From contig VBIQ01000007.1 of the NCBI GenBank assembly GCA_005880985.1, forward strand, positions 124,001 through 188,000: 64,000 nt of DNA. Direction: 5' to 3'. The notes below the pieces were generated by a model that saw only the letters and a list, made by a program, of their open reading frames with translations, was not told the DNA's origin and searched no databases. A program made the position numbers and the translations under genes. Within the stretch, counting starts at the first letter, position 1; every line of letters starts with the position of its first letter. Positions 1 through 64,000 of this stretch are shown one piece after another. The stretch comes from Chloroflexota bacterium (GTDB lineage Bacteria; Chloroflexota; Dormibacteria; Aeolococcales; Aeolococcaceae).

Positions 1-1
1 G

Positions 2-484
2 ACCGAGGCCGAGTTCCAGTACCTGCTCGACTTCCTCGGTGAGGCCGAGCTCGACTGGGTGACGGCCTTCGCCTACTCCGAGGAGGCCGGGACCGCGGCG
101 GCGGCGATGCCCGACCAGCTGCCGGTGGCCGAGCGGCAGGCGCGACGCCGCGCGGTGTACCGGGCCCAGGCCCCGGCCTCGCGCGGTCGCAACCGCCGCA
201 TGGTCGGGCGCGAGCTGGTGGTGCTCGGTGAGGCGATCAGCGCGTCGCAGGGCGCCGACGACGCTCGCCTGCTCTTCGCCCGCTCCGAGCGCGAGGCCCC
301 GGAGATCGACGGACGGGTGGTGGTGCGCGGCCTGGCAGCGCCCGACGCCTGGCTCGATCGCTTTCTGCGGGTGCGGGTCACCACCGCGGCGACCTATCAA
401 GTCGGCGCGACGGCTTCGATCGGCGCCGAGCCGGAGCGGCCGCCGGTGTCCCGGCTCCGCCCGCTGCCGGTGCTGCCTTTGTGA
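2..484 (+). CDS. rimO: Ribosomal protein S12 methylthiotransferase RimO, C-terminal part
   Basis: The window opens inside this gene, and the reading frame is open from base 2. RimO is a radical-SAM enzyme that adds a methylthio group to an aspartate of ribosomal protein S12. Only the C-terminus is visible. It contains the family-typical stretch ending the radical-SAM barrel (LDWVTAFAYSEEAGTAAA followed by MPDQLP), a helical linker and a TRAM-like beta domain (VVVRGLAAPDAWLDRFLRVRV). The Fe-S cysteines lie upstream of the window. The stop overlaps the GTG start of pgsA by four bases, so the two are probably translationally coupled. MiaB is a paralogous alternative, but a separate, better miaB occurs at 7,380. 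Confidence 0.82.
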   Translation, partial: TEAEFQYLLDFLGEAELDWVTAFAYSEEAGTAAAAMPDQLPVAERQARRRAVYRAQAPASRGRNRRMVGRELVVLGEAISASQGADDARLLFARSEREAPEIDGRVVVRGLAAPDAWLDRFLRVRVTTAATYQVGATASIGAEPERPPVSRLRPLPVLPL

Positions 485-1020
485 GAAGCCTGCTGGTCCT
501 GCCGAACCAGCTGACCGTCCTCCGCCTGCTGCTCATCCCCGTGATCGGCGTCGCGCTGTCGGCATCCTTCAGCACCCACGACCAGCTGGGTGCCGGCCTG
601 TACGCGATCGCCGCCACCACCGACACGCTCGATGGCCAGATCGCCCGTCGCCGGCGCCAGGTCACCCGCCTGGGCAAGTTCCTCGACCCGCTCGCCGACA
701 AGCTGCTGGTGATCACCGTGCTGGCGGTGCTGGTCAGCAGCTCGGCCATCCCGGCGTGGGTGGTGGTGGTCATCGTCGCGCGGGAGTTCCTGATCACCGG
801 TCTGCGCACCATCGCCGCCACCCAGGGGGTGGTGTTCGGTTCCAGTCCCTGGGGCAAATCGAAGACCCTGTCCCAGAACCTGATGATCGGGCTGCTGGTG
901 CTGCAGCGTCCGTATCCGGTGCTGCACGAGGCCGCCATCGCCGCCATCGTGCTGGCGGTCACCGCGACGGTGCTCAGCGGGCTGGATTACCTCTGGCGGT
1001 ACCGGCATTTTGTGATTTGA
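481..1020 (+). CDS. pgsA: CDP-diacylglycerol--glycerol-3-phosphate 3-phosphatidyltransferase
   Basis: PgsA makes phosphatidylglycerol phosphate from CDP-diacylglycerol and glycerol-3-phosphate at the cytoplasmic membrane, the committed step to phosphatidylglycerol. The 179-residue protein carries the full CDP-alcohol phosphotransferase signature D-x2-DG-x2-AR-x8-G-x3-D-x3-D at about residues 48-71 (DTLDGQIAR ... GKFLDPLAD). Several hydrophobic helices are visible, including residues 5-30 and 75-100, and the length is normal. It starts with GTG overlapping the rimO stop (GTGA). A good intrinsic terminator follows directly, so the rimO-pgsA transcript probably ends here. pgsA next to cinA-recA is a common bacterial arrangement. 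Confidence 0.93.
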   Translation: MRSLLVLPNQLTVLRLLLIPVIGVALSASFSTHDQLGAGLYAIAATTDTLDGQIARRRRQVTRLGKFLDPLADKLLVITVLAVLVSSSAIPAWVVVVIVAREFLITGLRTIAATQGVVFGSSPWGKSKTLSQNLMIGLLVLQRPYPVLHEAAIAAIVLAVTATVLSGLDYLWRYRHFVI

Positions 1021-1035
1021 CCGGAGGCGGCGACT

Positions 1036-1073
1036 CCGCCACGCGGCTGGTCGCAGCCTTGCTGGCGGTTTTT
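1036..1073 (+). terminator. Intrinsic terminator after pgsA
   Basis: The outer stem CCGCCA (1036-1041) pairs with TGGCGG (1063-1068). Inside it GGCTG (1045-1049) pairs with CAGCC (1054-1058). A run of five T follows at 1069-1073. It lies 16 bases after the pgsA stop, in the right orientation to end the rimO-pgsA transcript. Confidence 0.65.
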
Positions 1074-1176
1074 GCGACGCGACGCTGCTTTGGCGGCGGT
1101 CTTGACGGCGCGCTTCGCGCGGCGGGAGGGCGGCACACCACGTGCCGCCCGCTGAGGCGCGCCCCCCTGCGCCACT

Positions 1177-1305
1177 CGGCTTTGCCTCGCAGCGCACCCC
1201 CCTCCGGCGCGACTCCGCGCCGAGCGCGGCTTTGCCGTGGCGCCGGCTTTCGGAGGGTGCAGAGAGAAATAGAGCCGCCGTTCCGCGCCCCGTCGCGGCT
1301 TTGCC
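1177..1305 (+). repeat. Three copies of a short hairpin-forming motif in the pgsA-cinA gap
   Basis: The 309-base gap between pgsA and cinA contains no convincing gene. CGGCTTTGCC occurs at 1177-1186, 1227-1236 and 1296-1305. In the last two copies it is part of GCGGC-TTT-GCC(G), which can fold into a tiny hairpin. A related CTGCTTTGGCGG lies near 1085. The function is unknown. It may be a small extragenic palindrome family or chance in very GC-rich DNA. Confidence 0.4.
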
Positions 1306-1329
1306 GCGCCTGGGGGATGATCGCTTCCG

Positions 1330-1836
1330 ATGAGCGAGACGGATGCACCGCGGTTGGCTGACGCGTTTCCTGAGGCGGCGGTGTTGGGGGCGGGGCTGCG
1401 CGAGGCGGGGCTGCGCGTCGCCGTGGCGGAGTCGTGTACCGGTGGGCTGCTCGGGGCGGCGCTCACCGCGTCGCCGGGGTCCTCCGACTACATGCGGGGC
1501 GGCGTGATCGCCTATGCCGACGACCTGAAGATCGCGCTGCTCGGCGTCGCGGCGGCGCTGCTCGAGGCCCACGGGGCGGTGAGCGCCGAGGTCGCGGTGG
1601 CGATGGCCGAGGGCGTCCGGCGCCGGCTCGGTGCCGACCTGGGCATCGCGGTCACCGGGGTCGCCGGGCCGTCGGAGAGCGAGCGCAAGCCGGCGGGATT
1701 GATCTTCGTCGCCGTCGCCGGCCCGGGTGATGTCGCACCGCGGGTCGAGCGGCTCGACCGCGACCGCGGCCGCGAGCCGAACCGGGCGGAGGCGGTGCGG
1801 GCGGCGCTGCGGCTGGCCGCCGGCGCGGTGGGCTGA
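1330..1836 (+). CDS. cinA: CinA C-terminal-domain protein (nicotinamide-nucleotide amidase type)
   Basis: This 168-residue protein consists only of the CinA C-terminal (PncC) domain, which in characterised members hydrolyses nicotinamide mononucleotide to nicotinate mononucleotide. Diagnostic segments are [17 protein letters not shown] near residue 30, [16 protein letters not shown] near 55 and [12 protein letters not shown] near 105. The N-terminal MoCF-like domain of long CinA proteins is absent. The ATG start is 8 codons before the usual beginning of the domain. It lies just upstream of recA, a pairing also seen in Bacillus and Streptococcus. About 260 bases and a separate promoter separate it from recA, so an operon is possible but not required. 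Confidence 0.87.
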
Positions 1837-1866
1837 GCGATACCCGGCTCCGTCGAGCGACGGTGG

Positions 1867-1906
1867 TTGTCAAGCTTGGGCGCCGGCGATACCATACATA
1901 TGTTCG
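1867..1906 (+). promoter_or_regulatory. Probable recA promoter with LexA box
   Basis: TTGTCA (1867-1872) and TACCAT (1890-1895) are spaced by exactly 17 bases and resemble -35 and -10 elements. The sequence CATACATATGTTCG (1893-1906) overlaps the -10. Its core ATAC-ATAT-GTTC fits the GAAC-N4-GTTC LexA box of Gram-positive-type SOS systems with two mismatches. Similar boxes precede lexA and the LysM gene. The rest of the 260-base gap upstream of recA holds no other clear gene. Confidence 0.55.
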
Positions 1907-2098
1907 CCCCATGGGCGGGCCCGGGCGTCACGCCCGCAGCGTGGCCGCAGCCTCTCCTGGCGGGGGCCGTCGATCAGTCACACCGGCGCGAGCCGGAGCG
2001 GGAGTACAGCGTTGACAAACACACTCAGCAGTGTCACACTCGAGCCCGTCGCCAACGGACACGGGCGGCGCGGCGCCGCCTCGAAGGAGACCGAGCCC

Positions 2099-3157
2099 TT
2101 GCCCAGCGAACGAGAGCGCGCTCTCTCCACCGCCCTCGGCCAGATCGAACGCTCCTACGGCAAGGGTGCCGTGATGCGGCTGGGCGATGCCAGCGCAGAG
2201 CGCAATGTCGAGATCATCCCCACCGGGGCGCTGACCCTCGACATCGCCCTCGGGGTGGGCGGGGTTCCTCGCGGCCGCATCATCGAGGTCTACGGGCCGG
2301 AGTCCTCGGGCAAGACCACCCTGGCCCTGCATGTGATCGCCGAGGCGCAGCGGCGCGGCGGGGTGGCCGCCTTCATCGACGCCGAGCACGCCCTCGACCC
2401 CCAGTACGCCGCCCGCATCGGGGTGAACAGCGAGGAGTTGCTCATCTCCCAGCCCGACACCGGCGAGCAGGCCCTGGAGATCGTCGAGGTGCTGGTGCGC
2501 AGCGGCGCGGTCGACGTCATCGTCATCGACTCCGTGGCCGCGCTGGTGCCCAAGGCCGAGATCGACGGCGAGATGGGCGACACCCACGTCGGCCTCCAGG
2601 CCCGCCTGATGTCGCAGGCGATGCGCAAGCTGACCGCCGCCATCAGCCGCTCCAACACCTCGGTCATCTTCATCAACCAGCTCCGCGAGAAGGTCGGCGT
2701 GATGTTCGGCAACCCCGAGGTGACCACCGGGGGCCGTGCCCTGAAGTTCTATGCCTCGGTGCGCATGGACATCCGCCGCATCGAGTCCATCAAGCAGGGC
2801 CTCGACGTCATCGGCAGCCGAGTCAAGGTCAAGGTTGTCAAGAACAAGGTGGCCCCGCCGTTCAGGTCCGCCGAGTTCGACATCCTCTACAACGAGGGCA
2901 TCTCGTACTCGGGCAGCGTCCTCGACATGGCCATCGAGTCGCGGGTGGTGGAGAAGAGCGGCGCCTGGTTCAGCTATGGCGAGATGCGACTGGGCCAGGG
3001 TCGCGAGAACGTCCGGGACTTTCTCAAGCAGAGCCCCGAGCTGCTCGAGGAGATCGCCGCCAAGGTCCGTGCCCAGCACACGCCCGAGGCCAGGGGGTCG
3101 GCCAACGGAGAGGTGCCGGCAGTGGCGGAGGTCACCGTCGCCGGCCAGCCGGTGTAG
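2099..3157 (+). CDS. recA: Recombinase RecA
   Basis: RecA forms filaments on single-stranded DNA, catalyses strand exchange and triggers LexA self-cleavage. I chose the TTG at 2099, which gives 352 residues, the normal family length, with GGAGA ten bases upstream. A TTG at 2012 would add 29 unusual residues. Visible features are Walker [10 protein letters not shown] at residues 66-74, the MAW stretch ([11 protein letters not shown]), Walker B ([14 protein letters not shown]), the L1/L2 DNA-binding loops around [15 protein letters not shown] and [17 protein letters not shown], and a C-terminal domain ending in a short acidic/Pro-rich tail. No intein is seen. recX follows 42 bases later. A LexA-type box lies on the likely promoter. 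Confidence 0.97.
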
Positions 3158-3199
3158 CAGGCTCCCGCAGGCAACGCCCGGGAACCAGGAGAGCCGGTG

Positions 3200-3712
3200 G
3201 TGCGCTCGTCGCGGCCAGCCGCCCCCGATGATCCCGATGACGAGGACGCGGCCGAAAGGGTCGCCGCGCGCATCCTCGGGGGTGCCGCTCAGACCGAGCT
3301 GAGCCTGAGGCGGCGTCTCGAGCTTCGCGGCTTCAGTCCCGCCGCCTCTCGGGCCGCCGCTCAGAGCCTGAGCCGGCGCGGCTACGTCGACGACGACGCC
3401 TTCGCCCGCTCGGTCGCCGAGCGCCGCCTGCGCAGCGGCCATGGACGGATGCGGGTCGCCGCCGAGCTGCGGGCGCGCGGATGCGGCGAGCGACCGATCG
3501 ACGAGGCGCTGCGGGGCACCGGGATGGAGGAGGAGCGGGCCGCGGCGCTGGCGCTGGGGCACAGGCTGCATGAGCGGTCGCGGCCCTCGCCGGATGCAGA
3601 ACCGCGACTCAGTCGCGCGGCGCTGGCAGGGCGGCTGGCTCGACGCGGCTACGCGCCGGATACCGTCGCCTACGTCGTGCGCACCATCACCGAAGGCGGA
3701 GACATCCCCTGA
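3200..3712 (+). CDS. recX: Regulatory protein RecX
   Basis: RecX modulates RecA filament growth and ATPase activity. The protein has about 170 residues with the three-repeat helical RecX organisation: LRRRLELRGFSPAASRAAAQSLSRRGYVDDDAFARSVAERRL near residues 36-76, then RMRVAAELRARG, then SRAALAGRLARRGYAPDTVAYVV near the end. Two adjacent GTG codons (3197 and 3200) can serve as start. The AGGAGAG at 3188-3193 fits 3200 better. It lies directly downstream of recA, the usual place for this partner, and is probably co-transcribed. The short acidic N-terminus (DDPDDEDAAE) is a lineage-specific extension. Confidence 0.9.
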   Translation: MRSSRPAAPDDPDDEDAAERVAARILGGAAQTELSLRRRLELRGFSPAASRAAAQSLSRRGYVDDDAFARSVAERRLRSGHGRMRVAAELRARGCGERPIDEALRGTGMEEERAAALALGHRLHERSRPSPDAEPRLSRAALAGRLARRGYAPDTVAYVVRTITEGGDIP

Positions 3713-3775
3713 CCTCGGGCGGAGGTAGGGCGCCTCAATCTTGCGCGATCACGACGCCGAGCCTGGTCGGCGGCC

Positions 3776-5122
3776 TCATTCCGCTGGCTGCTGGGCCAGG
3801 CGGCGGCCCGGCGGCCCGAGGTTGCCGCGTGCGGCCTCGTAGCGGATCACCGAGCCCAGGGTCGCGTAGGCGACCACCCCGAGCACCAGCGCCATCAGCA
3901 CCAGCCCGTCGAAGAGGAAGACGCGTGCCAGCGCCCCACCGACGACGCTGCCGAGCGCGCCGCCGCCGGCCAGGGTGACGGTGTAGAAGGCCATCAACGC
4001 CGAGCGGTCGGCGGCCAGGTCTTCCGAGCAGTCGGCGAGGTAGGCGACCGCTGCAGGCCCGAAGCCGGCCTGGATGATGATGCCGACGACCACGATCGGG
4101 AGCAGCAGTGGCGCGGCCGCCAGTGACAGGTGATTGATAGCGAAAAGGCCGCCGGCGACGACGAAGACCCCGGGGACAGCGCGTCGCATCGTCAAAGGAC
4201 CACCCAGGCGCCGCAGCACCGGTATCCAGAGGGTGATGCCGACCAGCAGGACCACCACCCAACCCAGCAGCATCAGTCCGATCACGCGCTCATCGAAGTG
4301 TCGGATGAGGGTCTGGGAGGGGTCCGGCGATCGCTTGAGCAGGGCGGCGAGGTTGAAGAGCCAGGCGCCGACCAATCCGTTCACCGCCAGCCAGGCGGGG
4401 ATGAAGGTGCGGATGGGGCCGCGTCCGAGGATGGCGCGGGCGACGACGCGCAGCGGGCTGACGGGGAGCGGGTTGACCCGGGGAACGAGCCGCCAGCACA
4501 CGACGGCGGCCGCCAGGTAGAAGGTCGCCAGCACCAGGAAGGACCCGCGGTGCAACCAGTGGTAGGCGAACGGTCCGACCACGAAGCCGCCGGCGAAGCC
4601 GGCGACGGTTGCTCCTTCGAAGGCGCCGCTGGCGTTGGCGCGGCTGCGGGAGTCCTCCGTGGTGGCAGCGGCGATGGTGCCCAGTGCGGTCGGCACGAAG
4701 GCGGCGGCGCCGACTCCCTCGATCACCCGCGCCGCGGCGAGCTGAGCCGGGCTGGTCGCGCCCGCGAGCAGCAGCAGCGCCAGGGCCCCGAGCAGCGGGC
4801 CGCCGATGAGAAAGCGGCGACGGCCGAACCGGTCGGCAAAGCGCGCAAGGATCAGCGCGAAGGCCATCTCGCTGATCGCCTGAGTGCCGCCGACGATGCC
4901 GATGATCGCGTTGTTGGGACGGCCATGGGCCAGGTCGGTCAGGTCGAACTGGATCGACGCGGTGGCTCCGACGGCGCCGATGCGGAGCAGCGCCGAGCCC
5001 ACCAGCAGGGCACCGATCGAGGTGGCGGCCGCGGTCGCGGGGGCGTCGAGTGAGGCGGCGAGGGGCCGGGCCGGCGGAGCGACAGGAGGGGAGGGCCGGC
5101 TCACCGGGACAGCGTAATCCAC
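3776..5122 (-). CDS. Major facilitator superfamily transporter
   Basis: This is a predicted 448-residue permease with about twelve hydrophobic segments. The MFS loop motif after helix 2 is recognisable as ARFADRFGRRRFLIGGPLLG (about residues 96-115), and a second-half counterpart follows a central loop. The motif-C-like GATVAGFAGGFVVGPF helix 5 suggests a drug:proton antiporter of the DHA type. The substrate cannot be told. The N-terminus is Pro/Ala-rich, and a later start is possible. It is transcribed against the core operon, convergent with recX (63-base gap) and divergent from rny, so it looks like an insertion into the conserved recX-rny neighbourhood. Confidence 0.85.
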   Translation of the reverse strand: MDYAVPVSRPSPPVAPPARPLAASLDAPATAAATSIGALLVGSALLRIGAVGATASIQFDLTDLAHGRPNNAIIGIVGGTQAISEMAFALILARFADRFGRRRFLIGGPLLGALALLLLAGATSPAQLAAARVIEGVGAAAFVPTALGTIAAATTEDSRSRANASGAFEGATVAGFAGGFVVGPFAYHWLHRGSFLVLATFYLAAAVVCWRLVPRVNPLPVSPLRVVARAILGRGPIRTFIPAWLAVNGLVGAWLFNLAALLKRSPDPSQTLIRHFDERVIGLMLLGWVVVLLVGITLWIPVLRRLGGPLTMRRAVPGVFVVAGGLFAINHLSLAAAPLLLPIVVVGIIIQAGFGPAAVAYLADCSEDLAADRSALMAFYTVTLAGGGALGSVVGGALARVFLFDGLVLMALVLGVVAYATLGSVIRYEAARGNLGPPGRRLAQQPAE

Positions 5123-5386
5123 GATCGACGAGCGCCCACCAGCCTCGACGCCCGCGGTGCAACGGGTCGCGCACCGCCGGCGACGGGCAGCCGGGCGCCC
5201 GCCGGGTCCGGCCGCCCTACAATGCGGACACCGCGACAGGCGGGGTGGATCGGCGCCGGCAGCGGCGAGACCCCCTCCGCAAGCGCGACCGGCTGGCCGG
5301 CCTCGGCACGGCTCCCGGTGCGGCCGCGGACGTCTCCGCGAGGTGACAGCACCTCAGAACCTGAACCCGACGAGGATCTTCCATCC
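5123..5386. other. Divergent intergenic region between MFS gene and rny
   Basis: No gene is supported here. A TACAAT hexamer at 5218-5223 could be a -10 element for rny, but I see no good -35 at the expected distance. GAGGAT just before 5387 is the likely rny ribosome binding site. Confidence 0.4.
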
Positions 5387-6916
5387 ATGATTGCGGCCCT
5401 GATCGGGCTGATCGTGGTCGCGCTCGCCGCGGCCGCCGCGGTCCTCTACACGCGCGCCCAGCTCGCCGCCGCCCGGCGCGAGCAGCGGCTGCAGGAGGAG
5501 CGGCTCGGCCAGGCCCGCAGTGAGGCGGAACAGTCGAGCCGCGCCCTCCTCCTCCAGGCCAAGGAGGAGGCGCTGCGGGTCCGCGCCGAGGCGGAGGAGG
5601 AGGTGCGCGACCGCCGCGCCGAGGTGGCCCGGCTGGAGCAGCGCACCGCCCAGCGCGACGAGACGCTCGAGCGCCGCCGGGTCGAGATCGACGGCCGTGA
5701 GCAGCGCGTCGAGCAGCGGGAGGCCGAGCTCGAGCAGCTCCACGCCGGCATCGACGAGGAGCGCGGCCGGATCGGAGCGGAGATGGAGCGGGTCGCGGGT
5801 CTGTCCCAGCCGGAGGCGCGCAGCGAGATCCTCGGCCGGGTCGAGGGAGAGCTCGCCTCGGAGATCGCCGAGCGGATCCGCGCGGCCGACGCCCGGGTCC
5901 GCGACGAGGCCGACGAGCGGGCTCGCGAGGTGCTCATCGCGGCGATGCAGCGCCACGCCGCCGACCAGGCGGGGGAGACCTCGGTCACCGTGGTGCCTCT
6001 TCCCAGCGACGACCTCAAGGGCCGGATCATCGGCCGCGAGGGCCGCAACATCCGCGCCCTCGAGGCGGCCACCGGCGTCGACCTGATCATCGACGACACG
6101 CCGGAGGCGGTGGTGCTCTCCGGCTTCGACCCGGTCCGCCGTGAGGTGGCCCGGATGACCCTGGAGAAGCTCTTCTCCGACGGCCGCATCCATCCGGCTC
6201 GGATCGAGGAGATGGTCGCCAAGAGCCGCACCGACATCGCCCTGCTGATCAAGGACGAGGGGGAGGCGGCCTGCGTCGAGGCGGGCCTGCGGGGGGTGCA
6301 TCCCGAGCTCGTCAAACTGCTCGGCACCCTGCGCTTCCGGCAGTCCTACGGCCAGAACGTGCTGGTCCACAGCCGGGAGACGGCGGCGCTGGCGGGAATG
6401 GTCGCCGCCGAGATCGGCTACGGCGAGCAGGAGGCGCGCGAGATCGCCCTCTTCCACGACGTGGGCAAGGCGGTCGAGCACGAGGTCGAGGGGTCGCACG
6501 CGATCATCGGCGCCGAGATCCTCGCCCGCCTCGGTCGTCCCGCAGCGGTGGTCAACGCGGTTCGCGCCCACCACTACGACGAGGAGCCGCGCTCGGTGGG
6601 CGCCTTCGTCCTGCTCACCGCCGACGCCATCTCCGCCGCCCGTCCCGGAGCCCGCCGGGAGACGCTGGCCTCGTACATCCGGCGGCTGGAGCGCCTCGAG
6701 GCCATCGCCAATGCCTTCGACGGGGTCGAGCGCAGCTTCGCGGTCCAGGCCGGCAAGGAGATCCGGGTGATGGTGAGGCCGGGCAAGGTCGACGACGACG
6801 TGGCCACGGTGATGGCGCGCGACATCGCCCGGCGGATCCAGGCCGAGCTGAGCTACCCCGGGCAGGTCAAGGTCACCGTGCTCCGGGAGACCCGGTGCGT
6901 GGAGTACGCGAAGTAA
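5387..6916 (+). CDS. rny: Ribonuclease Y
   Basis: RNase Y is the membrane-anchored endoribonuclease that starts mRNA decay in many Gram-positive-type bacteria. The ATG at 5387 gives 509 residues, close to the usual 520. Domain order is an N-terminal membrane helix (IAALIGLIVVALAAAAAVLY), a long charged coiled coil to about residue 195, a KH domain (VTVVPLPSDDLKGRIIGREG at about 200-220, with the GxxG loop), then an HD domain with HSRETAALAG and the metal-binding LFHDVGKAVEHE near residue 357. The family-typical C-terminus ending VTVLRETRCVEYAK is complete. It begins the rny-spoVS-miaB-mutSL block. Confidence 0.96.
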   Translation: MIAALIGLIVVALAAAAAVLYTRAQLAAARREQRLQEERLGQARSEAEQSSRALLLQAKEEALRVRAEAEEEVRDRRAEVARLEQRTAQRDETLERRRVEIDGREQRVEQREAELEQLHAGIDEERGRIGAEMERVAGLSQPEARSEILGRVEGELASEIAERIRAADARVRDEADERAREVLIAAMQRHAADQAGETSVTVVPLPSDDLKGRIIGREGRNIRALEAATGVDLIIDDTPEAVVLSGFDPVRREVARMTLEKLFSDGRIHPARIEEMVAKSRTDIALLIKDEGEAACVEAGLRGVHPELVKLLGTLRFRQSYGQNVLVHSRETAALAGMVAAEIGYGEQEAREIALFHDVGKAVEHEVEGSHAIIGAEILARLGRPAAVVNAVRAHHYDEEPRSVGAFVLLTADAISAARPGARRETLASYIRRLERLEAIANAFDGVERSFAVQAGKEIRVMVRPGKVDDDVATVMARDIARRIQAELSYPGQVKVTVLRETRCVEYAK

Positions 6917-7077
6917 CGGCTGCCTCGGCAGGCGCCTCCCTCGGACATACACATGCGATTGACTTTCCGGGCCTCCGTTCAGAGAATCGCGTCATCCTCG
7001 CCGCCCGCCACGGAGCGATCAGGCTCCGCGCGTTCCAGCAGCGGTCACAGCAGCGACCAGCAGGGGGTCGTCGCCCC

Positions 7078-7338
7078 GTGGAAGTCCTAAAGGTCTCAGC
7101 CACCTCCAAACCGGTTGCCGTGGCCGGGGCCATCGCCGGCGTCATCCGGAGCTCGCACAAGGTCGAGGTGCAGGCCATCGGCGCCGGTGCCATCAACCAG
7201 GCGATCAAGGCCATCGCCATCTCGCGGGGCTACGTGGCCCCCGGCGGCATCGACCTGGTGTGCATCCCCTCGTTCATCGACATCTCGATCGACGGGGAGG
7301 AGCGCACCGGTATCCGCCTGCTGGTGGAGTCCCGATAG
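7078..7338 (+). CDS. spoVS: Stage V sporulation protein S (SpoVS), Alba-like
   Basis: This 86-residue protein matches the highly conserved SpoVS family: EVLKVSATSKPVAVAGAIAG, VEVQAIGAGAINQAIKAIAI, RGYVAPGGIDLVCIPSF. SpoVS affects late sporulation in Bacillus and has an Alba-like, probably nucleic-acid-binding fold. It is also found in non-sporulating bacteria. I chose GTG 7078 because the family always starts immediately before EVLKVS; a longer frame reaches back into the 160-base gap after rny. GGGGG at 7063-7067 may serve as ribosome binding site. Its position between rny and miaB is as in Bacillus. It does not by itself show that this organism sporulates. Confidence 0.95.
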   Translation: MEVLKVSATSKPVAVAGAIAGVIRSSHKVEVQAIGAGAINQAIKAIAISRGYVAPGGIDLVCIPSFIDISIDGEERTGIRLLVESR

Positions 7339-7379
7339 CCTCGCTCGGTTGCTCCGGGCTCCGCTAGGCTAACCGGCTC

Positions 7380-8765
7380 ATGGTGCTCGACTCGCTGAGC
7401 CCCGCCGCCGCCGCCCTGCGCACGCTGCCGCTCGCCGGCCGTCCACCGCGACGCGAGCCCATCGTTCCCGCCCTGGGGCGGCGGCCTCGCGTCCATCTCT
7501 GGCACATCGGCTGCCAGATGAACGACGCCGACCGCGAGCGCCTCGCCGAGGAGATCGCCGAGATCGGCTTTGTCCCCGAGGCGCCGCTCGACGAGGCCGA
7601 CCTCGCCATCCTCATCACCTGCGCGGTGCGGCAGAACGCCGAGCAGAAGGTCTACGGAAAGTTCAAGGAGCTGGTGCCCTGGAAGCACCGGCGACCCGGC
7701 CGCGCCATCGCCCTCACCGGCTGTATGGGTGTCGAGCATGGCAGCGCCCTGCTCGAGCGCCTTCCCGAGCTCGACTACGTCTTCGACGTGCGCGAGAGCG
7801 AGGGCTTCATCGCCAAGCTGCAGGCCCTGTACGCCGGTGAGCTCGACGGCCCGGTGCCGCTTCCCGCGTCTGATCGGCTCAGCGCCTACGTCCCCATCAT
7901 CGGCGGGTGCAATGAGATGTGCACCTACTGCATCGTGCCCTTCGTCCGCGGTCGCGAGCAGAGCCGGCCGGTCGGCGAGGTGGTGGAGGCGGTGCACGGG
8001 CTGGTCGAGCGCGGCGTGCGCGAGGTCACCCTGCTCGGTCAGAACGTCAACTCCTACCGCGACCCGGGCTCGGGCGGCCGGCTGCCGCAGTTGATGGCGG
8101 CGGTCGACGCGGTTCCCGGACTGTGGCGGCAGCGCTTTCTCACCTCGCATCCGCGCAACGCCTCGCCGCAGCTCTTCGAGGCGATCCGCGATCTTCCCAC
8201 CGCCTGCGAGCAGCTGCACCTCCCGGTGCAGGCGGGCGACGACTCGCTGCTGCGGCGCATGCGCCGCCTCTACACCGTGGCCGACTACCGCCACATCATC
8301 GAGCGCGCCATCGCCACCGTGCCGTCCCTGGCGCTGAGCACCGACATCATCGTCGGCTTCTGCGGTGAGACCGACGCCGAGTTCGCCGGCACCGAGGCGC
8401 TGATGCAGTCGGTGGGCTTCGACGTCGTCCACCTGCAGGCATACTCGCCGCGGCCGGGAACGGCGGCGGCGCGGCGGCCGGATGATGTCCCGCTGGCGGT
8501 GAAGAAGCGCCGTCTCAACCGCCTGCTGGCACTGCAACGCGACATCTCCCTGCGGCGCAACCGCAGGTTGATCGGTGGCGACGTCGAGGTGCTGGTGGAG
8601 GGAATCGGCGGCGACGGGAGACCGTTCGGCCGGACCCGGCAGAACAAGGTGACCTGTCTGCCGCGCGGTCGCGTGCGACCCGGCGAGCTGGTCCGCGTCA
8701 CCGTGGGCGACGCCAGCGCCTGGCAACTCGAGGGCGAACCCTGCGGGGCGGCCGCTGAGCCGTGA
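7380..8765 (+). CDS. miaB: tRNA-2-methylthio-N6-dimethylallyladenosine synthase MiaB
   Basis: MiaB is a radical-SAM methylthiotransferase that adds a methylthio group to i6A37 of tRNAs reading UNN codons, acting after MiaA (encoded at 13,245). The 461-residue protein has the UPF0004 domain with its three cysteines (GCQMNDADRE near residue 44, ITCAVRQNAEQKVYGKFKEL near 81, LTGCMG near 115). The radical-SAM motif GCNEMCTYCIVPFVRGRE is near 175, and a C-terminal TRAM domain ends the protein. The usual N of the NTC motif is I here. An N-terminal extension of some 35 residues precedes the domain, so an internal start is possible. The stop overlaps mutS (GTGA). Confidence 0.94.
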   Translation: MVLDSLSPAAAALRTLPLAGRPPRREPIVPALGRRPRVHLWHIGCQMNDADRERLAEEIAEIGFVPEAPLDEADLAILITCAVRQNAEQKVYGKFKELVPWKHRRPGRAIALTGCMGVEHGSALLERLPELDYVFDVRESEGFIAKLQALYAGELDGPVPLPASDRLSAYVPIIGGCNEMCTYCIVPFVRGREQSRPVGEVVEAVHGLVERGVREVTLLGQNVNSYRDPGSGGRLPQLMAAVDAVPGLWRQRFLTSHPRNASPQLFEAIRDLPTACEQLHLPVQAGDDSLLRRMRRLYTVADYRHIIERAIATVPSLALSTDIIVGFCGETDAEFAGTEALMQSVGFDVVHLQAYSPRPGTAAARRPDDVPLAVKKRRLNRLLALQRDISLRRNRRLIGGDVEVLVEGIGGDGRPFGRTRQNKVTCLPRGRVRPGELVRVTVGDASAWQLEGEPCGAAAEP

Positions 8766-11458
8766 GCCGGCGCAGCCGGGTCGCGGCGCCGCACGTGGAG
8801 CGGCGCGCGCCGGAGGAGGGGGAGCGCGCCACCGTGATCGGCCTGGACGAGGCCGGTTCGACGCCGATCCTGCGCGAGTACCGCGCCGTCAAGCAGCGCT
8901 ACCCCGACGCAATCCTGCTGGCCCGGCTGGGTGATTTCTTCGAGCTCTTCGGCGAGGACGCCGAGCGGGCCGCTCCTATTCTCGGCGTGGCCCTGACCGG
9001 ACGGAGCTTCGGGAACGCCGGCCGTCTGCCCATGTGCGGGGTCCCGCACCACGCGGCCACCGGGTACATCCGGCGGCTGCTCGACGCCGGGATGCAGGTG
9101 GTGCTGTGGGACCAGGTCGAGCCGGCGGGCGGAGCGGACGGCACCGCGCGCGGCCTGGTGCGCCGCGAGGTCACCCGGGTGATCACCCCGGGGATGGTCG
9201 TCGACGATGAGTTCCTCGACCCCGCCGCCATGGTGCGTTGCGTCGCGCTGCTTCCCGCCGGTGAGCAGGTCGGTCTCGCCGCCTTCGACGCGAGCACGGG
9301 AGATCTGCAGCTGTGCGAGCTGCCCGCAGCGCTCGACGGGACCGCGGTGGCCGAGGAGTGCGAGCGGCTCGCCGCCGCGGAGCTGCTGCTTCCCGAGGGC
9401 GTGTTCGCTCCGGAACAGCTCGCGCCGCGAGCGGCACGGACAGCGTTGCCTCGCGCGCTCTTCGACCCCGGACGGGGTGCGGAGCGCCTCCGCGAGGTCA
9501 CCGGCACCGCCTCGCTTCTCGGTTTCGGCATCGCCGAGCTCGGCGTCGCTCACGGTGCCGGAGGCGCGGTGATCGCCTACTGCGAGCGCTCGCGGATGGT
9601 GCTGGAGCCCGGCTTCGTCCGTCCGCGGCTACGTCCGCTGGCAACCGTGATGCGGCTCGACCCCGCCACCCGACGCAACCTGGAGGTGCTCGCGCCCCTG
9701 GGCGGGACCGGTCCCGGTCTGCTGCAGATCCTCGATCGAACCCGAACCCCGATGGGAGCGCGGCTGCTGCGCACGCGGATGCAGGAGCCGCTGCTCGATC
9801 CCGCCGCCATCGACGTCCGCCTCGATGCCGTCGGGGGCCTGCGGTCCGGACGCGACTCTCGGGCGCGGCTGCGGGCCGCCCTGGCGGAGGTGCGCGACCT
9901 CGAGCGGCTGACCGGCCGCTGTGTTCAGCAGCTGGCATCGCCCCGCGACCTCGGGGCGGTGCGCGACGCCTGCGCCGCCCTTCCCCGCTGCGCCCAGGCG
10001 GTCGCCGATGCGGCGGCATCGTCGACGGCGCTGACCGATGCCGCGGGCCGTTGTGACCCGCCTCCCGGGCTCGCCGAGCGCCTGGCGGCGATGGTCGTCG
10101 ACGATCCGCCCGCGACCGCTCGCGACGGCGGCGCCATCCGCGGCGGCGCCGATCCCGAGCTCGACCAGCTTCGCGCCGCCGGCTCCGACGCTCGCGGCTT
10201 CATCGCCGGGCTCGAGGAGCGAGAGCGCGGTCGCACCGGGATCCGCTCGCTTCGGGTCGGCTACAACCGCGTCTTCGGCTACTACCTCGAGGTCTCCAAC
10301 GCCCATCGCGACGCGGTTCCTGCCGACTATGTCCGCAAGCAGACGCTGGTGGGAGCAGAGCGCTACATCACTCCCGACCTCAAGGAGCAGGAGAGCACCG
10401 TGCTCGGCGCGCGGGAGCGGTCGCTGGCGCGGGAGGCGGAGCTGCTGCGCGACTGCACCGCCGTGGTGGCGGCCGAGGCGGCCCGGCTGCTCGACGCCGC
10501 CACCGCGGTCGCCGAGCTCGACGTGGCCCAGGCGCTGGCGACCGTCGCCGACGAGGCGGGTTGGGTGCGTCCCGCCGTCGATTCGTCGACGGTGCTGGAG
10601 ATCGAGGGCGGCAGGCACCCGCTGGTGGAGCGCAGCCTCCCCGCCGGGGCCTTCGTCCCCAACGACTGCGCCATCGCCGCCCGCGGCGGCGCCCCCGCCG
10701 CCCAGGTGGTGGTGCTGACCGGACCCAACATGGCCGGCAAGTCCACCTACCTGCGCCAGGTCGCGGTCATCGCCCTGCTGGCTCAGGTCGGCTGTTTCGT
10801 CCCTGCCGCCCGGGTGCGCCTCGGCGTGTGCGACCGCATCTTCACCCGCGTCGGAGCCCACGACGACCTGGCCGCGGGACTCTCCACGTTCATGGTGGAG
10901 ATGACCGAAACCGCCGCCATCCTCAACGCCGCCAGCGCCCGGAGCCTGGTGGTGCTCGACGAGATCGGGCGGGGGACCTCGACCTACGACGGCCTCAGCA
11001 TCGCGCAGGCGGTGGTCGAGCACCTTCACGATGCTCCCTCGCTGGGTTGCCGCACCCTCTTCGCGACCCACTACCACGAGCTCACCGCCCTGGCGGGGCG
11101 CCTGCCCGGAGTGCGCAACGCTCGCGTCGACGTGCTCGAGGAGGGAGGTGCGGTGGTCTTTCTCCACCGCATCGTCGAGGGAGGCGCGGACCGCTCCTAC
11201 GGTCTTCATGTCGCTCGCCTCGCCGGGCTTCCGCCTGGCGTCCTGGAACGGGGCCGGGCGCTGCTCGCCGCTCTGGAGGCGGAGCGGCCGCTGACCCCGC
11301 CGCCGGCGCCCGCCGATCAGCTGGCGTTGCCCCTGAGCGCGGCGGGGAGTCAGCAGCTGGTCTCGGAGCTCGCCGACCTCGATCTCGACGGCCTCACCCC
11401 GCTGGCGGCGCTCAACCAGCTGGCGGAGTGGCGCCAGCGACTCGGCGGCCGGCGATGA
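8762..11458 (+). CDS. mutS: DNA mismatch repair protein MutS
   Basis: MutS recognises mismatches and small loops and recruits MutL. It has 898 residues, GTG start overlapping the miaB stop by four bases. The mismatch-binding Phe-x-Glu is present (LARLGDFFELFGEDAERAA, about residues 56-74). Connector, core and clamp domains follow, with RSLRVGYNRVFGYYLEVSNA near 495-515. The ATPase has Walker A GPNMAGKSTY near 655, Walker B VVLDEIGRGTSTYDG near 730 and the ATHYHELT motif. The C-terminus holds a short helix-turn-helix (PLAALNQLAEWRQ) after a Pro-rich linker, typical of MutS1. It is coupled to mutL by an ATGA overlap. Confidence 0.97.
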   Translation: MSRRSRVAAPHVERRAPEEGERATVIGLDEAGSTPILREYRAVKQRYPDAILLARLGDFFELFGEDAERAAPILGVALTGRSFGNAGRLPMCGVPHHAATGYIRRLLDAGMQVVLWDQVEPAGGADGTARGLVRREVTRVITPGMVVDDEFLDPAAMVRCVALLPAGEQVGLAAFDASTGDLQLCELPAALDGTAVAEECERLAAAELLLPEGVFAPEQLAPRAARTALPRALFDPGRGAERLREVTGTASLLGFGIAELGVAHGAGGAVIAYCERSRMVLEPGFVRPRLRPLATVMRLDPATRRNLEVLAPLGGTGPGLLQILDRTRTPMGARLLRTRMQEPLLDPAAIDVRLDAVGGLRSGRDSRARLRAALAEVRDLERLTGRCVQQLASPRDLGAVRDACAALPRCAQAVADAAASSTALTDAAGRCDPPPGLAERLAAMVVDDPPATARDGGAIRGGADPELDQLRAAGSDARGFIAGLEERERGRTGIRSLRVGYNRVFGYYLEVSNAHRDAVPADYVRKQTLVGAERYITPDLKEQESTVLGARERSLAREAELLRDCTAVVAAEAARLLDAATAVAELDVAQALATVADEAGWVRPAVDSSTVLEIEGGRHPLVERSLPAGAFVPNDCAIAARGGAPAAQVVVLTGPNMAGKSTYLRQVAVIALLAQVGCFVPAARVRLGVCDRIFTRVGAHDDLAAGLSTFMVEMTETAAILNAASARSLVVLDEIGRGTSTYDGLSIAQAVVEHLHDAPSLGCRTLFATHYHELTALAGRLPGVRNARVDVLEEGGAVVFLHRIVEGGADRSYGLHVARLAGLPPGVLERGRALLAALEAERPLTPPPAPADQLALPLSAAGSQQLVSELADLDLDGLTPLAALNQLAEWRQRLGGRR

Positions 11459-13236
11459 TCGCGCCGATCCGACTGCTGCCGCCGTCGGTCGCCGACGCCA
11501 TCGCCGCCGGTGAGGTCGTCGAGCGTCCCGCATCGGTGGTCAAGGAGCTCTGCGAGAACGCGATCGATGCCCGGGCGCGGCGCTTGGAGGTCGACGTCGA
11601 GGGAGCCGGGACGGTGCGCATCCGCGTCGGCGACGACGGTGCCGGGATTCCCGCCGAGCAGCTGCGGCTCGCCGTCGCCCGGCACGCGACCTCGAAGATC
11701 GCCAGCCGTGACGACCTCGCCGCCATCAGCAGTCTCGGCTTTCGCGGCGAGGCGCTGGCCAGCATCGCCGCGGTCGCCGAGGTGCAGATCGTCTCGCGCC
11801 TCCACGATGCCACCGGCGCGCGGCTCCGGGTGCGGGCGGCGACGGTGCTCGAGGAGGGAGCTGTCGCGGCCGCTCCGGGGACCACCGTCGAGGTGCGCGA
11901 CCTCTTCTTCAACACCCCCGCCCGGCTGCGTTTCCTGCGCAGCCCTCGGGCCGAGACCGCGGCGCTCGTCCGCGCCGTCGCCGAGCTGGTGCTGACCAAT
12001 CCGGCGACCGCGGTCACCTGCCGGGTCGACGGGCGGGTGGCCCTGCGCGCTCCCGGCGGCACGCGCCGCGATGCCCTGAGCGCCGTGCTCGGCGGCGCCG
12101 CGGCCGCCGAGCTGATCGAGCTCGACGGCGACGGCGAGGTCGCCGTCGGAGGCGCCATCAGCCAGCCCCGCAGCCACCGGGGCACCTCCACCGGGCTGGT
12201 CCTGGCCGTCAACGGGCGCCGCATTCATCACCGCGCCCTGATCGCCGCCGTCGCCGAGGCCTACCGCGGCCTGCTGCCGGGTGGACGCTACCCCTACGGC
12301 CTGGTGAGCATCACCATCGATCCTGCCGAGGTTGACGTCAACGTCCATCCCAGCAAGCGCGAGGTCCGCTTCCGCGACGAGGGACGGGTGTTCACCGCTG
12401 TCCAGCGCGCCTGCTGGGCGGCGCTCGCCGAGTCGAGGCCGTACGCGGCGGTGATCGGTGATCCGCTCCAGCAGACGGTGACGCTCACCACCGGTGAGCC
12501 GTCCTCGCTGCCCTGGCTCGACGCGGTGCCCGCGGGCGCGAGCCCCGGGGCGGTCATCGCTGCTCCCGGTGAGGGCGGGACGTCCACGCCGGTCGATGTT
12601 CCCGACCGTGCCGGCCTCGAGACGCTGGCGTCGCTGAGCCCGCTGCGTTCGCTGGGCCAGGTGGCCACGCGCTGGCTGGTGGCGGAGTCGCCGCGAGGCG
12701 TCGTTCTCGTCGACCCGCACGCAGCCCACGAGAAGGTGCTCTACGCGGAGCTGCTGGCAGCCTGGGGACGCGCCGGGGTGGCGGAGGGCCGCGCCGCGGT
12801 CGGCGGCGGCTCGCAGCTCCTGCTGCTCCCCGCGTTGATCGAGTGCGATCCCGAACAGCTCGACCGCTTCGCGGCGCACAGCGACTTCGTGGCGTGCTGC
12901 GGGTTCGGCCTCGAACCGTTCGGCCCGGGACTGCTGCGCTGCACCGCCGTTCCCACCGCGGCAGCGAGTGGCGATGTCGCCCAGTTGGTGCACGATCTGC
13001 TCGACACGCTCGAAGCCGGCGACCGGCCCGCCTTCGACCGACAGCACCGCGTTGCCGCCCTGGTGGCGTGCCATGGGGCGGTGCGCTTCGGCGACCCGCT
13101 GGCACCCGCCGAGCAGCAGCGCCTGCTCGACCGGCTGGTGGCCACCGCCGGCGGCACCACCTGTCCCCACGGACGGCCGACGGTGCTCGTCCTCGACGAC
13201 GCCACCTTGCGACGCGCCTTCCGCCGTCCGGGGTAG
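11455..13236 (+). CDS. mutL: DNA mismatch repair protein MutL
   Basis: MutL links mismatch recognition by MutS to strand processing. The 593-residue protein starts with ATG overlapping the mutS stop. The GHKL ATPase is clear: VADAIAAGEVVERPASVVKE, ELCENAIDA, DDGAGI, ATSKI and GFRGEALASI, followed by FFNTPAR and VDVNVHPSKREVRF. The C-terminal dimerisation domain carries DPHAAHEKVLYAE near residue 419, where endonuclease-type MutL has DQHA-x2-ER-x4-E, and CPHGRP near 570. The Q-to-P and R-to-K changes leave most metal ligands, so nicking activity is plausible but not certain. No mutH was seen in the window. Confidence 0.96.
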   Translation: MIAPIRLLPPSVADAIAAGEVVERPASVVKELCENAIDARARRLEVDVEGAGTVRIRVGDDGAGIPAEQLRLAVARHATSKIASRDDLAAISSLGFRGEALASIAAVAEVQIVSRLHDATGARLRVRAATVLEEGAVAAAPGTTVEVRDLFFNTPARLRFLRSPRAETAALVRAVAELVLTNPATAVTCRVDGRVALRAPGGTRRDALSAVLGGAAAAELIELDGDGEVAVGGAISQPRSHRGTSTGLVLAVNGRRIHHRALIAAVAEAYRGLLPGGRYPYGLVSITIDPAEVDVNVHPSKREVRFRDEGRVFTAVQRACWAALAESRPYAAVIGDPLQQTVTLTTGEPSSLPWLDAVPAGASPGAVIAAPGEGGTSTPVDVPDRAGLETLASLSPLRSLGQVATRWLVAESPRGVVLVDPHAAHEKVLYAELLAAWGRAGVAEGRAAVGGGSQLLLLPALIECDPEQLDRFAAHSDFVACCGFGLEPFGPGLLRCTAVPTAAASGDVAQLVHDLLDTLEAGDRPAFDRQHRVAALVACHGAVRFGDPLAPAEQQRLLDRLVATAGGTTCPHGRPTVLVLDDATLRRAFRRPG

Positions 13237-13244
13237 CCGCGCCG

Positions 13245-14195
13245 GTGCGCCTGCTGGCGATCGTCGGCCCCACCGCCACCGGCAAGACAAGGCTGGCAGT
13301 GGCGGTCGCGCGACAACTGGGAGGCGAGCTGCTCAACGCCGACTCGCGACAGGTGATCCGCGGTCTGCGGGTGGGCACCTGCGCCCCGGCCGAAGCAGAG
13401 CTGGCGGGGGTGCCCTGCCACCTGCTCGATCTTCGTGAGCCGGACCAGCCGTTCACCGCCGCCGACTGGCTGGACGCGGCGGAGTCGATTCTGGCCGTTG
13501 TCATCGGCCGCGGCCGGCAACCGGTGCTGGTGGGCGGCACCGGACTCTATGTCAGCGCGCTGATCGGCGGTCTCGACCTCGCCGCTGTGCCACCGGACGC
13601 GGAGCACCGCGCCGACCGCGCCGCCCAGCTGCGGCGGCCCGGTGGTCATGAGGCGCTGGTCGGGGAGCTTCGCGCGCGTGACCCCACCGCCGACATCGAT
13701 GTGCGCAATCCGCGACGCCTACTCCGCGCCCTCGAGATCCTCGATGCCCGCGGTGCGCCGCTCGCCGCGGCGCGGCGGCGGGGTCCAGAGCGCCCCGCGG
13801 TGCTCATCGGTCTCGATCTCCCCGCGGCGCTGCACGACGAGATCATCCGCAGCCGGGCCGAGTGGATGATTCGAACAGCCGCGCTCGTCCAGGAAGTAGA
13901 CTCCGCACTGCGTCGTGGGGTGTCCCGCGAAGCGCTCGATGCTGCCGGTATCGGCTACCGCGAGGCGCTGGCCCTGCGGGACGGGCGGCTGAGTCAGGAC
14001 GGTGCGGTGGAGGCGCTGGTGCAGCGCACCCGCCGCTACGCCAAGGCTCAGCGGACCTGGTTCCGCCGGGATCCGCGCATCCGGTGGATCCAGCGTTCCG
14101 AGGCCGCCGCCGACAGCCTGGTGGACGAGGTCATCGATGCTCTTCGAGAAGATGCACGGTCTGGGGAACGACTTCATCGTCGTCGACGACCGTGA
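13245..14195 (+). CDS. miaA: tRNA dimethylallyltransferase MiaA
   Basis: MiaA transfers a dimethylallyl group to A37 of tRNAs, producing the substrate for MiaB. I chose GTG 13245, eight bases after the mutL stop, because the P-loop IVGPTATGKTRLAVAVA begins at residue 6 as usual. Other signatures are LLNADSRQVIRGLRVGTCAP, HLLDLREPDQPFTAADW, VLVGGTGLYVSAL, DVRNPRRLLRALEI, GIGYREAL and the C-terminal RRYAKAQRTWFRRDP. Length is 316 residues. The last 20 codons overlap the start of dapF by 59 bases in another frame, so the two must be tightly coupled. Confidence 0.95.
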   Translation: MRLLAIVGPTATGKTRLAVAVARQLGGELLNADSRQVIRGLRVGTCAPAEAELAGVPCHLLDLREPDQPFTAADWLDAAESILAVVIGRGRQPVLVGGTGLYVSALIGGLDLAAVPPDAEHRADRAAQLRRPGGHEALVGELRARDPTADIDVRNPRRLLRALEILDARGAPLAAARRRGPERPAVLIGLDLPAALHDEIIRSRAEWMIRTAALVQEVDSALRRGVSREALDAAGIGYREALALRDGRLSQDGAVEALVQRTRRYAKAQRTWFRRDPRIRWIQRSEAAADSLVDEVIDALREDARSGERLHRRRRP

Positions 14196-14988
14196 TGCCG
14201 CGCCCGTCGACTGGCCGGCGCTGGCACGGCGGGTCTGCCGCCGGGCCACCGGCATCGGCGCCGACGGCATCCTCCTGATCCAGGAGAGCGGCAGCGCCGA
14301 CCTGCGGATGCGGCTGATCAACGCCGACGGCAGCGAGGCGGAGATGTGCGGCAACGGAGTGCGCTGCCTCGCCGCGTATGTCGCCGACCACGGCATCGCC
14401 GGCGAGCGCGTCGTGTGGGAGACCGGCGCGGGCCGCGTGGTCACCGAACGGGGTGGAACCCTGGTCAGCGTCGACATGGGTCCGCCCCGCTTTCATCCCC
14501 GCGAGATCCCCGTCGACCTCGCGGGCGACCGCGCCATCGATGTCCCCCTCGAGCTCGACGGCGAGCAGCTGCGCATCAACTGCCTGAGCATGGGTAATCC
14601 TCACTGCGTGATCGTGGTGGACGACATCGATCGATTCCCGCTGGAGCGCATCGGTCCTCGACTGGGATCACATCACCTCTTCCCCCGGCAGACCAACGTC
14701 GAGATCGTGCAGGTGATGTCTCGAACCCGGATGCGCCAGCGGACTTTCGAGCGCGGGGTCGGCGAGACCAATGCGTGCGGCACCGGTGCCTGCGCGGTGG
14801 CGGTGGCGGGGCAGGTGCTGGGGCTCTGCGACACCCCGGTCGAGGTGCGGCTGCGCGGCGGCAGCCTGCACATCGCTTGGAGCCCGGGCGAGTCGGTGCA
14901 CATGACCGGCCCGGTGGAGCGGGTGTTCACCGGTCACCTCCAGCTGCAGCCGGCGGAACGGCTCCCCGTCGGAAGCCGGCCCGGGTGA
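14137..14988 (+). CDS. dapF: Diaminopimelate epimerase
   Basis: DapF interconverts LL- and meso-diaminopimelate for lysine and peptidoglycan synthesis by a two-cysteine, cofactor-free mechanism. Both catalytic cysteines are visible: AEMCGNGVRCLAAYV (about residue 70) and ETNACGTGACAVAVA (about residue 213). The protein has 283 residues, with the canonical N-terminus LFEKMHGLGNDFIVVDD. The ATG at 14137 lies inside miaA. A start at 14152 would cut into the conserved first strand, so I keep the longer form. Its stop overlaps the GTG start of the aminotransferase that supplies LL-DAP, so the two DAP genes are coupled. Confidence 0.96.
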   Translation: MLFEKMHGLGNDFIVVDDRDAAPVDWPALARRVCRRATGIGADGILLIQESGSADLRMRLINADGSEAEMCGNGVRCLAAYVADHGIAGERVVWETGAGRVVTERGGTLVSVDMGPPRFHPREIPVDLAGDRAIDVPLELDGEQLRINCLSMGNPHCVIVVDDIDRFPLERIGPRLGSHHLFPRQTNVEIVQVMSRTRMRQRTFERGVGETNACGTGACAVAVAGQVLGLCDTPVEVRLRGGSLHIAWSPGESVHMTGPVERVFTGHLQLQPAERLPVGSRPG

Positions 14989-16157
14989 TCCGTCAGGGGC
15001 GCGCCGCGGCGCGCATGGGGCGGATCCCGCCGTACCTCTTCGCCGAGATCGACCGCCAGGTCGCCGCTCGCCGCGCCGCCGGCGTCGACGTCATCTCCCT
15101 CGACATCGGGGATCCCGACATCCCCACCCCGGAGCCGGTGGTGGCGGCCGCCGAGGCGGCGCTGCGCGACCCGGCCAATCATCGCTACGCCTCGTACTAC
15201 GGCCTGCCCGAGCTGCGGGCCGCGATGGCGGGCTGGTACCGGCGGCGCTTCGGGGTGGAGCTCGACCCCGACCGCGAGGTGCTTCCCACCCTGGGCAGCA
15301 AGGACGGCATCGCCCACCTGCCCATCGCCCTGATCGATCCTGGCGACGTCGTGCTCGCGCCCGACCCTGGCTACCCCGTGTACGTGACCGGCGCGATCAT
15401 GGCCGACGGCGAACCCTACCGCCTGCCGCTGCGAGCGCAGGCGGGATACCTGCCCGATCTGAGCGCGATCCCCCACGAGGTGGTGCGCCGTGCCCGCCTG
15501 CTCTGGCTCAACTACCCCAACAACCCCACCGCCGCGGTGGCGCCGGAGAGCTTCTTCGCCGCGGCGGTCGCGTGGTGCCGGGAGCATGACGTGGTGCTCG
15601 CCCACGACGCCCCGTACACCGAGACCGCCTTCGACGGCTATCGGGCCCCGAGCCTGCTCCAGGTCGCCGGCGCGCGCGAGATCGGGATCGAGTTCCACTC
15701 TCTGAGCAAGACCTACGACATGACCGGCTGGCGGGTGGGCATGGTCTGCGGCAACGCCGAGCTGGTACGACTGCTGGGACAGGTGAAGACCAACATCGAC
15801 AGCGGTATCTTCCAGGTGGTGCAGCGCGCCGCGATCGCGGCGCTGGAGGAGCCGGCGGAGCAGCTCGCCGCCCGCAACGCGGTGCTGCACCGCCGGCTGG
15901 TCGCCGTCCGCGACGCGCTCGCCGCCGTCGGCATCGATGTGCCCCTGCCGCGGGCGACCTTCTACCTGTGGGGGCGGGTTCCGGACAGCTATGACAGCAT
16001 CGGCTTCGCCGCCGCGGTGCTCGACCAGGTCGGGGTGAACCTGACCCCGGGGGTCGGCTTCGGAGCCAACGGCGAGGGGTACTTCCGGGTGTCGGTCACC
16101 GCCCCCGACGCCCGAGTCCTGGAGGCCTGCGAGCGGCTTCGAGGCCTCCGGCTGTAG
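14985..16157 (+). CDS. dapL: LL-diaminopimelate aminotransferase (class I/II PLP enzyme)
   Basis: This is a fold-type I PLP aminotransferase of 390 residues. Visible motifs are ISLDIGDPDIPTPEPV, the NHRYASYYGLPELRAAMAGW substrate/PLP stretch, WLNYPNNPTAAVAP, DAPYTE and the Schiff-base lysine in FHSLSKTYDMTGWRVGM (K242). The arginine binding the alpha-carboxylate is likely in GYFRVSVTAP. LL-DAP aminotransferase converts tetrahydrodipicolinate directly to LL-DAP. The assignment rests on sequence style plus four-base overlap with dapF; an aspartate-type aminotransferase is the alternative. GTG 14985 overlaps the dapF stop (GTGA). It closes the operon, and the next gene, lexA, has its own promoter. 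Confidence 0.82.
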   Translation: MIRQGRAAARMGRIPPYLFAEIDRQVAARRAAGVDVISLDIGDPDIPTPEPVVAAAEAALRDPANHRYASYYGLPELRAAMAGWYRRRFGVELDPDREVLPTLGSKDGIAHLPIALIDPGDVVLAPDPGYPVYVTGAIMADGEPYRLPLRAQAGYLPDLSAIPHEVVRRARLLWLNYPNNPTAAVAPESFFAAAVAWCREHDVVLAHDAPYTETAFDGYRAPSLLQVAGAREIGIEFHSLSKTYDMTGWRVGMVCGNAELVRLLGQVKTNIDSGIFQVVQRAAIAALEEPAEQLAARNAVLHRRLVAVRDALAAVGIDVPLPRATFYLWGRVPDSYDSIGFAAAVLDQVGVNLTPGVGFGANGEGYFRVSVTAPDARVLEACERLRGLRL

Positions 16158-16183
16158 GCCGCGTCCGGCCCTGGCGGTGGCGG

Positions 16184-16246
16184 GAACAAACGTTTGCATT
16201 TCTGCCGGAGCCGTGTTAGAGTGGCCCGGTCCAACGCCGGAGGTGG
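16184..16246 (+). promoter_or_regulatory. lexA promoter with LexA box and strong ribosome binding site
   Basis: GAACAAACGTTT (16184-16195) fits the GAAC-N4-GTTY LexA box. It overlaps a -35-like TTTGCA (16193-16198), which lies exactly 17 bases upstream of a -10-like TTAGAG (16216-16221). GGAGGTGG (16239-16246) is a strong ribosome binding site eight bases before the ATG. The layout predicts autorepression of lexA. Confidence 0.68.
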
Positions 16247-16254
16247 ACCCTGTC

Positions 16255-16881
16255 ATGCCGGAAGCCCTGAACCCGCGGCAGCGGGAGATTTTCGAGTACC
16301 TGCGCGAACAGACGCGCACCCGCGCCTATCCGCCGACGGTTCGCGAGATCGGTCAAGCGGTCGGCCTGAGCTCGTCGTCGACGGTGCAGAATCACCTCAA
16401 CGCCCTCGAGCAGAAGGGGTACATCAAGCGCGACCCCACCAAGTCGCGAACCGTCGAGGTGGTGGGTGTCGAACGCACCGGCGCGCGCACCATGTCGATC
16501 CCGGTGATCGGTCGCGTCGCCGCCGGCTCGCCGGTGCTGGCCGAGCAGAACATCGAAGATCACCTCAACCTCGGCCCCGAGATCGCCGGCGCCGACGACG
16601 CCTTCGCCCTGCACGTGCGCGGCGACAGCATGATCGAGGCGGGCATCTTCGACGGCGACCTGGTGGTGGTGCGCCCTCAGCGCGAGGCACCCAATGGATC
16701 GATCGTGGTGGCTCGCCTGGAGAGCGAGATCACCGGTGAGTCAGAGGTGACGGTGAAGCGGCTCTACCGCGAGCCGGGGCGGGTCCGCCTGCAGCCCCAG
16801 AACGCGAGCATGGAGCCGATCTACGCCCGCGACGTCCACCTCGAGGGCGTGGTGGTGGCCGTCATCCGCGTGCTTCGCTGA
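16255..16881 (+). CDS. lexA: SOS repressor LexA
   Basis: LexA represses DNA-damage genes and is inactivated by RecA-stimulated self-cleavage. The 208-residue protein starts at ATG 16255 behind a strong ribosome binding site. The N-terminal winged helix (LNPRQREIFEYLREQT, PTVREIGQAVGLSSSSTVQN, HLNALEQKGYIKRDP) spans about residues 1-65. The cleavage-site Ala-Gly is in IGRVAAGSPVLAEQ near residue 90. The catalytic serine lies in HVRGDSMIEAGIFDGD near 125 and the catalytic lysine in VTVKRLYRE near 165. All catalytic elements are present, so the protein should be fully regulatable. Its 3' end overlaps the convergent acyl-CoA ligase gene by 20 bases. Confidence 0.96.
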   Translation: MPEALNPRQREIFEYLREQTRTRAYPPTVREIGQAVGLSSSSTVQNHLNALEQKGYIKRDPTKSRTVEVVGVERTGARTMSIPVIGRVAAGSPVLAEQNIEDHLNLGPEIAGADDAFALHVRGDSMIEAGIFDGDLVVVRPQREAPNGSIVVARLESEITGESEVTVKRLYREPGRVRLQPQNASMEPIYARDVHLEGVVVAVIRVLR

Positions 16882-18574
16882 CGGGGAGCGGAGCCGCCGT
16901 CTCGCCGGGCGCGTAGCGCGCCCGCAGAACCTTCTTGTCGAACTTGCCGACGCTGGTCTTGGGCACCTCGTCGATGAAGACGATCGCGTCGGGAAGCCAC
17001 CAGCGCGCCACCCGGGGCCGGAGATGCTCGAGCAGCGCCTCCGCGGTCAGGCGGCCGCGCGCTTCCGGCCGCGGCACCACGCAGGCGAGTGGACGCTCGT
17101 CCCACTTGGGGTCGGGCACGGCGATGACCGCCGCCTCGAGCACATCGGGATGGGCCATCAGGTGTCCCTCGAGCTCCACCGAGGAGATCCACTCGCCTCC
17201 CGACTTCACCAGGTCCTTGGTGCGGTCGACGATGCGGATGTAGCCCAGCGCATCGATGGTGGCGACGTCGCCGGTGCGCAGCCAGCCGTCGGCGAACTTG
17301 TCCGGCGGGGCACCGTCGCGGTAGTACTCGCGGGCGATCCAGGGCCCGCGCACCCGGATCTCGCCCATGGTGACGCCGTCGCGCGGTACCGGAGCGCCGT
17401 TCTCGTCGACGACGCGGAGCACGACGCCCGGCACCGCCCTGCCCTGCGACATCGCGTAGGAGCGCCGGGTCGCCTCGTCCGCCTCTGCTCCCGGTTCGAC
17501 GGGAAGGTGCGACACGCTGCCGATCGGGCTGGTCTCGGTCATCCCCCAGGCGTGCAGGATCGGGACGCCGATCTCGCGCTCGAAGGCCGCGGAGAGCGAT
17601 TCCGTCACCGCGGAACCGCCGCAGACCGCGAAGCGCAGCGACGACAGATCAGGCTTGGCGCGTCGCCAGTGATCGAGCACCCCGCTCCAGATGGTGGGCA
17701 CCCCCGCGGCGAGGGTGCAGCGCTCGCTCTCGATCAGCTGGCAGATGGCCGCCGGAGAGAGATCGCGCCCGGGCAGCACCAGCGACGCACCGACCAGCGC
17801 CGACGCGTGCGGAAGTCCCCACGAATTGGCATGGAACATCGGCACGATGGCGCAGACGGTGTCGCGCGAGCTGAGCCCCTGCGCATCGGCGAGGCCCACC
17901 GCCAGACTGTGGAGCACGGTGCTGCGGTGGCTGTAGACGACGCCCTTGGGGTTGCCGGTGGTGCCGCTCGTGTAACACATCGCGGCGGCCGCGTTCTCGT
18001 CGACCTGCGGCCAGGCCGCCAGTGGTTCGGCGGCGGCGACGAGCTCCTCGTAGTCGAGGTCGCTGGACTGCGCCGCGGCGCTGTCGTCGGCGGCGAGATC
18101 GGGCAGCACCACCACCTGGCGGGGTCGCGACAGCCTGGGCTCCACCGCCCGCCACAGCGGCAGCAGGCTGCGGTCGCAGAGGACCACGCTGTCATCGGCG
18201 TGATCGACCACGTAGGCGACCTGTTCGGGGAACAGTCGGATGTTCAGGGTGTGCAGCACCGCACCCATGGCCGGCACCGCGAGGTAGGCCTCGAGATGTC
18301 GATGGGTGTTCCAGGCAAAGGTGCCGACCCGGTCGCCGGGGCCCACCCCCAGGCGGGCGAGCGCCGCCGCCAGACGGCGGGCGCGCACGCACGTCTCGGC
18401 CCAGGTGGTGCGGTGCACGCCGTCCCCGACTCGGGCGATCACGGCGCGGTGCCCGAACAGCTCCTCGGCCCGGGGGATGATCAGCTCGCCGAGGGTGAGG
18501 GGCGTGACCATCATCAGCCCTTCCATCTGCCCCGTCATCGGCCCCGCCACCCCGGCGTTCAGCGGTCGCGCCAT
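16862..18574 (-). CDS. Fatty-acid--CoA ligase, AMP-forming (medium/long-chain type)
   Basis: This is an ANL-superfamily adenylating enzyme of about 570 residues that should activate a carboxylic acid to its acyl-CoA. It has the P-loop YTSGTTGNPKGVVYSH near residue 200, the A5 motif HAWGMTETSPIGSVS, the A7/A8 region DGWLRTGDVATIDALGYIRI and DRTKDLVKSGGEWISS, and the C-terminal lysine in VPKTSVGKFDKKVLR. The sequence style is that of the AlkK/FadD-like acyl-CoA synthetases; the exact chain length is not predictable. The ATG at 18574 overlaps the stop of the upstream membrane-protein gene (ATGA). Met residues at 14-22 offer later starts. Confidence 0.88.
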   Translation of the reverse strand: MARPLNAGVAGPMTGQMEGLMMVTPLTLGELIIPRAEELFGHRAVIARVGDGVHRTTWAETCVRARRLAAALARLGVGPGDRVGTFAWNTHRHLEAYLAVPAMGAVLHTLNIRLFPEQVAYVVDHADDSVVLCDRSLLPLWRAVEPRLSRPRQVVVLPDLAADDSAAAQSSDLDYEELVAAAEPLAAWPQVDENAAAAMCYTSGTTGNPKGVVYSHRSTVLHSLAVGLADAQGLSSRDTVCAIVPMFHANSWGLPHASALVGASLVLPGRDLSPAAICQLIESERCTLAAGVPTIWSGVLDHWRRAKPDLSSLRFAVCGGSAVTESLSAAFEREIGVPILHAWGMTETSPIGSVSHLPVEPGAEADEATRRSYAMSQGRAVPGVVLRVVDENGAPVPRDGVTMGEIRVRGPWIAREYYRDGAPPDKFADGWLRTGDVATIDALGYIRIVDRTKDLVKSGGEWISSVELEGHLMAHPDVLEAAVIAVPDPKWDERPLACVVPRPEARGRLTAEALLEHLRPRVARWWLPDAIVFIDEVPKTSVGKFDKKVLRARYAPGETAAPLPVSEARG

Positions 18575-19041
18575 CAGGCCGGACCGGCGGCGGAGCTGAC
18601 CGGCTCAGGCTCGCGCACCGCCGCCGGCGGCAGAGCCATCAGGTAGCCGTCGATGGCGCGGCGGAGGGGCTCGTCGGCGTGGCCATGGGCGGTGACCCGC
18701 ACGCCGCTCTCGACGTCGGGAACGGCGCCCACCCCGAGCAGGGGCCGCTCCTCGAAGAGGAACGGCGCCAGCGGCAACACCGCCAGCGGCAGCAGGATGA
18801 TCAGCACCAGCGACCAGGCGGCGAGGATCAGCACGCCCACCGCCAGGACGGCGGTGAGCGCCACCGCCCGGCGGGTGGTGAAGTGCTGCCGGGCGTCGGG
18901 CGCGAGCACCAGGTAGGTGTCGGAGCGCTCGACCGGCGCGATCCCCTCCACTCCGAGCCGGCCGAGGTCGTCGAGGACGTCGCTGGCGGGCCGTGACGTG
19001 CGCACCGAGCAGGCGTAGCTGGAGGCGTCGGGTCGGGCCAT
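18574..19041 (-). CDS. Hypothetical membrane protein
   Basis: I do not recognise this family. Starting at ATG 19041 (MARPDASSYACSVRTSRPASDVLDDL) it has 155 residues: an N-terminal soluble part of about 65 residues, a double hydrophobic segment (AVALTAVLAVGVLILAAWSLVLIILLPLAVLPLAPFLF) forming one hairpin, then about 55 residues with TAHGHADEPLRRAIDGYLMAL. The N-terminal part resembles a small alpha/beta domain with DTYLVLAPD. A longer frame reaches 19113 but has a low-complexity Pro/Ala start. It is translationally coupled to the acyl-CoA ligase, which suggests a role in lipid or membrane metabolism; this is inference only. Confidence 0.7.
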   Translation of the reverse strand: MARPDASSYACSVRTSRPASDVLDDLGRLGVEGIAPVERSDTYLVLAPDARQHFTTRRAVALTAVLAVGVLILAAWSLVLIILLPLAVLPLAPFLFEERPLLGVGAVPDVESGVRVTAHGHADEPLRRAIDGYLMALPPAAVREPEPVSSAAGPA

Positions 19042-19130
19042 GCCGGTGCGTATCCTGACCGATTCGAGTTGCCGGCGGGGAGCGGGAGCGGGGGCTGGTG
19101 AGCCGCCGGGCATCCTGGTAGGTTGTCGCC

Positions 19131-20054
19131 GTGGACCTGCCCGCGCCCACGAACGCGACGCTGAGCCCGCTGCTGCTGATCACGCTCGCCGCGGCCGGGG
19201 CCGGGGCGGCGTGGCCGCTGCGGAACGCGGCCAGGGCCGGAGCCTCGGCCACCGGCTGGCGCATCGCCTCGGCGGCCGGCGCCCTGGTCCTGCTCGCGGT
19301 CGCCTTCGTGTCACCGCTGGCGACGGTGGCGGCCCACTACCTGCTGACCGCCCACCTGATCCAGGTGACCCTGGTGATGGGTTTCGTGCCGCCGCTGCTC
19401 CTGCTGGCGCTGGCGGGCAGCCTCCCGCCCCGGCTGCCGCGGGCGCTCGTCCGGCTCGCTGGCGCGGCCGGCCATCCCGCGGTTGCCATCGTGCTGGTCA
19501 ACGCCGTGTTCTTCGGCTGGCACGCCCCCGTCCTCTATGACGCCTGCCTGCGCCACGTCGAGCTCTACTCGCTGCAGCAGGTCACCCTGCTGCTGGTGTC
19601 GCTCGTCTTCTGGTGGCCGATCGTCGAGCCCTTCGGGCGCGGCCGCTGGAGCATGGGGCGGCTGGGCAAGCTCGGCTACATCCTCCTGGCCACCGTGCCC
19701 CAGACCTTCGCCGGCCTGATCTTCGCGCTCGCCCACCACCCCTTCTACGCCGGTTACCTGGCGGCGCCGGTGCTGGCCGGCATGAGCCACGCCACCGATC
19801 AGCAGATCGCCGGGGCCTGCATGGCGCTCCTCAGCAAGCTGGCGCTCTTCGCCGCCTTCATGGTGCTGCTCTGGCGGTTGCTCGATCCCAGCGGTGACGA
19901 CAGCACCGACAGTGACGACGGCGGTGGCGGGCGGCGCGACGCGCCCCAGCCGGTGCCGCCGGGAGTGCCGAACTGGGTGCGGCTGCTCGACCGAGGTCCG
20001 ACCGTCGAGGAACCCGGGACGCGGCCGCGCGAGCCGCTGGTCCCGGCCGGGTAA
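19131..20054 (+). CDS. ctaG: Cytochrome c oxidase assembly factor CtaG-like membrane protein
   Basis: The 307-residue protein has about seven membrane helices and matches the caa3-type CtaG family (the Bacillus CtaG type, not the Cox11 type). This family is needed to assemble the copper site of cytochrome caa3 oxidase. Family-typical segments are VSPLATVAAHYLLTAHLIQV, NAVFFGWHAPVLYDACLRH, VFWWPIVEP, PQTFAGLIFALAHHPFYAGY and LAGMSHATDQQIAGACMALL, with several membrane histidines that could bind copper. The C-terminal tail is acidic and Pro-rich. GTG 19131 is the start. No oxidase subunits are present nearby, so its partner genes must be elsewhere. Confidence 0.82.
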   Translation: MDLPAPTNATLSPLLLITLAAAGAGAAWPLRNAARAGASATGWRIASAAGALVLLAVAFVSPLATVAAHYLLTAHLIQVTLVMGFVPPLLLLALAGSLPPRLPRALVRLAGAAGHPAVAIVLVNAVFFGWHAPVLYDACLRHVELYSLQQVTLLLVSLVFWWPIVEPFGRGRWSMGRLGKLGYILLATVPQTFAGLIFALAHHPFYAGYLAAPVLAGMSHATDQQIAGACMALLSKLALFAAFMVLLWRLLDPSGDDSTDSDDGGGGRRDAPQPVPPGVPNWVRLLDRGPTVEEPGTRPREPLVPAG

Positions 20055-20076
20055 CCCGGCCGACGAGCGTCCCCGA

Positions 20077-20391
20077 TCAGGGCGGCGGCAGGACCAGCGA
20101 CTCTCCCGGGGTCAGCCCACCTGCGCCGAGGTGGTTGGCGGTGACGATGTCATCGACCCGGGCGCGCAGGTCGCCGCCGCCGCCATAGTGGACCGCGGCG
20201 ATCGTCCAGAGAGTGTCGCCGGGGCGCACCTGGACCTGCTCGAACCCGTGGCCGTCGCCGCCGTAGACCGCGTTGGCGAGGAGGACCAGCAGGGCGGCGA
20301 CGACCACGAGGGCGGCAAGCAGGCGGCGCCGACGGCGACGCCACGGACGGGGGCGGGGGATGCGGTAGGGGAGGTAGAGGTCGGCGATCAT
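20077..20391 (-). CDS. Small LysM membrane protein, likely SOS-induced division inhibitor (YneA type)
   Basis: The 104-residue protein has a short basic cytoplasmic N-terminus (IPRPRPWRRRRRR), one membrane helix (LLAALVVVAALLVLLANAVY, about residues 24-43) and a C-terminal LysM domain (VQVRPGDTLWTIAAVHYGGG ... IVTANHLGAGGLTPGESLVL). LysM binds peptidoglycan. The same size and order occur in YneA of Bacillus, an SOS-induced suppressor of cell division. Two LexA-type boxes precede the gene, one between -35 and -10 and one between the promoter and the ATG. I chose ATG 20391, with GGAAG upstream; a frame from 20421 would contain the second box. The function is inferred from architecture and control, not from close sequence identity. 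Confidence 0.82.
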   Translation of the reverse strand: MIADLYLPYRIPRPRPWRRRRRRLLAALVVVAALLVLLANAVYGGDGHGFEQVQVRPGDTLWTIAAVHYGGGGDLRARVDDIVTANHLGAGGLTPGESLVLPPP

Positions 20392-20403
20392 CGCTTCACT
20401 TCC

Positions 20404-20452
20404 AAACGTCTGTTCGAGCACCGACGCTACACGAACAGGCGTTCGGAGTCAA
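20404..20452 (-). promoter_or_regulatory. SOS promoter of the LysM gene with two LexA boxes
   Basis: On the minus strand TTGACT (20452-20447) and TAGCGT (20429-20424) are 17 bases apart. A perfect palindromic-core box, GAACGCCTGTTC (20444-20433), fills the spacer. A second box, GAACAGACGTTT (20415-20404), lies between the promoter and the start codon and differs at one base from the box before lexA. A roadblock-plus-occlusion arrangement is implied. Confidence 0.75.
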
Positions 20453-20483
20453 GCCGCCCGGCAGCGGAGCCGATAATGCCGGG

Positions 20484-20948
20484 GTGGCGCCGGTCACCAG
20501 CATCCGTGTCCGGGTCTCCGCCTGCCTGTGGGAGGAGGACCGGATCCTGCTGGTCGAGCACCACAAGGCGGGGCGCAACTACTGGCTGCTGCCGGGCGGC
20601 GGGGTCGAGGTGGGGGAGACCCTGGCCGAGGCGGTGCGCCGCGAAGTGCAGGAGGAGACCGGCTACCAGGCCGAGGTCGGGCGCCTGGTCATCGTCTGCG
20701 AGGCGATCGAGCCCCAGGGCCGCCACCTGCTGGAGCTGGTCTTCGCGGCCCGGGGCGCAGGCGGGAGCCTGGCCGTCGGCGGTGACGCCCGCCTGGTCGA
20801 CGCCGCCTGGCACCCCGTCGACAGCCTCCCCGGGCTCGACACCCGGCCGGACATCGGCCGCGAGGTCCTCGAGTGCTGGCGGGAGGGCTTCGCCGGCCCC
20901 GTCCGCGTGCTCGGCAACGTCTGGCGCACTGCCCCGGCGAACGACTAA
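20484..20948 (+). CDS. Nudix hydrolase
   Basis: This 154-residue protein has the Nudix box G-x5-E-x7-REUxEE-x-G: the stretch GGGVEVGETLAEAVRREVQEETGY lies at about residues 37-60. Nudix enzymes cleave nucleoside diphosphates linked to another group; the substrate here is unknown. The N-terminus SIRVRVSACLWEEDRILLVEH is the usual first strand. GTG 20484 is the start. It is divergent from the SOS-controlled LysM gene, with 92 bases between the two start codons. The LexA boxes could therefore also affect this gene, which would fit a nucleotide-pool cleaning role. That is inference. Its end overlaps the convergent recombinase gene by four bases. Confidence 0.87.
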   Translation: MAPVTSIRVRVSACLWEEDRILLVEHHKAGRNYWLLPGGGVEVGETLAEAVRREVQEETGYQAEVGRLVIVCEAIEPQGRHLLELVFAARGAGGSLAVGGDARLVDAAWHPVDSLPGLDTRPDIGREVLECWREGFAGPVRVLGNVWRTAPAND

Positions 20949-21997
20949 GGCGCCTCGCCCTTGGCGACCTCGCGGAGGTAGGCGCCCAGCCGCTGGTAGG
21001 CGATCCGCTTGCGGCGGTCGGTGATCTCGGTATAGACGCGCAGGGTCTCCAGGGTGGCGTGACCGAGCACCTCCTGGACCAGACGGACATCGCCATCGGT
21101 GGCTTCCAGCAGGGTGGTCGCGGCGGTGTGCCGGGCCACATGGGGGCTGCGCAGGTCGGCGACCAGGCGGAAGAGCTCGGGGTCGGAGGCGAAGCGCCGG
21201 CGCAGCGCCGCCAGGGCGCGGCGGGCGCCGTCGGTGGTCAGCCGGTTGTGGGGGAGGACCCGGCCGCGGGGCACGTCGGCGTGGGCGACGCTGATGAACA
21301 GCGCCGGGCTCTGGTCGGGCCCGCGCGCCCGCAGGTAATCGTCGACCGCGCCCAGCGCCTCCTCGGTGCAGTAGACGGTGCGGTGCTTGCCGCCCTTGCC
21401 CAACACCCGGAACCCCTCGGCACGAACATCGGTGCGGTCGAGGGCGCACGCCTCGGCGATGCGGCAGCCGGTGGCCAGGAGGAAGGACACCAGGGCCCGG
21501 TCGCGGAGGTCGCGCAGGCCCTCGCGGGGCAGGGCACGCAGCAGTCGCGGAACCAACTCGGTCGGCACCGGGTGCGGGTCGCCGACCACATACCGCGGCA
21601 CCACCACCTGGCGACTCAGCTCGGACGCGGTCCAGCCCTCGTCGTAGGCGTAGGCGAGGAAGCGGCGCAGGGCCACCAGGGCGCGGGCCCGGGTGCGCGG
21701 GTGGGGCAGCACCTCGGCCAGCTCGACCTGGTAGCGGCGCAGGCTCTCGCGATCGATGGCCGCCACCGTCAGCGGTCCCGCCGACGAGGCGTCGATGAAG
21801 GCGACGAACTTGGCCAGATCCTGGCGGTACGCCCGCACCGTGCTCGGCGGCCGGTTGCGCTGGATGCGCAGCCAGTCGAGGAACTGCTGCACCTGCTGCG
21901 GCAGCGGGTCGTTCGGTCCCGGGACGTGGGTGCTCCAGGCCGGCACCCGGGAACGCCGGGGAGCGGTCGGGCGGCGAGAGGTCGAACGGGCGGGCAT
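20945..21997 (-). CDS. Tyrosine recombinase, XerC/XerD type
   Basis: The 350-residue phage-integrase-family recombinase has an N-terminal SAM-like core-binding domain (QQVQQFLDWLRIQRNRPPSTVRAYRQDLAKF). The catalytic domain carries the first Arg in LLATGCRIAEACALD, Lys in VLGKGGKHRTV, HVARHTAATTLLE for the H-x2-R box, a GH in VLGHATLETLRVYTEI, and the nucleophile Tyr in the last motif. It may act in chromosome dimer resolution (Xer) or belong to an old mobile element; one copy alone does not decide this. An about 45-residue basic, Pro/Ser-rich leader precedes the core-binding domain, so the start may be later. An inverted repeat lies upstream. Confidence 0.87.
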   Translation of the reverse strand: MPARSTSRRPTAPRRSRVPAWSTHVPGPNDPLPQQVQQFLDWLRIQRNRPPSTVRAYRQDLAKFVAFIDASSAGPLTVAAIDRESLRRYQVELAEVLPHPRTRARALVALRRFLAYAYDEGWTASELSRQVVVPRYVVGDPHPVPTELVPRLLRALPREGLRDLRDRALVSFLLATGCRIAEACALDRTDVRAEGFRVLGKGGKHRTVYCTEEALGAVDDYLRARGPDQSPALFISVAHADVPRGRVLPHNRLTTDGARRALAALRRRFASDPELFRLVADLRSPHVARHTAATTLLEATDGDVRLVQEVLGHATLETLRVYTEITDRRKRIAYQRLGAYLREVAKGEAP

Positions 21998-22020
21998 GCC
22001 GGAATCCTAGCATTAGTTCG

Positions 22021-22038
22021 TGAGAATATGCATTCTCA
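22021..22038. promoter_or_regulatory. Operator-like inverted repeat between divergent genes
   Basis: TGAGAAT-ATGC-ATTCTCA is a perfect 7-base inverted repeat with a 4-base spacer, in an AT-rich gap between the recombinase (start 21997, minus) and the phosphotransferase-like gene (start 22114, plus). It looks like a binding site for a dimeric repressor. The regulator is unknown. Confidence 0.45.
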
Positions 22039-22113
22039 GGAGCTAGTTGGAAGAGATGGGAATTCGGCAACGTCCTCGTCTCAGCCCCTCCCCTGGCCCA
22101 GAATGGCCGCTCG

Positions 22114-23478
22114 GTGACCACCCTCGGGATCGTCGAGCAGGCGACCGGCATCGAAGCGGTCACGGCCCTGGTCGAGCAACGGATCGTGGCCGGAAGCGAC
22201 TGGGAGCTGGCCAGCATCCGGCGCAGCTTCGTCCGCCTGGAGCCGCCTCGCTTCTACTGGGTCGTCTACCGGGTACGGCTGCAGCGACATGCCGCCGGGA
22301 ACGGCGGCGCCGTCGAGGGGTCAACCGAGCAGCGGGTCCTCCACCTGGCCGGCCGGGCGTGCTTCGATCCCGGCGACTGGCGGGACTTCCGGCAGCGGCT
22401 GGTGGCCACCTACGGCGAGGCGCGCTTCGATCCGCTGGGGGACCTCGGCTACCCGATCCTCTTCGACCAGACCCAGTACGCCCTCTGGTGCTTTCCCGTC
22501 GATCCCACGCTGACCACGCTGCCCGCGGCCATCGACGTCGTCGCCATGCGGCGGCTGCTCCGCCGCCAACGCTCGCAGCTGCCGGTCGAGGGCGCGCGCA
22601 TCGGCGGCGTCGCCATCGAACCGGTCCGCTACCTGCCGGAGATGAGCGCCACCCTGCGGTACCGGGTCGAGGTCGGCGGGTCGCAGCAGGTCGACCTGTT
22701 CGGCAGCGTCCGCAGAGGCGACGCCGGCGCCGAGATGGACCGGGTGATGCGCGGCCTGTGGGAGCTCTCCCAGCGCTCTGACGGCGCGCTGCGGGTACCG
22801 CGCCCGCTGGGCTATCACCCCGACCTCCGTCTCCGGCTGGAGGAGGCGGTGAGCGGCGACACCGTGTCGGGCGACCGCACCGCGCCGGAGTTCGCCGCCG
22901 CGGCGCTGGCCGCCGCCGACGCCCTCGCCGTCATCCACGACAGCGACCTCGACGCCCCGTCGGAACTGCTCCTCGAGGCCGAGCTGGTGCGCCTGGACTC
23001 GGTGCTCGATCAGTTCGCCCTCACCCATCCGAGCGCGCATCCGCTGCTCCGCCAGCTGCTCTCGCACATCCGCAGCCAGCTGGGACGGACTCCCGAGGAG
23101 GAGTGGGTGCCGACCCACGGCGACTGCAAGTACGACCAGTTCGTCGAGCACGACGGCGCCTTCTACCTCGTCGACTTCGAGGATGCCGGCGCTGCCGAGA
23201 CCAGTTGGGACCTGGGTAAGTTCTGCGCCCACGCGGTGCCGTCGATGCCGGCCGGCTGGGAGGACACCGCCGCCGCGGACGACGCCCGCCGGGCCTTTCT
23301 CGAGCGCTACCGCGAGCTTCGTCCCCACGCCACCCTGCAGCGCTTTCCCGTCTACGAGGCGACCCATCTCGCCTCGCGGGCGATGGTGGCGATGTGGTCC
23401 CAGCTGCGCGGCTGGCGTGACGCCGCGGAGGTGCTGCTGGTGGTGGCCATGGAGCGGCTGCGCAGCCAGGCGCCCTGA
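22114..23478 (+). CDS. Phosphotransferase-like protein, aminoglycoside phosphotransferase (APH) fold
   Basis: The C-terminal half (about residues 150-430) looks like an APH/choline-kinase fold. PTHGDCKYDQFV near 331 is the catalytic HGD motif, with Q in place of the usual Asn, followed by LVDFEDAGAAETSWDLGKFC in the place of the DFD/DxD magnesium motif. The N-terminal 150 residues contain an unrecognised alpha/beta region. Enzymes of this superfamily phosphorylate antibiotics, sugars, amino alcohols or proteins, and the substrate cannot be named. The start is GTG 22114, with no strong ribosome binding site. A hairpin terminator follows six bases after the stop, shared with the convergent surface-protein gene. 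Confidence 0.68.
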   Translation: MTTLGIVEQATGIEAVTALVEQRIVAGSDWELASIRRSFVRLEPPRFYWVVYRVRLQRHAAGNGGAVEGSTEQRVLHLAGRACFDPGDWRDFRQRLVATYGEARFDPLGDLGYPILFDQTQYALWCFPVDPTLTTLPAAIDVVAMRRLLRRQRSQLPVEGARIGGVAIEPVRYLPEMSATLRYRVEVGGSQQVDLFGSVRRGDAGAEMDRVMRGLWELSQRSDGALRVPRPLGYHPDLRLRLEEAVSGDTVSGDRTAPEFAAAALAAADALAVIHDSDLDAPSELLLEAELVRLDSVLDQFALTHPSAHPLLRQLLSHIRSQLGRTPEEEWVPTHGDCKYDQFVEHDGAFYLVDFEDAGAAETSWDLGKFCAHAVPSMPAGWEDTAAADDARRAFLERYRELRPHATLQRFPVYEATHLASRAMVAMWSQLRGWRDAAEVLLVVAMERLRSQAP

Positions 23479-23483
23479 AAAGA

Positions 23484-23515
23484 AACGGCCTGCGCCATCT
23501 CTGGCACAGGCCGTT
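23484..23515. terminator. Bidirectional hairpin terminator
   Basis: AACGGCCTG (23484-23492) pairs perfectly with CAGGCCGTT (23507-23515), with an inner GCC/GGC pairing. It is flanked by an A-rich stretch on the left, which reads as T-rich on the minus strand. It lies between two convergent genes and can serve both. Confidence 0.6.
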
Positions 23516-23554
23516 CCGGAGGCGGGCTCCGAGAAGCCCGGTTCTACGACTGCG

Positions 23555-24373
23555 TCACGCGCGGCGCCGCAGGCGTGCTCCCGCCGCGACGAGAGCGCCC
23601 ATCAGCATGAGGATGCCGCCGGTGACGGCGTTGTGCGCCAGGCCGCTTCCCGTGCTCGGGGTCTTCACCGCCGAGGCTGCCGCCGACTTGCTGGCCGCCG
23701 CCGCGCCCGACCCGGTGGTCGGCGTGGTGGTCAGCGCCTGGGTGCCGCCGGTCGTCGGCGTGGTGGCCGTTGCCGGCGTCGTGCCGCCGGTGGTCGGCGA
23801 GGTGCCGCCGCTCGGGCTGCCGTTGGCGCTGCCCGACGACTGGGCTGCGCTGTTGGCCGAGTTCGTGGCGCCCGACGTGCCGCCGCTCGTGCTGCCGTTG
23901 GCGCTGCCCGACGACTGGGTGGCGCTGTTGGCCGAGGTGGACGCGCCCTGGGTTGCGCCGCTCGGGCTACCGTTGGCGCTGCCGGCGGACTTGGACGCGC
24001 TGTTGGCCGAGTTGGACGCGCCCTGGGTTGCGCCGCTCGGGCTGCCGTTGGCGCTGCCGGCGGACTTGGACGCGCTGTTGGCCGAGTTGGCCGCCGCCTT
24101 GCTGTCGCCCTGGGCAGCGTGATCGCCGTCGCCGCTGTCGCCGCCAGAGCCTCCGCCATCCCCTTCGCCGCTGCTGGAATCGTGGCTGCGAACCGCTGCC
24201 GAGTTGGCGTCGGACTTGCCATCGTCGGCCAGAACGGCGTGGCTGCGCACCGTGAGAACGAGGGTGGCCGTGACCAGGGCCACGAAGGCGATCGCCAGGC
24301 GCGTCCCGAGGGGTGCCGGCCGCAGTTCCTCCCGGCCCGGCTCTCCTACCCAGCGTGAATTCCTGACTGTCAT
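23555..24373 (-). CDS. Repeat-rich secreted protein with sorting-signal-like C-terminus
   Basis: The 272-residue protein has an N-terminal signal/anchor (RLAIAFVALVTATLVLTVRSHAVLA, residues 25-49) and a Ser/Gly/Asp-rich linker. Four 25-residue repeats follow (residues 96-195), built on NSANSASKSAGSANGSPSG; units 1 and 2 are identical. Next is a Thr/Pro-rich stalk (TPATATTPTTGGTQ), then TPSTG followed by a hydrophobic helix (GGILMLMGALVAAGA) and the basic tail RLRRRA. The end looks like an LPxTG-type cell-wall sorting signal with T for L. A wall-anchored stalk or adhesin-like protein is inferred. Its first codons share a nearly identical 20-base segment with the small ORF at 35,974-36,216. Confidence 0.75.
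   Translation of the reverse strand: MTVRNSRWVGEPGREELRPAPLGTRLAIAFVALVTATLVLTVRSHAVLADDGKSDANSAAVRSHDSSSGEGDGGGSGGDSGDGDHAAQGDSKAAANSANSASKSAGSANGSPSGATQGASNSANSASKSAGSANGSPSGATQGASTSANSATQSSGSANGSTSGGTSGATNSANSAAQSSGSANGSPSGGTSPTTGGTTPATATTPTTGGTQALTTTPTTGSGAAAASKSAAASAVKTPSTGSGLAHNAVTGGILMLMGALVAAGARLRRRA
23789..24088 (-). repeat. Four tandem 75-bp repeats inside the surface-protein gene
   Basis: Four in-frame units of 75 bases encode 25-residue Ser/Ala/Asn/Gly-rich repeats. Units 1 and 2 (nearest the N-terminus) encode the same peptide, while units 3 and 4 have diverged (K to Q, A to S, ATQ to GTS). Such arrays commonly change copy number by slippage or recombination. Confidence 0.85.
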
Positions 24374-24572
24374 CGTGTCACTCCCTTCTGCTTGGTCCCA
24401 CCCGCCTGGAAACTCCGCTACCCACTCCTAACGGCTAGAGGTTACTTTTCATTCTCTTCGAGTAACAATTATTCTGTCAATCCCATCGATCGTATACGCC
24501 ACATAGTGCGTCATACACTTCATAAGCACCATGATATACATAAGAGTCGAACGGAGCAAACGCCTGTAGCAC
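24374..24572. other. AT-rich intergenic region
   Basis: This 199-base gap is much AT-richer than its surroundings. I see no gene. TTGACA on the minus strand (24480-24475) could be a -35 for the surface-protein gene, but the matching -10 is weak. GGGAGTG a few bases before ATG 24373 is its ribosome binding site. Confidence 0.4.
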
Positions 24573-24980
24573 TCACCCGGGGAGCAGCGAGAGCCGCAGG
24601 CTGCGCCGGGGGTTATCGCGATTGAGGTCGACGAGGACAACGCGCTGCCAGGTGCCCAGTCCCAGGCGGCCGGCCCGGACGGGGATGCTGGCCGACGGCG
24701 AGATGAACACCGGCAGCAGGTGGTCGGCGCCATGCCCGGTCGAGCCGTGGCGGTGGCGGTACCGGTCGTCGCGGGGGAGCAGGCGCTCCAGCGCCGCCAC
24801 GATGTCCTCCTCCGAGCCGCTTCCCGTCTCCATCAATGCCACCCCGGCGGTGGCGTGCGGTGCGAAGACGTTGAGCACTCCGTCGGCAACGCCGGCCTCG
24901 GCGACGAACCTCTCCACCGCGTCGGTGACGTCGACGACCTGGGCGCGCGAGGTGTCGACGGCCAGGTCGCGGTGGATCAT
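24573..24980 (-). CDS. yjbQ: YjbQ/UPF0047 family protein
   Basis: The 135-residue protein matches the YjbQ family: GVLNVFAPHATAGVALMETG, the DDRYRHRHGSTGHGADHLLPV metal site and ISPSASIPVRAGRLGLGTWQRVVLVDLN. Members show weak thiamine-phosphate synthase activity in vitro, but the physiological role is uncertain. The conserved His residues (APHAT, HRH, GHGADH) are the probable metal ligands. ATG 24980 overlaps the upstream lipoprotein stop (ATGA). It is the last gene of a minus-strand run from pyrF, with coupling overlaps at nearly every junction. Confidence 0.9.
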   Translation of the reverse strand: MIHRDLAVDTSRAQVVDVTDAVERFVAEAGVADGVLNVFAPHATAGVALMETGSGSEEDIVAALERLLPRDDRYRHRHGSTGHGADHLLPVFISPSASIPVRAGRLGLGTWQRVVLVDLNRDNPRRSLRLSLLPG

Positions 24981-25816
24981 CCCGGCGTCGGCGCCGGCGT
25001 CGCGCCCGGCGGAGCCGGCGTCTGCGGCGGCGGGAAGATCACCGAATTGTAGAAGTCGGAGAACACGGCCGCGTCGGTGTCGGCGTCGTAGTTCAGCTCC
25101 AGCCGAAGCGCCCGCCCCGGGTCGATCACCAGCCGGATCTGGATCAGGTGCGACAGCTGCGCCGGTGCGCCGGGGCTCGCTGCCGGGACCGCGCCGGTGC
25201 GGTTGTAGCGTCGCAGCACGCCGGTGACCCCGAAGACCTCCACGCTTCGCGACTCCACCAGCGAATACCCGGCTCGTCCGGGTGGGCCGATGGCGTCGAG
25301 GTTGGCACCCTGGGTGACCACGATGCTCTGCGACCCGGACGCGGGCGTGAAGGCGACCGACGGAGACCCGGCGGTGTCGTTGAAGGTCCATCCCTCCGGA
25401 TAGAGGGCGCTCAGGCCGCGCCCCTGGGACTGGTAGAGGGTGAGGTGCCGCGGGCTGGTCAGCGTCGGGTCCGAGAGGATCCAACCCTCTGTCGTCTCCC
25501 CCTTGACCTTGTACCAGCCGCCACCGGTGTGGCTCACCCCTTCCACGGTCAGCACGGTGCCCTGGGCGGCGCTGGCGGCGACGGCCGCGGTGGTGGCCGG
25601 CTGCGCGCGGATGTTGATGCCAAGCGGCGCCAGAACCGTGCGGATGCCGCTGGCCGCCTCGGTCCTCGCGCTGCTGCTCGAGCTCGCCGAGCCGCCACTG
25701 TGGGTGGCGCCGCTCGCCGGCGGCGGATTGGTGGCAACCCCGGCGGGTGGGCTGGAGCCACCGCACCCGGTCGCCAGCAGGGCGGCGACGGCGACCGCGC
25801 CGGCGGCGACCCTCAT
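24977..25816 (-). CDS. Lipoprotein with SH3-like domain
   Basis: The 279-residue protein starts with a lipoprotein-type signal (VAAGAVAVAALLATGC, lipidated Cys near residue 19), followed by a Ser/Pro-rich low-complexity linker. A bacterial SH3-like domain spans about residues 60-120 (LGINIRAQPATTAAVAASAAQGTVLTVEG ... GGWYKVKGETTEGWILSDPT). The C-terminal domain of some 150 residues (LSALYPEGWTFND ... IQIRLVIDPGRALRLELNYDADTDAAVFSDFYNSVIF) resembles PsbP/DUF1795-like folds that contain a YPxGW motif. SH3-like domains often bind cell wall. It is coupled by ATGA to the deacetylase gene upstream and to yjbQ downstream. The function is unknown. Confidence 0.78.
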   Translation of the reverse strand: MRVAAGAVAVAALLATGCGGSSPPAGVATNPPPASGATHSGGSASSSSSARTEAASGIRTVLAPLGINIRAQPATTAAVAASAAQGTVLTVEGVSHTGGGWYKVKGETTEGWILSDPTLTSPRHLTLYQSQGRGLSALYPEGWTFNDTAGSPSVAFTPASGSQSIVVTQGANLDAIGPPGRAGYSLVESRSVEVFGVTGVLRRYNRTGAVPAASPGAPAQLSHLIQIRLVIDPGRALRLELNYDADTDAAVFSDFYNSVIFPPPQTPAPPGATPAPTPG

Positions 25817-26757
25817 CGCCCGGCGAGGACGTGGAGCGAGGCCCCCACCGACCCCGCCAGCGCCCCGAGGTCGTAGCCCCCCTCGAGCAGCCAGACGCTG
25901 CGGCCGGCGGCGTGCTCGCCGGCGACGGCCTCGAGGCGCGTCGCCACCGCGCGGTAGGTGTCCTCGGTCAGGCACAGCTGCGCCAGCGGGTCGGCCTGGT
26001 GGGCGTCGTAACCGGCGCTGACCACAACCAGCTCCGGACGGTGAGTGTGCACCGCCGCGACCACGACCTCGTCGAAGGCTGCCAGCCACTGGTCCCCATC
26101 GGTGTACGGAGACACCGGAACGTTGACGGTGGCGCCGGCCCCTCTCCCCTCCCCCGTCTCGGCGGCGCGCCCCGTTCCCGGATACAGCGGCCACTGGTGC
26201 AGCGAGCAGTAGAGCACAGAGGGGTCGTCGTAGAAGACGTCCTGGGTGCCGTTGCCGTGATGCACGTCGATGTCGACGATGGCGACCCTCTCGAGCCCAT
26301 GCAGGCGCTGCGCCGCCCGAGCCGCCACCGCGGCGTTGTTGAACAGGCAGAAGCCCATCGCCTGAGCGCGAGTGGCGTGGTGGCCGGGTGGGCGGACCAG
26401 GCCGAACGCGGTTCGACTCCCACCCCCGCACACCGTGTCCACCGCGGCCACCGCCGCGCCGGCGGCACGAATGGCGACGTCGTACGACCGGGGCGTGCAG
26501 TAGGTGTCGGCGTCGATCCAGCCGCCGCCGCTCTGGGCGGCACGCTCCACGCTGCGCAGGTGCCCATCGGTGTGCACCGCATGCAGCAGGTCGAGGTCGA
26601 CATCGGCCGCCGGAGCCGATGGAAGCGAGCGCAGCACGGGGTCGGCCAGCACCCTGTCGGTGATCGCCCGCAGCCGCTGCGCCGACTCGGGGTGGCCGGG
26701 GAAGTCATGGAGCAGAAAGCTGTCGTCGACGATCAGGCTGACCGGCGTGCCGCTCAT
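25813..26757 (-). CDS. Histone-deacetylase-family amidohydrolase
   Basis: The 314-residue protein is a zinc-dependent HDAC/acetoin-utilisation/acetylpolyamine amidohydrolase-family enzyme. Signatures are FPGHPESAQRLRAI, FGLVRPPGHHATRAQAMGFC (catalytic His pair), VAIVDIDVHHGNGTQDVFY (zinc Asp and His), SLHQWPLYPGTG, SAGYDAHQADPLA (zinc Asp) and LEGGYDLGAL. All metal and catalytic residues are present. The substrate may be an acetylated protein, polyamine or small amide. ATG 26757 overlaps the stop of the LOR/SDH-type gene, so I prefer it to ATG 26766. Coupling to an ornithine-related gene makes an acetylpolyamine substrate thinkable, but this is inference. Confidence 0.9.
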   Translation of the reverse strand: MSGTPVSLIVDDSFLLHDFPGHPESAQRLRAITDRVLADPVLRSLPSAPAADVDLDLLHAVHTDGHLRSVERAAQSGGGWIDADTYCTPRSYDVAIRAAGAAVAAVDTVCGGGSRTAFGLVRPPGHHATRAQAMGFCLFNNAAVAARAAQRLHGLERVAIVDIDVHHGNGTQDVFYDDPSVLYCSLHQWPLYPGTGRAAETGEGRGAGATVNVPVSPYTDGDQWLAAFDEVVVAAVHTHRPELVVVSAGYDAHQADPLAQLCLTEDTYRAVATRLEAVAGEHAAGRSVWLLEGGYDLGALAGSVGASLHVLAGR

Positions 26758-27959
26758 GCCAGGCACTCTGCCAGCTCACGCAGGAAGGACTCGACGTCGG
26801 TGACCAGGCCCAGGGTCTGGGAGGAACCACGATCGGCCAGCTTGGTCACCACCGCCGGGTTGATGTCGACGCAGACGGTCTTCACCACGGCGGGAAGCAG
26901 GTTGCCGGTGGCGATGGCATGGAGCATGGTGGCGCACATGATGCACAGCTCCACCCCGTGGAGCGCCCGGCGCATCTGCCGCTGCGCCTCGATCATGTCG
27001 GTGATCACCTCGGGGATGGGGCCGTCGTCACGCACCGAGCCCGCCAGCACTACCTCGACGTCGTGGCGCACGCACTCGTACATCACCCCGGCGCGCAGCT
27101 GCCCCGATTGCACCGCCCGCCGCAGGCCTCCGGCGGCCCGGATCCGGTTGATGGCGCGGATGTGATGGGCGTGACCGGCGTCGATCGGAAGGCCGCTCTC
27201 GAGGTTGATCCCCAGCGAGGTGCCGAAGAACTGGGCCTCGACGTCGTGGGCCGCCAGGGCGTTGCCGGCCAGGAGGACGTCGATGTGCCCTCCGGCGATC
27301 AGCCGCGAGAGGTGGACGCCGGCGCCGGTGTGGATGATCGCCGGCCCTGCGACCATGCAGATGCGGCCGCCTCGCCGGTGGATCTGGCGCATCGCGTCGG
27401 CGAGCTCGCGGATGACCAGGTGCTTGGGCTTCTCGGCGCTGACGGTGCTGGTCATGAAACCGAAGACGTCCATGCTGCGGGCCCGCTCCACCGGGGCGAT
27501 CTTGATGCCCTGGTGTCCCACCACCACCGCCTCGCCGGCACGCACCTCGGTGACCGCGACACAGCGTGCCCGCGAGTCGCCGACGATGATGGCGCAGTCC
27601 ATCTCGATGTCCTCGACCTCGACCCAGCGGTCGCCGAGCAGCACGCTGGTGGGCTGGTTGCTGGTGCTGTAGAAGGCATCGGGGAAGATCCCGTCGGCGG
27701 GGGCGGGCTCGGTCGTCGCCGCCGCCGACGCCACCAGCACCGCGCCCTGCTGCTGGCAGGCGGCGACGATCTCGGCCAGACGGCCCTCGTCGTCGTGGCT
27801 CAGCGCGATGCGGGTGTACGAGGGCTCGTCCTTGCTCTGACCGACCCGGAACTCCTCGACGTGAAACGAGCCGCCGATGTCCATGATCACGTCGAAGATG
27901 CGCGGCAGCATCATGCTGTCGATGATGTGTCCGCTCAGCTCGATGGTCGAGGTGGGCAC
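26754..27959 (-). CDS. LOR/SDH-domain protein, archaeal-type ornithine cyclodeaminase-like (TIGR00300 family)
   Basis: The sequence resembles the TIGR00300 family, whose archaeal members include an ornithine cyclodeaminase and whose cyanobacterial relatives form the C-terminal half of AgrE/ArgZ. Typical stretches are IELSGHIIDSMMLPRIFDVIMDIGGSFHVEEFRVG, DAFYSTSNQPTSV, VVVGHQGIKI, MVAGPAIIHTGAGVHLSRLI, DVLLAGNALAAHDVE and GTSLGINLESG (a nucleotide-binding region). GTG 27959 gives 401 residues and a 19-base gap to pyrF; a longer frame adds an Arg-rich leader that looks spurious. If the assignment holds, it converts ornithine to proline with NAD. It is coupled to the HDAC-like gene. Confidence 0.75.
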   Translation of the reverse strand: MPTSTIELSGHIIDSMMLPRIFDVIMDIGGSFHVEEFRVGQSKDEPSYTRIALSHDDEGRLAEIVAACQQQGAVLVASAAATTEPAPADGIFPDAFYSTSNQPTSVLLGDRWVEVEDIEMDCAIIVGDSRARCVAVTEVRAGEAVVVGHQGIKIAPVERARSMDVFGFMTSTVSAEKPKHLVIRELADAMRQIHRRGGRICMVAGPAIIHTGAGVHLSRLIAGGHIDVLLAGNALAAHDVEAQFFGTSLGINLESGLPIDAGHAHHIRAINRIRAAGGLRRAVQSGQLRAGVMYECVRHDVEVVLAGSVRDDGPIPEVITDMIEAQRQMRRALHGVELCIMCATMLHAIATGNLLPAVVKTVCVDINPAVVTKLADRGSSQTLGLVTDVESFLRELAECLA

Positions 27960-27978
27960 GGCGCCGGCCGTCGGGCGG

Positions 27979-28782
27979 CTAGCCGCGCCAGCCGGCGCGG
28001 ACCGCCATGCGCGCCGTCTCGATGCGATCGCGCAGCGCGGCCGCGGCTCCGGCATAGCCCTCGGGAGCGTTGGCGATTCCCCGGCCGACGTTGATCAGCA
28101 GCCCGGCGCCCTCCTGGTCGAGGCCGGCGGCGACCGCCCCCTCCAGAGAACCGCCCTGGGCGCCGACGCCGGGGATCAACAGCGGGGTATCAGGAGTGCG
28201 CGAACGGATGGCGGCGATGGCATCGACGGCGGTCGCCCCGACGACGAACCCGACCGCACCGCCCGGGTCCCAGCGAATCCCGAGGTCGGCGATGCGGAGG
28301 TAGAGGGCCTCGCCCGATGCCAGCGGCTGGTCGAGCAGGTCGGCGGCGCCCGGATTGCTGGTGCGGGTGAGCAGGAAGGCGCCGCGGCCGTCGCGGGCGA
28401 GGAACGGGGCCACCGCATCGTGTCCCATCAGCGGATTGACGGTCACCGCGTCGGCGCCGATGACGTCGAAGGCAGCCCGCGCGTAGGCCTGCGCGCTAGT
28501 GCCGATGTCGCCGCGCTTGGCGTCGAGGATGAGCAGCCGATCAGAGGGCACGTAGTTGCGGATGCGCTCGAGAACGATGAGCCCGGTGGCACCGAACTGC
28601 TCGAAGTACGCGGCGTTGGCTTTCACCGCGCAGGCCAGCGGCAGGGTTGCGGTGAGCACGTCGAGGCAGAAGCGCTCGGCGGCCGCGGCCGACGGGTGGT
28701 CGCGAGGGTCGGGGTCGAGACCGACACAGAGCAGTGAGTTGGTCCGGGCAGCAGCCTCGGCGCACCGCTTGGCGAAGTTCAC
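27979..28782 (-). CDS. pyrF: Orotidine 5'-phosphate decarboxylase
   Basis: PyrF makes UMP from OMP. This is the longer bacterial type (about 270 residues) as in mycobacteria. Motifs: LLCVGLDPDP near the N-terminus, CAVKANAAYFEQFG, LILDAKRGDIGTSAQAYA (catalytic D-x-K-x2-D) near residue 88, VNPLMGHDAVAPFL and the phosphate loop LLIPGVGAQGGSLEG ... LINVGRGI. Length is 267 residues. It lies three bases downstream of the small zinc-ribbon gene and 19 bases upstream of the LOR/SDH-type gene, so it is probably the second gene of a long minus-strand operon. No other pyrimidine genes are nearby. Confidence 0.95.
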   Translation of the reverse strand: MNFAKRCAEAAARTNSLLCVGLDPDPRDHPSAAAAERFCLDVLTATLPLACAVKANAAYFEQFGATGLIVLERIRNYVPSDRLLILDAKRGDIGTSAQAYARAAFDVIGADAVTVNPLMGHDAVAPFLARDGRGAFLLTRTSNPGAADLLDQPLASGEALYLRIADLGIRWDPGGAVGFVVGATAVDAIAAIRSRTPDTPLLIPGVGAQGGSLEGAVAAGLDQEGAGLLINVGRGIANAPEGYAGAAAALRDRIETARMAVRAGWRG

Positions 28783-28785
28783 GCG

Positions 28786-28983
28786 CTACCAGACTTCGCG
28801 GGAGGTGCTCGGCTGAATCGCTCCCTGGTCGACGCGCGGCGCGTAGGGCGTCTCGACCCGCTCCTTCTCGGTTGACTGGCAGATCGGGCAGATCCGCGCG
28901 ATGTGGCCGTCGAGGATGACTCCGGCGAGCCGGTAGATCGGCGTGGAGCGGCCGCAGTTGTCGCAGGGGGCATGGACAGACAT
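28786..28983 (-). CDS. Small zinc-ribbon protein
   Basis: The 65-residue protein has two Cys pairs, CDNC (residue 7) and CPIC (residue 32), separated by a short strand region (YRLAGVILDGHIARI), which suggests a single zinc ribbon. The C-terminal half is charged and unstructured. I know no function. It lies three bases before pyrF and is likely co-transcribed. Small ribbons of this kind may bind RNA or protein. tRNA-Pro follows on the upstream side. Confidence 0.68.
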   Translation of the reverse strand: MSVHAPCDNCGRSTPIYRLAGVILDGHIARICPICQSTEKERVETPYAPRVDQGAIQPSTSREVW

Positions 28984-29025
28984 GGTCGTCCGCGATTCTA
29001 CGGCGATCAGCCGCGGCGTGAAGCG

Positions 29026-29099
29026 TCGGGGAGCGCGGACTCGAACCGCGGACCCCTGGTCCCCCAGACCAGTACTCTAACCACCTGAGCTACTCCCCG
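29026..29099 (-). tRNA. tRNA-Pro (anticodon GGG)
   Basis: Read on the minus strand, the cloverleaf is complete: acceptor CGGGGAG/CTCCCCG, D-arm GCTC..GAGT, anticodon arm CTGGT-CTGGGGG-ACCAG with anticodon GGG, T-arm CGCGG-TTCGAGT-CCGCG, discriminator A. CCA is not encoded. It reads CCC and CCT codons. Confidence 0.95.
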
Positions 29100-29145
29100 A
29101 CGGAGCTCCGCGCCCCCACTCTAGCAGCCCTTCCAGATGCTCATC

Positions 29146-30185
29146 TCAGGGCGCCAGCGCGCCGCCGAACGGCGTGAGTCCGAACTCGTCGAGCTCGTCG
29201 CGCGCTCCACGCCGCATCAGGTCGGCCACCGCCTGGGCCACCGGCTTGCCGTCGAAGAGGACGGCGCAGACCTCGTTGACGATCGGCATCTCGACCCCAT
29301 ACTGCGCCGCCAGCGAGCGCGCCGCGGCGGCGGCGTTGACTCCCTCGGCGACCATGAACATTCCCGCGGTCGCCTCGACCAGCGTCTTGCCGTGGCCGAT
29401 CGCCTCGCCCAGGCGGCGGTTGCGCGAGTGGGGGCTCATGCAGGTGACCACGCAGTCGCCGAGCCCGGTCAGTCCCGCGAAGGTCAGCGGTCGGGCACCG
29501 GCGCGGACGCCGAGCCGGGCCATCTCGGCGAGGCCGCGGGTGATCACCGCCGCCTTGCCGTTGTCGCCGGCGCCGGCGCCGTCGCCGATGCCGGCGGCGA
29601 TGGCGACGACGTTCTTCAGCGCGCCGCCGTACTCGACTCCGGTCAGGTCGTCGTTGCTGTAGACGCGCAGTTGCGAGCCGGTGCAGCAGTCGCGGACCAC
29701 CGCCGCGGTCGCCGGATCGCCGCTGGCCACCACGGTCGCGGCGGGAAGGCCGCGCGCGATCTCGGGCGCGATGTTCGGTCCGCTGAGCGCCGCGACGCGC
29801 GCCTCCGACCCGGTGCCGAGCACCTCGGCGAGCACCCGGCTCATGGTCGCGCCGGTGCCGGCCTCGAAGCCCTTGGCGGCGCTGACCACCACGCTCTCCG
29901 CCTCGAGACTCGCGATGCAGCGCTGCGCCGTGACCCGCAGCCCGTGGGTCGGCACCGCGAGGATCACCACCCGGGCGCCGCGCAGCGCCTGGGAGAGCTC
30001 GTCGGTGGCGGCGATGTCGGGATGCAGCTGGAGCCCCGGCATGTAGGCGGGATTGCGCCGCCAGTCGGCGATCTGCCGCACCACCGCCGGGTCCCGCCCC
30101 CACAGCCGCACCTCGCGCCCCGCGACCGCCAGGGTCTGGGCCAGGGCCGTGCCCCACGACCCCGCCCCCACCACCGCGATCGCGG

Positions 30186-30189
<4 letters not shown>
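29146..30189 (-). CDS. gpsA: Glycerol-3-phosphate dehydrogenase [NAD(P)+]
   Basis: GpsA reduces dihydroxyacetone phosphate to sn-glycerol-3-phosphate for phospholipid synthesis. GTG 30189 overlaps the der stop (GTGA) and gives 347 residues. The Rossmann motif AIAVVGAGSWGTALAQTLA opens the protein. AVPTHGLR, SAAKGFE, SGPNIAPEIARGLPAA and the catalytic Lys region VEYGGALKNVVAIAAGIGDG follow, then GLTGLGDCVVTCMSPHSRNR and a C-terminus with EGVNAAAAARSLAAQYGVEMPIVNEV. A der-gpsA pairing is common in bacteria. A possible partner in the window is pgsA, which uses the product. Confidence 0.95.
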
Positions 30190-31610
<1,421 letters not shown>

Positions 31611-31625
31611 GGCGGTGAGGCGGAA

Positions 31626-32063
31626 CTACGCGGCGGGTGCGGCGGCGTCGATGCGCAGGCCGCGCTCGGTCAGCTCGCCACCGGAGTCGGGCAGGCTGTA
31701 GGCGCGCAGGTCGACGGCGACGCCGGCAGCGACCGCGACGATCAGGTAGGCGTAGTCGGGCCAGGCACGTTCGCTGTCGAGCGGCGACGGCCGCGCCGGA
31801 TGATCGGGATGGCTGTGCCAGAAACCGACGACATCGAGACCGGCGCCGCGAGCGCGGCGCTCGGCGAGCACGATGGCGGCGGGATCGAGCTCGTAGCGGT
31901 CACGGGAGCGATCGCCCACCAGGTTGCGGCCAGATGTGACCTCAACCACCGACACGCTCCCGTCCTCCACCGTGCCGACCAGCACGCCGCACCCCTCGTC
32001 GGGATAGGCGGTGGCGGCGAGCCGGCGCAGCGTCGTCGCGGCGCCACCGCTGAGCACCACCAC
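31626..32063 (-). CDS. JAMM/MPN+ metalloprotease (Mec-like)
   Basis: The 145-residue protein is a single JAMM domain: the catalytic Glu is in [10 protein letters not shown] near residue 23, and the zinc site [21 protein letters not shown] (H-x-H-x7-S-x2-D pattern) lies near 83. GTG 32063 is five bases after the cysM stop. In Mycobacterium the JAMM protease Mec releases cysteine from the sulfur-carrier adduct CysO-Cys made by CysM, and mec and cysM are neighbours there as well. The pairing here suggests the same job, but no CysO-like carrier ending in Gly-Gly is in the window. Alternatives are other small JAMM peptidases. Confidence 0.86.
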
Positions 32064-32068
32064 CGGGA

Positions 32069-33034
32069 TCAGCGCCCGCGACGCCGGTAGAGCCCCGAGC
32101 TGAGGTACCGGTCGCCGCCGTCGGCGCAGACGATGACGATCACCCCGGATCGCAGCCTTGTGGCGACCTCCCGCGCCGCCCAGAGCGCGGCCCCGCTGGA
32201 GTGTCCGGTGAGAATGCCCTCGGTGCGGGCCAGCTCACGGGCGACCGCATACGCCTCCTCGGTGGCGACGCCGATGTGCTCGTCGGCCAGGCTGGCGTCG
32301 TAGATGCCGGGGACGATCGACGAGTCCATGTGCTTGAGCCCCTCGAGTCCGTGCCAGGGACTGTCGGGCTCGACGCTGATGCACCGCACCGCGGGATTGA
32401 GCTCCTTGAGGCGGCGGGTGGTGCCGACAAAGGTGCCGCTGGTGCCCAGCCCGGCGATGAAGTGGGTGATGCGGCCCCCGGTCTGTTCCCAGATCTCGAG
32501 CCCGGTTCCGTCGTAGTGGGCCCGCCAGTTGTTGGGGTTGTTGTACTGGTCGGGCATGTAGTAGAGGTCGCGGTCCTCGTCACGCAGGCGCCGGGCCTCG
32601 AGGATGGCCCCGTCGCTGCCCTCGAGCGCGTCGCTGTAGATGATCTCGGCCCCATAGGCCTGGACCAGCTGCTTGCGCTCCTCGCTGACGTTGGTGGGCA
32701 TCACCAACCGGACGCGGTAGCCCTTGGCGGCGCCGATCATCGCGTAGGCGATCCCGGTGTTGCCGCTGGTGCTGTCGAGGATCACCTTGTCGGGGGTGAG
32801 CTCGCCGCTGCGTTCCGCTTCCTCGATCATCCGCAGGGCGGGACGATCCTTGACCGAACCGCCCGGGTTCATGAACTCCGCTTTCGCGTAGATCTCGAGG
32901 CCGGGGCGCTCGGCATCGAAGAGATGGATGCGCAGCAGCGGGGTGTTGCCGATGCGATCGGTGATGCGCTGGTCGCTGGCCCCCGCGTCGAGCACGGCGA
33001 GCCGGGAGTGCCGGGCGCCCGAGGGCTGGGCCAT
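32069..33034 (-). CDS. cysM: PLP-dependent cysteine synthase (CysM-like)
   Basis: The 321-residue enzyme of the cysteine synthase family has the PLP lysine in MNPGGSVKDRPALRMIEEAE near residue 60, the substrate loop STSGNTGIAYAMIGAAKGY, the PLP-phosphate loop IAGLGTSGTFVGT and GHSSGAALWAA. It makes cysteine from an activated serine and sulfide or a thiocarboxylated carrier. The downstream JAMM protease argues for the CysO-dependent O-phosphoserine type seen in mycobacteria; cystathionine beta-synthase-like enzymes are alternatives. ATG 33034 is the start. It is divergent from the MFS gene. Confidence 0.88.
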   Translation of the reverse strand: MAQPSGARHSRLAVLDAGASDQRITDRIGNTPLLRIHLFDAERPGLEIYAKAEFMNPGGSVKDRPALRMIEEAERSGELTPDKVILDSTSGNTGIAYAMIGAAKGYRVRLVMPTNVSEERKQLVQAYGAEIIYSDALEGSDGAILEARRLRDEDRDLYYMPDQYNNPNNWRAHYDGTGLEIWEQTGGRITHFIAGLGTSGTFVGTTRRLKELNPAVRCISVEPDSPWHGLEGLKHMDSSIVPGIYDASLADEHIGVATEEAYAVARELARTEGILTGHSSGAALWAAREVATRLRSGVIVIVCADGGDRYLSSGLYRRRGR

Positions 33035-33127
33035 GCACCGATTATGCCCACCGCCGGCCGCGCGGCGCCCTCACGCGCGGAGATGGTGGTGGTCGGGGCG
33101 GCGCGAACCGAGTACGCTACCGTCGCC

Positions 33128-33163
33128 ATGAGGCCGACCACGGTGCTACTGCTGCTCGCCTGA
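33128..33163 (+). CDS. Putative 11-residue leader peptide upstream of the MFS efflux gene
   Basis: ATG 33128 opens MRPTTVLLLLA and a stop, with four successive leucine codons just before the end. A -10-like TACGCT (33113-33118) would place the transcript start only about 7-10 bases further, so the ORF may be leaderless. Its last codons and stop are inside a perfect 7-bp hairpin. Small leucine-rich or arrest-type leader peptides before efflux genes often control them through ribosome stalling. This is a prediction from layout only. Confidence 0.45.
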   Translation: MRPTTVLLLLA

Positions 33164-33281
33164 CGAGCAGTGACCCGACCGGCCGGCGGGCCCGCCCCGC
33201 CGCTCGGGAGTCGCGCGCCTCGCCGGCGCGCTCAGTCACCGTCAACACCCCCGGAGAGGGCTCCGGGGACATCCCCAGGAG
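33152..33281 (+). promoter_or_regulatory. Structured leader (candidate attenuator/SD switch) of the MFS gene
   Basis: Hairpin 1: CTGCTCG (33152-33158) pairs with CGAGCAG (33164-33170). Hairpin 2: GCGCGCC (33213-33219) pairs with GGCGCGC (33225-33231). Hairpin 3: CCCCGGAG (33249-33256) pairs with CTCCGGGG (33261-33268). The right arm of hairpin 3 can instead pair with CCCC-A-GGAG (33273-33281), which contains the ribosome binding site AGGAG of the MFS gene. The two pairings exclude each other, giving open and closed states for translation. Confidence 0.5.
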
Positions 33282-33287
33282 TGCCGA

Positions 33288-34601
33288 GTGTCGTCCGCGA
33301 TCCTGACCCCAGTGCTGCGCCGGATGCGGCGGCCGCGTCCCGGCCAGGTGTTCTGGCTGCTCGCCGGGCAGTTCGTCATGTTCGCCGGCGTGGCCGCGAT
33401 CTTCCCGGTGGTGCCGCTCTACGTCCGCCACCACGGCGGAGGTGCGGTGGTCATCGCGGTGTTCATCGCCGGGCCGATGATCGCCAACGCGGTGGCCCAG
33501 CTTCCCGCGGGACACCTCGCCGATCGTATCGGCCGTCGCCCGATTCTCATCGGCAGCCGGCTGGTGTTCGTGGTCCTCGCCTTCGCGCTCTTCGCCGACC
33601 ATGGACCGCTCTGGCTGCTCGGCGTGCTCCGCGCCGGCCAGGGGTTGTGCAGCGGCGCGTACCTGCCTGCACTCAACGCCGCGCTCACCGACCTCACTCC
33701 GCCGGAGCGCCGGGCTGAGCGATTCGGACAGCTGCAGCTCGCCACCATCCTGGGACTGGTGATGGGACCGCTGGTGGGCGGTGTCCTCGCCGTCTGGCAC
33801 GAGAATCTCATCTTCGCCTGCAGTGGGGCCGGCGCCTTCCTCTGCCTTGTGGCTCTGTGGTCGGTGCCGGAGACCCGCTCGGCGGCGGCGCGGGCACGCA
33901 CCTCGTCGCTGCCGCGCGGCTGGTGGCGGACGCGTCCCATGCTCGCCGCCTACGCGGGTCTGGCGTCGATCAACCTGCTCTGGACGATGTACGACGTCGT
34001 CTGGCCGCAGTACATGCAGTCGCGCGGATTCGGTCCCGCGCTGATCGGTATCTCCATCAGCGTCTTCGGCATCCCCATGCTGTTTCTCAGCACCCCCGGT
34101 GGCCGGCTCGCCGACCGGGCGGATCGCCGCCTGATCCTGGGAGTCGACCTCGCCGTCGCCGGCGTCTGCGCCTTCATCTACCCGGCCCTGTACTCGCTGA
34201 CCCTGATCCTCGCCCTGGGCGTGGTCGAGGCGGTGGCGACGGTGATGACCGAGCCGACGCTCTACGCGACCGTCGGCGACGCGGCTCCGGAATCCGCGCG
34301 GGGTCGCGCCATGGGGACCGCCGGGGTGACCGCGTTCGCCGGCAGCACCGTCGGCGCCGCCGTCCTCGGCTCGCTGTACGGCCTGCGCGCCTGGGTGCCC
34401 TTCTGGGTGGCCGGCTGGGTTTTGGTGGGCGCCGCCGCCTGCTGCGCCCTCGCGGTACCGGCGCGGCGCTCAGCTGTCGCGGAGGACGCGGAAGCCGGTG
34501 GCCTTGTGGTCGGTGTCCTCGAGCACGGCGATCACCCCGCCGGGCCGGATGTGGATGGGTCCACCCTCGCCGGGAAGCTCGATGAAATCGGGACCGCCTG
34601 A
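33288..34601 (+). CDS. MFS transporter, drug-efflux type
   Basis: This is a predicted 12-helix permease. The first-half loop motif is GHLADRIGRRPILIGSRLVF, with the second-half equivalent GGRLADRADRRLILGVDLAV. Motif C of antiporters is suggested by LGLVMGPLVGGVLA in helix 5. GTG 33288 has AGGAG six bases upstream. Membrane helices end near residue 394 (ALAVPARRS); the last about 45 residues are hydrophilic and encoded in DNA that is antisense to the small gene at 34470-34685. The tail could be real or the result of a lost stop. An elaborate leader suggests induction by a translation inhibitor or other ligand, which fits a drug exporter. Confidence 0.85.
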   Translation: MSSAILTPVLRRMRRPRPGQVFWLLAGQFVMFAGVAAIFPVVPLYVRHHGGGAVVIAVFIAGPMIANAVAQLPAGHLADRIGRRPILIGSRLVFVVLAFALFADHGPLWLLGVLRAGQGLCSGAYLPALNAALTDLTPPERRAERFGQLQLATILGLVMGPLVGGVLAVWHENLIFACSGAGAFLCLVALWSVPETRSAAARARTSSLPRGWWRTRPMLAAYAGLASINLLWTMYDVVWPQYMQSRGFGPALIGISISVFGIPMLFLSTPGGRLADRADRRLILGVDLAVAGVCAFIYPALYSLTLILALGVVEAVATVMTEPTLYATVGDAAPESARGRAMGTAGVTAFAGSTVGAAVLGSLYGLRAWVPFWVAGWVLVGAAACCALAVPARRSAVAEDAEAGGLVVGVLEHGDHPAGPDVDGSTLAGKLDEIGTA

Positions 34602-34685
34602 GGTGATCTGCAGCGCCGAGATGGTGTCCTCGACGCTCAGCTTGACGGTGATGTCGTATCCGTTGGCGAGGCGCAACACGGCCAT
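34470..34685 (-). CDS. Small hypothetical protein
   Basis: The 71-residue protein (MAVLRLANGYDITVKLSVED ... GPDFIELPGEGGPIHIRPGGVIAVLED) looks like a compact beta-rich domain and has codon use like a real gene. I do not recognise it; it recalls small FlbD-like or DUF beta proteins only in style. It overlaps the 3' end of the MFS gene antisense by 132 bases and lies 24 bases downstream of the enolase stop on the same strand, so it may be co-transcribed with eno. Confidence 0.55.
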   Translation of the reverse strand: MAVLRLANGYDITVKLSVEDTISALQITSGGPDFIELPGEGGPIHIRPGGVIAVLEDTDHKATGFRVLRDS

Positions 34686-34709
34686 GGGGCCGATGGTACG
34701 GGATCCCGC

Positions 34710-36216
<1,507 letters not shown>

Positions 36217-36341
36217 GAGATCCCCCTCTCTCCTTCCCCGCCCCGACCGCGTTCCCTCGACGCGTTCGAGGCGATTATGGCATTCGGCCACGCTCGTGGG
36301 GTCTTCTCGGCGGAGGCCGACCGATGCCGACCGGTGGGCCG

Positions 36342-37739
36342 CTACGCGGCCGGGCCGGAAAGAGCGGCCGGCAGCTCGTCCCAGAGGCGGCTGACCACCC
36401 GGACGCCACGGGCGTACTGGTCCAGGTCGAAGTGCTCGTTGGGGGCGTGGATCTGATCGTCGGGAAGCCCCACCCCGATGAGCACCGCGGGGAGTCCCAG
36501 CCTCTCCTGGAAGGTCGCCACCGGAGGGATCGAGCCGCCCATCCGCATCGCCGCCGGCTCGGTGCCGAAGCCGTGGCGCATCGCGGCACGCGCCGCTCTC
36601 AGCGCCGGGTGGTCGCCGGGCATCACCCACGGCCGGCCACCCGGCGAGGCGCTCACCGTCACCCGCACCCCGGCGGGAGCGAGGGCGCGCAGCGCCGCCG
36701 CCACCCGCTCGGCGATGTCGTCGGGCTCCTGGTCGGGGACCAGCCGGCAGCTGAGCTTGGCGCGGGCGCGAGCCGGGACGATCGTCTTGTGGCCGGCTCC
36801 CGAGTACCCGCTCCAGCTGCCGTTGACCTCCAGCGTGGGTCGCAGCCAGAGGCGCTCCAGCGTCGTCCAGCCCTGCTCGCCGACCACTGCCGCAGCGCCA
36901 CCCGCCTCCTCGAGGAAGCGCTGCTCGTCGAACGGCAGCGTCGCGAGCTGGCGTCGCTCCGCCTCCGTCGGCTCGCGAACGCGGTCATAGAAGCCGGCGA
37001 CCAGCACCCGCCCGGTGACCGGATCCTTGAGCGACGCGAGCATCCGCGCCAGCACCTCGGCCGGATTGGCGACGGCACCGCCGAACTGGCCGGAATGGAG
37101 GTCGACGCTCGGACCGGTGACCTCGACCTCCACGTGGGCGAGGCCGCGCAGCCCGGTGCAGAGCGTCGGCACGCCGCGCGCGAACATCGGCGTGTCGGAG
37201 ACGACGGCGACGTCGGCCGACAGGCGGTCACGCTCGCGGGTGACGAGCTCGTCGAAGTGGACCGAGCCGATCTCCTCCTCGCCTTCCACCACCAGCTTGA
37301 GGTTGAGCGGCAGCTCCCCGCGCACTCGCAGATGGGCCTCCACCGCCTTGAGGTGCATCCACACCTGGCCCTTGTCGTCGACCGCGCCTCGCGCGTAGAG
37401 CAGGCCGTCGCGAACCTCGGGCTCGAACGGCGGCGAGATCCACTCCTCAAGTGGGTCGACCGGCTGCACATCGTGGTGGCCGTAGACCAGCGCCGTCGGC
37501 AGGCGGCGGTCCGCCAGCCGCTCGGCGTACACGGCGGGATGGCCGGCGGTCTCGATGAGCTCGGCACGCTGGAAGCCGGCGGCCAGGGCCGCGGCGGCGA
37601 AGTGCTCGGCGCTGCGGCGCACGTCGTCGCGGTGAGCCGGGTCGGCGGAGATGCTGGGAATGCGACAGGCGGCGCTGAGCTCGTCGACGAAACGGGGCTG
37701 ATGGGTCCGGCAGTATGCGTCGAGATCGGTGTCGCTCAT
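36342..37739 (-). CDS. M20-family dipeptidase / amidohydrolase
   Basis: The 465-residue zinc peptidase of the M20 family has the metal-binding stretch LVYGHHDVQPVDPLEEWISPPFEP near residue 78, the bridging Asp in ARGAVDDKGQVWMHLKAVEA, the catalytic Glu-Glu in VVEGEEEIGSVHFDE, and the dimerisation/lid domain with VTGPSVDLHSGQFGGAVANP. The distal zinc ligand region IHAPNEHFDLDQYARG is near the C-terminus. It probably cleaves dipeptides or N-acyl amino acids in the cytoplasm. ATG 37739 fits the family start; a frame from 37952 would run into the divergent gene. Confidence 0.9.
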   Translation of the reverse strand: MSDTDLDAYCRTHQPRFVDELSAACRIPSISADPAHRDDVRRSAEHFAAAALAAGFQRAELIETAGHPAVYAERLADRRLPTALVYGHHDVQPVDPLEEWISPPFEPEVRDGLLYARGAVDDKGQVWMHLKAVEAHLRVRGELPLNLKLVVEGEEEIGSVHFDELVTRERDRLSADVAVVSDTPMFARGVPTLCTGLRGLAHVEVEVTGPSVDLHSGQFGGAVANPAEVLARMLASLKDPVTGRVLVAGFYDRVREPTEAERRQLATLPFDEQRFLEEAGGAAAVVGEQGWTTLERLWLRPTLEVNGSWSGYSGAGHKTIVPARARAKLSCRLVPDQEPDDIAERVAAALRALAPAGVRVTVSASPGGRPWVMPGDHPALRAARAAMRHGFGTEPAAMRMGGSIPPVATFQERLGLPAVLIGVGLPDDQIHAPNEHFDLDQYARGVRVVSRLWDELPAALSGPAA

Positions 37740-37749
37740 CGCCGCCAGT

Positions 37750-39318
37750 ATGCGGTCGAGGCGAGACCCCGGCGGCCGCGTGCCACCATGGGCGCGGTCC
37801 GGCGGACCTCTCCGCGGACCGTGGAGATCGACAGCTCTGTCCCACAACCCCGGCCAGCGGGTACGGCGACCGGACCGCGCCCGCGCCCGCGCAGAGCGCG
37901 GCGCGGGTCCCCGGCCGCTGCTCGCCGTGCTCGTCGCCGCCGGCGCGGCCATGGTGTGGTTCTACCTCCCGGTGTCGGCGCTGAGCGTCGACGTGGGCGC
38001 CCCGACGCGGCCGGTGGCGCGCGCCGGACTGCCATGGCTGTCGACCGACCGAGCCCACATCGTCGATGCGTCGGGACGCACCGTGCTGCTGCGCGGGTTC
38101 AACGACGATGCCCTGCTCGAGCCCGGCACCGTGCATCCCGCACCCCTCGACGAGACCGACGCGACGATGATGCAGCGATCTGGCTTCGACAGCGTCCGGC
38201 TGCCGATCGCCTGGTCGCGACTCGAGCCGGAGCGCGGACGCTTCGACACCGCCTACCTCGAGCAGATCGCGGCCGCGGTTGACCTGCTCAACCGGCACGG
38301 CATGTATGTCGTGCTCGACATGCACTTCCTCGACTGGAGTCCGCGTTGGGGAGGGTCAGGAGCGCCGCGCTGGGCGGCGCTGCCGGCAGTGCCCGACGCC
38401 CAGTGGTGGCCCTGGGAATCGTGGCGGCGCCATCTCTCACCCGCCGTGCAGGCCGCGTACAGCTACTTCTGGCTGGCGCCGGACTGGCAGCGCGACTTCC
38501 AGCAGGCCTGGCAGATGGTGGCGCAGCGATTTCGCGACGACAGCGGCGTCGCCGGCTACGACCTCTACAACGAGCCGCACCCGCTGCCGCTTCCACCCGG
38601 CCTCTTCGAGAAGCACTGGATGTGGCCGCTCTATGCCCGCACCATCGCCGCCCTCGCCCAGGTGGACCGCAATCACCTGTTCATCGTCGAGGGCACGCTC
38701 TTCGCCGACTTCCCCACCACCGTGGTGCCGCTCCACGTCCGCGACCTCGTCTACTCGCCGCACATCTACACCGGGTCACTGGTGCCGCCCGCCTTTACCG
38801 GCGACCGCCGTCCTCTGCAGCGGCACATCGCCGAGCAGGCCGGGGAGGCAGCGGTGGTGCCGGCGCCGATGTGGCCCGGCGAGCTGGGCATCGACCACGC
38901 CCAGGCCGGCGCCGATCAGTGGGCGGACACCGTGCTCGACGCCTACGACGACCTCGGCGTCGGCTGGTCGTGGTGGCAGTGGCGCGAGGACAGCGGCTGG
39001 GCGATCCGCAACGCCGCCGGCGACCACCTCGACACCGACTTCCTTCGCCACATCGCCCGGCCGTATCTGGTCGCTGCTCCCCGTGGGATCAGCGCGGGAC
39101 GAGGCGACGGGGTCACCGGCACTCTGCACATCACCGTGGACGCAGGCCACCACGCGGGCGAGGTCGTGGTGGGCTGGCCGTCGCTGACACTGGGGGCGCC
39201 GCGGCTGGTGGGAACGTGCCTGGCGGCCAGTGACTGGGACGCGGCGGGCTCGCGGGTGACGCTCACCCTGCAGGGCGCGGCGGGTTGCACCATCGCTGTC
39301 GCCGCCGGCGCCGCCTGA
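37750..39318 (+). CDS. Glycoside hydrolase family 5-like secreted/anchored enzyme
   Basis: A basic N-terminus and a membrane helix (PLLAVLVAAGAAMVWFYLPVSALSV, about residues 55-80) precede a GH5-type TIM barrel. It has LRGFNDDALLEP, FDSVRLPIAWSRLEPERG, MYVVLDMHFLDWSPRWGG, the acid/base in GYDLYNEPHPLPLPP, and the nucleophile Glu in PAPMWPGELGIDHAQ. The spacing is like endoglycoceramidase and related GH5 enzymes, so a beta-glucosidic glycolipid or glycan is a possible substrate. A C-terminal beta domain of some 80 residues follows. The start is uncertain: 37729 would overlap the M20 gene start and 37951 is also possible; I give ATG 37750. Confidence 0.78.
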   Translation: MRSRRDPGGRVPPWARSGGPLRGPWRSTALSHNPGQRVRRPDRARARAERGAGPRPLLAVLVAAGAAMVWFYLPVSALSVDVGAPTRPVARAGLPWLSTDRAHIVDASGRTVLLRGFNDDALLEPGTVHPAPLDETDATMMQRSGFDSVRLPIAWSRLEPERGRFDTAYLEQIAAAVDLLNRHGMYVVLDMHFLDWSPRWGGSGAPRWAALPAVPDAQWWPWESWRRHLSPAVQAAYSYFWLAPDWQRDFQQAWQMVAQRFRDDSGVAGYDLYNEPHPLPLPPGLFEKHWMWPLYARTIAALAQVDRNHLFIVEGTLFADFPTTVVPLHVRDLVYSPHIYTGSLVPPAFTGDRRPLQRHIAEQAGEAAVVPAPMWPGELGIDHAQAGADQWADTVLDAYDDLGVGWSWWQWREDSGWAIRNAAGDHLDTDFLRHIARPYLVAAPRGISAGRGDGVTGTLHITVDAGHHAGEVVVGWPSLTLGAPRLVGTCLAASDWDAAGSRVTLTLQGAAGCTIAVAAGAA

Positions 39319-39321
39319 CTC

Positions 39322-39837
39322 TCAGCGTCGGGCCAGATCGCGCGGCACCACGAAGCCGGTGAGATCTGCCGTCGCCGGTCGCAGGTCCTGCCAGGTGGTG
39401 TCGTTGAAGGTCAGGGTGGCCAGCGCCCCGGTGGGGAACTTCGTCTCCAGCCGCCGCACCGTGTCGTCGCGCCGCGCCAAGGTGAGCACCAACTGCTGCA
39501 CGCCGGGGTTGTGACCGATGATCATCACGCTCGCGGTCGCCTCGGGGACGCGTCGGAGCCGCTCCAGGAGCTGCTCCCCACCGGCCAGGTAGATCTCCTC
39601 CTCGACGAGCACGGCGACGCGACGGGAGAGCGCCGGTCGGATGAGCTCAAGGGTCTCCCGGGTGCGGCGCGAGCTCGAGCAGAGCACCATCTCGGGTCGC
39701 ACCCGCTCGCGGCGCATGTGCTTGGCGATGCGGCGCGCCCCCTCCTCCCCGCGCGGCGCCAGCGACCGATCGCGATCGTCGGTGTTCGGATCATCCCAGC
39801 TGGACTTGGCGTGCCGCAGGACGTGGACCAGCTTCAC
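39322..39837 (-). CDS. sixA: Histidine phosphatase SixA-like
   Basis: The 171-residue single-domain histidine phosphatase has the RHG-like motif VLRHAKSSWDDPNTDDRDRSLAPRGEEGA at its start, CSSSRRTRETLELI, and the second catalytic His in VMIIGHNPGVQQLVL. This is the SixA arrangement. SixA of E. coli dephosphorylates HPr-type phosphohistidine proteins; in other bacteria the targets are unknown. ATG 39837 is the start. It ends three bases from the GH5 gene stop (convergent) and is divergent from msrA with a 59-base gap. Confidence 0.9.
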   Translation of the reverse strand: MKLVHVLRHAKSSWDDPNTDDRDRSLAPRGEEGARRIAKHMRRERVRPEMVLCSSSRRTRETLELIRPALSRRVAVLVEEEIYLAGGEQLLERLRRVPEATASVMIIGHNPGVQQLVLTLARRDDTVRRLETKFPTGALATLTFNDTTWQDLRPATADLTGFVVPRDLARR

Positions 39838-39896
39838 GCGGGAACCATCTCACGGGGGTACCCTGGGGGTGGTGACCACTTCGGGGGGTGACGACG

Positions 39897-40439
39897 ATGA
39901 GTGACCGGCTGGAGCTCGCCACCCTGGGCGGCGGCTGCTTCTGGTGTCTCGACGCGGCCTACCGCCGGATCGACGGTGTCACCGGCGTCGTCTCCGGTTA
40001 TGCCGGCGGGTCGCGGCCCAACCCGACCTACCAACAGGTCTGCACCGGCGCAACCGGTCATGCCGAGGTCGTCCAGGTCGAGTTCGACCCGGAGGTGATC
40101 TCCTACGGCGACATCCTCGACATCTTCTGGTCGATCCACGATCCCACCACCAAGGATCGCCAGGGAGGCGACGTGGGCACGCAGTACCGTTCGGTGATCT
40201 TCACCCGCGACGACGCCCAGGCGGCGACGGCGCGCGCCTCACGCGACGCCATCCAGCAGGCCTGGCCACGTCCGGTGGTGACCGAGGTCGAGCCGCTCTC
40301 CGCGTTCTATCCCGCCGAGGAGTACCACCAGGACTATTTCGCGCGCAATCCCCAGCAGGGCTACTGCCAGGCGGTGATCAACCCGAAGCTGGCCAAGCTG
40401 CGCCAGCATCACGCGGCGCGGCTCAAGGTCGGCGCGTAG
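39897..40439 (+). CDS. msrA: Peptide methionine (S)-S-oxide reductase
   Basis: MsrA repairs methionine-S-sulfoxide in proteins. The catalytic GGGCFWCLDAAYRRIDGV lies at residues 12-29. SGYAGGSRPNPTYQQVCTG, GHAEVVQVEFDP, IHDPTTKDRQGGDVGTQYRS and AEEYHQDYF are all typical. A resolving cysteine is likely in QGYCQAV. Length is 180 residues from ATG 39897, with the G-run ribosome binding site at 39882-39887 at a good distance; GTG 39888 is an alternative start adding MTT. No msrB is seen here. Confidence 0.95.
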   Translation: MSDRLELATLGGGCFWCLDAAYRRIDGVTGVVSGYAGGSRPNPTYQQVCTGATGHAEVVQVEFDPEVISYGDILDIFWSIHDPTTKDRQGGDVGTQYRSVIFTRDDAQAATARASRDAIQQAWPRPVVTEVEPLSAFYPAEEYHQDYFARNPQQGYCQAVINPKLAKLRQHHAARLKVGA

Positions 40440-40457
40440 GCACCGCACCCCGTCCGG

Positions 40458-41225
40458 CTAGACGTCCCACCACGCGGTGACGAGCTCGCGTGGCCGAGCC
40501 GGCGCCCGGCGCAGCGCCGCACCGACCTCGGGCTCACGCTCGACCGGCAGGCAGAGGTGGCGACGCACCAGGGTGACGCGCGCCGCGAACCGCTCCGGAC
40601 TGTCCCCGCGCTCCCGCGTCCACCGCTCCTCGTGGGCGGCGATCCCCATCTCCGTCAGGACGCTCAGGAGATCGGCGGCACGCGGGCCGTCGGGACGCTC
40701 GACGCCCCACACCGTGCGCCACAGCTCGCGCTCCACCGGGTTGTGGAGCGGGTGGACGGCGGTGAACTCCAGAACCACGCGGCTGCGCGCCGCCGCGGTC
40801 AGAGCGGCGATGAATGGGTCGATATCGGCGACGTTGTAGACGACGTGGCCGCACGCCACCACGTCGGCCACCCCGGCGGCGGAGGCGACGTCCGGCCAAC
40901 GCCCCTCGAGGCGCACGTCAGCGTCGCACTGCGCCAGCATCGCCGCCGAGGTGTCGACGGCGGTGATGCGGCTCGCCCGCTCGCGCAGGGGCCGCGACAT
41001 GGCCCCGCCGCCGGCGCCCACATCGAGCACGGTGCCGGCGGCGGGCAGGGCCTCCAGCGCCCGCCGGTGTGACGGTGACAGGGTGCTCTCCGCCTCCACC
41101 GCGAAGAGTGCGGGAGGTATCCGCCAGGGATCCTCGGGAGCCTTCGCCAGGATGTCGTCGGGGATGCGCCAGCGCGCCAGCTCGCGGGCCCACCGCTCGG
41201 CTGCGCTACCCACGGTGAGGGTCAT
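40458..41225 (-). CDS. Class I SAM-dependent methyltransferase
   Basis: The 255-residue protein has motif I TVLDVGAGGGAMSRPLRERA near residue 65, ITAVDTSAAMLAQCDADV as motif II, and a motif IV-like region VADVVACGHVVYNVADIDPF. The N-terminal 55 residues (RWARELARWRIPDDILAKAPEDPW) are a family-specific cap. The substrate is unknown. It is the last chromosomal gene before the left island boundary, and shares the normal high GC of the backbone. Confidence 0.85.
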   Translation of the reverse strand: MTLTVGSAAERWARELARWRIPDDILAKAPEDPWRIPPALFAVEAESTLSPSHRRALEALPAAGTVLDVGAGGGAMSRPLRERASRITAVDTSAAMLAQCDADVRLEGRWPDVASAAGVADVVACGHVVYNVADIDPFIAALTAAARSRVVLEFTAVHPLHNPVERELWRTVWGVERPDGPRAADLLSVLTEMGIAAHEERWTRERGDSPERFAARVTLVRRHLCLPVEREPEVGAALRRAPARPRELVTAWWDV

Positions 41226-41352
41226 CCTGATGCATCGCGCTTCTTGCCCGCTGAGCTCGAGTCGTCACGGGGGGTGCAACCTGCGGGCTCGTGCGTGGCG
41301 CTGGACAGGGCTCGCGTCGGCAACGGTGCCACGATGTGAACGGCACACTCTG

Positions 41353-41372
41353 GCGGAGCGAGAGGGCTTCGG
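41353..41372 (+). other. Left attachment-site copy of the island
   Basis: GCGGAGCGAGAGGGCTTCGG matches the tRNA-Ser(GGA) 3' end at 55439-55458 (GCGGAGCGAGAGGGATTCGA) at 18 of 20 positions, in the same orientation, with the first 14 identical. It also contains GCGGAGC, which pairs with GCTCCGC further right, so a local hairpin is an alternative reading. The backbone gene ends at 41225, and the 270 bases around this site hold no gene. Confidence 0.6.
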
Positions 41373-41495
41373 CTCCGCGGCTGCCACCTATGCGAGCGCG
41401 ATTCACGTGAACCCGGTCATTCTTAGTGCGCTCGCCCCCGGTCATGGCGCTCGCCCGCGTCGCCCCGCCGGGGAGGGTTAGCGAAGAGCCACGGA

Positions 41496-42299
41496 CTAGG
41501 CATCCCGCCAGTGCCGTTCCCAGACTAAATCGGTGGCCAGAGAATTGGCTACTTCAGACGTGCGCTCGTACGAGCAGACGATGCATATTCCAGCTGCGAT
41601 GCCCATACCAAAGTCATCTAGGCCATCGCAGATGAGTGAGCTTCTCGCGCAGATCGGGCACTCTTGAGGTTCGGGGGTGGCGTCACGCTCGTTCGGATCC
41701 AAAGGCAAATACTCGCCGATGCGCGCAGCCCGCCTTTCAGCTTCAACTTCGCCAATTACCTCAAGATACTGCTCGGCGTGCGCCCGAATGTCCAGGTCAC
41801 GAACCTGTGCACGCCTCCATGATCGATCAGCGTATCGATCCACGAGCACTCCCAAAGCTGGGTGATGATCAAGTGCGACTAATGCTGCGACCTGTGCTTC
41901 AGTGAGGATCGCTCCGCCTGCACGGCCATGCCTCACTCGCTGCGTCTGCGCAATTGCCTCGGTCAAAATAGTGGTGTGAATGACAACCGCTGCCCGACCT
42001 TTGGTCACGAACTCGTATGAGCCTTCACCGGCCCGCACGCCCATGTTCTCGACCACCCCTATGAGCTCGCCCGCGGACTTAAGACGATCTCCGGAGCGAC
42101 CCTGATGGCCGGGCCACTCTTGCGCAACGATGGCCAGGAGGCCGTTGGTGAGCCCTTGATCAAACATCGCCGCTGCACCGGGCACCAGATGGTCTTCATC
42201 GAGGATCGCGGCGCATTCGGCATACACACGTGCCCACGTCCTCGCTAGGGGAGTCTCGCTCATCGCCGAGGTTTCAGGAGCAGGCGAAGTTGAGCTCAC
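41496..42299 (-). CDS. Hypothetical protein with C-terminal zinc ribbon (island operon gene 4)
   Basis: I do not recognise this 267-residue protein. The N-terminal part is helical (ARTWARVYAECAAILDEDH). The middle contains YEFVTKGRAAVVIHTTILTEAI and AHAEQYLEVIGEVEAERRAARIGEYLPLDPNERDATPEP. The C-terminal ribbon has ECPICARSSLICDG and AAGICIVCSYERTSEVANSLATD, that is CPIC ... C ... CIVC. GTG 42299 overlaps the stop of gene 3 (GTGA); ATG 42263 is an alternative. The tight coupling suggests joint function with the HEPN-like protein upstream. The cysteine pattern could bind zinc and mediate nucleic-acid or protein contact. Confidence 0.65.
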   Translation of the reverse strand: MSSTSPAPETSAMSETPLARTWARVYAECAAILDEDHLVPGAAAMFDQGLTNGLLAIVAQEWPGHQGRSGDRLKSAGELIGVVENMGVRAGEGSYEFVTKGRAAVVIHTTILTEAIAQTQRVRHGRAGGAILTEAQVAALVALDHHPALGVLVDRYADRSWRRAQVRDLDIRAHAEQYLEVIGEVEAERRAARIGEYLPLDPNERDATPEPQECPICARSSLICDGLDDFGMGIAAGICIVCSYERTSEVANSLATDLVWERHWRDA

Positions 42300-43075
42300 G
42301 ACCACGGTCCGGGTTGGGCGATGCGTCTAGTCTCAACATCACGAATTCCTTTGTCGGTTAGATAGAAGCGCTTAGTTGTGGGGTGATGCAATACAAACCG
42401 GGCTTGATCCAGCCTGCGCAGTCGGTCCCGTAGGTGGTCCTTTCGAGCAGCGCGCAACCATGATGCGAGCTCATCGAGCGAAGCACCCAACGCTCCTGCG
42501 CGGTAGAGCATCAACAGGGCTTGATCACGGGGCGGGAGGCTAGAGAGGATGACGGGCTGACCATCGATTTCCTGGACGGCGGGTACTTCCTTGGTGACAA
42601 GGTCGCTTATGATTCGCTGTGCGCTATTGGCGTCGACGCTGTGGTGCAGGCGTACGAGCTCTGCCATTACCCAGTCCATGTTGCCGATCACCAATGTAGC
42701 ATCTTGCAAGTTTGGATCAATACCGTCACCGAGATGTGCCGCGTCGCGCTTGTTTCGGATATCGTAAATCAACTTCAAAGTCCGGGGAATATGAATTCGT
42801 ACTGAGTCGGGCTCGTGTGTGGCTCCCTCGAACGTTGTTAGCAGTCGGTCCACAGACGGAAGGACTTTTCCTAGAGGAGTAAACGAGTGCGAGCAACGGT
42901 GCTGCAGGATGCGGAAGACCGCCTCCGAGAATCTACCGCCCTCTACCTCTTGCGGGCGATGGTCGCCCAAATGAAAGCGCCGTTTTCCCTCGGCGTATGA
43001 ATCGAGCAGTTCCTCAACAAGGCGCTGCGGGACGCCGGCGGAGAGGAAGCCCTGCTGAACGGCTGCCATATCCAC
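42296..43075 (-). CDS. HEPN-like protein with C-terminal winged helix (island operon gene 3)
   Basis: The 259-residue protein has a helical N-terminal two-thirds with RTLKLIYDIRNKRDAAHLGDGID near residue 105. RN-K-R-D-A-A-H fits the R-x(4-6)-H signature of HEPN ribonucleases, with the usual Asn after Arg. The C-terminal about 75 residues look like a winged helix (LPPRDQALLMLYRAGALGAS ... HLRDRLRRLDQARFVLHHPTTKRFYLTDKGI). It lies six bases downstream of gene 2. Many HEPN proteins act as RNases in toxin-antitoxin or phage-defence systems. Whether this one does is inference; no known family name could be fixed. Confidence 0.62.
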   Translation of the reverse strand: MDMAAVQQGFLSAGVPQRLVEELLDSYAEGKRRFHLGDHRPQEVEGGRFSEAVFRILQHRCSHSFTPLGKVLPSVDRLLTTFEGATHEPDSVRIHIPRTLKLIYDIRNKRDAAHLGDGIDPNLQDATLVIGNMDWVMAELVRLHHSVDANSAQRIISDLVTKEVPAVQEIDGQPVILSSLPPRDQALLMLYRAGALGASLDELASWLRAARKDHLRDRLRRLDQARFVLHHPTTKRFYLTDKGIRDVETRRIAQPGPWS

Positions 43076-43081
43076 GCTGAA

Positions 43082-43741
43082 CTATTTCCCACCCTCGCCG
43101 GCACCTTGACCACGAGCCTTCGATACCGCGGCGTGGAATTCAAGAAGCCACTTTGAACTAAGCAAGATGTCCGTCGGAGCCGGGCCAGCGTTGAACCCCT
43201 TGAGGGGCCCAAGATGTTGTCGCGCGAAGTGACTCTGCTCATAGCAGTGCTTTCTCCTTAGTTCCTCGCGGACGGCATCCGCGCGGACGGGATTCTCATC
43301 GAGCCCCTCGGATCGGCCGCTAGCGATGAGTGCGATGCCACTCCGAGCCTGCTCGGCCAGCGACTCACCTAGGTCCTTTGTCGCGACCACGATCTGGACC
43401 TTGCCGTCGTCCGTCAGATGCAGTACATCGCGCAGCTCGCTGTCAGAAAGCCCAGATTCGTGTGCGAGTCTCGCGTAGAATGTTTCGCCATCGGGAACTG
43501 TTTTGACGGTCGCCGCCTCTGAGCCCCCCGCTGCGCGTCTCCTTGCCGTAGGCTCGGCTCCTTGCTTGCTACTAGTCGCACTGCCGACCTGACTATTTCC
43601 CCTCGTGGGCGCTCGGTCGGCCACCGCGCTGTCCCGGATGAAGTCGATTGCTTCCTTGAATGCGATGCCTTTATGCGGGTCGGGTACGCCCGCATTTTCC
43701 ACTGCCTGCCAAGCTGTCCGCAAAAGCTCATCAGCGTCCAC
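43082..43741 (-). CDS. Hypothetical protein sharing a domain with its neighbour (island operon gene 2)
   Basis: The 219-residue protein has a short helical N-terminus (LLRTAWQAVENAG), a Ser/Thr/Arg-rich linker around residues 45-80, and a C-terminal domain (about 85-210): FYARLAHESGLSDSELRDVL, DDGKVQIVVATKDLGESLAE, then helices ending LLSSKWLLEFHAAV. This domain aligns in order and spacing with gene 1 at 43745-44299 (YLERIASKLKIPKEIAEHVF, GDVLEIVVAPGKLEKKNSAA). I know no function. It starts three bases after the gene 1 stop, so the two paralogous modules are made together. Confidence 0.65.
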   Translation of the reverse strand: MDADELLRTAWQAVENAGVPDPHKGIAFKEAIDFIRDSAVADRAPTRGNSQVGSATSSKQGAEPTARRRAAGGSEAATVKTVPDGETFYARLAHESGLSDSELRDVLHLTDDGKVQIVVATKDLGESLAEQARSGIALIASGRSEGLDENPVRADAVREELRRKHCYEQSHFARQHLGPLKGFNAGPAPTDILLSSKWLLEFHAAVSKARGQGAGEGGK

Positions 43742-43744
43742 GGA

Positions 43745-44299
43745 TCAATCGCCACCACCGAGTTGACTGACTAGTCTCGACGCCTCGACCCAACCAGGTG
43801 CGGTTGTCCTCATTTGGCGCCCCCGTGCTGTGCCTCTCATTGTGAAGAGGTTCTCGAGCTCCTTTATGGTTGCCGCGAAGTTGGCCGAATCCAGCTTCTT
43901 GAAGTGCTCACACCACTGGCGAATGACTGAGGTCGATGTCCAGTCTTCAATCCCAGCGGCTTGATGCCCTGCGACTGTGAGAATCGCAAGTTGCTTTGTG
44001 GCTGCAGAATTCTTCTTTTCCAGCTTGCCAGGCGCCACCACGATCTCCAGAACATCTCCTTCCTGGTTGAAGACGTGCTCCGCAATCTCCTTTGGAATCT
44101 TCAGCTTGCTGGCGATTCGCTCGAGATACCCAACTCCCGACTCGTCCTGTGCACCTCTTGGTTCGCGAGCCATCGCACCGCTGGTTGATTCCACGCTGAG
44201 CAACTCGGCTGCTTCCACGCACATGGCCTCCAGTGGCTTGTCTGCCCGAGTCTCCACGATTGGAGCAAGCCTGTCAAGATCTATTCCTAACTTGAACAT
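43745..44299 (-). CDS. Hypothetical protein, first gene of the island operon (gene 1)
   Basis: The 184-residue protein starts with a helix MFKLGIDLDRLAPIVETRAD, then a linker with TSGAMAREPRGAQDES, then the domain shared with gene 2 (about residues 55-175). The domain has an N-terminal helical pair, a strand EIVVAP, and a C-terminal winged-helix-like half: DWTSTSVIRQWCEHFKKLDSANFAATIKELENLFTMRG, with APGWVEASRLVSQL at the end. A DNA- or protein-binding role is plausible. It is the promoter-proximal gene of a four-gene operon ending at 41496. The upstream 900 bases contain no gene and carry a long duplication. Confidence 0.65.
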   Translation of the reverse strand: MFKLGIDLDRLAPIVETRADKPLEAMCVEAAELLSVESTSGAMAREPRGAQDESGVGYLERIASKLKIPKEIAEHVFNQEGDVLEIVVAPGKLEKKNSAATKQLAILTVAGHQAAGIEDWTSTSVIRQWCEHFKKLDSANFAATIKELENLFTMRGTARGRQMRTTAPGWVEASRLVSQLGGGD

Positions 44300-44520
44300 G
44301 ACATTGCCACGCTATGCATCTTAGAGGCCAGACGTTCTCGAGGGGGCTTATGAGTAGCGGGAGGATCGCTAATGAGCACCGTGGAATGACTGATCTTAAC
44401 CGATCAATGACATGTTAGTGTCCAGACCAGAGGATCTCAGTATTCGCCAATGAGCATGACTAATAGCCGGCGTGTCATTGCCATAAGTTGATGAAGATAA
44501 CCCATGCTGGCATCAAGATG

Positions 44521-45133
44521 ATCACCAGCCCAACACCGGCGACAGGCACCCCAGCGACCGTGGGGCGTCCGGATTCCACCGTCGACTGGGAGCGTGTGAA
44601 GACCAGGCAAGCCCGCTTTCGAATACAACCGGCTCCGACGGTGTGGCCGCGCGGCAGGCAAGGGTGCTTGGTCGACGAGAAGTTATTCAGGCGGTCCTGC
44701 AATACCAGCGGTCCTTCTGCCGGCGCTCCAACCTTGGTGGTCGGCCCCAGCGGGCGAGGGCCAATGCCTGTGGTCAGAACCAGCTCAGCGAATCTTGCCG
44801 CTGCCAAATACTCATATGACCTGCAGCGATCAGCTAATTCTCATGCGCGCTGAAAGTGATCTCATTCTGGGATTGTCCTCATCACCAGCCCAACGCCGGC
44901 GACAGGCAGCCCAGCGACCGTGGGGCGTCCGGATTCCACCGTCGACTGGGAGCGTGTGAAGACCAGGCAAGCCCGCTTTCGAATACAACCGGCTCCAACT
45001 GTGTGGACGCGCGGCAGGCAAGGGTGCTTGGTCGATGAGAAGTTATTCAGGCGGTCCTGCAATACCAGCGGTCCTTTTGTCGGCGCTTCAACCTTGCTGG
45101 TCGGCCCCGCCCGGCGAGGGCCAATGCCTATGG
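44521..45133. repeat. Long direct repeat, two copies of about 253 bp at 360-bp offset
   Basis: Copy 1 is 44521-44773 and copy 2 is 44881-45133. They align without gaps and differ at about 14 positions by eye. The unit starts ATCACCAGCCCAAC and ends CGAGGGCCAATGCC. The 107 bases between copies and the flanks differ. Short ORFs in both strands of the unit differ at their ends and look non-coding. The whole gap from 44300 to 45217 (918 bases) contains no gene I can support. The unit could be a non-coding RNA, a duplicated promoter/attachment region or a decayed element. Confidence 0.9.
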
Positions 45134-45217
45134 CCCAAGGAGCCAGTTCAGCGGGTCAGTCGTTCCCTGCCGCGGCTATCTAGCTCGCCGGTGCCTGCGG
45201 CGGAAGGCGTAGATCGG

Positions 45218-46351
45218 TTAAGCGGCCTGGTCAGTCATAGTGATCGTCAACAAGGCCAAACGATCGGGTGGCAGCGCACGGGGTTTCGTTGCCTGCTTCG
45301 TCAGCTTGATGTTCGCGAAGGCCGCATATGCCAACCGTGACACAGGTGTTGGATGGGCTGGAGCGATTACATCAGCCGCCGCTCTCGCCCTGTCCGTCAC
45401 TGTGCTGAGGCCGGGAAGGAAGCCGAGGACCGTGCAAAAACGGGACCGCGCAATTCGCCCCAGCCGTGATTCCGAGAGGTAGGCTTCCACTTGGTCAATG
45501 GCCTCCACTAGCTCGCCCTCAAGGCGGTCCAGGGCCCGCGCCTCCTGCGCAGGATCCGCCATGCGAAAGATCTCATCAACCCTTGCCTCCACCTCGCGGC
45601 GAAAAGTGGGCAAGATGTCGCCATGGCGACCTCGAAACGCCTCAATGTCCTTTGGCTCCGGCACTCCCATGGGAGCAGGGAAGAGCCGCTCCAGAACCAT
45701 TGCTTGGATGCGCCGCACATTCTCAGCGCCGGTTGCGCGTGCTCGGAAGGCATGCTGTTCCAGTGCGACTGTCCCTGAGAGCACCGGAAGAAGGGAATGA
45801 GCCTGATCGGTAACCGGCACACGTCGTACTCCACCTTGCACCTTCTCCCACCAACGATACCCTACGCTTCCACGTACTTCCTGGTGTTCTGGCGCAGCGA
45901 GAGCAAGTGCTAGGGCGGCCATGTAGTCATCAGCGGTGGAACGCTCGACAGACCACCAAGGCCCCGATGCCGGCGAGCAAAGGCCCTCTCGCATCAGCTC
46001 AGTGAAGATGTGTAGATCCATCTTGTCGACGTGAATACGGCTCGCCGTCCCGCGCCGGAAGTCTCGCCGCCTCCTTCGCAGGTTCTCGCTGTCCAGTGAC
46101 TGTACATACATTGCAAATCGAGCCCCCATCGTATGGACATCGCCGCAACTGGGGAGCACCTGGGTGACGAGCTCTCGCTGTACGAGCTCCTGTGTGTACG
46201 GCCCTAGTTCCTCAGGGGTTTCAAGCCACGCGTCGGGCACAATGGTGGCAACGTCGTCCCAGTACAGCAGGAGCCGGCTGAACCAGCCGGATTTCGGGAC
46301 CCGGATGTACGGGTAGTAGAGGACACCATCCACCCTGCGACGATAGTCCAT
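45218..46351 (-). CDS. DUF6236-like hypothetical protein
   Basis: The 377-residue protein starts with VLYYPYIRVPKSGWFSRLLLYWDDVATIVP, a beginning characteristic of the DUF6236 family as I know it. The rest is alpha-helical and charged (RRRRRDFRRGTASRIHVDKMD, then VEARVDEIFRMADPAQEARALDRLEGELVEAIDQVE), and a weakly hydrophobic C-terminal region follows (STVTDRARAAADVIAPAHP). Function is unknown. Such proteins often lie on mobile or variable regions. It is transcribed like its neighbours but separated from them by gaps of several hundred bases, so it probably has its own promoter. Confidence 0.65.
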   Translation of the reverse strand: MDYRRRVDGVLYYPYIRVPKSGWFSRLLLYWDDVATIVPDAWLETPEELGPYTQELVQRELVTQVLPSCGDVHTMGARFAMYVQSLDSENLRRRRRDFRRGTASRIHVDKMDLHIFTELMREGLCSPASGPWWSVERSTADDYMAALALALAAPEHQEVRGSVGYRWWEKVQGGVRRVPVTDQAHSLLPVLSGTVALEQHAFRARATGAENVRRIQAMVLERLFPAPMGVPEPKDIEAFRGRHGDILPTFRREVEARVDEIFRMADPAQEARALDRLEGELVEAIDQVEAYLSESRLGRIARSRFCTVLGFLPGLSTVTDRARAAADVIAPAHPTPVSRLAYAAFANIKLTKQATKPRALPPDRLALLTITMTDQAA

Positions 46352-46926
46352 GCGGAGCGGATAGAGGCTGGCAGGCCAGGGTAGACCGCCCCGAACGCAG
46401 ACAGCTCCACCGATGACCGAAGGCGGTCTTTTCGCAGAATTGCTGCCTCATAGAGCTCTGAATGAAGGTGGCAGCCCGCGACAAAGGGTCAATGACCTTC
46501 ATGGCGTCGCCGTACGCTGCTTCTAATTCCTGCCGCATCGTGCTGGCTGCGGCAGGAGGTAGGTCGCCCATCGCTGGGTTCGTCGACCGCGGACCGTTGA
46601 GGCGCGCTCAGATGTTAAGGAGTAGGTCAGTTCCCCAACGGAGGAGATGGAGAAGGCGTGATCTCCCTAACCGTCGCATCGCGTCTCGCTAGATGGTCCT
46701 CACACGCGATGAACGCGTCGCGCCCATTACACCGGCGCGTGTGGTGGTCGTACAAGCCGACGAGACGTGTCCTGACAGCTGCCTGTTCCGACGGATCAGA
46801 TCCCTCCACCTTCGCCAGCGTAAAGAATCCAACCTAACTTCACGCCGGGAAACTCGTTGCCATCTGATGCCATCCGTCATCGGGCTGCGGCTATCGCTCT
46901 TGCGATGAATCTATCATCAAACAGTC
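46352..46926. other. Gap with possible gene remnants
   Basis: No complete gene is convincing. On the minus strand, 46571 down to about 46440 encodes a plausible helical segment (MRQELEAAYGDAMKVIDPLSRAATFIQSS) that then loses sense, which suggests a decayed gene. A small ORF at 46627-46809 is listed separately. Confidence 0.35.
46627..46809 (-). CDS. Small hypothetical ORF
   Basis: A 60-codon frame, VEGSDPSEQAAVRTRLVGLYDHHTRRCNGRDAFIACEDHL..., has protein-like composition with an HH/C-rich centre. The frame is open further upstream, and I see no clear ribosome binding site. It may be a fragment of a larger lost gene. Low confidence. Confidence 0.25.
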   Translation of the reverse strand: MEGSDPSEQAAVRTRLVGLYDHHTRRCNGRDAFIACEDHLARRDATVREITPSPSPPLGN

Positions 46927-48078
46927 TTAAGGGGTGCGGTCGCCCGGCGCTTTGTCGGCTATCGGCTCCGCTTCACCACTCGTATCGGAGTTGCCTCCTG
47001 GTGCGACTCCTCCACCCGGCAACTTGGGGCCATGGGGATCGACCCCGCCTGTTGGTCCAGGTGGCCCCGCGGTTGATCCGTTGAGGAGGCTGTTCGCACG
47101 CTTATCGACAGCGCGCGTGACAGCTTGCTGCGCGATGCCGAACACCATTGCCCACGCGACGAGTGCGTTCCCGGCCTGCGGCTTCAGTATCCCAAGGACG
47201 TCGTGTTGCATTGTGAACAGGGCGATCAGAGATATCAGGGCCCCAGCTGGCAGCTTCAGTAGCGCCTGCGCTATGGCAAGAGTGTACGGACCACCAGTCA
47301 CCTTGACGTTCAGCAGCATGGCAAGCGCGCCCAGCGATCCCCCGGCCACGCCAGCCAGGCCAAGAAGAAAGACGTCGCCAGCGCCGGGCGCGCCACCACT
47401 AGGACAGGAGGCACTGGCGTCAGCCGAACAGAGCGAGAAGAATGAGGGGTCCCGCCAACCCACCAGCGACAACAACAAGAAGACCAGGAGAAGCCCCCCA
47501 GCCGTGCCCAGCAGCATGTTCCGATATGTGCGCGCTCGGTAATGCTGGCCGTCACTCCCCTGATTGATAACCTCCGAGATCTCCTTGAGTTCAGCTCGGA
47601 CATCGTCAGTTATTTGCTCGCGAGAAAGTTCTGGAAAGGCAACCTTGCGCAGAATTGATCGGTACTCATTGAGCCGGAAGTCATCGTGGGCGAGGCCGCA
47701 GAGCGGCAGGCGACCGAGGAGCAAGGCAGCGCGCTGCCGAAGGATCGGTGCTGGCGCGAGTGCAAGGTATGCCCCATCGGCGCGGTGCAGCGCCGAATAG
47801 GCTGCCTCCGTCCTGTCACCTGTCCACCAATCCCACGGTTTGAGCAGGATTGACATCGCTCGCCCCCGTATGGCCGGTGGTGTTGGACGCGCGGAGCCTT
47901 CCTCCCCAGCAGGGTCAATGTCGGGTGATACCATCCGCAGGCCAGCTAGGATGCGAGCGTCGCGGACGCCTGCCCATGCAACCCTGTAATCAACAGAGTT
48001 GCGCTCGGTGGCCGGCACGTGCCTGAGATCGTTCTCTAGGCGCTGAACTCGGTCGTCAAGATATGTCTGCCAAACCAT
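46927..48078 (-). CDS. Hypothetical membrane protein
   Basis: The 383-residue protein has a soluble helical N-terminal half (about 190 residues, including RVQRLENDLRHVPATERNSVDYRVAWAGVRDARILAGLRM), then about four membrane helices: NMLLGTAGGLLLVFLLLSLVG, DVFLLGLAGVAGGSLGALAMLL, LLKLPAGALISLIALF and ALVAWAMVFGIAQQAVTRAV. A Gly/Pro-rich disordered tail ends it. The family is unrecognised. A soluble sensor plus membrane bundle would fit a membrane-acting effector in an island, but nothing proves it. The start is ATG 48078. 110 bases separate it from the upstream HEPN-like gene. Confidence 0.68.
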   Translation of the reverse strand: MVWQTYLDDRVQRLENDLRHVPATERNSVDYRVAWAGVRDARILAGLRMVSPDIDPAGEEGSARPTPPAIRGRAMSILLKPWDWWTGDRTEAAYSALHRADGAYLALAPAPILRQRAALLLGRLPLCGLAHDDFRLNEYRSILRKVAFPELSREQITDDVRAELKEISEVINQGSDGQHYRARTYRNMLLGTAGGLLLVFLLLSLVGWRDPSFFSLCSADASASCPSGGAPGAGDVFLLGLAGVAGGSLGALAMLLNVKVTGGPYTLAIAQALLKLPAGALISLIALFTMQHDVLGILKPQAGNALVAWAMVFGIAQQAVTRAVDKRANSLLNGSTAGPPGPTGGVDPHGPKLPGGGVAPGGNSDTSGEAEPIADKAPGDRTP

Positions 48079-48188
48079 GATCGAGTTCGCTCGTCTCCGC
48101 CAGCGTCAGCCCCGAACGCGCTGCAGCCTAACTCATTTGGGACCGAGGATGGCGGGCAGCAAGCCAGCCCGCGCCCTTGCGTTGGCCC

Positions 48189-49790
48189 TCAACCATACCC
48201 AAGCAAATCGTGCAGTAGACTCGAGTGCGTCTCGATCAGATCCAGGCGAGCCCTGGCGCGTGCCGCGAGCTCAATAGGGTCTATAGGCTCGGGCTGCTCC
48301 GGACTGGTTCGCAACCACGCGTATGCCATCATGTTCATGCCTTGCGCTACGACCGGCGCCGCAGCGCGGAGGGCTGGACGCAGCATCACGGTCTGCACTC
48401 GGCCAGAATGTAGTGCAATGTTGCGCTGACGGAATAGCCGGCGTAGCGCAGCGATCAAGTGACGCCGGATGGCTGGAAAGGCGGTGTCTGGTTGGTTGAT
48501 CATCCGCATGAGCCGCTGGTAAGCGGCTTGATCCGACTGCGTCGGCAGGTAGAGCTCTACGCCAGCTCGCAGTGCCTCCTCGAGCGAGCGCACGGCTTCG
48601 CGGTGACCGTGACCGGCTCGTAAGTCCCCGCGAAGTTGTGCCGCGAGTGGATCAGAAGACGGCGCTCCATCTATGTGAGAATGAACGAGCGCGGTCAGCT
48701 CCGCTCGCGGCAAGGAACAAAGCACGATATCTGCACAACGCACCGCGGCCAATCCACGATCGTCGTCGCCAGGTCCGATGAGTAGAGATTCGATTGCCGC
48801 CCAGGCAGCCGAGACTGCAGCGCCAGGAGGGCCGCTGTTGAAGGTGGAAAGCAGGTCGAGTGCTCCATCAACTCGGCTGTCAGGATCAATCTTATAAACG
48901 GTTCGTGTCTTGGCAATTGCTTCAATCTCGACGGCCCACTCGCGTCGTAGCGGTAATGAGTGGCCAACTCCTTTAACCCAACACTTGCCGAGAAGTGGCA
49001 TGGCCTTTGAGGGGCCGAGACGCACTCGTGCATCCATGCCAGCGATCATTTCGGTGGCGCGCTCGGCCGCCGCGTACGGATCCCGAGCATCCTCAATCGT
49101 AAATAGAAACGCTCCCGACTGACGCACGGGGGGAGATGTAGATGCGTACCGCTGCAGCCACTCGGAAGCCCGCTGGGCATCCCGCCACGCCTGGGGCAAT
49201 GGCTGAGTGGGATCAGGCCGAGCAACGAGTGGAATCAGCACTTCGTAGTGGCGGGCGGCGTTGCGAAGAAGTTCCTGTGCTGACGCAATCATGTCGACCA
49301 CGGTCGTATTCCCGCGAGTGAGCTTGCCCAGCCAGGCAACCAAGTACTGTTGGCTGTAGCCAGTATCCAGCAGGTGCGCGGCTATTGCGCGAGCAACCCT
49401 TTCCGGATATGGCTTTGGTGAGATCTGGATGGCAGCGGCCCAGTTGTCTAGATAATCGACCGAAATGTTGGCGGCCAGCTCTTTCAGATGCTGATATCCA
49501 AACCCGCCAGGTGCGATAGGCTGTTTGAGGCAGGTTCGCAGCGCGGCAAGGTGCGGGCCGGTCCCAAGCCCCGCATCGTTCTGTGCTGCCAGCGTGACCG
49601 CCTTTTTCAGGAGATCAAGAGACTTCGACCACACGACTCTCTCGGCCACGGCCCGCGAGACCTCGAGCACCTCGTCAAGCGAGAGAATCAGCCCCAAGGA
49701 CCACAGACGGCGGTTCCAGGGCGTGCCTGGCCTGAAGAAGTCCTCCAGCCGAGCCGTAACCGTCGCCTCAAAGGCGGGTTGGGCGAGCAT
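48189..49790 (-). CDS. Hypothetical protein with C-terminal HEPN-like motif
   Basis: The 533-residue, mostly helical protein has no family I recognise. Near residue 470 IRRHLIAALRRLFRQRNIALHSGRVQ carries R-N-I-A-L-H, a canonical R-x4-H with Asn after Arg, in the helix context typical of HEPN and ApeA-HEPN-like domains. Just before it, SAAWAAIESLLIGPGDDDRGLAAVRCADI (about 375-400) gives the matching acidic helix often found in these folds. Such an arrangement suggests an RNase, maybe of abortive-infection type. ATG 49790 is the start; GC is lower than the backbone. Confidence 0.65.
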   Translation of the reverse strand: MLAQPAFEATVTARLEDFFRPGTPWNRRLWSLGLILSLDEVLEVSRAVAERVVWSKSLDLLKKAVTLAAQNDAGLGTGPHLAALRTCLKQPIAPGGFGYQHLKELAANISVDYLDNWAAAIQISPKPYPERVARAIAAHLLDTGYSQQYLVAWLGKLTRGNTTVVDMIASAQELLRNAARHYEVLIPLVARPDPTQPLPQAWRDAQRASEWLQRYASTSPPVRQSGAFLFTIEDARDPYAAAERATEMIAGMDARVRLGPSKAMPLLGKCWVKGVGHSLPLRREWAVEIEAIAKTRTVYKIDPDSRVDGALDLLSTFNSGPPGAAVSAAWAAIESLLIGPGDDDRGLAAVRCADIVLCSLPRAELTALVHSHIDGAPSSDPLAAQLRGDLRAGHGHREAVRSLEEALRAGVELYLPTQSDQAAYQRLMRMINQPDTAFPAIRRHLIAALRRLFRQRNIALHSGRVQTVMLRPALRAAAPVVAQGMNMMAYAWLRTSPEQPEPIDPIELAARARARLDLIETHSSLLHDLLGYG

Positions 49791-50385
49791 TGGGCGTGGT
49801 ACGATACATGAGCCTAAGATCGTTGAATCGGAGGGTGTCGCCCTTTGCGGGCCTCTCCCTCCCCGGAGGGTGTGCTACGGCCCGCCCTCCTTTTTTTTCC
49901 GGAGCCAGACGGTAGGTGCAGGCTTGGCTGTTGGCCGATACCCAACCCAGGCGCACAAGCATTTTGCTTTTGACGAGGCGTCTTTGCATGCGTTTGGGGA
50001 TTTGTTGCTGGGGTCGCCGTCATCTGGGCCGCATGCGTTAGTGAGCAGCGAGAGGGATCGTTGTCGTCTCCTCGCACGCGTGCAACCAGCCGGAGTAACT
50101 GACCGGCCCTATCATCGTTTGCCCTCAAGCGGACAGGGTCGTCCCTGCCGCTCCCGTGGCGCAGCGGAGTGCGTAACCCATGGACTCGGGAAGCGCTCGC
50201 TAAGGGGCCGTCGCGTTCTGGAACCGGGTCGGGCATCGCGGGATGCCGGCGCCGTAAAGGCACTTGAACCGCTCGAACAAACGAGCGGCGTCGGAGTCCT
50301 GGGGTCGGACGCGGTCGCGGTGCCCATAAGACGACGGATATGCACGCGTTATAGAAGGGCTCAGCGCTGTCGTAATGGCGCGCCA
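49791..50385. other. Gap between the HEPN-like and two-helix membrane genes
   Basis: No gene is supported in these 595 bases. The only clear structure is the terminator-like hairpin at 49847-49898. The overlapping long frames on both strands have frame-shadow composition. Confidence 0.5.
49847..49898 (+). terminator. Strong intrinsic terminator on the plus strand with no matching gene
   Basis: GCGGGCC (49847-49853) pairs with GGCCCGC (49879-49885). An inner CCTCC/GGAGG hairpin is possible, and CTCC followed by eight T ends at 49898. It faces plus-strand transcription, but all nearby genes are on the minus strand. It may end a small RNA or an antisense transcript from within the HEPN-like gene. 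Confidence 0.5.
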
Positions 50386-51063
50386 TTACGCACGTTGGAC
50401 CACGGCGCTGCGGGTCCCGAATGCCTGTTCCTCACCCTGGGCAATTGCTTCGAGTTGATCCGTTCTCGCGTCAAGCGTCGCTAATAGTCGTTCCGCGTTG
50501 CAATCAAGAAGGGGTAGGGACGCGAGGAAGTTCCATATACGACGCTCTAGGAGCGTGTACTGGTTGGCAGCGAGTGCGGCCGACTGCGATGTGCGGGCGG
50601 TGTTCATGGACGATGCTAGCCCGGCGGCCGCGGCCGCGACGAGACCAATGATGCCTAGAGCGAGTCGGACATTCGTAGCGCCCGGGCCGGACGTGGCGCC
50701 GGAGAGAACGGCACCCCCGCTGCCCCCGGCACCGAGAGCAGCGACGAACCCAAGTACGACGTTGGCCCAAGACCAACGAAGTCGTCGATTGCGCTCGTCT
50801 TTGGCACGCCTCATGGCTTCGTTAGCAAGGTCAACTAACTGCATCGCGAGCGCTTCGACTTCTGGTTTGGACTCACACTTCTTCAGTAGACCGTTCAAAC
50901 TATCGAGACGGCGCCTTTTCTCGTCTTGCTCGGTGGCCCGCGCATCAGCCGTCCCTACCTGTCGGCGTAAGCGAATCACGCGCCAGATTAGGACGAACGA
51001 CGAGATAAGGGCGACACAAGCGATCGATATCGTGGAGATTTCTAAAGCTGAGAAGCGACTCAT
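50386..51063 (-). CDS. Membrane protein resembling SLATT-type two-helix effectors
   Basis: The 225-residue protein has an N-terminal membrane helix (ISTISIACVALISSFVLIWRVI), a charged coiled segment (RATEQDEKRRRLDSLNGLLKKCESKPEVE), two closely spaced hydrophobic helices (WSWANVVLGFVAALGAGGSGGAV and LALGIIGLVAAAAAGLASSM), and a C-terminal helix TSQSAALAANQYTLLERRIWNFLASL. The helix pair followed by the A..Y..L-rich helix recalls SLATT domains, membrane effectors in nucleotide-signalling defence systems. The extra N-terminal helix is unusual. The similarity is by eye only. No nucleotide cyclase or SLOG gene is visible nearby. Confidence 0.55.
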   Translation of the reverse strand: MSRFSALEISTISIACVALISSFVLIWRVIRLRRQVGTADARATEQDEKRRRLDSLNGLLKKCESKPEVEALAMQLVDLANEAMRRAKDERNRRLRWSWANVVLGFVAALGAGGSGGAVLSGATSGPGATNVRLALGIIGLVAAAAAGLASSMNTARTSQSAALAANQYTLLERRIWNFLASLPLLDCNAERLLATLDARTDQLEAIAQGEEQAFGTRSAVVQRA

Positions 51064-51299
51064 GCCAACTGCGCGAAACCTTCAGGCCGCCGCCGCCCAG
51101 ATGGCCCACGCACGGGAACAATGGCCGCGGTGGCAGCGACGATCCCGCAAGGGACGGGACGATGGTCCCCGCAGGCACAGATGGGCTCCCAACCCGGAGC
51201 GGTGGTTGACAAAGTCATCTTGGTGCCCCCTGCTCTCCATCCCGCCGGACGCCGGGCGATTAGGCTAGGCCTCGGTAGCCGACAATAGCCAGAATCCTC

Positions 51300-51757
51300 T
51301 TCATTCTTTACAGCCAGGCCCGCGTTGCATCGTACGGCGCGCCGGCTCGAGACCACCTCAAGCCAGATGGCTTCCTCCTTGAGGCTGCGGTACAGCCCTC
51401 GATGAAGGCGTTGCCGTCTGGGTGACGGTAGCGCGTGCGCGACAGGGTGATACCCAGCTGCTAAGCGACGTCGCGGTAGTGCAGCGAGGTGAACTGGGTG
51501 CCGTTGTCGTGACGGCAGACGACGGTGGCCCGCTCCGCCGGCGTGTACGGCCAGGTCGTCGCCCAGGCCCGCTTCAGCGACGCCGAGACGTCCTTGGCGC
51601 GGCAGCGCTGGGTGAAGCTCCCCACCCAAGGATGCTGCGGTCGACTGGGTGCCTTGATCGCTGTGAAGGACGGTCTCGCCGTTCGGCCAGCGCTGATCGA
51701 TGGCCATTCCCAGAGCCTTGGTGACGGACTGTGAGAACCGGGAGTCGACGCGGTCAC
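51300..51757 (-). pseudogene. IS3-family transposase remnants
   Basis: On the minus strand two pieces of DDE transposase follow each other. The first (about 51757-51535) contains VTKALGMAIDQRWPNGETVLHSDQGTQ and, in another frame, WVGSFTQRCRAKDVSASL. The second (about 51535-51300) contains CRHDNGTQFTSLHYRDVA, an in-frame stop TAG at 51463-51461, then QLGITLSRTRYRHPDGNAFIEG, and after a frameshift LYRSLKEEAIW. Both are typical of IS3-type OrfB. Stop and frameshift show decay. They probably come from two different insertions. The 51064-51300 stretch holds no gene. Confidence 0.75.
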
Positions 51758-51777
51758 GGCGCCCCGGCGTGGAAGTC

Positions 51778-51951
51778 GAAACGAATAGCTGCGTCCCCGA
51801 AACGTCCCTCCGCGGGGTGCTGTGTCCCCTACGTGTCGTCATCCGTCGCCACTGACAGATCACTGACACATCCCCGGCCAGCGCGGTTGCCCCGAGGCAA
51901 CGTCGATGCCGATTCCGCCCGACCTGAAGGGCGAAACGAACAGCTGCGTCC
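51778..51951 (+). repeat. 19-bp direct repeat in the IS-remnant region
   Basis: GAAACGAATAGCTGCGTCC (51778-51796) and GAAACGAACAGCTGCGTCC (51933-51951) differ at one base and lie 155 bases apart. They may be duplicated ends of an insertion element. The remaining DNA up to 52323 contains no convincing gene. Confidence 0.6.
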
Positions 51952-52323
51952 ACGCGACGTCCGCGCCGTCGCTGCTCGGATGGCAGGGCGCGCATGTAAC
52001 AAGTTCGTCTCTATCTGTCCTCTTTCGGCTCGAGAGCCGGATTTGTCTGTGGGGGGCCTTGTGCCCGAAGGACGCCAGCATCGTCCCAGCCAGAGCCCCG
52101 ACATCGCCGGAGGACACATCGTCGGGATCGTCTCGGAGACGCCAGGAAGGGAAGGCTGTCAGAGCAGGGGCCTCGCGCGAAGCGGAGATCGCGTCGGCCA
52201 GCGAATCGGGGGGCGTCTGGGGGGGCGCCTGGGGGGTCGCTCTAGACGCGAACAGCCACTCGGTCAGATGGACGCGGGACGCGCGTTGCCCAGCAACGCC
52301 ACCAGCCATAACCGGGTAGTCGC

Positions 52324-53376
52324 ATGACTCCCCCGACTTATAGGGGATATAGGGGTTATCGAGAAGGGGTCGGGTCGCAGGCGCGGCCGCGGGCAGCGTC
52401 GAGCCTCGTGCATCAGGTCATCTCCTCCCTGTCTGAGCGTGATCGCCTCGTCGTCCGGCTGCTCGACCGCCATCGGGTGCTCACCACGCACCAGGTGGCC
52501 GAGGCGGCCTTCCCGAGCATCCGCCGGACGGAGACCCGGATGGGCCAGCTCCACGCCATGCGCGTCGTGGATCGCTTCCGCCCGTTCCGCGCCACGGGGT
52601 CGGCACCCTACCACTGGGTCCTCGACCACATGGGCGCCTGCATCGCGGCCTGGGAGCGCGGCGTGGACGTCGGCCAGCTCGGCTGGCGGCGCGAGCACGC
52701 GGTCAACGTCGCCGCCAGCGGCACCCTGCCGCACCTCCTCGGGGTCAACGGCTTCTTCACGGCCCTGATGCGCGCCGCTCGCCAGAGGCCGGGGTGCGAG
52801 CTTGGCGGGTGGCTGTCGGCGGCGGAAGCAGAGGCCGAGTTCCACCGGCGGTACGGGCAAGGCTATCGTCCCGATGGGTCTGGCGAGTGGGCCGAGGCGG
52901 GTGTGTGGCTCCCCTTCTGGCTGGAGTACGTGGTCCCCAGCGCCCGCAAGGCGCAACCGCTGCGTGACCGGCTCGCGGCCTACGAGCGAGCCGCCCGGCA
53001 TGAGAGCGCGCCGCGACTGGTGCTGATCGCCTTCGAGGATCGAGCCCGCGAGTCCGAGGCGCGGCGCGGGCTCGAGACGTGGCTGCCCGCCGCGACGGCC
53101 GTGATCCTGCCCCACCCGACGCAGAGCCCGGCAGACCCCCTCTGGCTGCCGCTACGGCCCGGTGCCGACCGGCGCCGGCGCCTCATCGAGCTGAGCGCGC
53201 CCCAGGTGTGGAGGCGGCAGGCGGCGGTCGACGAGGATCGGCTGGACTGCGGGTCAGCGGCGGGTGGACGTCGCGAGCGGCACTGGGGCAGCGCCGGCGA
53301 CGACGCCCCGTGGGAGAGCACGAACAACGTCGCCGCAGATGACCCTCAAGACCGAGGGGACGACCCCTGGCGATGA
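52324..53376 (+). CDS. Replication-relaxation family protein
   Basis: This resembles the replication-relaxation (Replic_Relax) family of plasmid- and integrative-element proteins: LSERDRLVVRLLDRHRVLTTHQVAEAAFPSIRRTETRMGQL is a winged-helix N-terminus (about residues 35-75), followed by MRVVDRFRPF and the family-like HWVLDHMGACIAAWERG, and a domain with HLLGVNGFFTALMRAAR. A C-terminal half with FWLEYV, ERAARHESAPRLVLIAF follows. The ATG at 52324 is one option; the first 28 codons run over two TATAGGGG repeats and look atypical, so GTG 52408 may be the true start. It links the island to conjugative or plasmid ancestry. Confidence 0.7.
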   Translation: MTPPTYRGYRGYREGVGSQARPRAASSLVHQVISSLSERDRLVVRLLDRHRVLTTHQVAEAAFPSIRRTETRMGQLHAMRVVDRFRPFRATGSAPYHWVLDHMGACIAAWERGVDVGQLGWRREHAVNVAASGTLPHLLGVNGFFTALMRAARQRPGCELGGWLSAAEAEAEFHRRYGQGYRPDGSGEWAEAGVWLPFWLEYVVPSARKAQPLRDRLAAYERAARHESAPRLVLIAFEDRARESEARRGLETWLPAATAVILPHPTQSPADPLWLPLRPGADRRRRLIELSAPQVWRRQAAVDEDRLDCGSAAGGRRERHWGSAGDDAPWESTNNVAADDPQDRGDDPWR

Positions 53377-53781
53377 CCACCCGACCGGCGGCACCCGACC
53401 GGCGGGTACGACGCCGTGCGGCGGGCAGGTCTGACGCCGAGTCGTATGTTCGCGATGACCTCAGCCAGGACGACGGCGCGTGGCGTTGACACCGCCGGCA
53501 TGTGAACGACAGCGGCATGACCTTCGCTGAAGTGATCGCGCGCAACGTGGCGGTGTGCGGAATCCGGTGCGGCTCGCACCCGTCTGGAGGACGGTTGTAG
53601 GTGGAGCGGGAGTCGCACCCGGTCGCTCAAGGCCGAAGCGAGCGCGAGCCGCGCTGGTCTGCCCTCTGGATCGATCTGGCTCGCGTCGTGGCCGAGGCAA
53701 ACGTTCGCGCGGCCGTCGCCCGCCATGGCGCAGAGATCCGGTACTATGCGACTGACAGCGACAAGGGGCTACAATGCGCGA
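53377..53781. other. Gap before the excisionase gene
   Basis: A weak frame at 53601-53816 (VERESHPVAQGRSEREPRWS..., with helix ALWIDLARVVAEANVRAAVARHG) could be a small protein but overlaps the next gene. A TACAAT hexamer at 53770-53775 may be part of the excisionase promoter. Nothing else is supported. Confidence 0.35.
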
Positions 53782-53970
53782 ATGGTCGATCTTATTCCCC
53801 TCGCGAAGGCGGCTGAGGAGTTCAACCTGCATCGCGCCACCCTGTACCGCTATGTCAAGGCGGGTCGGCTGAAAGCCTACGAGCGCGGCATCGGCCGAGG
53901 GACATACGTGGATCGCGACGAGTTGCGTCAGTTGGCGGAGTTCCGGCCTGTCGACGCGGAGGGCAAGTAG
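53782..53970 (+). CDS. Excisionase-like MerR/HTH_17 DNA-binding protein
   Basis: The 62-residue protein is one winged helix: IPLAKAAEEFNLHRATLYRYVKAGRLKAYERG is the helix-turn-helix, followed by GTYVDRDELRQLAEFRP. Proteins of this shape act as excisionases or directionality factors. It overlaps the recombinase start by one base (TAG/GTG). ATG 53782 is chosen because it lies directly before the domain. Its coupling to the recombinase indicates a role in excision of the island. Confidence 0.8.
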   Translation: MVDLIPLAKAAEEFNLHRATLYRYVKAGRLKAYERGIGRGTYVDRDELRQLAEFRPVDAEGK

Positions 53971-55643
53971 TGAGCCGGAACCTCGGGTACATCTACATTC
54001 GCCAATCTCGGCATAAGAATTACGAGCGCACCGTGAGCCCTGAAGTGCAGGAACAGGAATGCCGCGACCTCCCCGAGATGCGGTCATGCAACGAAGTCGT
54101 TGTCTACAAAGACCTCGACCTGAGCGGTGGATCGGCCAAGCGGCGCAAAGGGTGGCTTGCTCTCCGTGAGCGACTGGAGGCGGTTCGCAAAGACGACCAG
54201 GTCGTGCTGGCGCTCTACGACCAGTCGCGATCCTTCCGCAATACCGCAGAGGCTCTGGAGTTGTACGCGCTGTTGGAACAGAGGCCATGGATAGACGTCG
54301 TGTTCGTGCACGGCAAGTTCGACCGGTCACCCATCGGTGAGTTCAGCTACACGACGCTTGCAGCCGCACATGCCATGCAGCGTCGCATGGATGCCATCAA
54401 GATTCGTGAGGCGAAGCGGTATGCGGCGGCCCAGGGGGACGCGGTGGGGCCTCTGCCGGCCGGATACAAGTGGAGCGGGAACGGCGTCGACCGCTATGTG
54501 GAGATCGATGAGACGACCGCGCCACTGGTCCGGCGTGTGTTCGCCGAGTACGCCACCGGGAAATACAGCGCCCGGCTCTTGGCCCATCGCCTGAACGCGG
54601 AAGGAGAAATCCTGCCTGCCAATACCGGGCCCAGAGAATATCGCGGTAAGGGTTGGCATGGCGACACGATCATGCAGCTACTTGGCAACGTCGCGTACAT
54701 CGGCAAGACGTACTCGGGTAGTCGTCGTTTTCGCGATGGTGAGCTGATCGACGCCAAGTGGCCCGCTCTGATCGACGGCGAGACATGGGAGTCTGTTCAG
54801 AAGCAGCGTGCCACCTGGCGGCGAGGGGTCGGCGGATCGGACAAGCGCGATCCGCGCGCCTACACCTTCCAAGGGTTGCTGCGGTGTGTGTGCGGACGCC
54901 GGATGACGGTGCACCGCAACCGGGGCCGAATCTACTACCGCTGCCGGGGAGGCGATGCTCCAGATCGCTGTACTGCGCGAATGATTCCCGAGGCTACCTT
55001 GCTGCCCTGGGCCGTGGCGGTCATGGGGTGGCTGGACAGTAATGCCCCCGCTAGGTTCAAGGAGAAGGCGGAGGAGTTGGCGGGCCAGCGGGGGGACGAC
55101 GCGCCAACCGCCCTGGCCAACGTCGAGGACTCGCTGCGCCGGGCGGACTTCATGTTCTACACCGCGAAGCGATGGACGGAGGATCAGTACCTCGCCGAGT
55201 CCAGTCGCTTGCAAGCTATTCGCGACGAGCTGGCACGGGCGGTCGCCCCCAGCCGGCCTCCCCTCGACTTCACGGGCATTCTCAGTGCATGGGATGGCGG
55301 CGATGCCCTAACGCGGCGCCAGCTTCTGAAGAGCGTTTTCGAAGCGCTCGATGTGGAGGACGGCGAAATCGTTGCGTACGTGCCCCGATCCGACCGGGCG
55401 GCCGAAGTGGCGGCATTGCTGGAATCGGGGTGGCAGCCGCGGAGCGAGAGGGATTCGAACCCTCGAGGCACCTTGACGGCACCTACCGCATTTCCAGTGC
55501 GGCGCCCTCGGCCAACTAGGCGATCGCTCCGCCATGGATTGTACCCAGGCCTCTCGGAGCGGTCTGGGAAGCGCCGGTATACTCGCTCGCCGGAGAGGTG
55601 TCCGAGTGGTTTAAGGTGCCGCTCTCGAAAAGCGGTGTGGTGA
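53970..55643 (+). CDS. Large serine recombinase (integrase of the island)
   Basis: The protein has the N-terminal resolvase domain with the nucleophilic serine in YIYIRQSRHKN (residue 13), the catalytic ALYDQSRSFRNTAEAL region, the recombinase domain (AEYATGKYSARLLAHRLNAEG ... LLGNVAYIGKTYSG), a zinc ribbon RCVCGRRMTVHRNRGRIYYRCRGG ... RCTA, and a coiled segment. The frame as it stands runs 557 codons and reads across the tRNA-Ser(GGA) gene, producing RSERDSNPRGTLTAPTAF and further non-native residues up to 55643. The native protein probably ends near residue 490, at the attachment site, and changes its last residues on excision. Confidence 0.88.
   Translation: MSRNLGYIYIRQSRHKNYERTVSPEVQEQECRDLPEMRSCNEVVVYKDLDLSGGSAKRRKGWLALRERLEAVRKDDQVVLALYDQSRSFRNTAEALELYALLEQRPWIDVVFVHGKFDRSPIGEFSYTTLAAAHAMQRRMDAIKIREAKRYAAAQGDAVGPLPAGYKWSGNGVDRYVEIDETTAPLVRRVFAEYATGKYSARLLAHRLNAEGEILPANTGPREYRGKGWHGDTIMQLLGNVAYIGKTYSGSRRFRDGELIDAKWPALIDGETWESVQKQRATWRRGVGGSDKRDPRAYTFQGLLRCVCGRRMTVHRNRGRIYYRCRGGDAPDRCTARMIPEATLLPWAVAVMGWLDSNAPARFKEKAEELAGQRGDDAPTALANVEDSLRRADFMFYTAKRWTEDQYLAESSRLQAIRDELARAVAPSRPPLDFTGILSAWDGGDALTRRQLLKSVFEALDVEDGEIVAYVPRSDRAAEVAALLESGWQPRSERDSNPRGTLTAPTAFPVRRPRPTRRSLRHGLYPGLSERSGKRRYTRSPERCPSGLRCRSRKAVW
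55439..55458 (+). other. Right attachment-site copy in tRNA-Ser(GGA)
   Basis: GCGGAGCGAGAGGGATTCGA is the acceptor and T-arm 3' part of tRNA-Ser(GGA) read on the plus strand. It repeats the left-end site at 41353-41372. The crossover should lie within the first 14 identical bases. Confidence 0.6.
55440..55530 (-). tRNA. tRNA-Ser (anticodon GGA)
   Basis: On the minus strand: acceptor GGAGCGA/TCGCTCC, D-arm GCC..GGC-like, anticodon arm CCGCA-CTGGAAA-TGCGG with anticodon GGA, a long variable arm, T-arm GAGGG-TTCGAAT-CCCTC, discriminator G, as expected for serine. CCA is not encoded. Its 3' end is the island integration site. Confidence 0.95.
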
Positions 55644-55676
55644 AAGCCACCGTGGGTTCGAATCCCACCCTCTCCG
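55592..55676 (+). tRNA. tRNA-Ser (anticodon CGA)
   Basis: Acceptor GGAGAGG/CCTCTCC, anticodon arm CCGCT-CTCGAAA-AGCGG with anticodon CGA, long variable arm, T-arm GTGGG-TTCGAAT-CCCAC, discriminator G. A TATACT hexamer (55578-55583) is a good -10. It reads TCG codons, frequent in a GC-rich genome. Confidence 0.95.
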
Positions 55677-55679
55677 GTC

Positions 55680-56183
55680 TCACCGTGCGTCCCCGCGCAG
55701 TCCGCGAAAGAACTCGGTGAGCAGCGCGCCGCAGGCGCCGGCCATCACTCCGGGCACGACCTCGATGCGGTGATTGCCGCCGGGGTGTCGCAGCACGTCG
55801 TAGACGCTGCCATCGGCTCCCTTCTTGGGATCGGTGGCGCCGTAGACGCAGCGATCGACACGCGCCTGGAGCATCGCGCCGGCGCACATGGGACAGGGCT
55901 CGAGGGTGACGGCGAGCGTCACCCCACCGAGCCGCCATCCGCCGAGCACGCGCGCGGCGCGGCGCAGCACCAGCATCTCGGCGTGGGCGGTCGCATCCCC
56001 ACTGCGCTCCATGCGGTTCGACGCCACCGCGATCACCCGGCCGTCGTGCGAAGCGGCGGCCCCGATCGGGACCTCGCCGAGCCGTCCTGCAGCGCGAGCC
56101 GCGGCCAGCGCGCGCCGCATCAGGACGCCGTCGAGCTCCTCCCGCCGGCGGTCCTCAGTGGCCGGTGCCACCTCCGTGGCCAT
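55680..56183 (-). CDS. tadA: tRNA-specific adenosine deaminase
   Basis: TadA deaminates A34 to inosine in tRNA-Arg. The zinc-deaminase motifs are TAHAEMLVLRRAARVLGG (H-A-E) and LEPCPMCAGAMLQARVDRCVYG (P-C-x2-C). LGEVPIGAAASHDG and TDPKKGADGSVYDVL are also typical. ATG 56183 gives 167 residues with the expected N-terminal helix (MRRALAAARAAG) and overlaps the stop of the DUF5667 gene by 29 bases; a Met at 56120 is a shorter option. Its end lies next to tRNA-Ser(CGA), convergent. Confidence 0.92.
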   Translation of the reverse strand: MATEVAPATEDRRREELDGVLMRRALAAARAAGRLGEVPIGAAASHDGRVIAVASNRMERSGDATAHAEMLVLRRAARVLGGWRLGGVTLAVTLEPCPMCAGAMLQARVDRCVYGATDPKKGADGSVYDVLRHPGGNHRIEVVPGVMAGACGALLTEFFRGLRGDAR

Positions 56184-57012
56184 GGCCGGGCGGGGTCGGA
56201 TGCGGGTTGTCGTGATCGGTGGGCGTGGCCGAGGCGGACGCTTGGGCCGGCGGCTGCCCGCTCCCGGCTCCGCTGCCCTGGCCGTGGGTCTGGCCCTGGT
56301 TTCCGTCGCTCTGGCCACCACCCGGCTGTCCCTCAGGCGTTGCGGCCGACGCGGGCGGGCCGCTCTCATTCTCGGCGGCACCGCCGTGCCCCTTGCCCTT
56401 CAGCCCGTTGAGCTGGGCAAGGACGTCGGCCGCCGCCCCGGCGTCGCGATTGTCGCGCGCCTGCTCGAGGCGCTGGAAGACCGCCGCGAGCCGGGGAATC
56501 TCGGTCGCGCTGGCGTTGGTGAGCGCCTGCTGGGCTCCGTGGGAATGGTCGTCGGCGAGCACCGCAAGAGCGTCGGCGAGCAGCGGCCTGGCGTCGCGGA
56601 GGGCGTCGCCGGCGAGGCCGAGCTTGCCGCGATCGACCATCGCCACCGCCTCGGCGGTGCGCCGGTCGACGAGCTCGAGCTGCAGCTTGGCACGATCGGT
56701 GTTGTCGTCGGCGAGCTGGAGCTCGATCCCCTCGACCGCCCGCTTGACGCCGTAGAGCGGCGAGTCGGGCAGCGCGTTGGCGGACGCCGCCACCAGGCCA
56801 CCCAGCAGGCCGCCGGCGCCGGCGACGCTGAGCGAGGCGACGGTCAGCCGCCGCAGCCAGGCCGGCCGGCGAGAGCCGGCGACGGTTCGCCGCTGGGCCG
56901 CCGCGACCATGAGTGCGGCCCGGCCGGCACTGTGGCGCTGGGGGTCGCGGCTGATGGCGTGCAGCTGCCCAAGCGCCTCGACCAGCCCGGGGTCGATGTC
57001 GTCCTTGGTCAT
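56155..57012 (-). CDS. DUF5667-domain membrane protein, probable partner of the ECF sigma factor
   Basis: The 285-residue protein has a short cytoplasmic N-terminus (about 55 residues, LVEALGQLHAISRDPQRHSA), a membrane helix (LRRLTVASLSVAGAGGLLGGLVAASA), and then a DUF5667-type helical domain: SPLYGVKRAVEGIELQLADDNTDRAKLQLELVDRRTAEA. A Gly/Ser/Pro/His-rich disordered tail ends in PTPPGHGHGGGTGH. The single-span layout and its place 136 bases after the sigma gene fit an anti-sigma or sensor role. The His-rich tail could bind metal. The role is inferred; no known anti-sigma zinc motif is present. Confidence 0.78.
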   Translation of the reverse strand: MTKDDIDPGLVEALGQLHAISRDPQRHSAGRAALMVAAAQRRTVAGSRRPAWLRRLTVASLSVAGAGGLLGGLVAASANALPDSPLYGVKRAVEGIELQLADDNTDRAKLQLELVDRRTAEAVAMVDRGKLGLAGDALRDARPLLADALAVLADDHSHGAQQALTNASATEIPRLAAVFQRLEQARDNRDAGAAADVLAQLNGLKGKGHGGAAENESGPPASAATPEGQPGGGQSDGNQGQTHGQGSGAGSGQPPAQASASATPTDHDNPHPTPPGHGHGGGTGH

Positions 57013-57148
57013 ACCGTCGCCATGCCTCGTGCAACCGGGGCGGGCGCGGCGCCATCGCCGATCCCCCTACCCCTACGTCTGTGTGAACGCACAAACCACG
57101 TGCCGCTTACGGGCACGGCGCATACCCGGCCACCGCCCGCGGTCGTCC

Positions 57149-57706
57149 TCATGACACCACGCCGCCCCGCACCAGGGCCCGCTGCAGCGCTGCCAGCGCC
57201 CGGTGCTGCAGCGAGTGGACCGCTCCTGGCTTTCTCGCCAGGGCAGCCGCCACCTCCTCGACCTCCCACCCCTCGATGAAGCGCAGCACGATCACCTGCC
57301 GTTGCTCCTCGGTGAGGGTTGCCAGGGCGGCGGCCAACGCCTCGCGTTCCAGGCTCGCGGCGGCGTGGCTGAAGGGATCGGCGCCGAAGCCGGTCGCCTC
57401 GGCGGCCTCTGACAGCTCGAGCGCGTCACGCGCGGCCCGCCGGTGGCGGTCGATCACCAGGTTGCGTGCGATGCGGTAGAGCCAGGCGCCGAACGGGATC
57501 CCCCGGTCGTCGTACCCGGGCAGCGCCTCGAGCATCTTCAGGAAGACCTGGTCGGTCAGGTCCTCGGCATCCTCCGGGGAGCGCACCCGGAAGCTGACGT
57601 AGCGGTAGATCGGATTGGCGAAGACGTCGTAGATCTGCGCCACTGCCGCCGGCTCCAGCCGCTTGGCGGCGCTGACGACCTCTGGGGGAAGCTTCGGTGG
57701 CGCCAC
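57149..57706 (-). CDS. ECF-type RNA polymerase sigma factor
   Basis: The 185-residue sigma-70-family protein has region 2 (FANPIYRYVSFRVRSPEDAEDLTDQVFLKMLEALPGYDDRGIPFGAWLYRIARNLVIDRHRR) and region 4 (LATLTEEQRQVIVLRFIEGWEVEEVAAALARKPGAVHSLQHRALAALQRAL). The region-2 style (YRYVSFRV, FGAWLYRIARN) is that of sigma factors paired with DUF5667-type proteins in actinobacteria and Chloroflexota. ATG 57706 is the start. It is followed by the DUF5667 gene. The likely control is by sequestration at the membrane, which is inference. Confidence 0.9.
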   Translation of the reverse strand: MAPPKLPPEVVSAAKRLEPAAVAQIYDVFANPIYRYVSFRVRSPEDAEDLTDQVFLKMLEALPGYDDRGIPFGAWLYRIARNLVIDRHRRAARDALELSEAAEATGFGADPFSHAAASLEREALAAALATLTEEQRQVIVLRFIEGWEVEEVAAALARKPGAVHSLQHRALAALQRALVRGGVVS

Positions 57707-57734
57707 CGGGCGTCAGCCGCCGCGGGGCGCTGCG

Positions 57735-59960
57735 CTAGGCCCCGGCTGCGAGCACGGGAAGCTCGACCTTGAGCTCCGGCCTCTCGACCACGCGCATCAC
57801 GTCGTCGACATAGCGGACCCGCTCGAAGGTGATGCAGTTCACGGGGCAGTGGTCCTCGCAGATCCGGCAGTTGGTACAGCGGTCGTAGTTGATGAAGATC
57901 TCTCCCGCGTACCCGCCGGCCTGCGGATCGCCGCCCGTCGTGCGGCACACCAGGGTGTCGCCGCCGGAGGAGCGTTCGCGGTCTTCACCGAAGACAACTA
58001 CGTCGATCGCCTTCTCCGGGCAGACGTCGTCACAGGCTCCGCACAGAACGCAGACGCTGGCGTCATAGTGATGCACCGAGTCGCACTGGAAGCAGCGGAT
58101 GGACTGCACGATGGCCTCGCGATCCGACCAGGGCTGCTCCACCTCGGTCATGTCGTAGCGTTTGGCCGCCTCGAGGATGGGGGGATCGGTGCGCGCGAAG
58201 GTCTCCGACTGGCGGTGGTCGTCGGTGCGCTCGACGATGGTCTGGTAGAGACGGCCGTTGTCCGCCTCCATGTCCTCGCCGAGGTACTCGCGGATGGAGC
58301 GGGCGACGCGGTGCCCCCAACCAACCGCGTCGACGATGAAGGACGGTCCCTGAACGCAATCCCCGCCGGCGAAGAGCTTGGGAACGCCGGTGTGGCCGCC
58401 GCGATCGGCGGCGATCAGTCCTCGGGGGGTCAGCGGCACGGTCTCGCCCGGCGTCTCCATGATCTGTCCTGAGGCGAAGATCACGTAGTCGCCGCCGACG
58501 AAGGTCCGCTCGGCGCCCTCGATCTCCTTGACCGATGAGAAGATGATCTTTCCGGTGAGCTCGTCGAACTCGGGCTGGTGCAGGGGGGCGAACGACACCC
58601 CGCGAATCCTGCCCGCGTCGTCGGCGTGGATCTCCTTGACGATGATCCCGGTCTTGATCTGCAGCCCGATCTCCTTGGCCTCGTGCAGCTCGTTGCCGAA
58701 GGCCGGCAGCCGGTCCTCGGGCTCGATGGCGCACATGTAGACGGTCTTGGCACCGAGCTTGATCGACGTCTGGCAAGCGTCGGTGGCGATGGCGCCACCG
58801 CCCACCACCACCACCGTGCAGCCGGGCTTGAAATGCTCGGGGACGGTGTCGTAGGAGACGATGCGGAGAAACCGCATGGCGTCGATCACCTCGGGCAGAT
58901 CGCTGCCAGGGACGGGGAGGATGCGGCCCTGCATCATCCCCACGGTGAGAAAGACGGCGTCGTACTCGGCCAGCAGGTCCTCGACGTGGATGTCATCGGG
59001 CCCACTGCCGACGCCGCTGTCGAGCCGGACATCGATCCCGGTGGCGACGATCATGTCCAGCTCCCACTGGAGCTGCCTGTGGTCGAAGCGGAAGGGCGGG
59101 ATGCTGGTGCTGAGCAGGCCGCCGATCTTCGCCTCACGCTCGTACACCACCACCTCGTATCCCTGGACCCGCAGGTCCAGGGCGCAGGTGAGCCCGGCCG
59201 GTCCGCCGCCGACGATGGCGACCCGCTGCCCCCTGGGGGCCCCGATCTTGTAGTCGATCCACAGCCCCTGCTGGAAGGCGACGTCGGTGGAGAAGCGCTT
59301 GATCGAGCGGATGGTCACCGGATCCTCGCCGGGATCCCACCCGCGCTTGCAGTCGGTCTCGCACGGGTGGTTGCAGAGCCGTCCCAGGATGCTGGGGAAG
59401 GGGTTGGTCTCGTGGATCACCACCCAGGAGTCGACGTACCGTCCCTGGCTGACGTAGTCGATGTAGGTGGCGATGTCCTGCTTGATCGGGCAGTTGCGCT
59501 GGCAGGGACTGACGGGGACGTTGAAGCCCAGATCACGGTGGCCGAGCAGCATCTTCATCGGCGCCTTGTCGACGACGTTGCGGCCGATCTCGGCCAGCAG
59601 CAGCTGCTCGGAGAGGAGGCCGACGGGTTGTGTCTCGCGCGAGAACACTCCTCCCACCGGTGCGGTGACCACCACCGTGTCGCTGCCCGCCGTCAGCATC
59701 GCCGACGCTGCCGAGGTCAGGCTCTGGCCGCTGTCGCGGGTCGGTGCCGCCAGCAGCAGGTCGCGAACCCGCACCGACTCCAGGTTCTCGCTCGCCGGCA
59801 GCAGCGCCTCGAGCCCGACCGTGCCGACGATCTCGTCGTCGCGGGTGACCATCAGCGGCACGGGATGTTGGGCCCGAAGGGCAGCGAGGACGTCGAGGAT
59901 GCGATCGTCGGGATCGCACTCGGCGCCCAGCGGCACCATCGCCCGTTGCAGGTCACCCAT
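57735..59960 (-). CDS. CBS-domain / GltD-like FAD oxidoreductase / ferredoxin fusion
   Basis: This is a 741-residue multidomain protein. Residues about 8-130 are a CBS pair (LDVLAALRAQHPVPLMVTRDDEIVGTVGLEALL). A GltD-type N-terminal Fe-S domain follows (SPCQRNCPIKQDIATYIDYV, LCNHPCETDCKRG), then the FAD Rossmann motif VAIVGGGPAGLTCALDL, NAD motif VVVVGGGAIATDACQ and FAD-site FAGGDCVQGPSFIVDA. The C-terminal part contains two 4Fe-4S motifs, CVLCGACDDVCPEKAI and CTNCRICEDHCPVNCI. It should move electrons between NAD(P)H and ferredoxin or another acceptor. ATG 59960 overlaps the CBS gene stop region by eight bases. The N-terminal CBS fusion is uncommon to my knowledge and suggests adenine-nucleotide control. 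Confidence 0.87.
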   Translation of the reverse strand: MGDLQRAMVPLGAECDPDDRILDVLAALRAQHPVPLMVTRDDEIVGTVGLEALLPASENLESVRVRDLLLAAPTRDSGQSLTSAASAMLTAGSDTVVVTAPVGGVFSRETQPVGLLSEQLLLAEIGRNVVDKAPMKMLLGHRDLGFNVPVSPCQRNCPIKQDIATYIDYVSQGRYVDSWVVIHETNPFPSILGRLCNHPCETDCKRGWDPGEDPVTIRSIKRFSTDVAFQQGLWIDYKIGAPRGQRVAIVGGGPAGLTCALDLRVQGYEVVVYEREAKIGGLLSTSIPPFRFDHRQLQWELDMIVATGIDVRLDSGVGSGPDDIHVEDLLAEYDAVFLTVGMMQGRILPVPGSDLPEVIDAMRFLRIVSYDTVPEHFKPGCTVVVVGGGAIATDACQTSIKLGAKTVYMCAIEPEDRLPAFGNELHEAKEIGLQIKTGIIVKEIHADDAGRIRGVSFAPLHQPEFDELTGKIIFSSVKEIEGAERTFVGGDYVIFASGQIMETPGETVPLTPRGLIAADRGGHTGVPKLFAGGDCVQGPSFIVDAVGWGHRVARSIREYLGEDMEADNGRLYQTIVERTDDHRQSETFARTDPPILEAAKRYDMTEVEQPWSDREAIVQSIRCFQCDSVHHYDASVCVLCGACDDVCPEKAIDVVVFGEDRERSSGGDTLVCRTTGGDPQAGGYAGEIFINYDRCTNCRICEDHCPVNCITFERVRYVDDVMRVVERPELKVELPVLAAGA

Positions 59961-60441
59961 CGGAGCGGCTTGCCTCGGCGAGTTGGCGGGCGAGCTGGGT
60001 GGCGATCTCACGCACCGTGAGCATCCCCACCGGACGCTCGTCCTCGTGCATCACCAGCGCCGTCTGGCGCTGCTGCTGCCGCATCAGGGCGACCACCTCC
60101 CACAGCTGCGCCGCTTCGTCGACCAGCAGCGGCGGACCACGCAGGATGTCGCGCGCGATCACGTCGGTCACCGAGGGCCGCACCGTGTCGCTTCCGGCGA
60201 CGGCGACGTTGCCCTCCACCAGGTGGGCGACGATGTCGCGCGAGACCACGTAACCCACCGGCCGGCGATCGATCAGCACCGGAAGCTCGGAGAGGTCGTT
60301 GTCGGCAAGCAGCTTCGCGACGGCATCGATCGGGGTGCTCGGCAGGCAGAACACCACCTCGTCGCGCATCACCGATCGCACCGCGGGATTGCCGGCATCG
60401 GGGGCGACGCGGGCGGGGTCGAGAGCGGTGGTGTCGGTCAC
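59953..60441 (-). CDS. CBS-domain pair protein
   Basis: The 162-residue protein consists of two CBS domains: DEVVFCLPSTPIDAVAKLLADNDLSELPVLIDRRPVGYVVSRDIVAHL (about 28-75) and IARDILRGPPLLVDEAAQLWEVVALMRQQQRQTALVMHEDERPVGMLTVREIATQL (about 95-150). CBS pairs bind adenosyl ligands and regulate attached enzymes. It is directly upstream of and overlaps the oxidoreductase fusion, which carries another CBS pair, so the two probably form a regulatory complex. ATG 60441 is the start. Confidence 0.9.
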   Translation of the reverse strand: MTDTTALDPARVAPDAGNPAVRSVMRDEVVFCLPSTPIDAVAKLLADNDLSELPVLIDRRPVGYVVSRDIVAHLVEGNVAVAGSDTVRPSVTDVIARDILRGPPLLVDEAAQLWEVVALMRQQQRQTALVMHEDERPVGMLTVREIATQLARQLAEASRSDG

Positions 60442-60448
60442 CGGTTCA

Positions 60449-61342
60449 CTATAGACCGGCTCCGCCCTGCTGCTCGGCGAAGCGGCGCAACACGTCCTGC
60501 CAGCTCTCCGACTGTTCTTCGGCGACGGTGTGGGGAGCGGCGCGCCGGATCCGCGAGCGGGCGCGCTCGATCTCTCGCTCGCGTCGCCGATCGTGGGCGC
60601 TGCGGCTGGCGACGGTCAGCTGGCTCAGCTCGCTCTCGACCGCGGCGACCGCGTCCTCGCTCTCGGCGGCGCGCAGGGCGCGCTGCAGTCGAGCCGCGGC
60701 CTCGGCGGCGACGCCGGCGTCGCGGATCGACGCCGACAGCCGGCGGCGGGCGGCATCGAGACCGCGGCGGGCACTGGCTGCGGCCTCCTGCGCGCGCCGC
60801 TGCTTGTCGTACTCGTTACGGCCGAATGCCACCAGCGCCGGATACTGCCAGGCGAGGCTGAAGCGACCGCTGCTGATCCCGGCGGTCAGCTCGTCGAGAC
60901 GCGAGCGCAGCTCGTCGCGGGCCGGCGGTTCGAGCAGGACCAGCAGGTCCCCCAAGGGTGGTCGCACCCTCGCGTACTCGCGCCGCACCCAGCCGGGCAG
61001 GTGATGGTGCTCAGGGGCGGGCACCGCGGCCGGACGCTCGACCTGGGGGAGAGCCCGCGGCCGCGGCGGTCCCGATCCGCGTCCGGATCGCTGGTGCTCA
61101 CCCTGCTCACCCGGACGCCGACGGTTTGCCCGCGGGCGGGCGGCCTCGACGGTCTCCGACGCGGCGGCATCGGTCGTGGGCGTGGCGGCCACCTCATTGA
61201 GGAGATGCGGCGGAGCTGCCGCGTGGACGGGGCACACGATGGGACCCCACCGGGCCTGGCCCGGTCTCGACGGCGCAATGCTACCGAACGTGCCGCCGCG
61301 CGCGGTGATCCGCCATTCGCAACCCCGCTGCCTACACTTCAT
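60449..61342 (-). CDS. Hypothetical protein with N-terminal Cys-rich segment and coiled coils
   Basis: This family is unknown to me. From ATG 61342 it has 297 residues: MKCRQRGCEWRITARGGTFG ... GPIVCPVHAAAP (a C-x4-C...C-x2-H set that could bind zinc), a long Arg/Pro-rich linker to about residue 120, a short domain (GDLLVLLEPPARDELRSRLDEL), then helical coiled-coil segments with regular Ala/Arg/Glu (AARRRLSASIRDAGVAAEAAARLQRALRAAESEDAVAAVESEL) to the end. The long Pro/Arg linker is low in information. It is 21 bases from the divergent potassium transporter start; both share one promoter region. The stop is seven bases before the CBS gene. Confidence 0.6.
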   Translation of the reverse strand: MKCRQRGCEWRITARGGTFGSIAPSRPGQARWGPIVCPVHAAAPPHLLNEVAATPTTDAAASETVEAARPRANRRRPGEQGEHQRSGRGSGPPRPRALPQVERPAAVPAPEHHHLPGWVRREYARVRPPLGDLLVLLEPPARDELRSRLDELTAGISSGRFSLAWQYPALVAFGRNEYDKQRRAQEAAASARRGLDAARRRLSASIRDAGVAAEAAARLQRALRAAESEDAVAAVESELSQLTVASRSAHDRRREREIERARSRIRRAAPHTVAEEQSESWQDVLRRFAEQQGGAGL

Positions 61343-61363
61343 GCCGATGCATGGCAGGGCAGC

Positions 61364-63541
61364 ATGACGTCGGGATCCGACCAACCATCCCGACCCGAGG
61401 GCCCGCCGGTGGTCACGCTGCCTCCTGAGGAGGTGCAGGCGCTCCGAGAGGCGGGACGCGCCTGGGGAACGACGCCACCGCGAGCTGTGCGCGACGACGG
61501 CAGCATCGACCCCGACCTGGCGGGCGTCGAGGAGCGGGGCCGTCCGGGAGAGCGCTACGTGCGCGTCCGGCGGCGCGAGCGTGAGGGCTTCGAGGCGGTG
61601 GAGCCGGGCTGGCTTCAGGCGACTCTGCGCGCCAGCGAACCCAAGACGGGGATGGCTCGGACCCTGAGCCGGGTTCGCCACTTTCTCCTCGGCGCTCCCC
61701 GCCAGACCCGCCAGTCGATCCACGAGCGGCTGACCAAGGTCAAGGCGCTGGCCGTGCTCTCGTCCGACGCGCTGTCCTCGGTGGCCTATGCCACCGAGCA
61801 GATCATGCTGGTGCTGGTCGTGGCCGGCGCGGCCGCCTACGGCTACTCGCTGCCGATCATGTCGGCGATCCTCTGCCTGCTCGCCATCGTGGTTCTCAGT
61901 TACCGGCAGACGATCCGCGCCTACCCGAAGGGTGGCGGCTCCTACATCGTCGCCAGCGACAATCTGGGACCGCTGGCCGGGCTGGTGGCGGGCTGCTCGC
62001 TCATCACCTCCTACACGCTGACCGTCGCGGTGTCCGTCGCCAGCAGCGTCGACGCGATCGTCAGTGCCGCTCCCTCGACGGCCGGGCTGCGAGTGCAGCT
62101 CTGCGCCGCCTTTGTTCTCCTGCTTCTGATGGGCAACCTGCGGGGCATTCGCGAATCAGGCTCGATCTTTGCGGCCCCCACCTACCTGTTCATCCTGGGA
62201 ATGTTCCTGATGGTCGGTGTCATCTTCGTCAAGCTCGCCACCGGCGACCTGCACCGCTCGAGCCCCCGCATCGGCCAGGCGACCGAGAGCCTGACGCTCG
62301 TTCTCATCCTGCGCGCGTTCGCCTCGGGAGCCACCGCCCTGACCGGGGTGGAGGCGATCAGCGATGGCGTGCCCGCCTTTCGGCCGCCCGAGTGGCTCAA
62401 TGCCCGCCGGACGCTCACCGCGATGGGGCTCATCCTCGGGGGGATGTTCCTGACCATCACCGTGGCCACCTACCTGCTCGGCATCACTCCGCAGAATCCG
62501 GCCAGCCACGGGTATCAGACCGTCATCTCTCAGCTCGCCCACGCAGCCTTCAGCGACAGCTTCGGATACATCTACGTCGCGATCACCACCACGGCAATTC
62601 TCGTCCTGGCGGGCAACACGGCCTTTTCCGACTTCCCCCGCCTCCTCTTCTTCATGGCTCGCGATGACTACGCCCCCCATCTGTTCCGCCGGGTCGGCGA
62701 TCGGCTCGCCTACAGCAACGGGATCATCGCCCTGGCCGTGCTGGCGACCCTGTTGATCCTGGTGTTCCGCGGCGAGGTGTCACGGCTCATCCCCCTCTAC
62801 GCCATCGGCGTCTTCCTCGCCTTCACCATGTCCCAAGCGGGGATGGTGGCCAGGTGGCGACGCCTTCGCGAGCCGGGATGGCGGCGTGGGCTCCCCATCA
62901 ACGTGGTCGGGGTCCTCGCCACCGGCCTGGTCTTCATCATCACCGGCATCTTCAAGTTCACCCAGGGCGCGTGGATCATCGTGCTCGTGGTCCCCTTGTT
63001 GGTGCTGACCTGTCGCGCCATCCACAGCCATTACAACGAGGTGCGCGGCAACCTCGCCACCGAGATCCCGACCTCGCCCGACAAGGTGAAACCGATCTGC
63101 ATCGTCCCCATCGCCGACCTCGACGGCGTGGCGCTGCAGAGTCTCGCCTTCGCGCGCTCGATCTCCGACAACGTGATCGCGGTCCACGTCTCCGAAGACG
63201 AGCAGGACATCGCCCGCATGCGCGCCAAATGGGAGGCATGGGGCAATCACGTGCCGCTGGAGATCGTCGAGTCGCAGTATCGCGCCCTGGTCCGCCCGCT
63301 GCTGCGCTATATCGACGCCATCGACAAGCAACACCGTGACGACACCCTGGTGGTGGTGCTGCCGGAGTTGGTGGCGACCAGCTGGTGGCACCAGCTGCTC
63401 CACAACCAGAGCGCGCTGCGGCTCAAGGCGGCGTTGCTGTTCCGTCCCGGCACGGTGGTGGTCAACGTCCCCTACCACCTGCGCCGGGTGCCGCGGGCCC
63501 GCCGCGGGCTGAGGGCGCGGCCGCTGGACGACGACCTCTGA
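61364..63541 (+). CDS. KimA-like potassium importer (APC superfamily)
   Basis: This is a 725-residue APC-superfamily permease with a soluble N-terminus (about 100 residues), twelve membrane helices and a C-terminal cytosolic UspA-like domain (KPICIVPIADLDGVALQSLAFARSISDNVIAVHVSEDEQD). Key stretches match B. subtilis KimA (YdaO): KVKALAVLSSDALSSVAYATEQ, LSYRQTIRAYPKGGGSYIVASDNLG and NLRGIRESGSIFAAPTYLFI. KimA imports K+ with protons and is inhibited by c-di-AMP. No ydaO-type riboswitch fits in the 21-base gap to the divergent gene, so transcriptional control must differ. ATG 61364 is the start. Confidence 0.85.
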   Translation: MTSGSDQPSRPEGPPVVTLPPEEVQALREAGRAWGTTPPRAVRDDGSIDPDLAGVEERGRPGERYVRVRRREREGFEAVEPGWLQATLRASEPKTGMARTLSRVRHFLLGAPRQTRQSIHERLTKVKALAVLSSDALSSVAYATEQIMLVLVVAGAAAYGYSLPIMSAILCLLAIVVLSYRQTIRAYPKGGGSYIVASDNLGPLAGLVAGCSLITSYTLTVAVSVASSVDAIVSAAPSTAGLRVQLCAAFVLLLLMGNLRGIRESGSIFAAPTYLFILGMFLMVGVIFVKLATGDLHRSSPRIGQATESLTLVLILRAFASGATALTGVEAISDGVPAFRPPEWLNARRTLTAMGLILGGMFLTITVATYLLGITPQNPASHGYQTVISQLAHAAFSDSFGYIYVAITTTAILVLAGNTAFSDFPRLLFFMARDDYAPHLFRRVGDRLAYSNGIIALAVLATLLILVFRGEVSRLIPLYAIGVFLAFTMSQAGMVARWRRLREPGWRRGLPINVVGVLATGLVFIITGIFKFTQGAWIIVLVVPLLVLTCRAIHSHYNEVRGNLATEIPTSPDKVKPICIVPIADLDGVALQSLAFARSISDNVIAVHVSEDEQDIARMRAKWEAWGNHVPLEIVESQYRALVRPLLRYIDAIDKQHRDDTLVVVLPELVATSWWHQLLHNQSALRLKAALLFRPGTVVVNVPYHLRRVPRARRGLRARPLDDDL

Positions 63542-63597
63542 GCGGGCCATCCGCGACCGGTCCCCAGGCGTCGCCGCGGCTCACCGCGGCCCAGGCG

Positions 63598-64000
63598 ATG
63601 CGACGTCCCCATCACCTCCTGCCGGCGCGGGTTCGCCGCCTTCTCTTCGGCCTGGTGCGCTTCGCCATCGGCGCCGCCGTGCTCGCCTACATCATCAGCC
63701 TGGTCAAGCTGAGCGCCTTCCGCCCACTGACCCGGGGAGACAACGCGCTCTGGCTGCTGCTGGCGGTGGCCTGCCTGGCCGCCAACGTCTACGTCGCCGC
63801 CTGGCGCTGGCAGCTGCTGCTGCTCGCCCTCGGTGTCCGCGAGCGCATCGCGCCGCTGCTGCGCGCCATCTACGTCGGCGCCTTCTACAACCTGGTGCTC
63901 CCGGGGCAGCTCGGCGGCCAGGCGATCAAGGTGCTGCTGGTGGGTCGCGCCAAGGGGATCCGCTCGCCAGCGCTGCGCGAGATCCTCGCCTCGGTGGCGA
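63598..64000 (+). CDS. YbhN/LPG-synthase-type integral membrane protein, N-terminal part
   Basis: The gene runs out of the window. The 134 visible residues give a basic N-terminus, two hydrophobic helices (LVRFAIGAAVLAYIISLVKL and ALWLLLAVACLAANVYVAA) and the family-like WRWQLLLLALGVRERI and YVGAFYNLVLPGQLGGQAIKVLLVGRAKG, which resembles the lysylphosphatidylglycerol synthase transmembrane region (UPF0104, YbhN). The soluble transferase domain of MprF cannot be judged. ATG 63598 is 56 bases after the importer stop, and the frame stays open upstream of it. Confidence 0.75.
   Translation, partial: MRRPHHLLPARVRRLLFGLVRFAIGAAVLAYIISLVKLSAFRPLTRGDNALWLLLAVACLAANVYVAAWRWQLLLLALGVRERIAPLLRAIYVGAFYNLVLPGQLGGQAIKVLLVGRAKGIRSPALREILASVA

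Follow-up and report, generated by a model that had tools for sequence, protein, structure and literature searches.

The window, the whole stretch of 64,000 nucleotides that we analysed, carries on its minus strand a short gene (20077..20391) that starts with ATG and encodes a LysM membrane protein of 104 aa, MIADLYLPYRIPRPRPWRRRRRRLLAALVVVAALLVLLANAVYGGDGHGFEQVQVRPGDTLWTIAAVHYGGGGDLRARVDDIVTANHLGAGGLTPGESLVLPPP, a candidate division inhibitor of the YneA type. The start codon is backed by an M-I-x-D motif kept among relatives. The AlphaFold2 model (mean pLDDT 77.7) predicts a membrane helix at residues 16-43 (20263..20346, minus strand), which begins within an arginine-rich, inside-positive N-terminal stretch (RRRRRR), and a beta-alpha-alpha-beta LysM fold. 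Pfam family PF01476 matches the LysM domain at residues 54-102 (20086..20232, minus strand), including a GDT motif (D59, T60), at E 1.5e-6 and with a score over the curated cut-off. Neither Pfam nor the model shows any domain beyond the helix and the one LysM, and the open reading frame, the Pfam match and the model agree with the 104-residue protein that had been predicted from the letters. In a Foldseek search against the PDB all matches had E > 0.01, and the readable ones were of LysM type and functionally uninformative. LysM membrane proteins have many other roles.

The control region of this gene reads, on the minus strand, TTGACT-CC-GAACGCCTGTTC-GTG-TAGCGT-CGGTGCTC-GAACAGACGTTT-GGAAGTGAAGCG-ATG. 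It contains the two LexA-type boxes of the original prediction and its TTGACT-N17-TAGCGT promoter with a box in the spacer: a -35-like TTGACT (20447..20452), box 1 (GAACGCCTGTTC, 20433..20444), which has perfect palindromic half-sites, and a -10-like TAGCGT (20424..20429). Box 2 (GAACAGACGTTT, 20404..20415) lies downstream of the -10. It had been described as just before the ATG and one base apart from the lexA box; the second part holds, while box and ATG are actually 12 bases apart, and a ribosome-binding site GGAAG (20399..20403, 7 bases 5' of the ATG) lies in between. The lexA box in question is GAACAAACGTTT (16184..16195, plus strand), upstream of the gene for the presumed repressor (16255..16881, plus strand; 208 aa, TIGR00498 221 bits, over the cut-off). 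Divergent from the LysM gene, with a common intergenic region, is a NUDIX hydrolase gene (20484..20948, plus strand; PF00293).

Counting boxes over the whole window gives 4 strand matches against 1.03 expected, a number reached in 7 of 100 shuffles, and this count is weak evidence against chance. A genome-wide count over 3.3 Mb gives 42 distinct GAACNNNNGTTY sites; lexA and the LysM gene account for three of them, within 4.3 kb.

Conservation of the gene and its operator

Of 61 related genomes, spread over four families of the class (f1, the window's own, to f4), 52 gave a match to the LysM gene. Two weak matches among the 52 are other proteins (in G004, and in G053 at the first place), and in G053 a lexA-adjacent fragment of the LysM gene was found in place of its first match. 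We compared the regions before 50 orthologues with 9,070 control stretches of the same loci. The exact GAACNNNNGTTC is present in 70% of the orthologue operators and 0.3% of the controls, and two boxes at a score of at least 7/8 in 84% against 0.15%. Some operators were scored as lacking two boxes as an artefact of start-codon choice; G001 and G015 show both. The pair of boxes and LysM gene that the original prediction had proposed to look for in related genomes is thus present throughout the class, and the finding named there as contrary, homologues devoid of SOS boxes, was looked for and not borne out, 84% of the operators having two boxes. A chance origin of the boxes was considered as well, and the two-box conservation relative to the controls rules it out.

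When the operators are aligned on their boxes, they share one constant layout. Box 1 is nearly always directly preceded by TTGAC, or by TTGCA in part of f2, a TA-rich -10 comes right after box 1, at the same place as in the window, and box 2 follows 22-34 bases downstream (40 in one). These LexA-type boxes form a conserved operator of the LysM gene, to which LexA is predicted to bind.

The close neighbourhood raises the question whether the boxes might instead serve the NUDIX gene, a possible cleaner of the nucleotide pool, with the LysM gene a bystander. About 40 bp separate box 1 from the NUDIX start, and the gene is a conserved divergent neighbour in the window's family, where it is possibly co-regulated with the LysM gene. 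However, the loci read from the other three families showed no NUDIX gene next to the LysM gene, both boxes hold their fixed places before the LysM gene even there, and in all four families box 1 is inside the spacer of the LysM promoter. We consider it very improbable that the NUDIX gene is what the boxes are for, and take them to be the operator of the LysM gene.

The position of box 2 relative to the start codon differs between families. In f1 it is mostly found 23-26 bases 5' of the ATG. Almost every member of f2-f4 has the box overlapping the start codon itself (GAAC-NN-ATGTTC or -ATGTAC), which is why their proteins start with MF or MY, and the -10 in these families sits a few bases ahead of the ATG. 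We tentatively suggest that the transcript is leaderless in f2-f4, that the operator sets residue 2 (F/Y) and that LexA would cover both the transcription start and the start codon.

None of the nine genomes without a LysM match has both an intact lexA and full contig coverage of the place. Five have no lexA match, in two (G002, G011) the contigs end short of the place, and two of one genus (G013, G018) have only an S24-type match over the C-terminal part of LexA. The argument from a joint loss of lexA and the LysM gene is weakened, being confounded by linkage and by incomplete genomes. The genus with the S24-type match only, g14 (G013:C62:7089-7466 and G018:C132; genomes of about 2.0 Mb), lacks the LysM gene, and in G013 no LexA-type boxes were found in the 15 kb around the S24-type match.

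Position relative to lexA

In the window the LysM gene and lexA are convergent and 3.2 kb apart gene to gene; the prediction had separated them by 3.5 kb, correct as to the separation though not as to the exact gap. All 22 same-contig cases in f1 share this convergent arrangement, at 0.8-3.2 kb, with the window the widest. The gene order in f1 is lexA, hypothetical, ctaG, LysM, NUDIX, Xer recombinase, to which the window locus adds an acyl-CoA synthetase-like gene, and the NUDIX gene is kept as a neighbour of the LysM gene within this family only. In f3 and f4 the LysM gene is divergent from lexA, 158-352 bp apart, in all same-contig members, and in f2 it is divergent in every same-contig case, at 0.24-18.5 kb. 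Since f3 and f4 have the two genes head to head and f1 has them convergent, the window gene represents the classic lexA-yneA locus as rearranged within f1. By synteny it is therefore a displaced copy of that locus, and the earlier view that it lies outside the classic lexA-yneA locus does not hold. The Xer gene of the window (20945-21997, minus strand), beside the LysM-NUDIX pair in f1, encodes an XerC/D-like tyrosine recombinase that scores below both the XerC and the XerD cut-offs.

Outside the class, a blind search with the window protein as the single query, run over about 85,000 genomes, led to six confirmed relatives. Four of them are divergent from an adjoining lexA, two in Clostridia (L178, L180) and two in Actinobacteria (L179, L183). 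In both clostridial promoters TTGACA is directly followed by a box, and another lies about 35-40 bp downstream. In the reciprocal search, the clostridial protein finds only the LysM gene in the window genome (42% identity, E 2.3e-12). In a lexA survey of 150 genomes of the phylum, the 22 loci read outside the class had no LysM relative within 1.5 kb. The promoter-box layout is common to Clostridia and this class, while the lexA neighbours sampled elsewhere in the phylum are without the gene, raising the question whether the arrangement is an ancient inheritance or a transfer of a promoter-plus-inhibitor unit.

Comparison with known SOS division inhibitors

The best named family for the window protein is the NCBIfam YneA equivalog NF010723 (E 2.5e-8), although its 33.7 bits lie below the cut-off of 60 bits. 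All 37 orthologues scanned match this model, as do other LysM proteins in control genomes. YneA residues K5, E6, F10, V11 and F14 are needed for midcell localisation, FtsW targeting and toxicity; the match of the window protein begins at model position 9.

The protein resembles Bacillus subtilis YneA (NF010723/PRK14125) in its length of about 100 aa, its N-terminal helix and its outer LysM with a GDT motif, and the genes are alike in being lexA-linked and SOS-controlled, here by prediction. It differs in belonging to another phylum, in the sub-threshold score and in the convergent position that f1 has relative to lexA. In YneA the helix binds TM7 of FtsW and localises the protein, and peptidoglycan binding by the LysM, which requires D46 and T47, is necessary for the block of septal synthesis (PMC13396833). 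D59 and T60 of the window protein correspond by motif to these two residues, so the predicted peptidoglycan-binding residues are kept; some relatives have Q or E for the D and S for the T. The same paper predicts that ChiZ and SosA bind FtsW too (PMC13396833).

ChiZ (Rv2719c) of Mycobacterium tuberculosis likewise combines a helix with a LysM, is encoded beside lexA and is a damage-induced division inhibitor (PMC6851548, PMC3989709). We liken it by description; the actinobacterial sequences compared are the two lexA-linked relatives L179 and L183 only. SosA (Staphylococcus) and DivS (Corynebacterium) are also SOS-induced single-helix division inhibitors encoded beside lexA, but have no LysM domain. 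SulA of Escherichia coli is an SOS division brake, as proposed here, but it inhibits FtsZ and is an unrelated protein.

One alternative is that the protein remodels the wall under SOS control, by hydrolysing peptidoglycan or recruiting hydrolases, with no block of FtsW. Hydrolases often carry LysM domains, wall enzymes make up many of the solved-structure matches, and ChiZ, itself a lexA-linked LysM protein, is a cell-wall hydrolase according to an earlier report as cited in PMC6851548 and PMC3989709. The window protein, however, gives no indication of such an activity, consisting of nothing more than its helix and one LysM. We regard wall remodelling as unlikely and favour the YneA-type reading.

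The orthologous group shares the traits of the YneA/ChiZ type: a single N-terminal helix with one C-terminal LysM, as in the window protein, two predicted LexA-type boxes in the promoter, kept across the class, and a place beside lexA, usually divergent, with f1 close but convergent. The conserved operator, the divergent lexA of the sister families, the NCBIfam match and the cross-phylum relatives that adjoin lexA strongly support the YneA-type, SOS-controlled gene that had been predicted. The window gene is ordinary in kind, and its membership of the YneA-type candidate brakes is well supported. A YneA-type division checkpoint for DNA damage, known from Firmicutes and Actinobacteria, would with this reach an entire, mostly unstudied class in another phylum. 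Our literature search found no paper joining Dormibacter-type names with LexA and SOS, and the class-wide occurrence of such a brake seems to be unstudied in the literature.

Proposed mechanism

For the LysM gene and its protein we infer LexA binding, induction, topology, FtsW contact and division arrest as follows. In undamaged cells LexA on both boxes would block the promoter, in its spacer and just downstream of the -10. DNA damage would lead to RecA-stimulated self-cleavage of LexA, freeing the promoter so that the small LysM protein is made. Its arginine-rich N-terminus would stay inside, the single helix would cross the membrane and the LysM would lie in the wall outside. On the model of Bacillus YneA, the helix may dock at the division site on FtsW, and the LysM may bind new glycan and stall septal wall synthesis until repair is finished. 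We think that this whole reading, a YneA/ChiZ-type SOS checkpoint gene with the mechanism included, is likely to be right. The roughly 40-50 diverged natural variants could be used for mapping the helix residues that pair with FtsW.

The window genome has one SEDS protein (G000:C5, L208:8531-9865), within a division-wall cluster of MraZ, MraW, MraY, MurG and MurC type (assigned by eye), and because of this setting we take it to be FtsW. A second, RodA-like SEDS protein was not found in the window genome and most of its family. Since the genome has one SEDS polymerase, the brake may halt all SEDS-driven wall growth, beyond septation, which we put forward as tentatively as the leaderless transcript. 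The same sole SEDS protein, which might also drive general growth, lends something to a further alternative, an SOS-induced membrane protein that acts on another target (lateral wall growth, chromosome partition or membrane depolarisation) while septation continues. The characterised lexA-linked helix-plus-LysM proteins in the papers cited are, however, division inhibitors, and we find another target improbable, more so than wall remodelling. In several f2 genomes (e.g. G033:C2:4801-5790) a second SEDS match falls inside an open frame about 1,000-1,100 aa long, which may be a SEDS fusion.

Other genes of the presumed LexA regulon and the locus

Exact LexA-type boxes are also found upstream of the dinB operon, yebC and genes for a helix-hairpin-helix protein, a radical-SAM protein and a RecA-like protein. 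The boxes before dinB, yebC and the other genes suggest that LexA of the window genome plausibly uses GAAC-N4-GTTC. Unlike lexA and the dinB operon, recA (window about 2108-3070) has no recognisable box of this form upstream (about 1990-2110). The boxes at G000:C3:108477-108488 and G000:C3:30201-30212 stand 16 and 26 bases before the radical-SAM gene and the small helix-hairpin-helix gene, which are possible new SOS genes. Further along the window, the minus strand encodes a protein of 272 aa (23555-24373) that has no match in Pfam; it has an N-terminal helix, Ala/Ser/Asn-rich repeated units (SANSASKSAGSANGSPSGATQGA) and, at the C-terminus, a hydrophobic stretch with an Arg tail.
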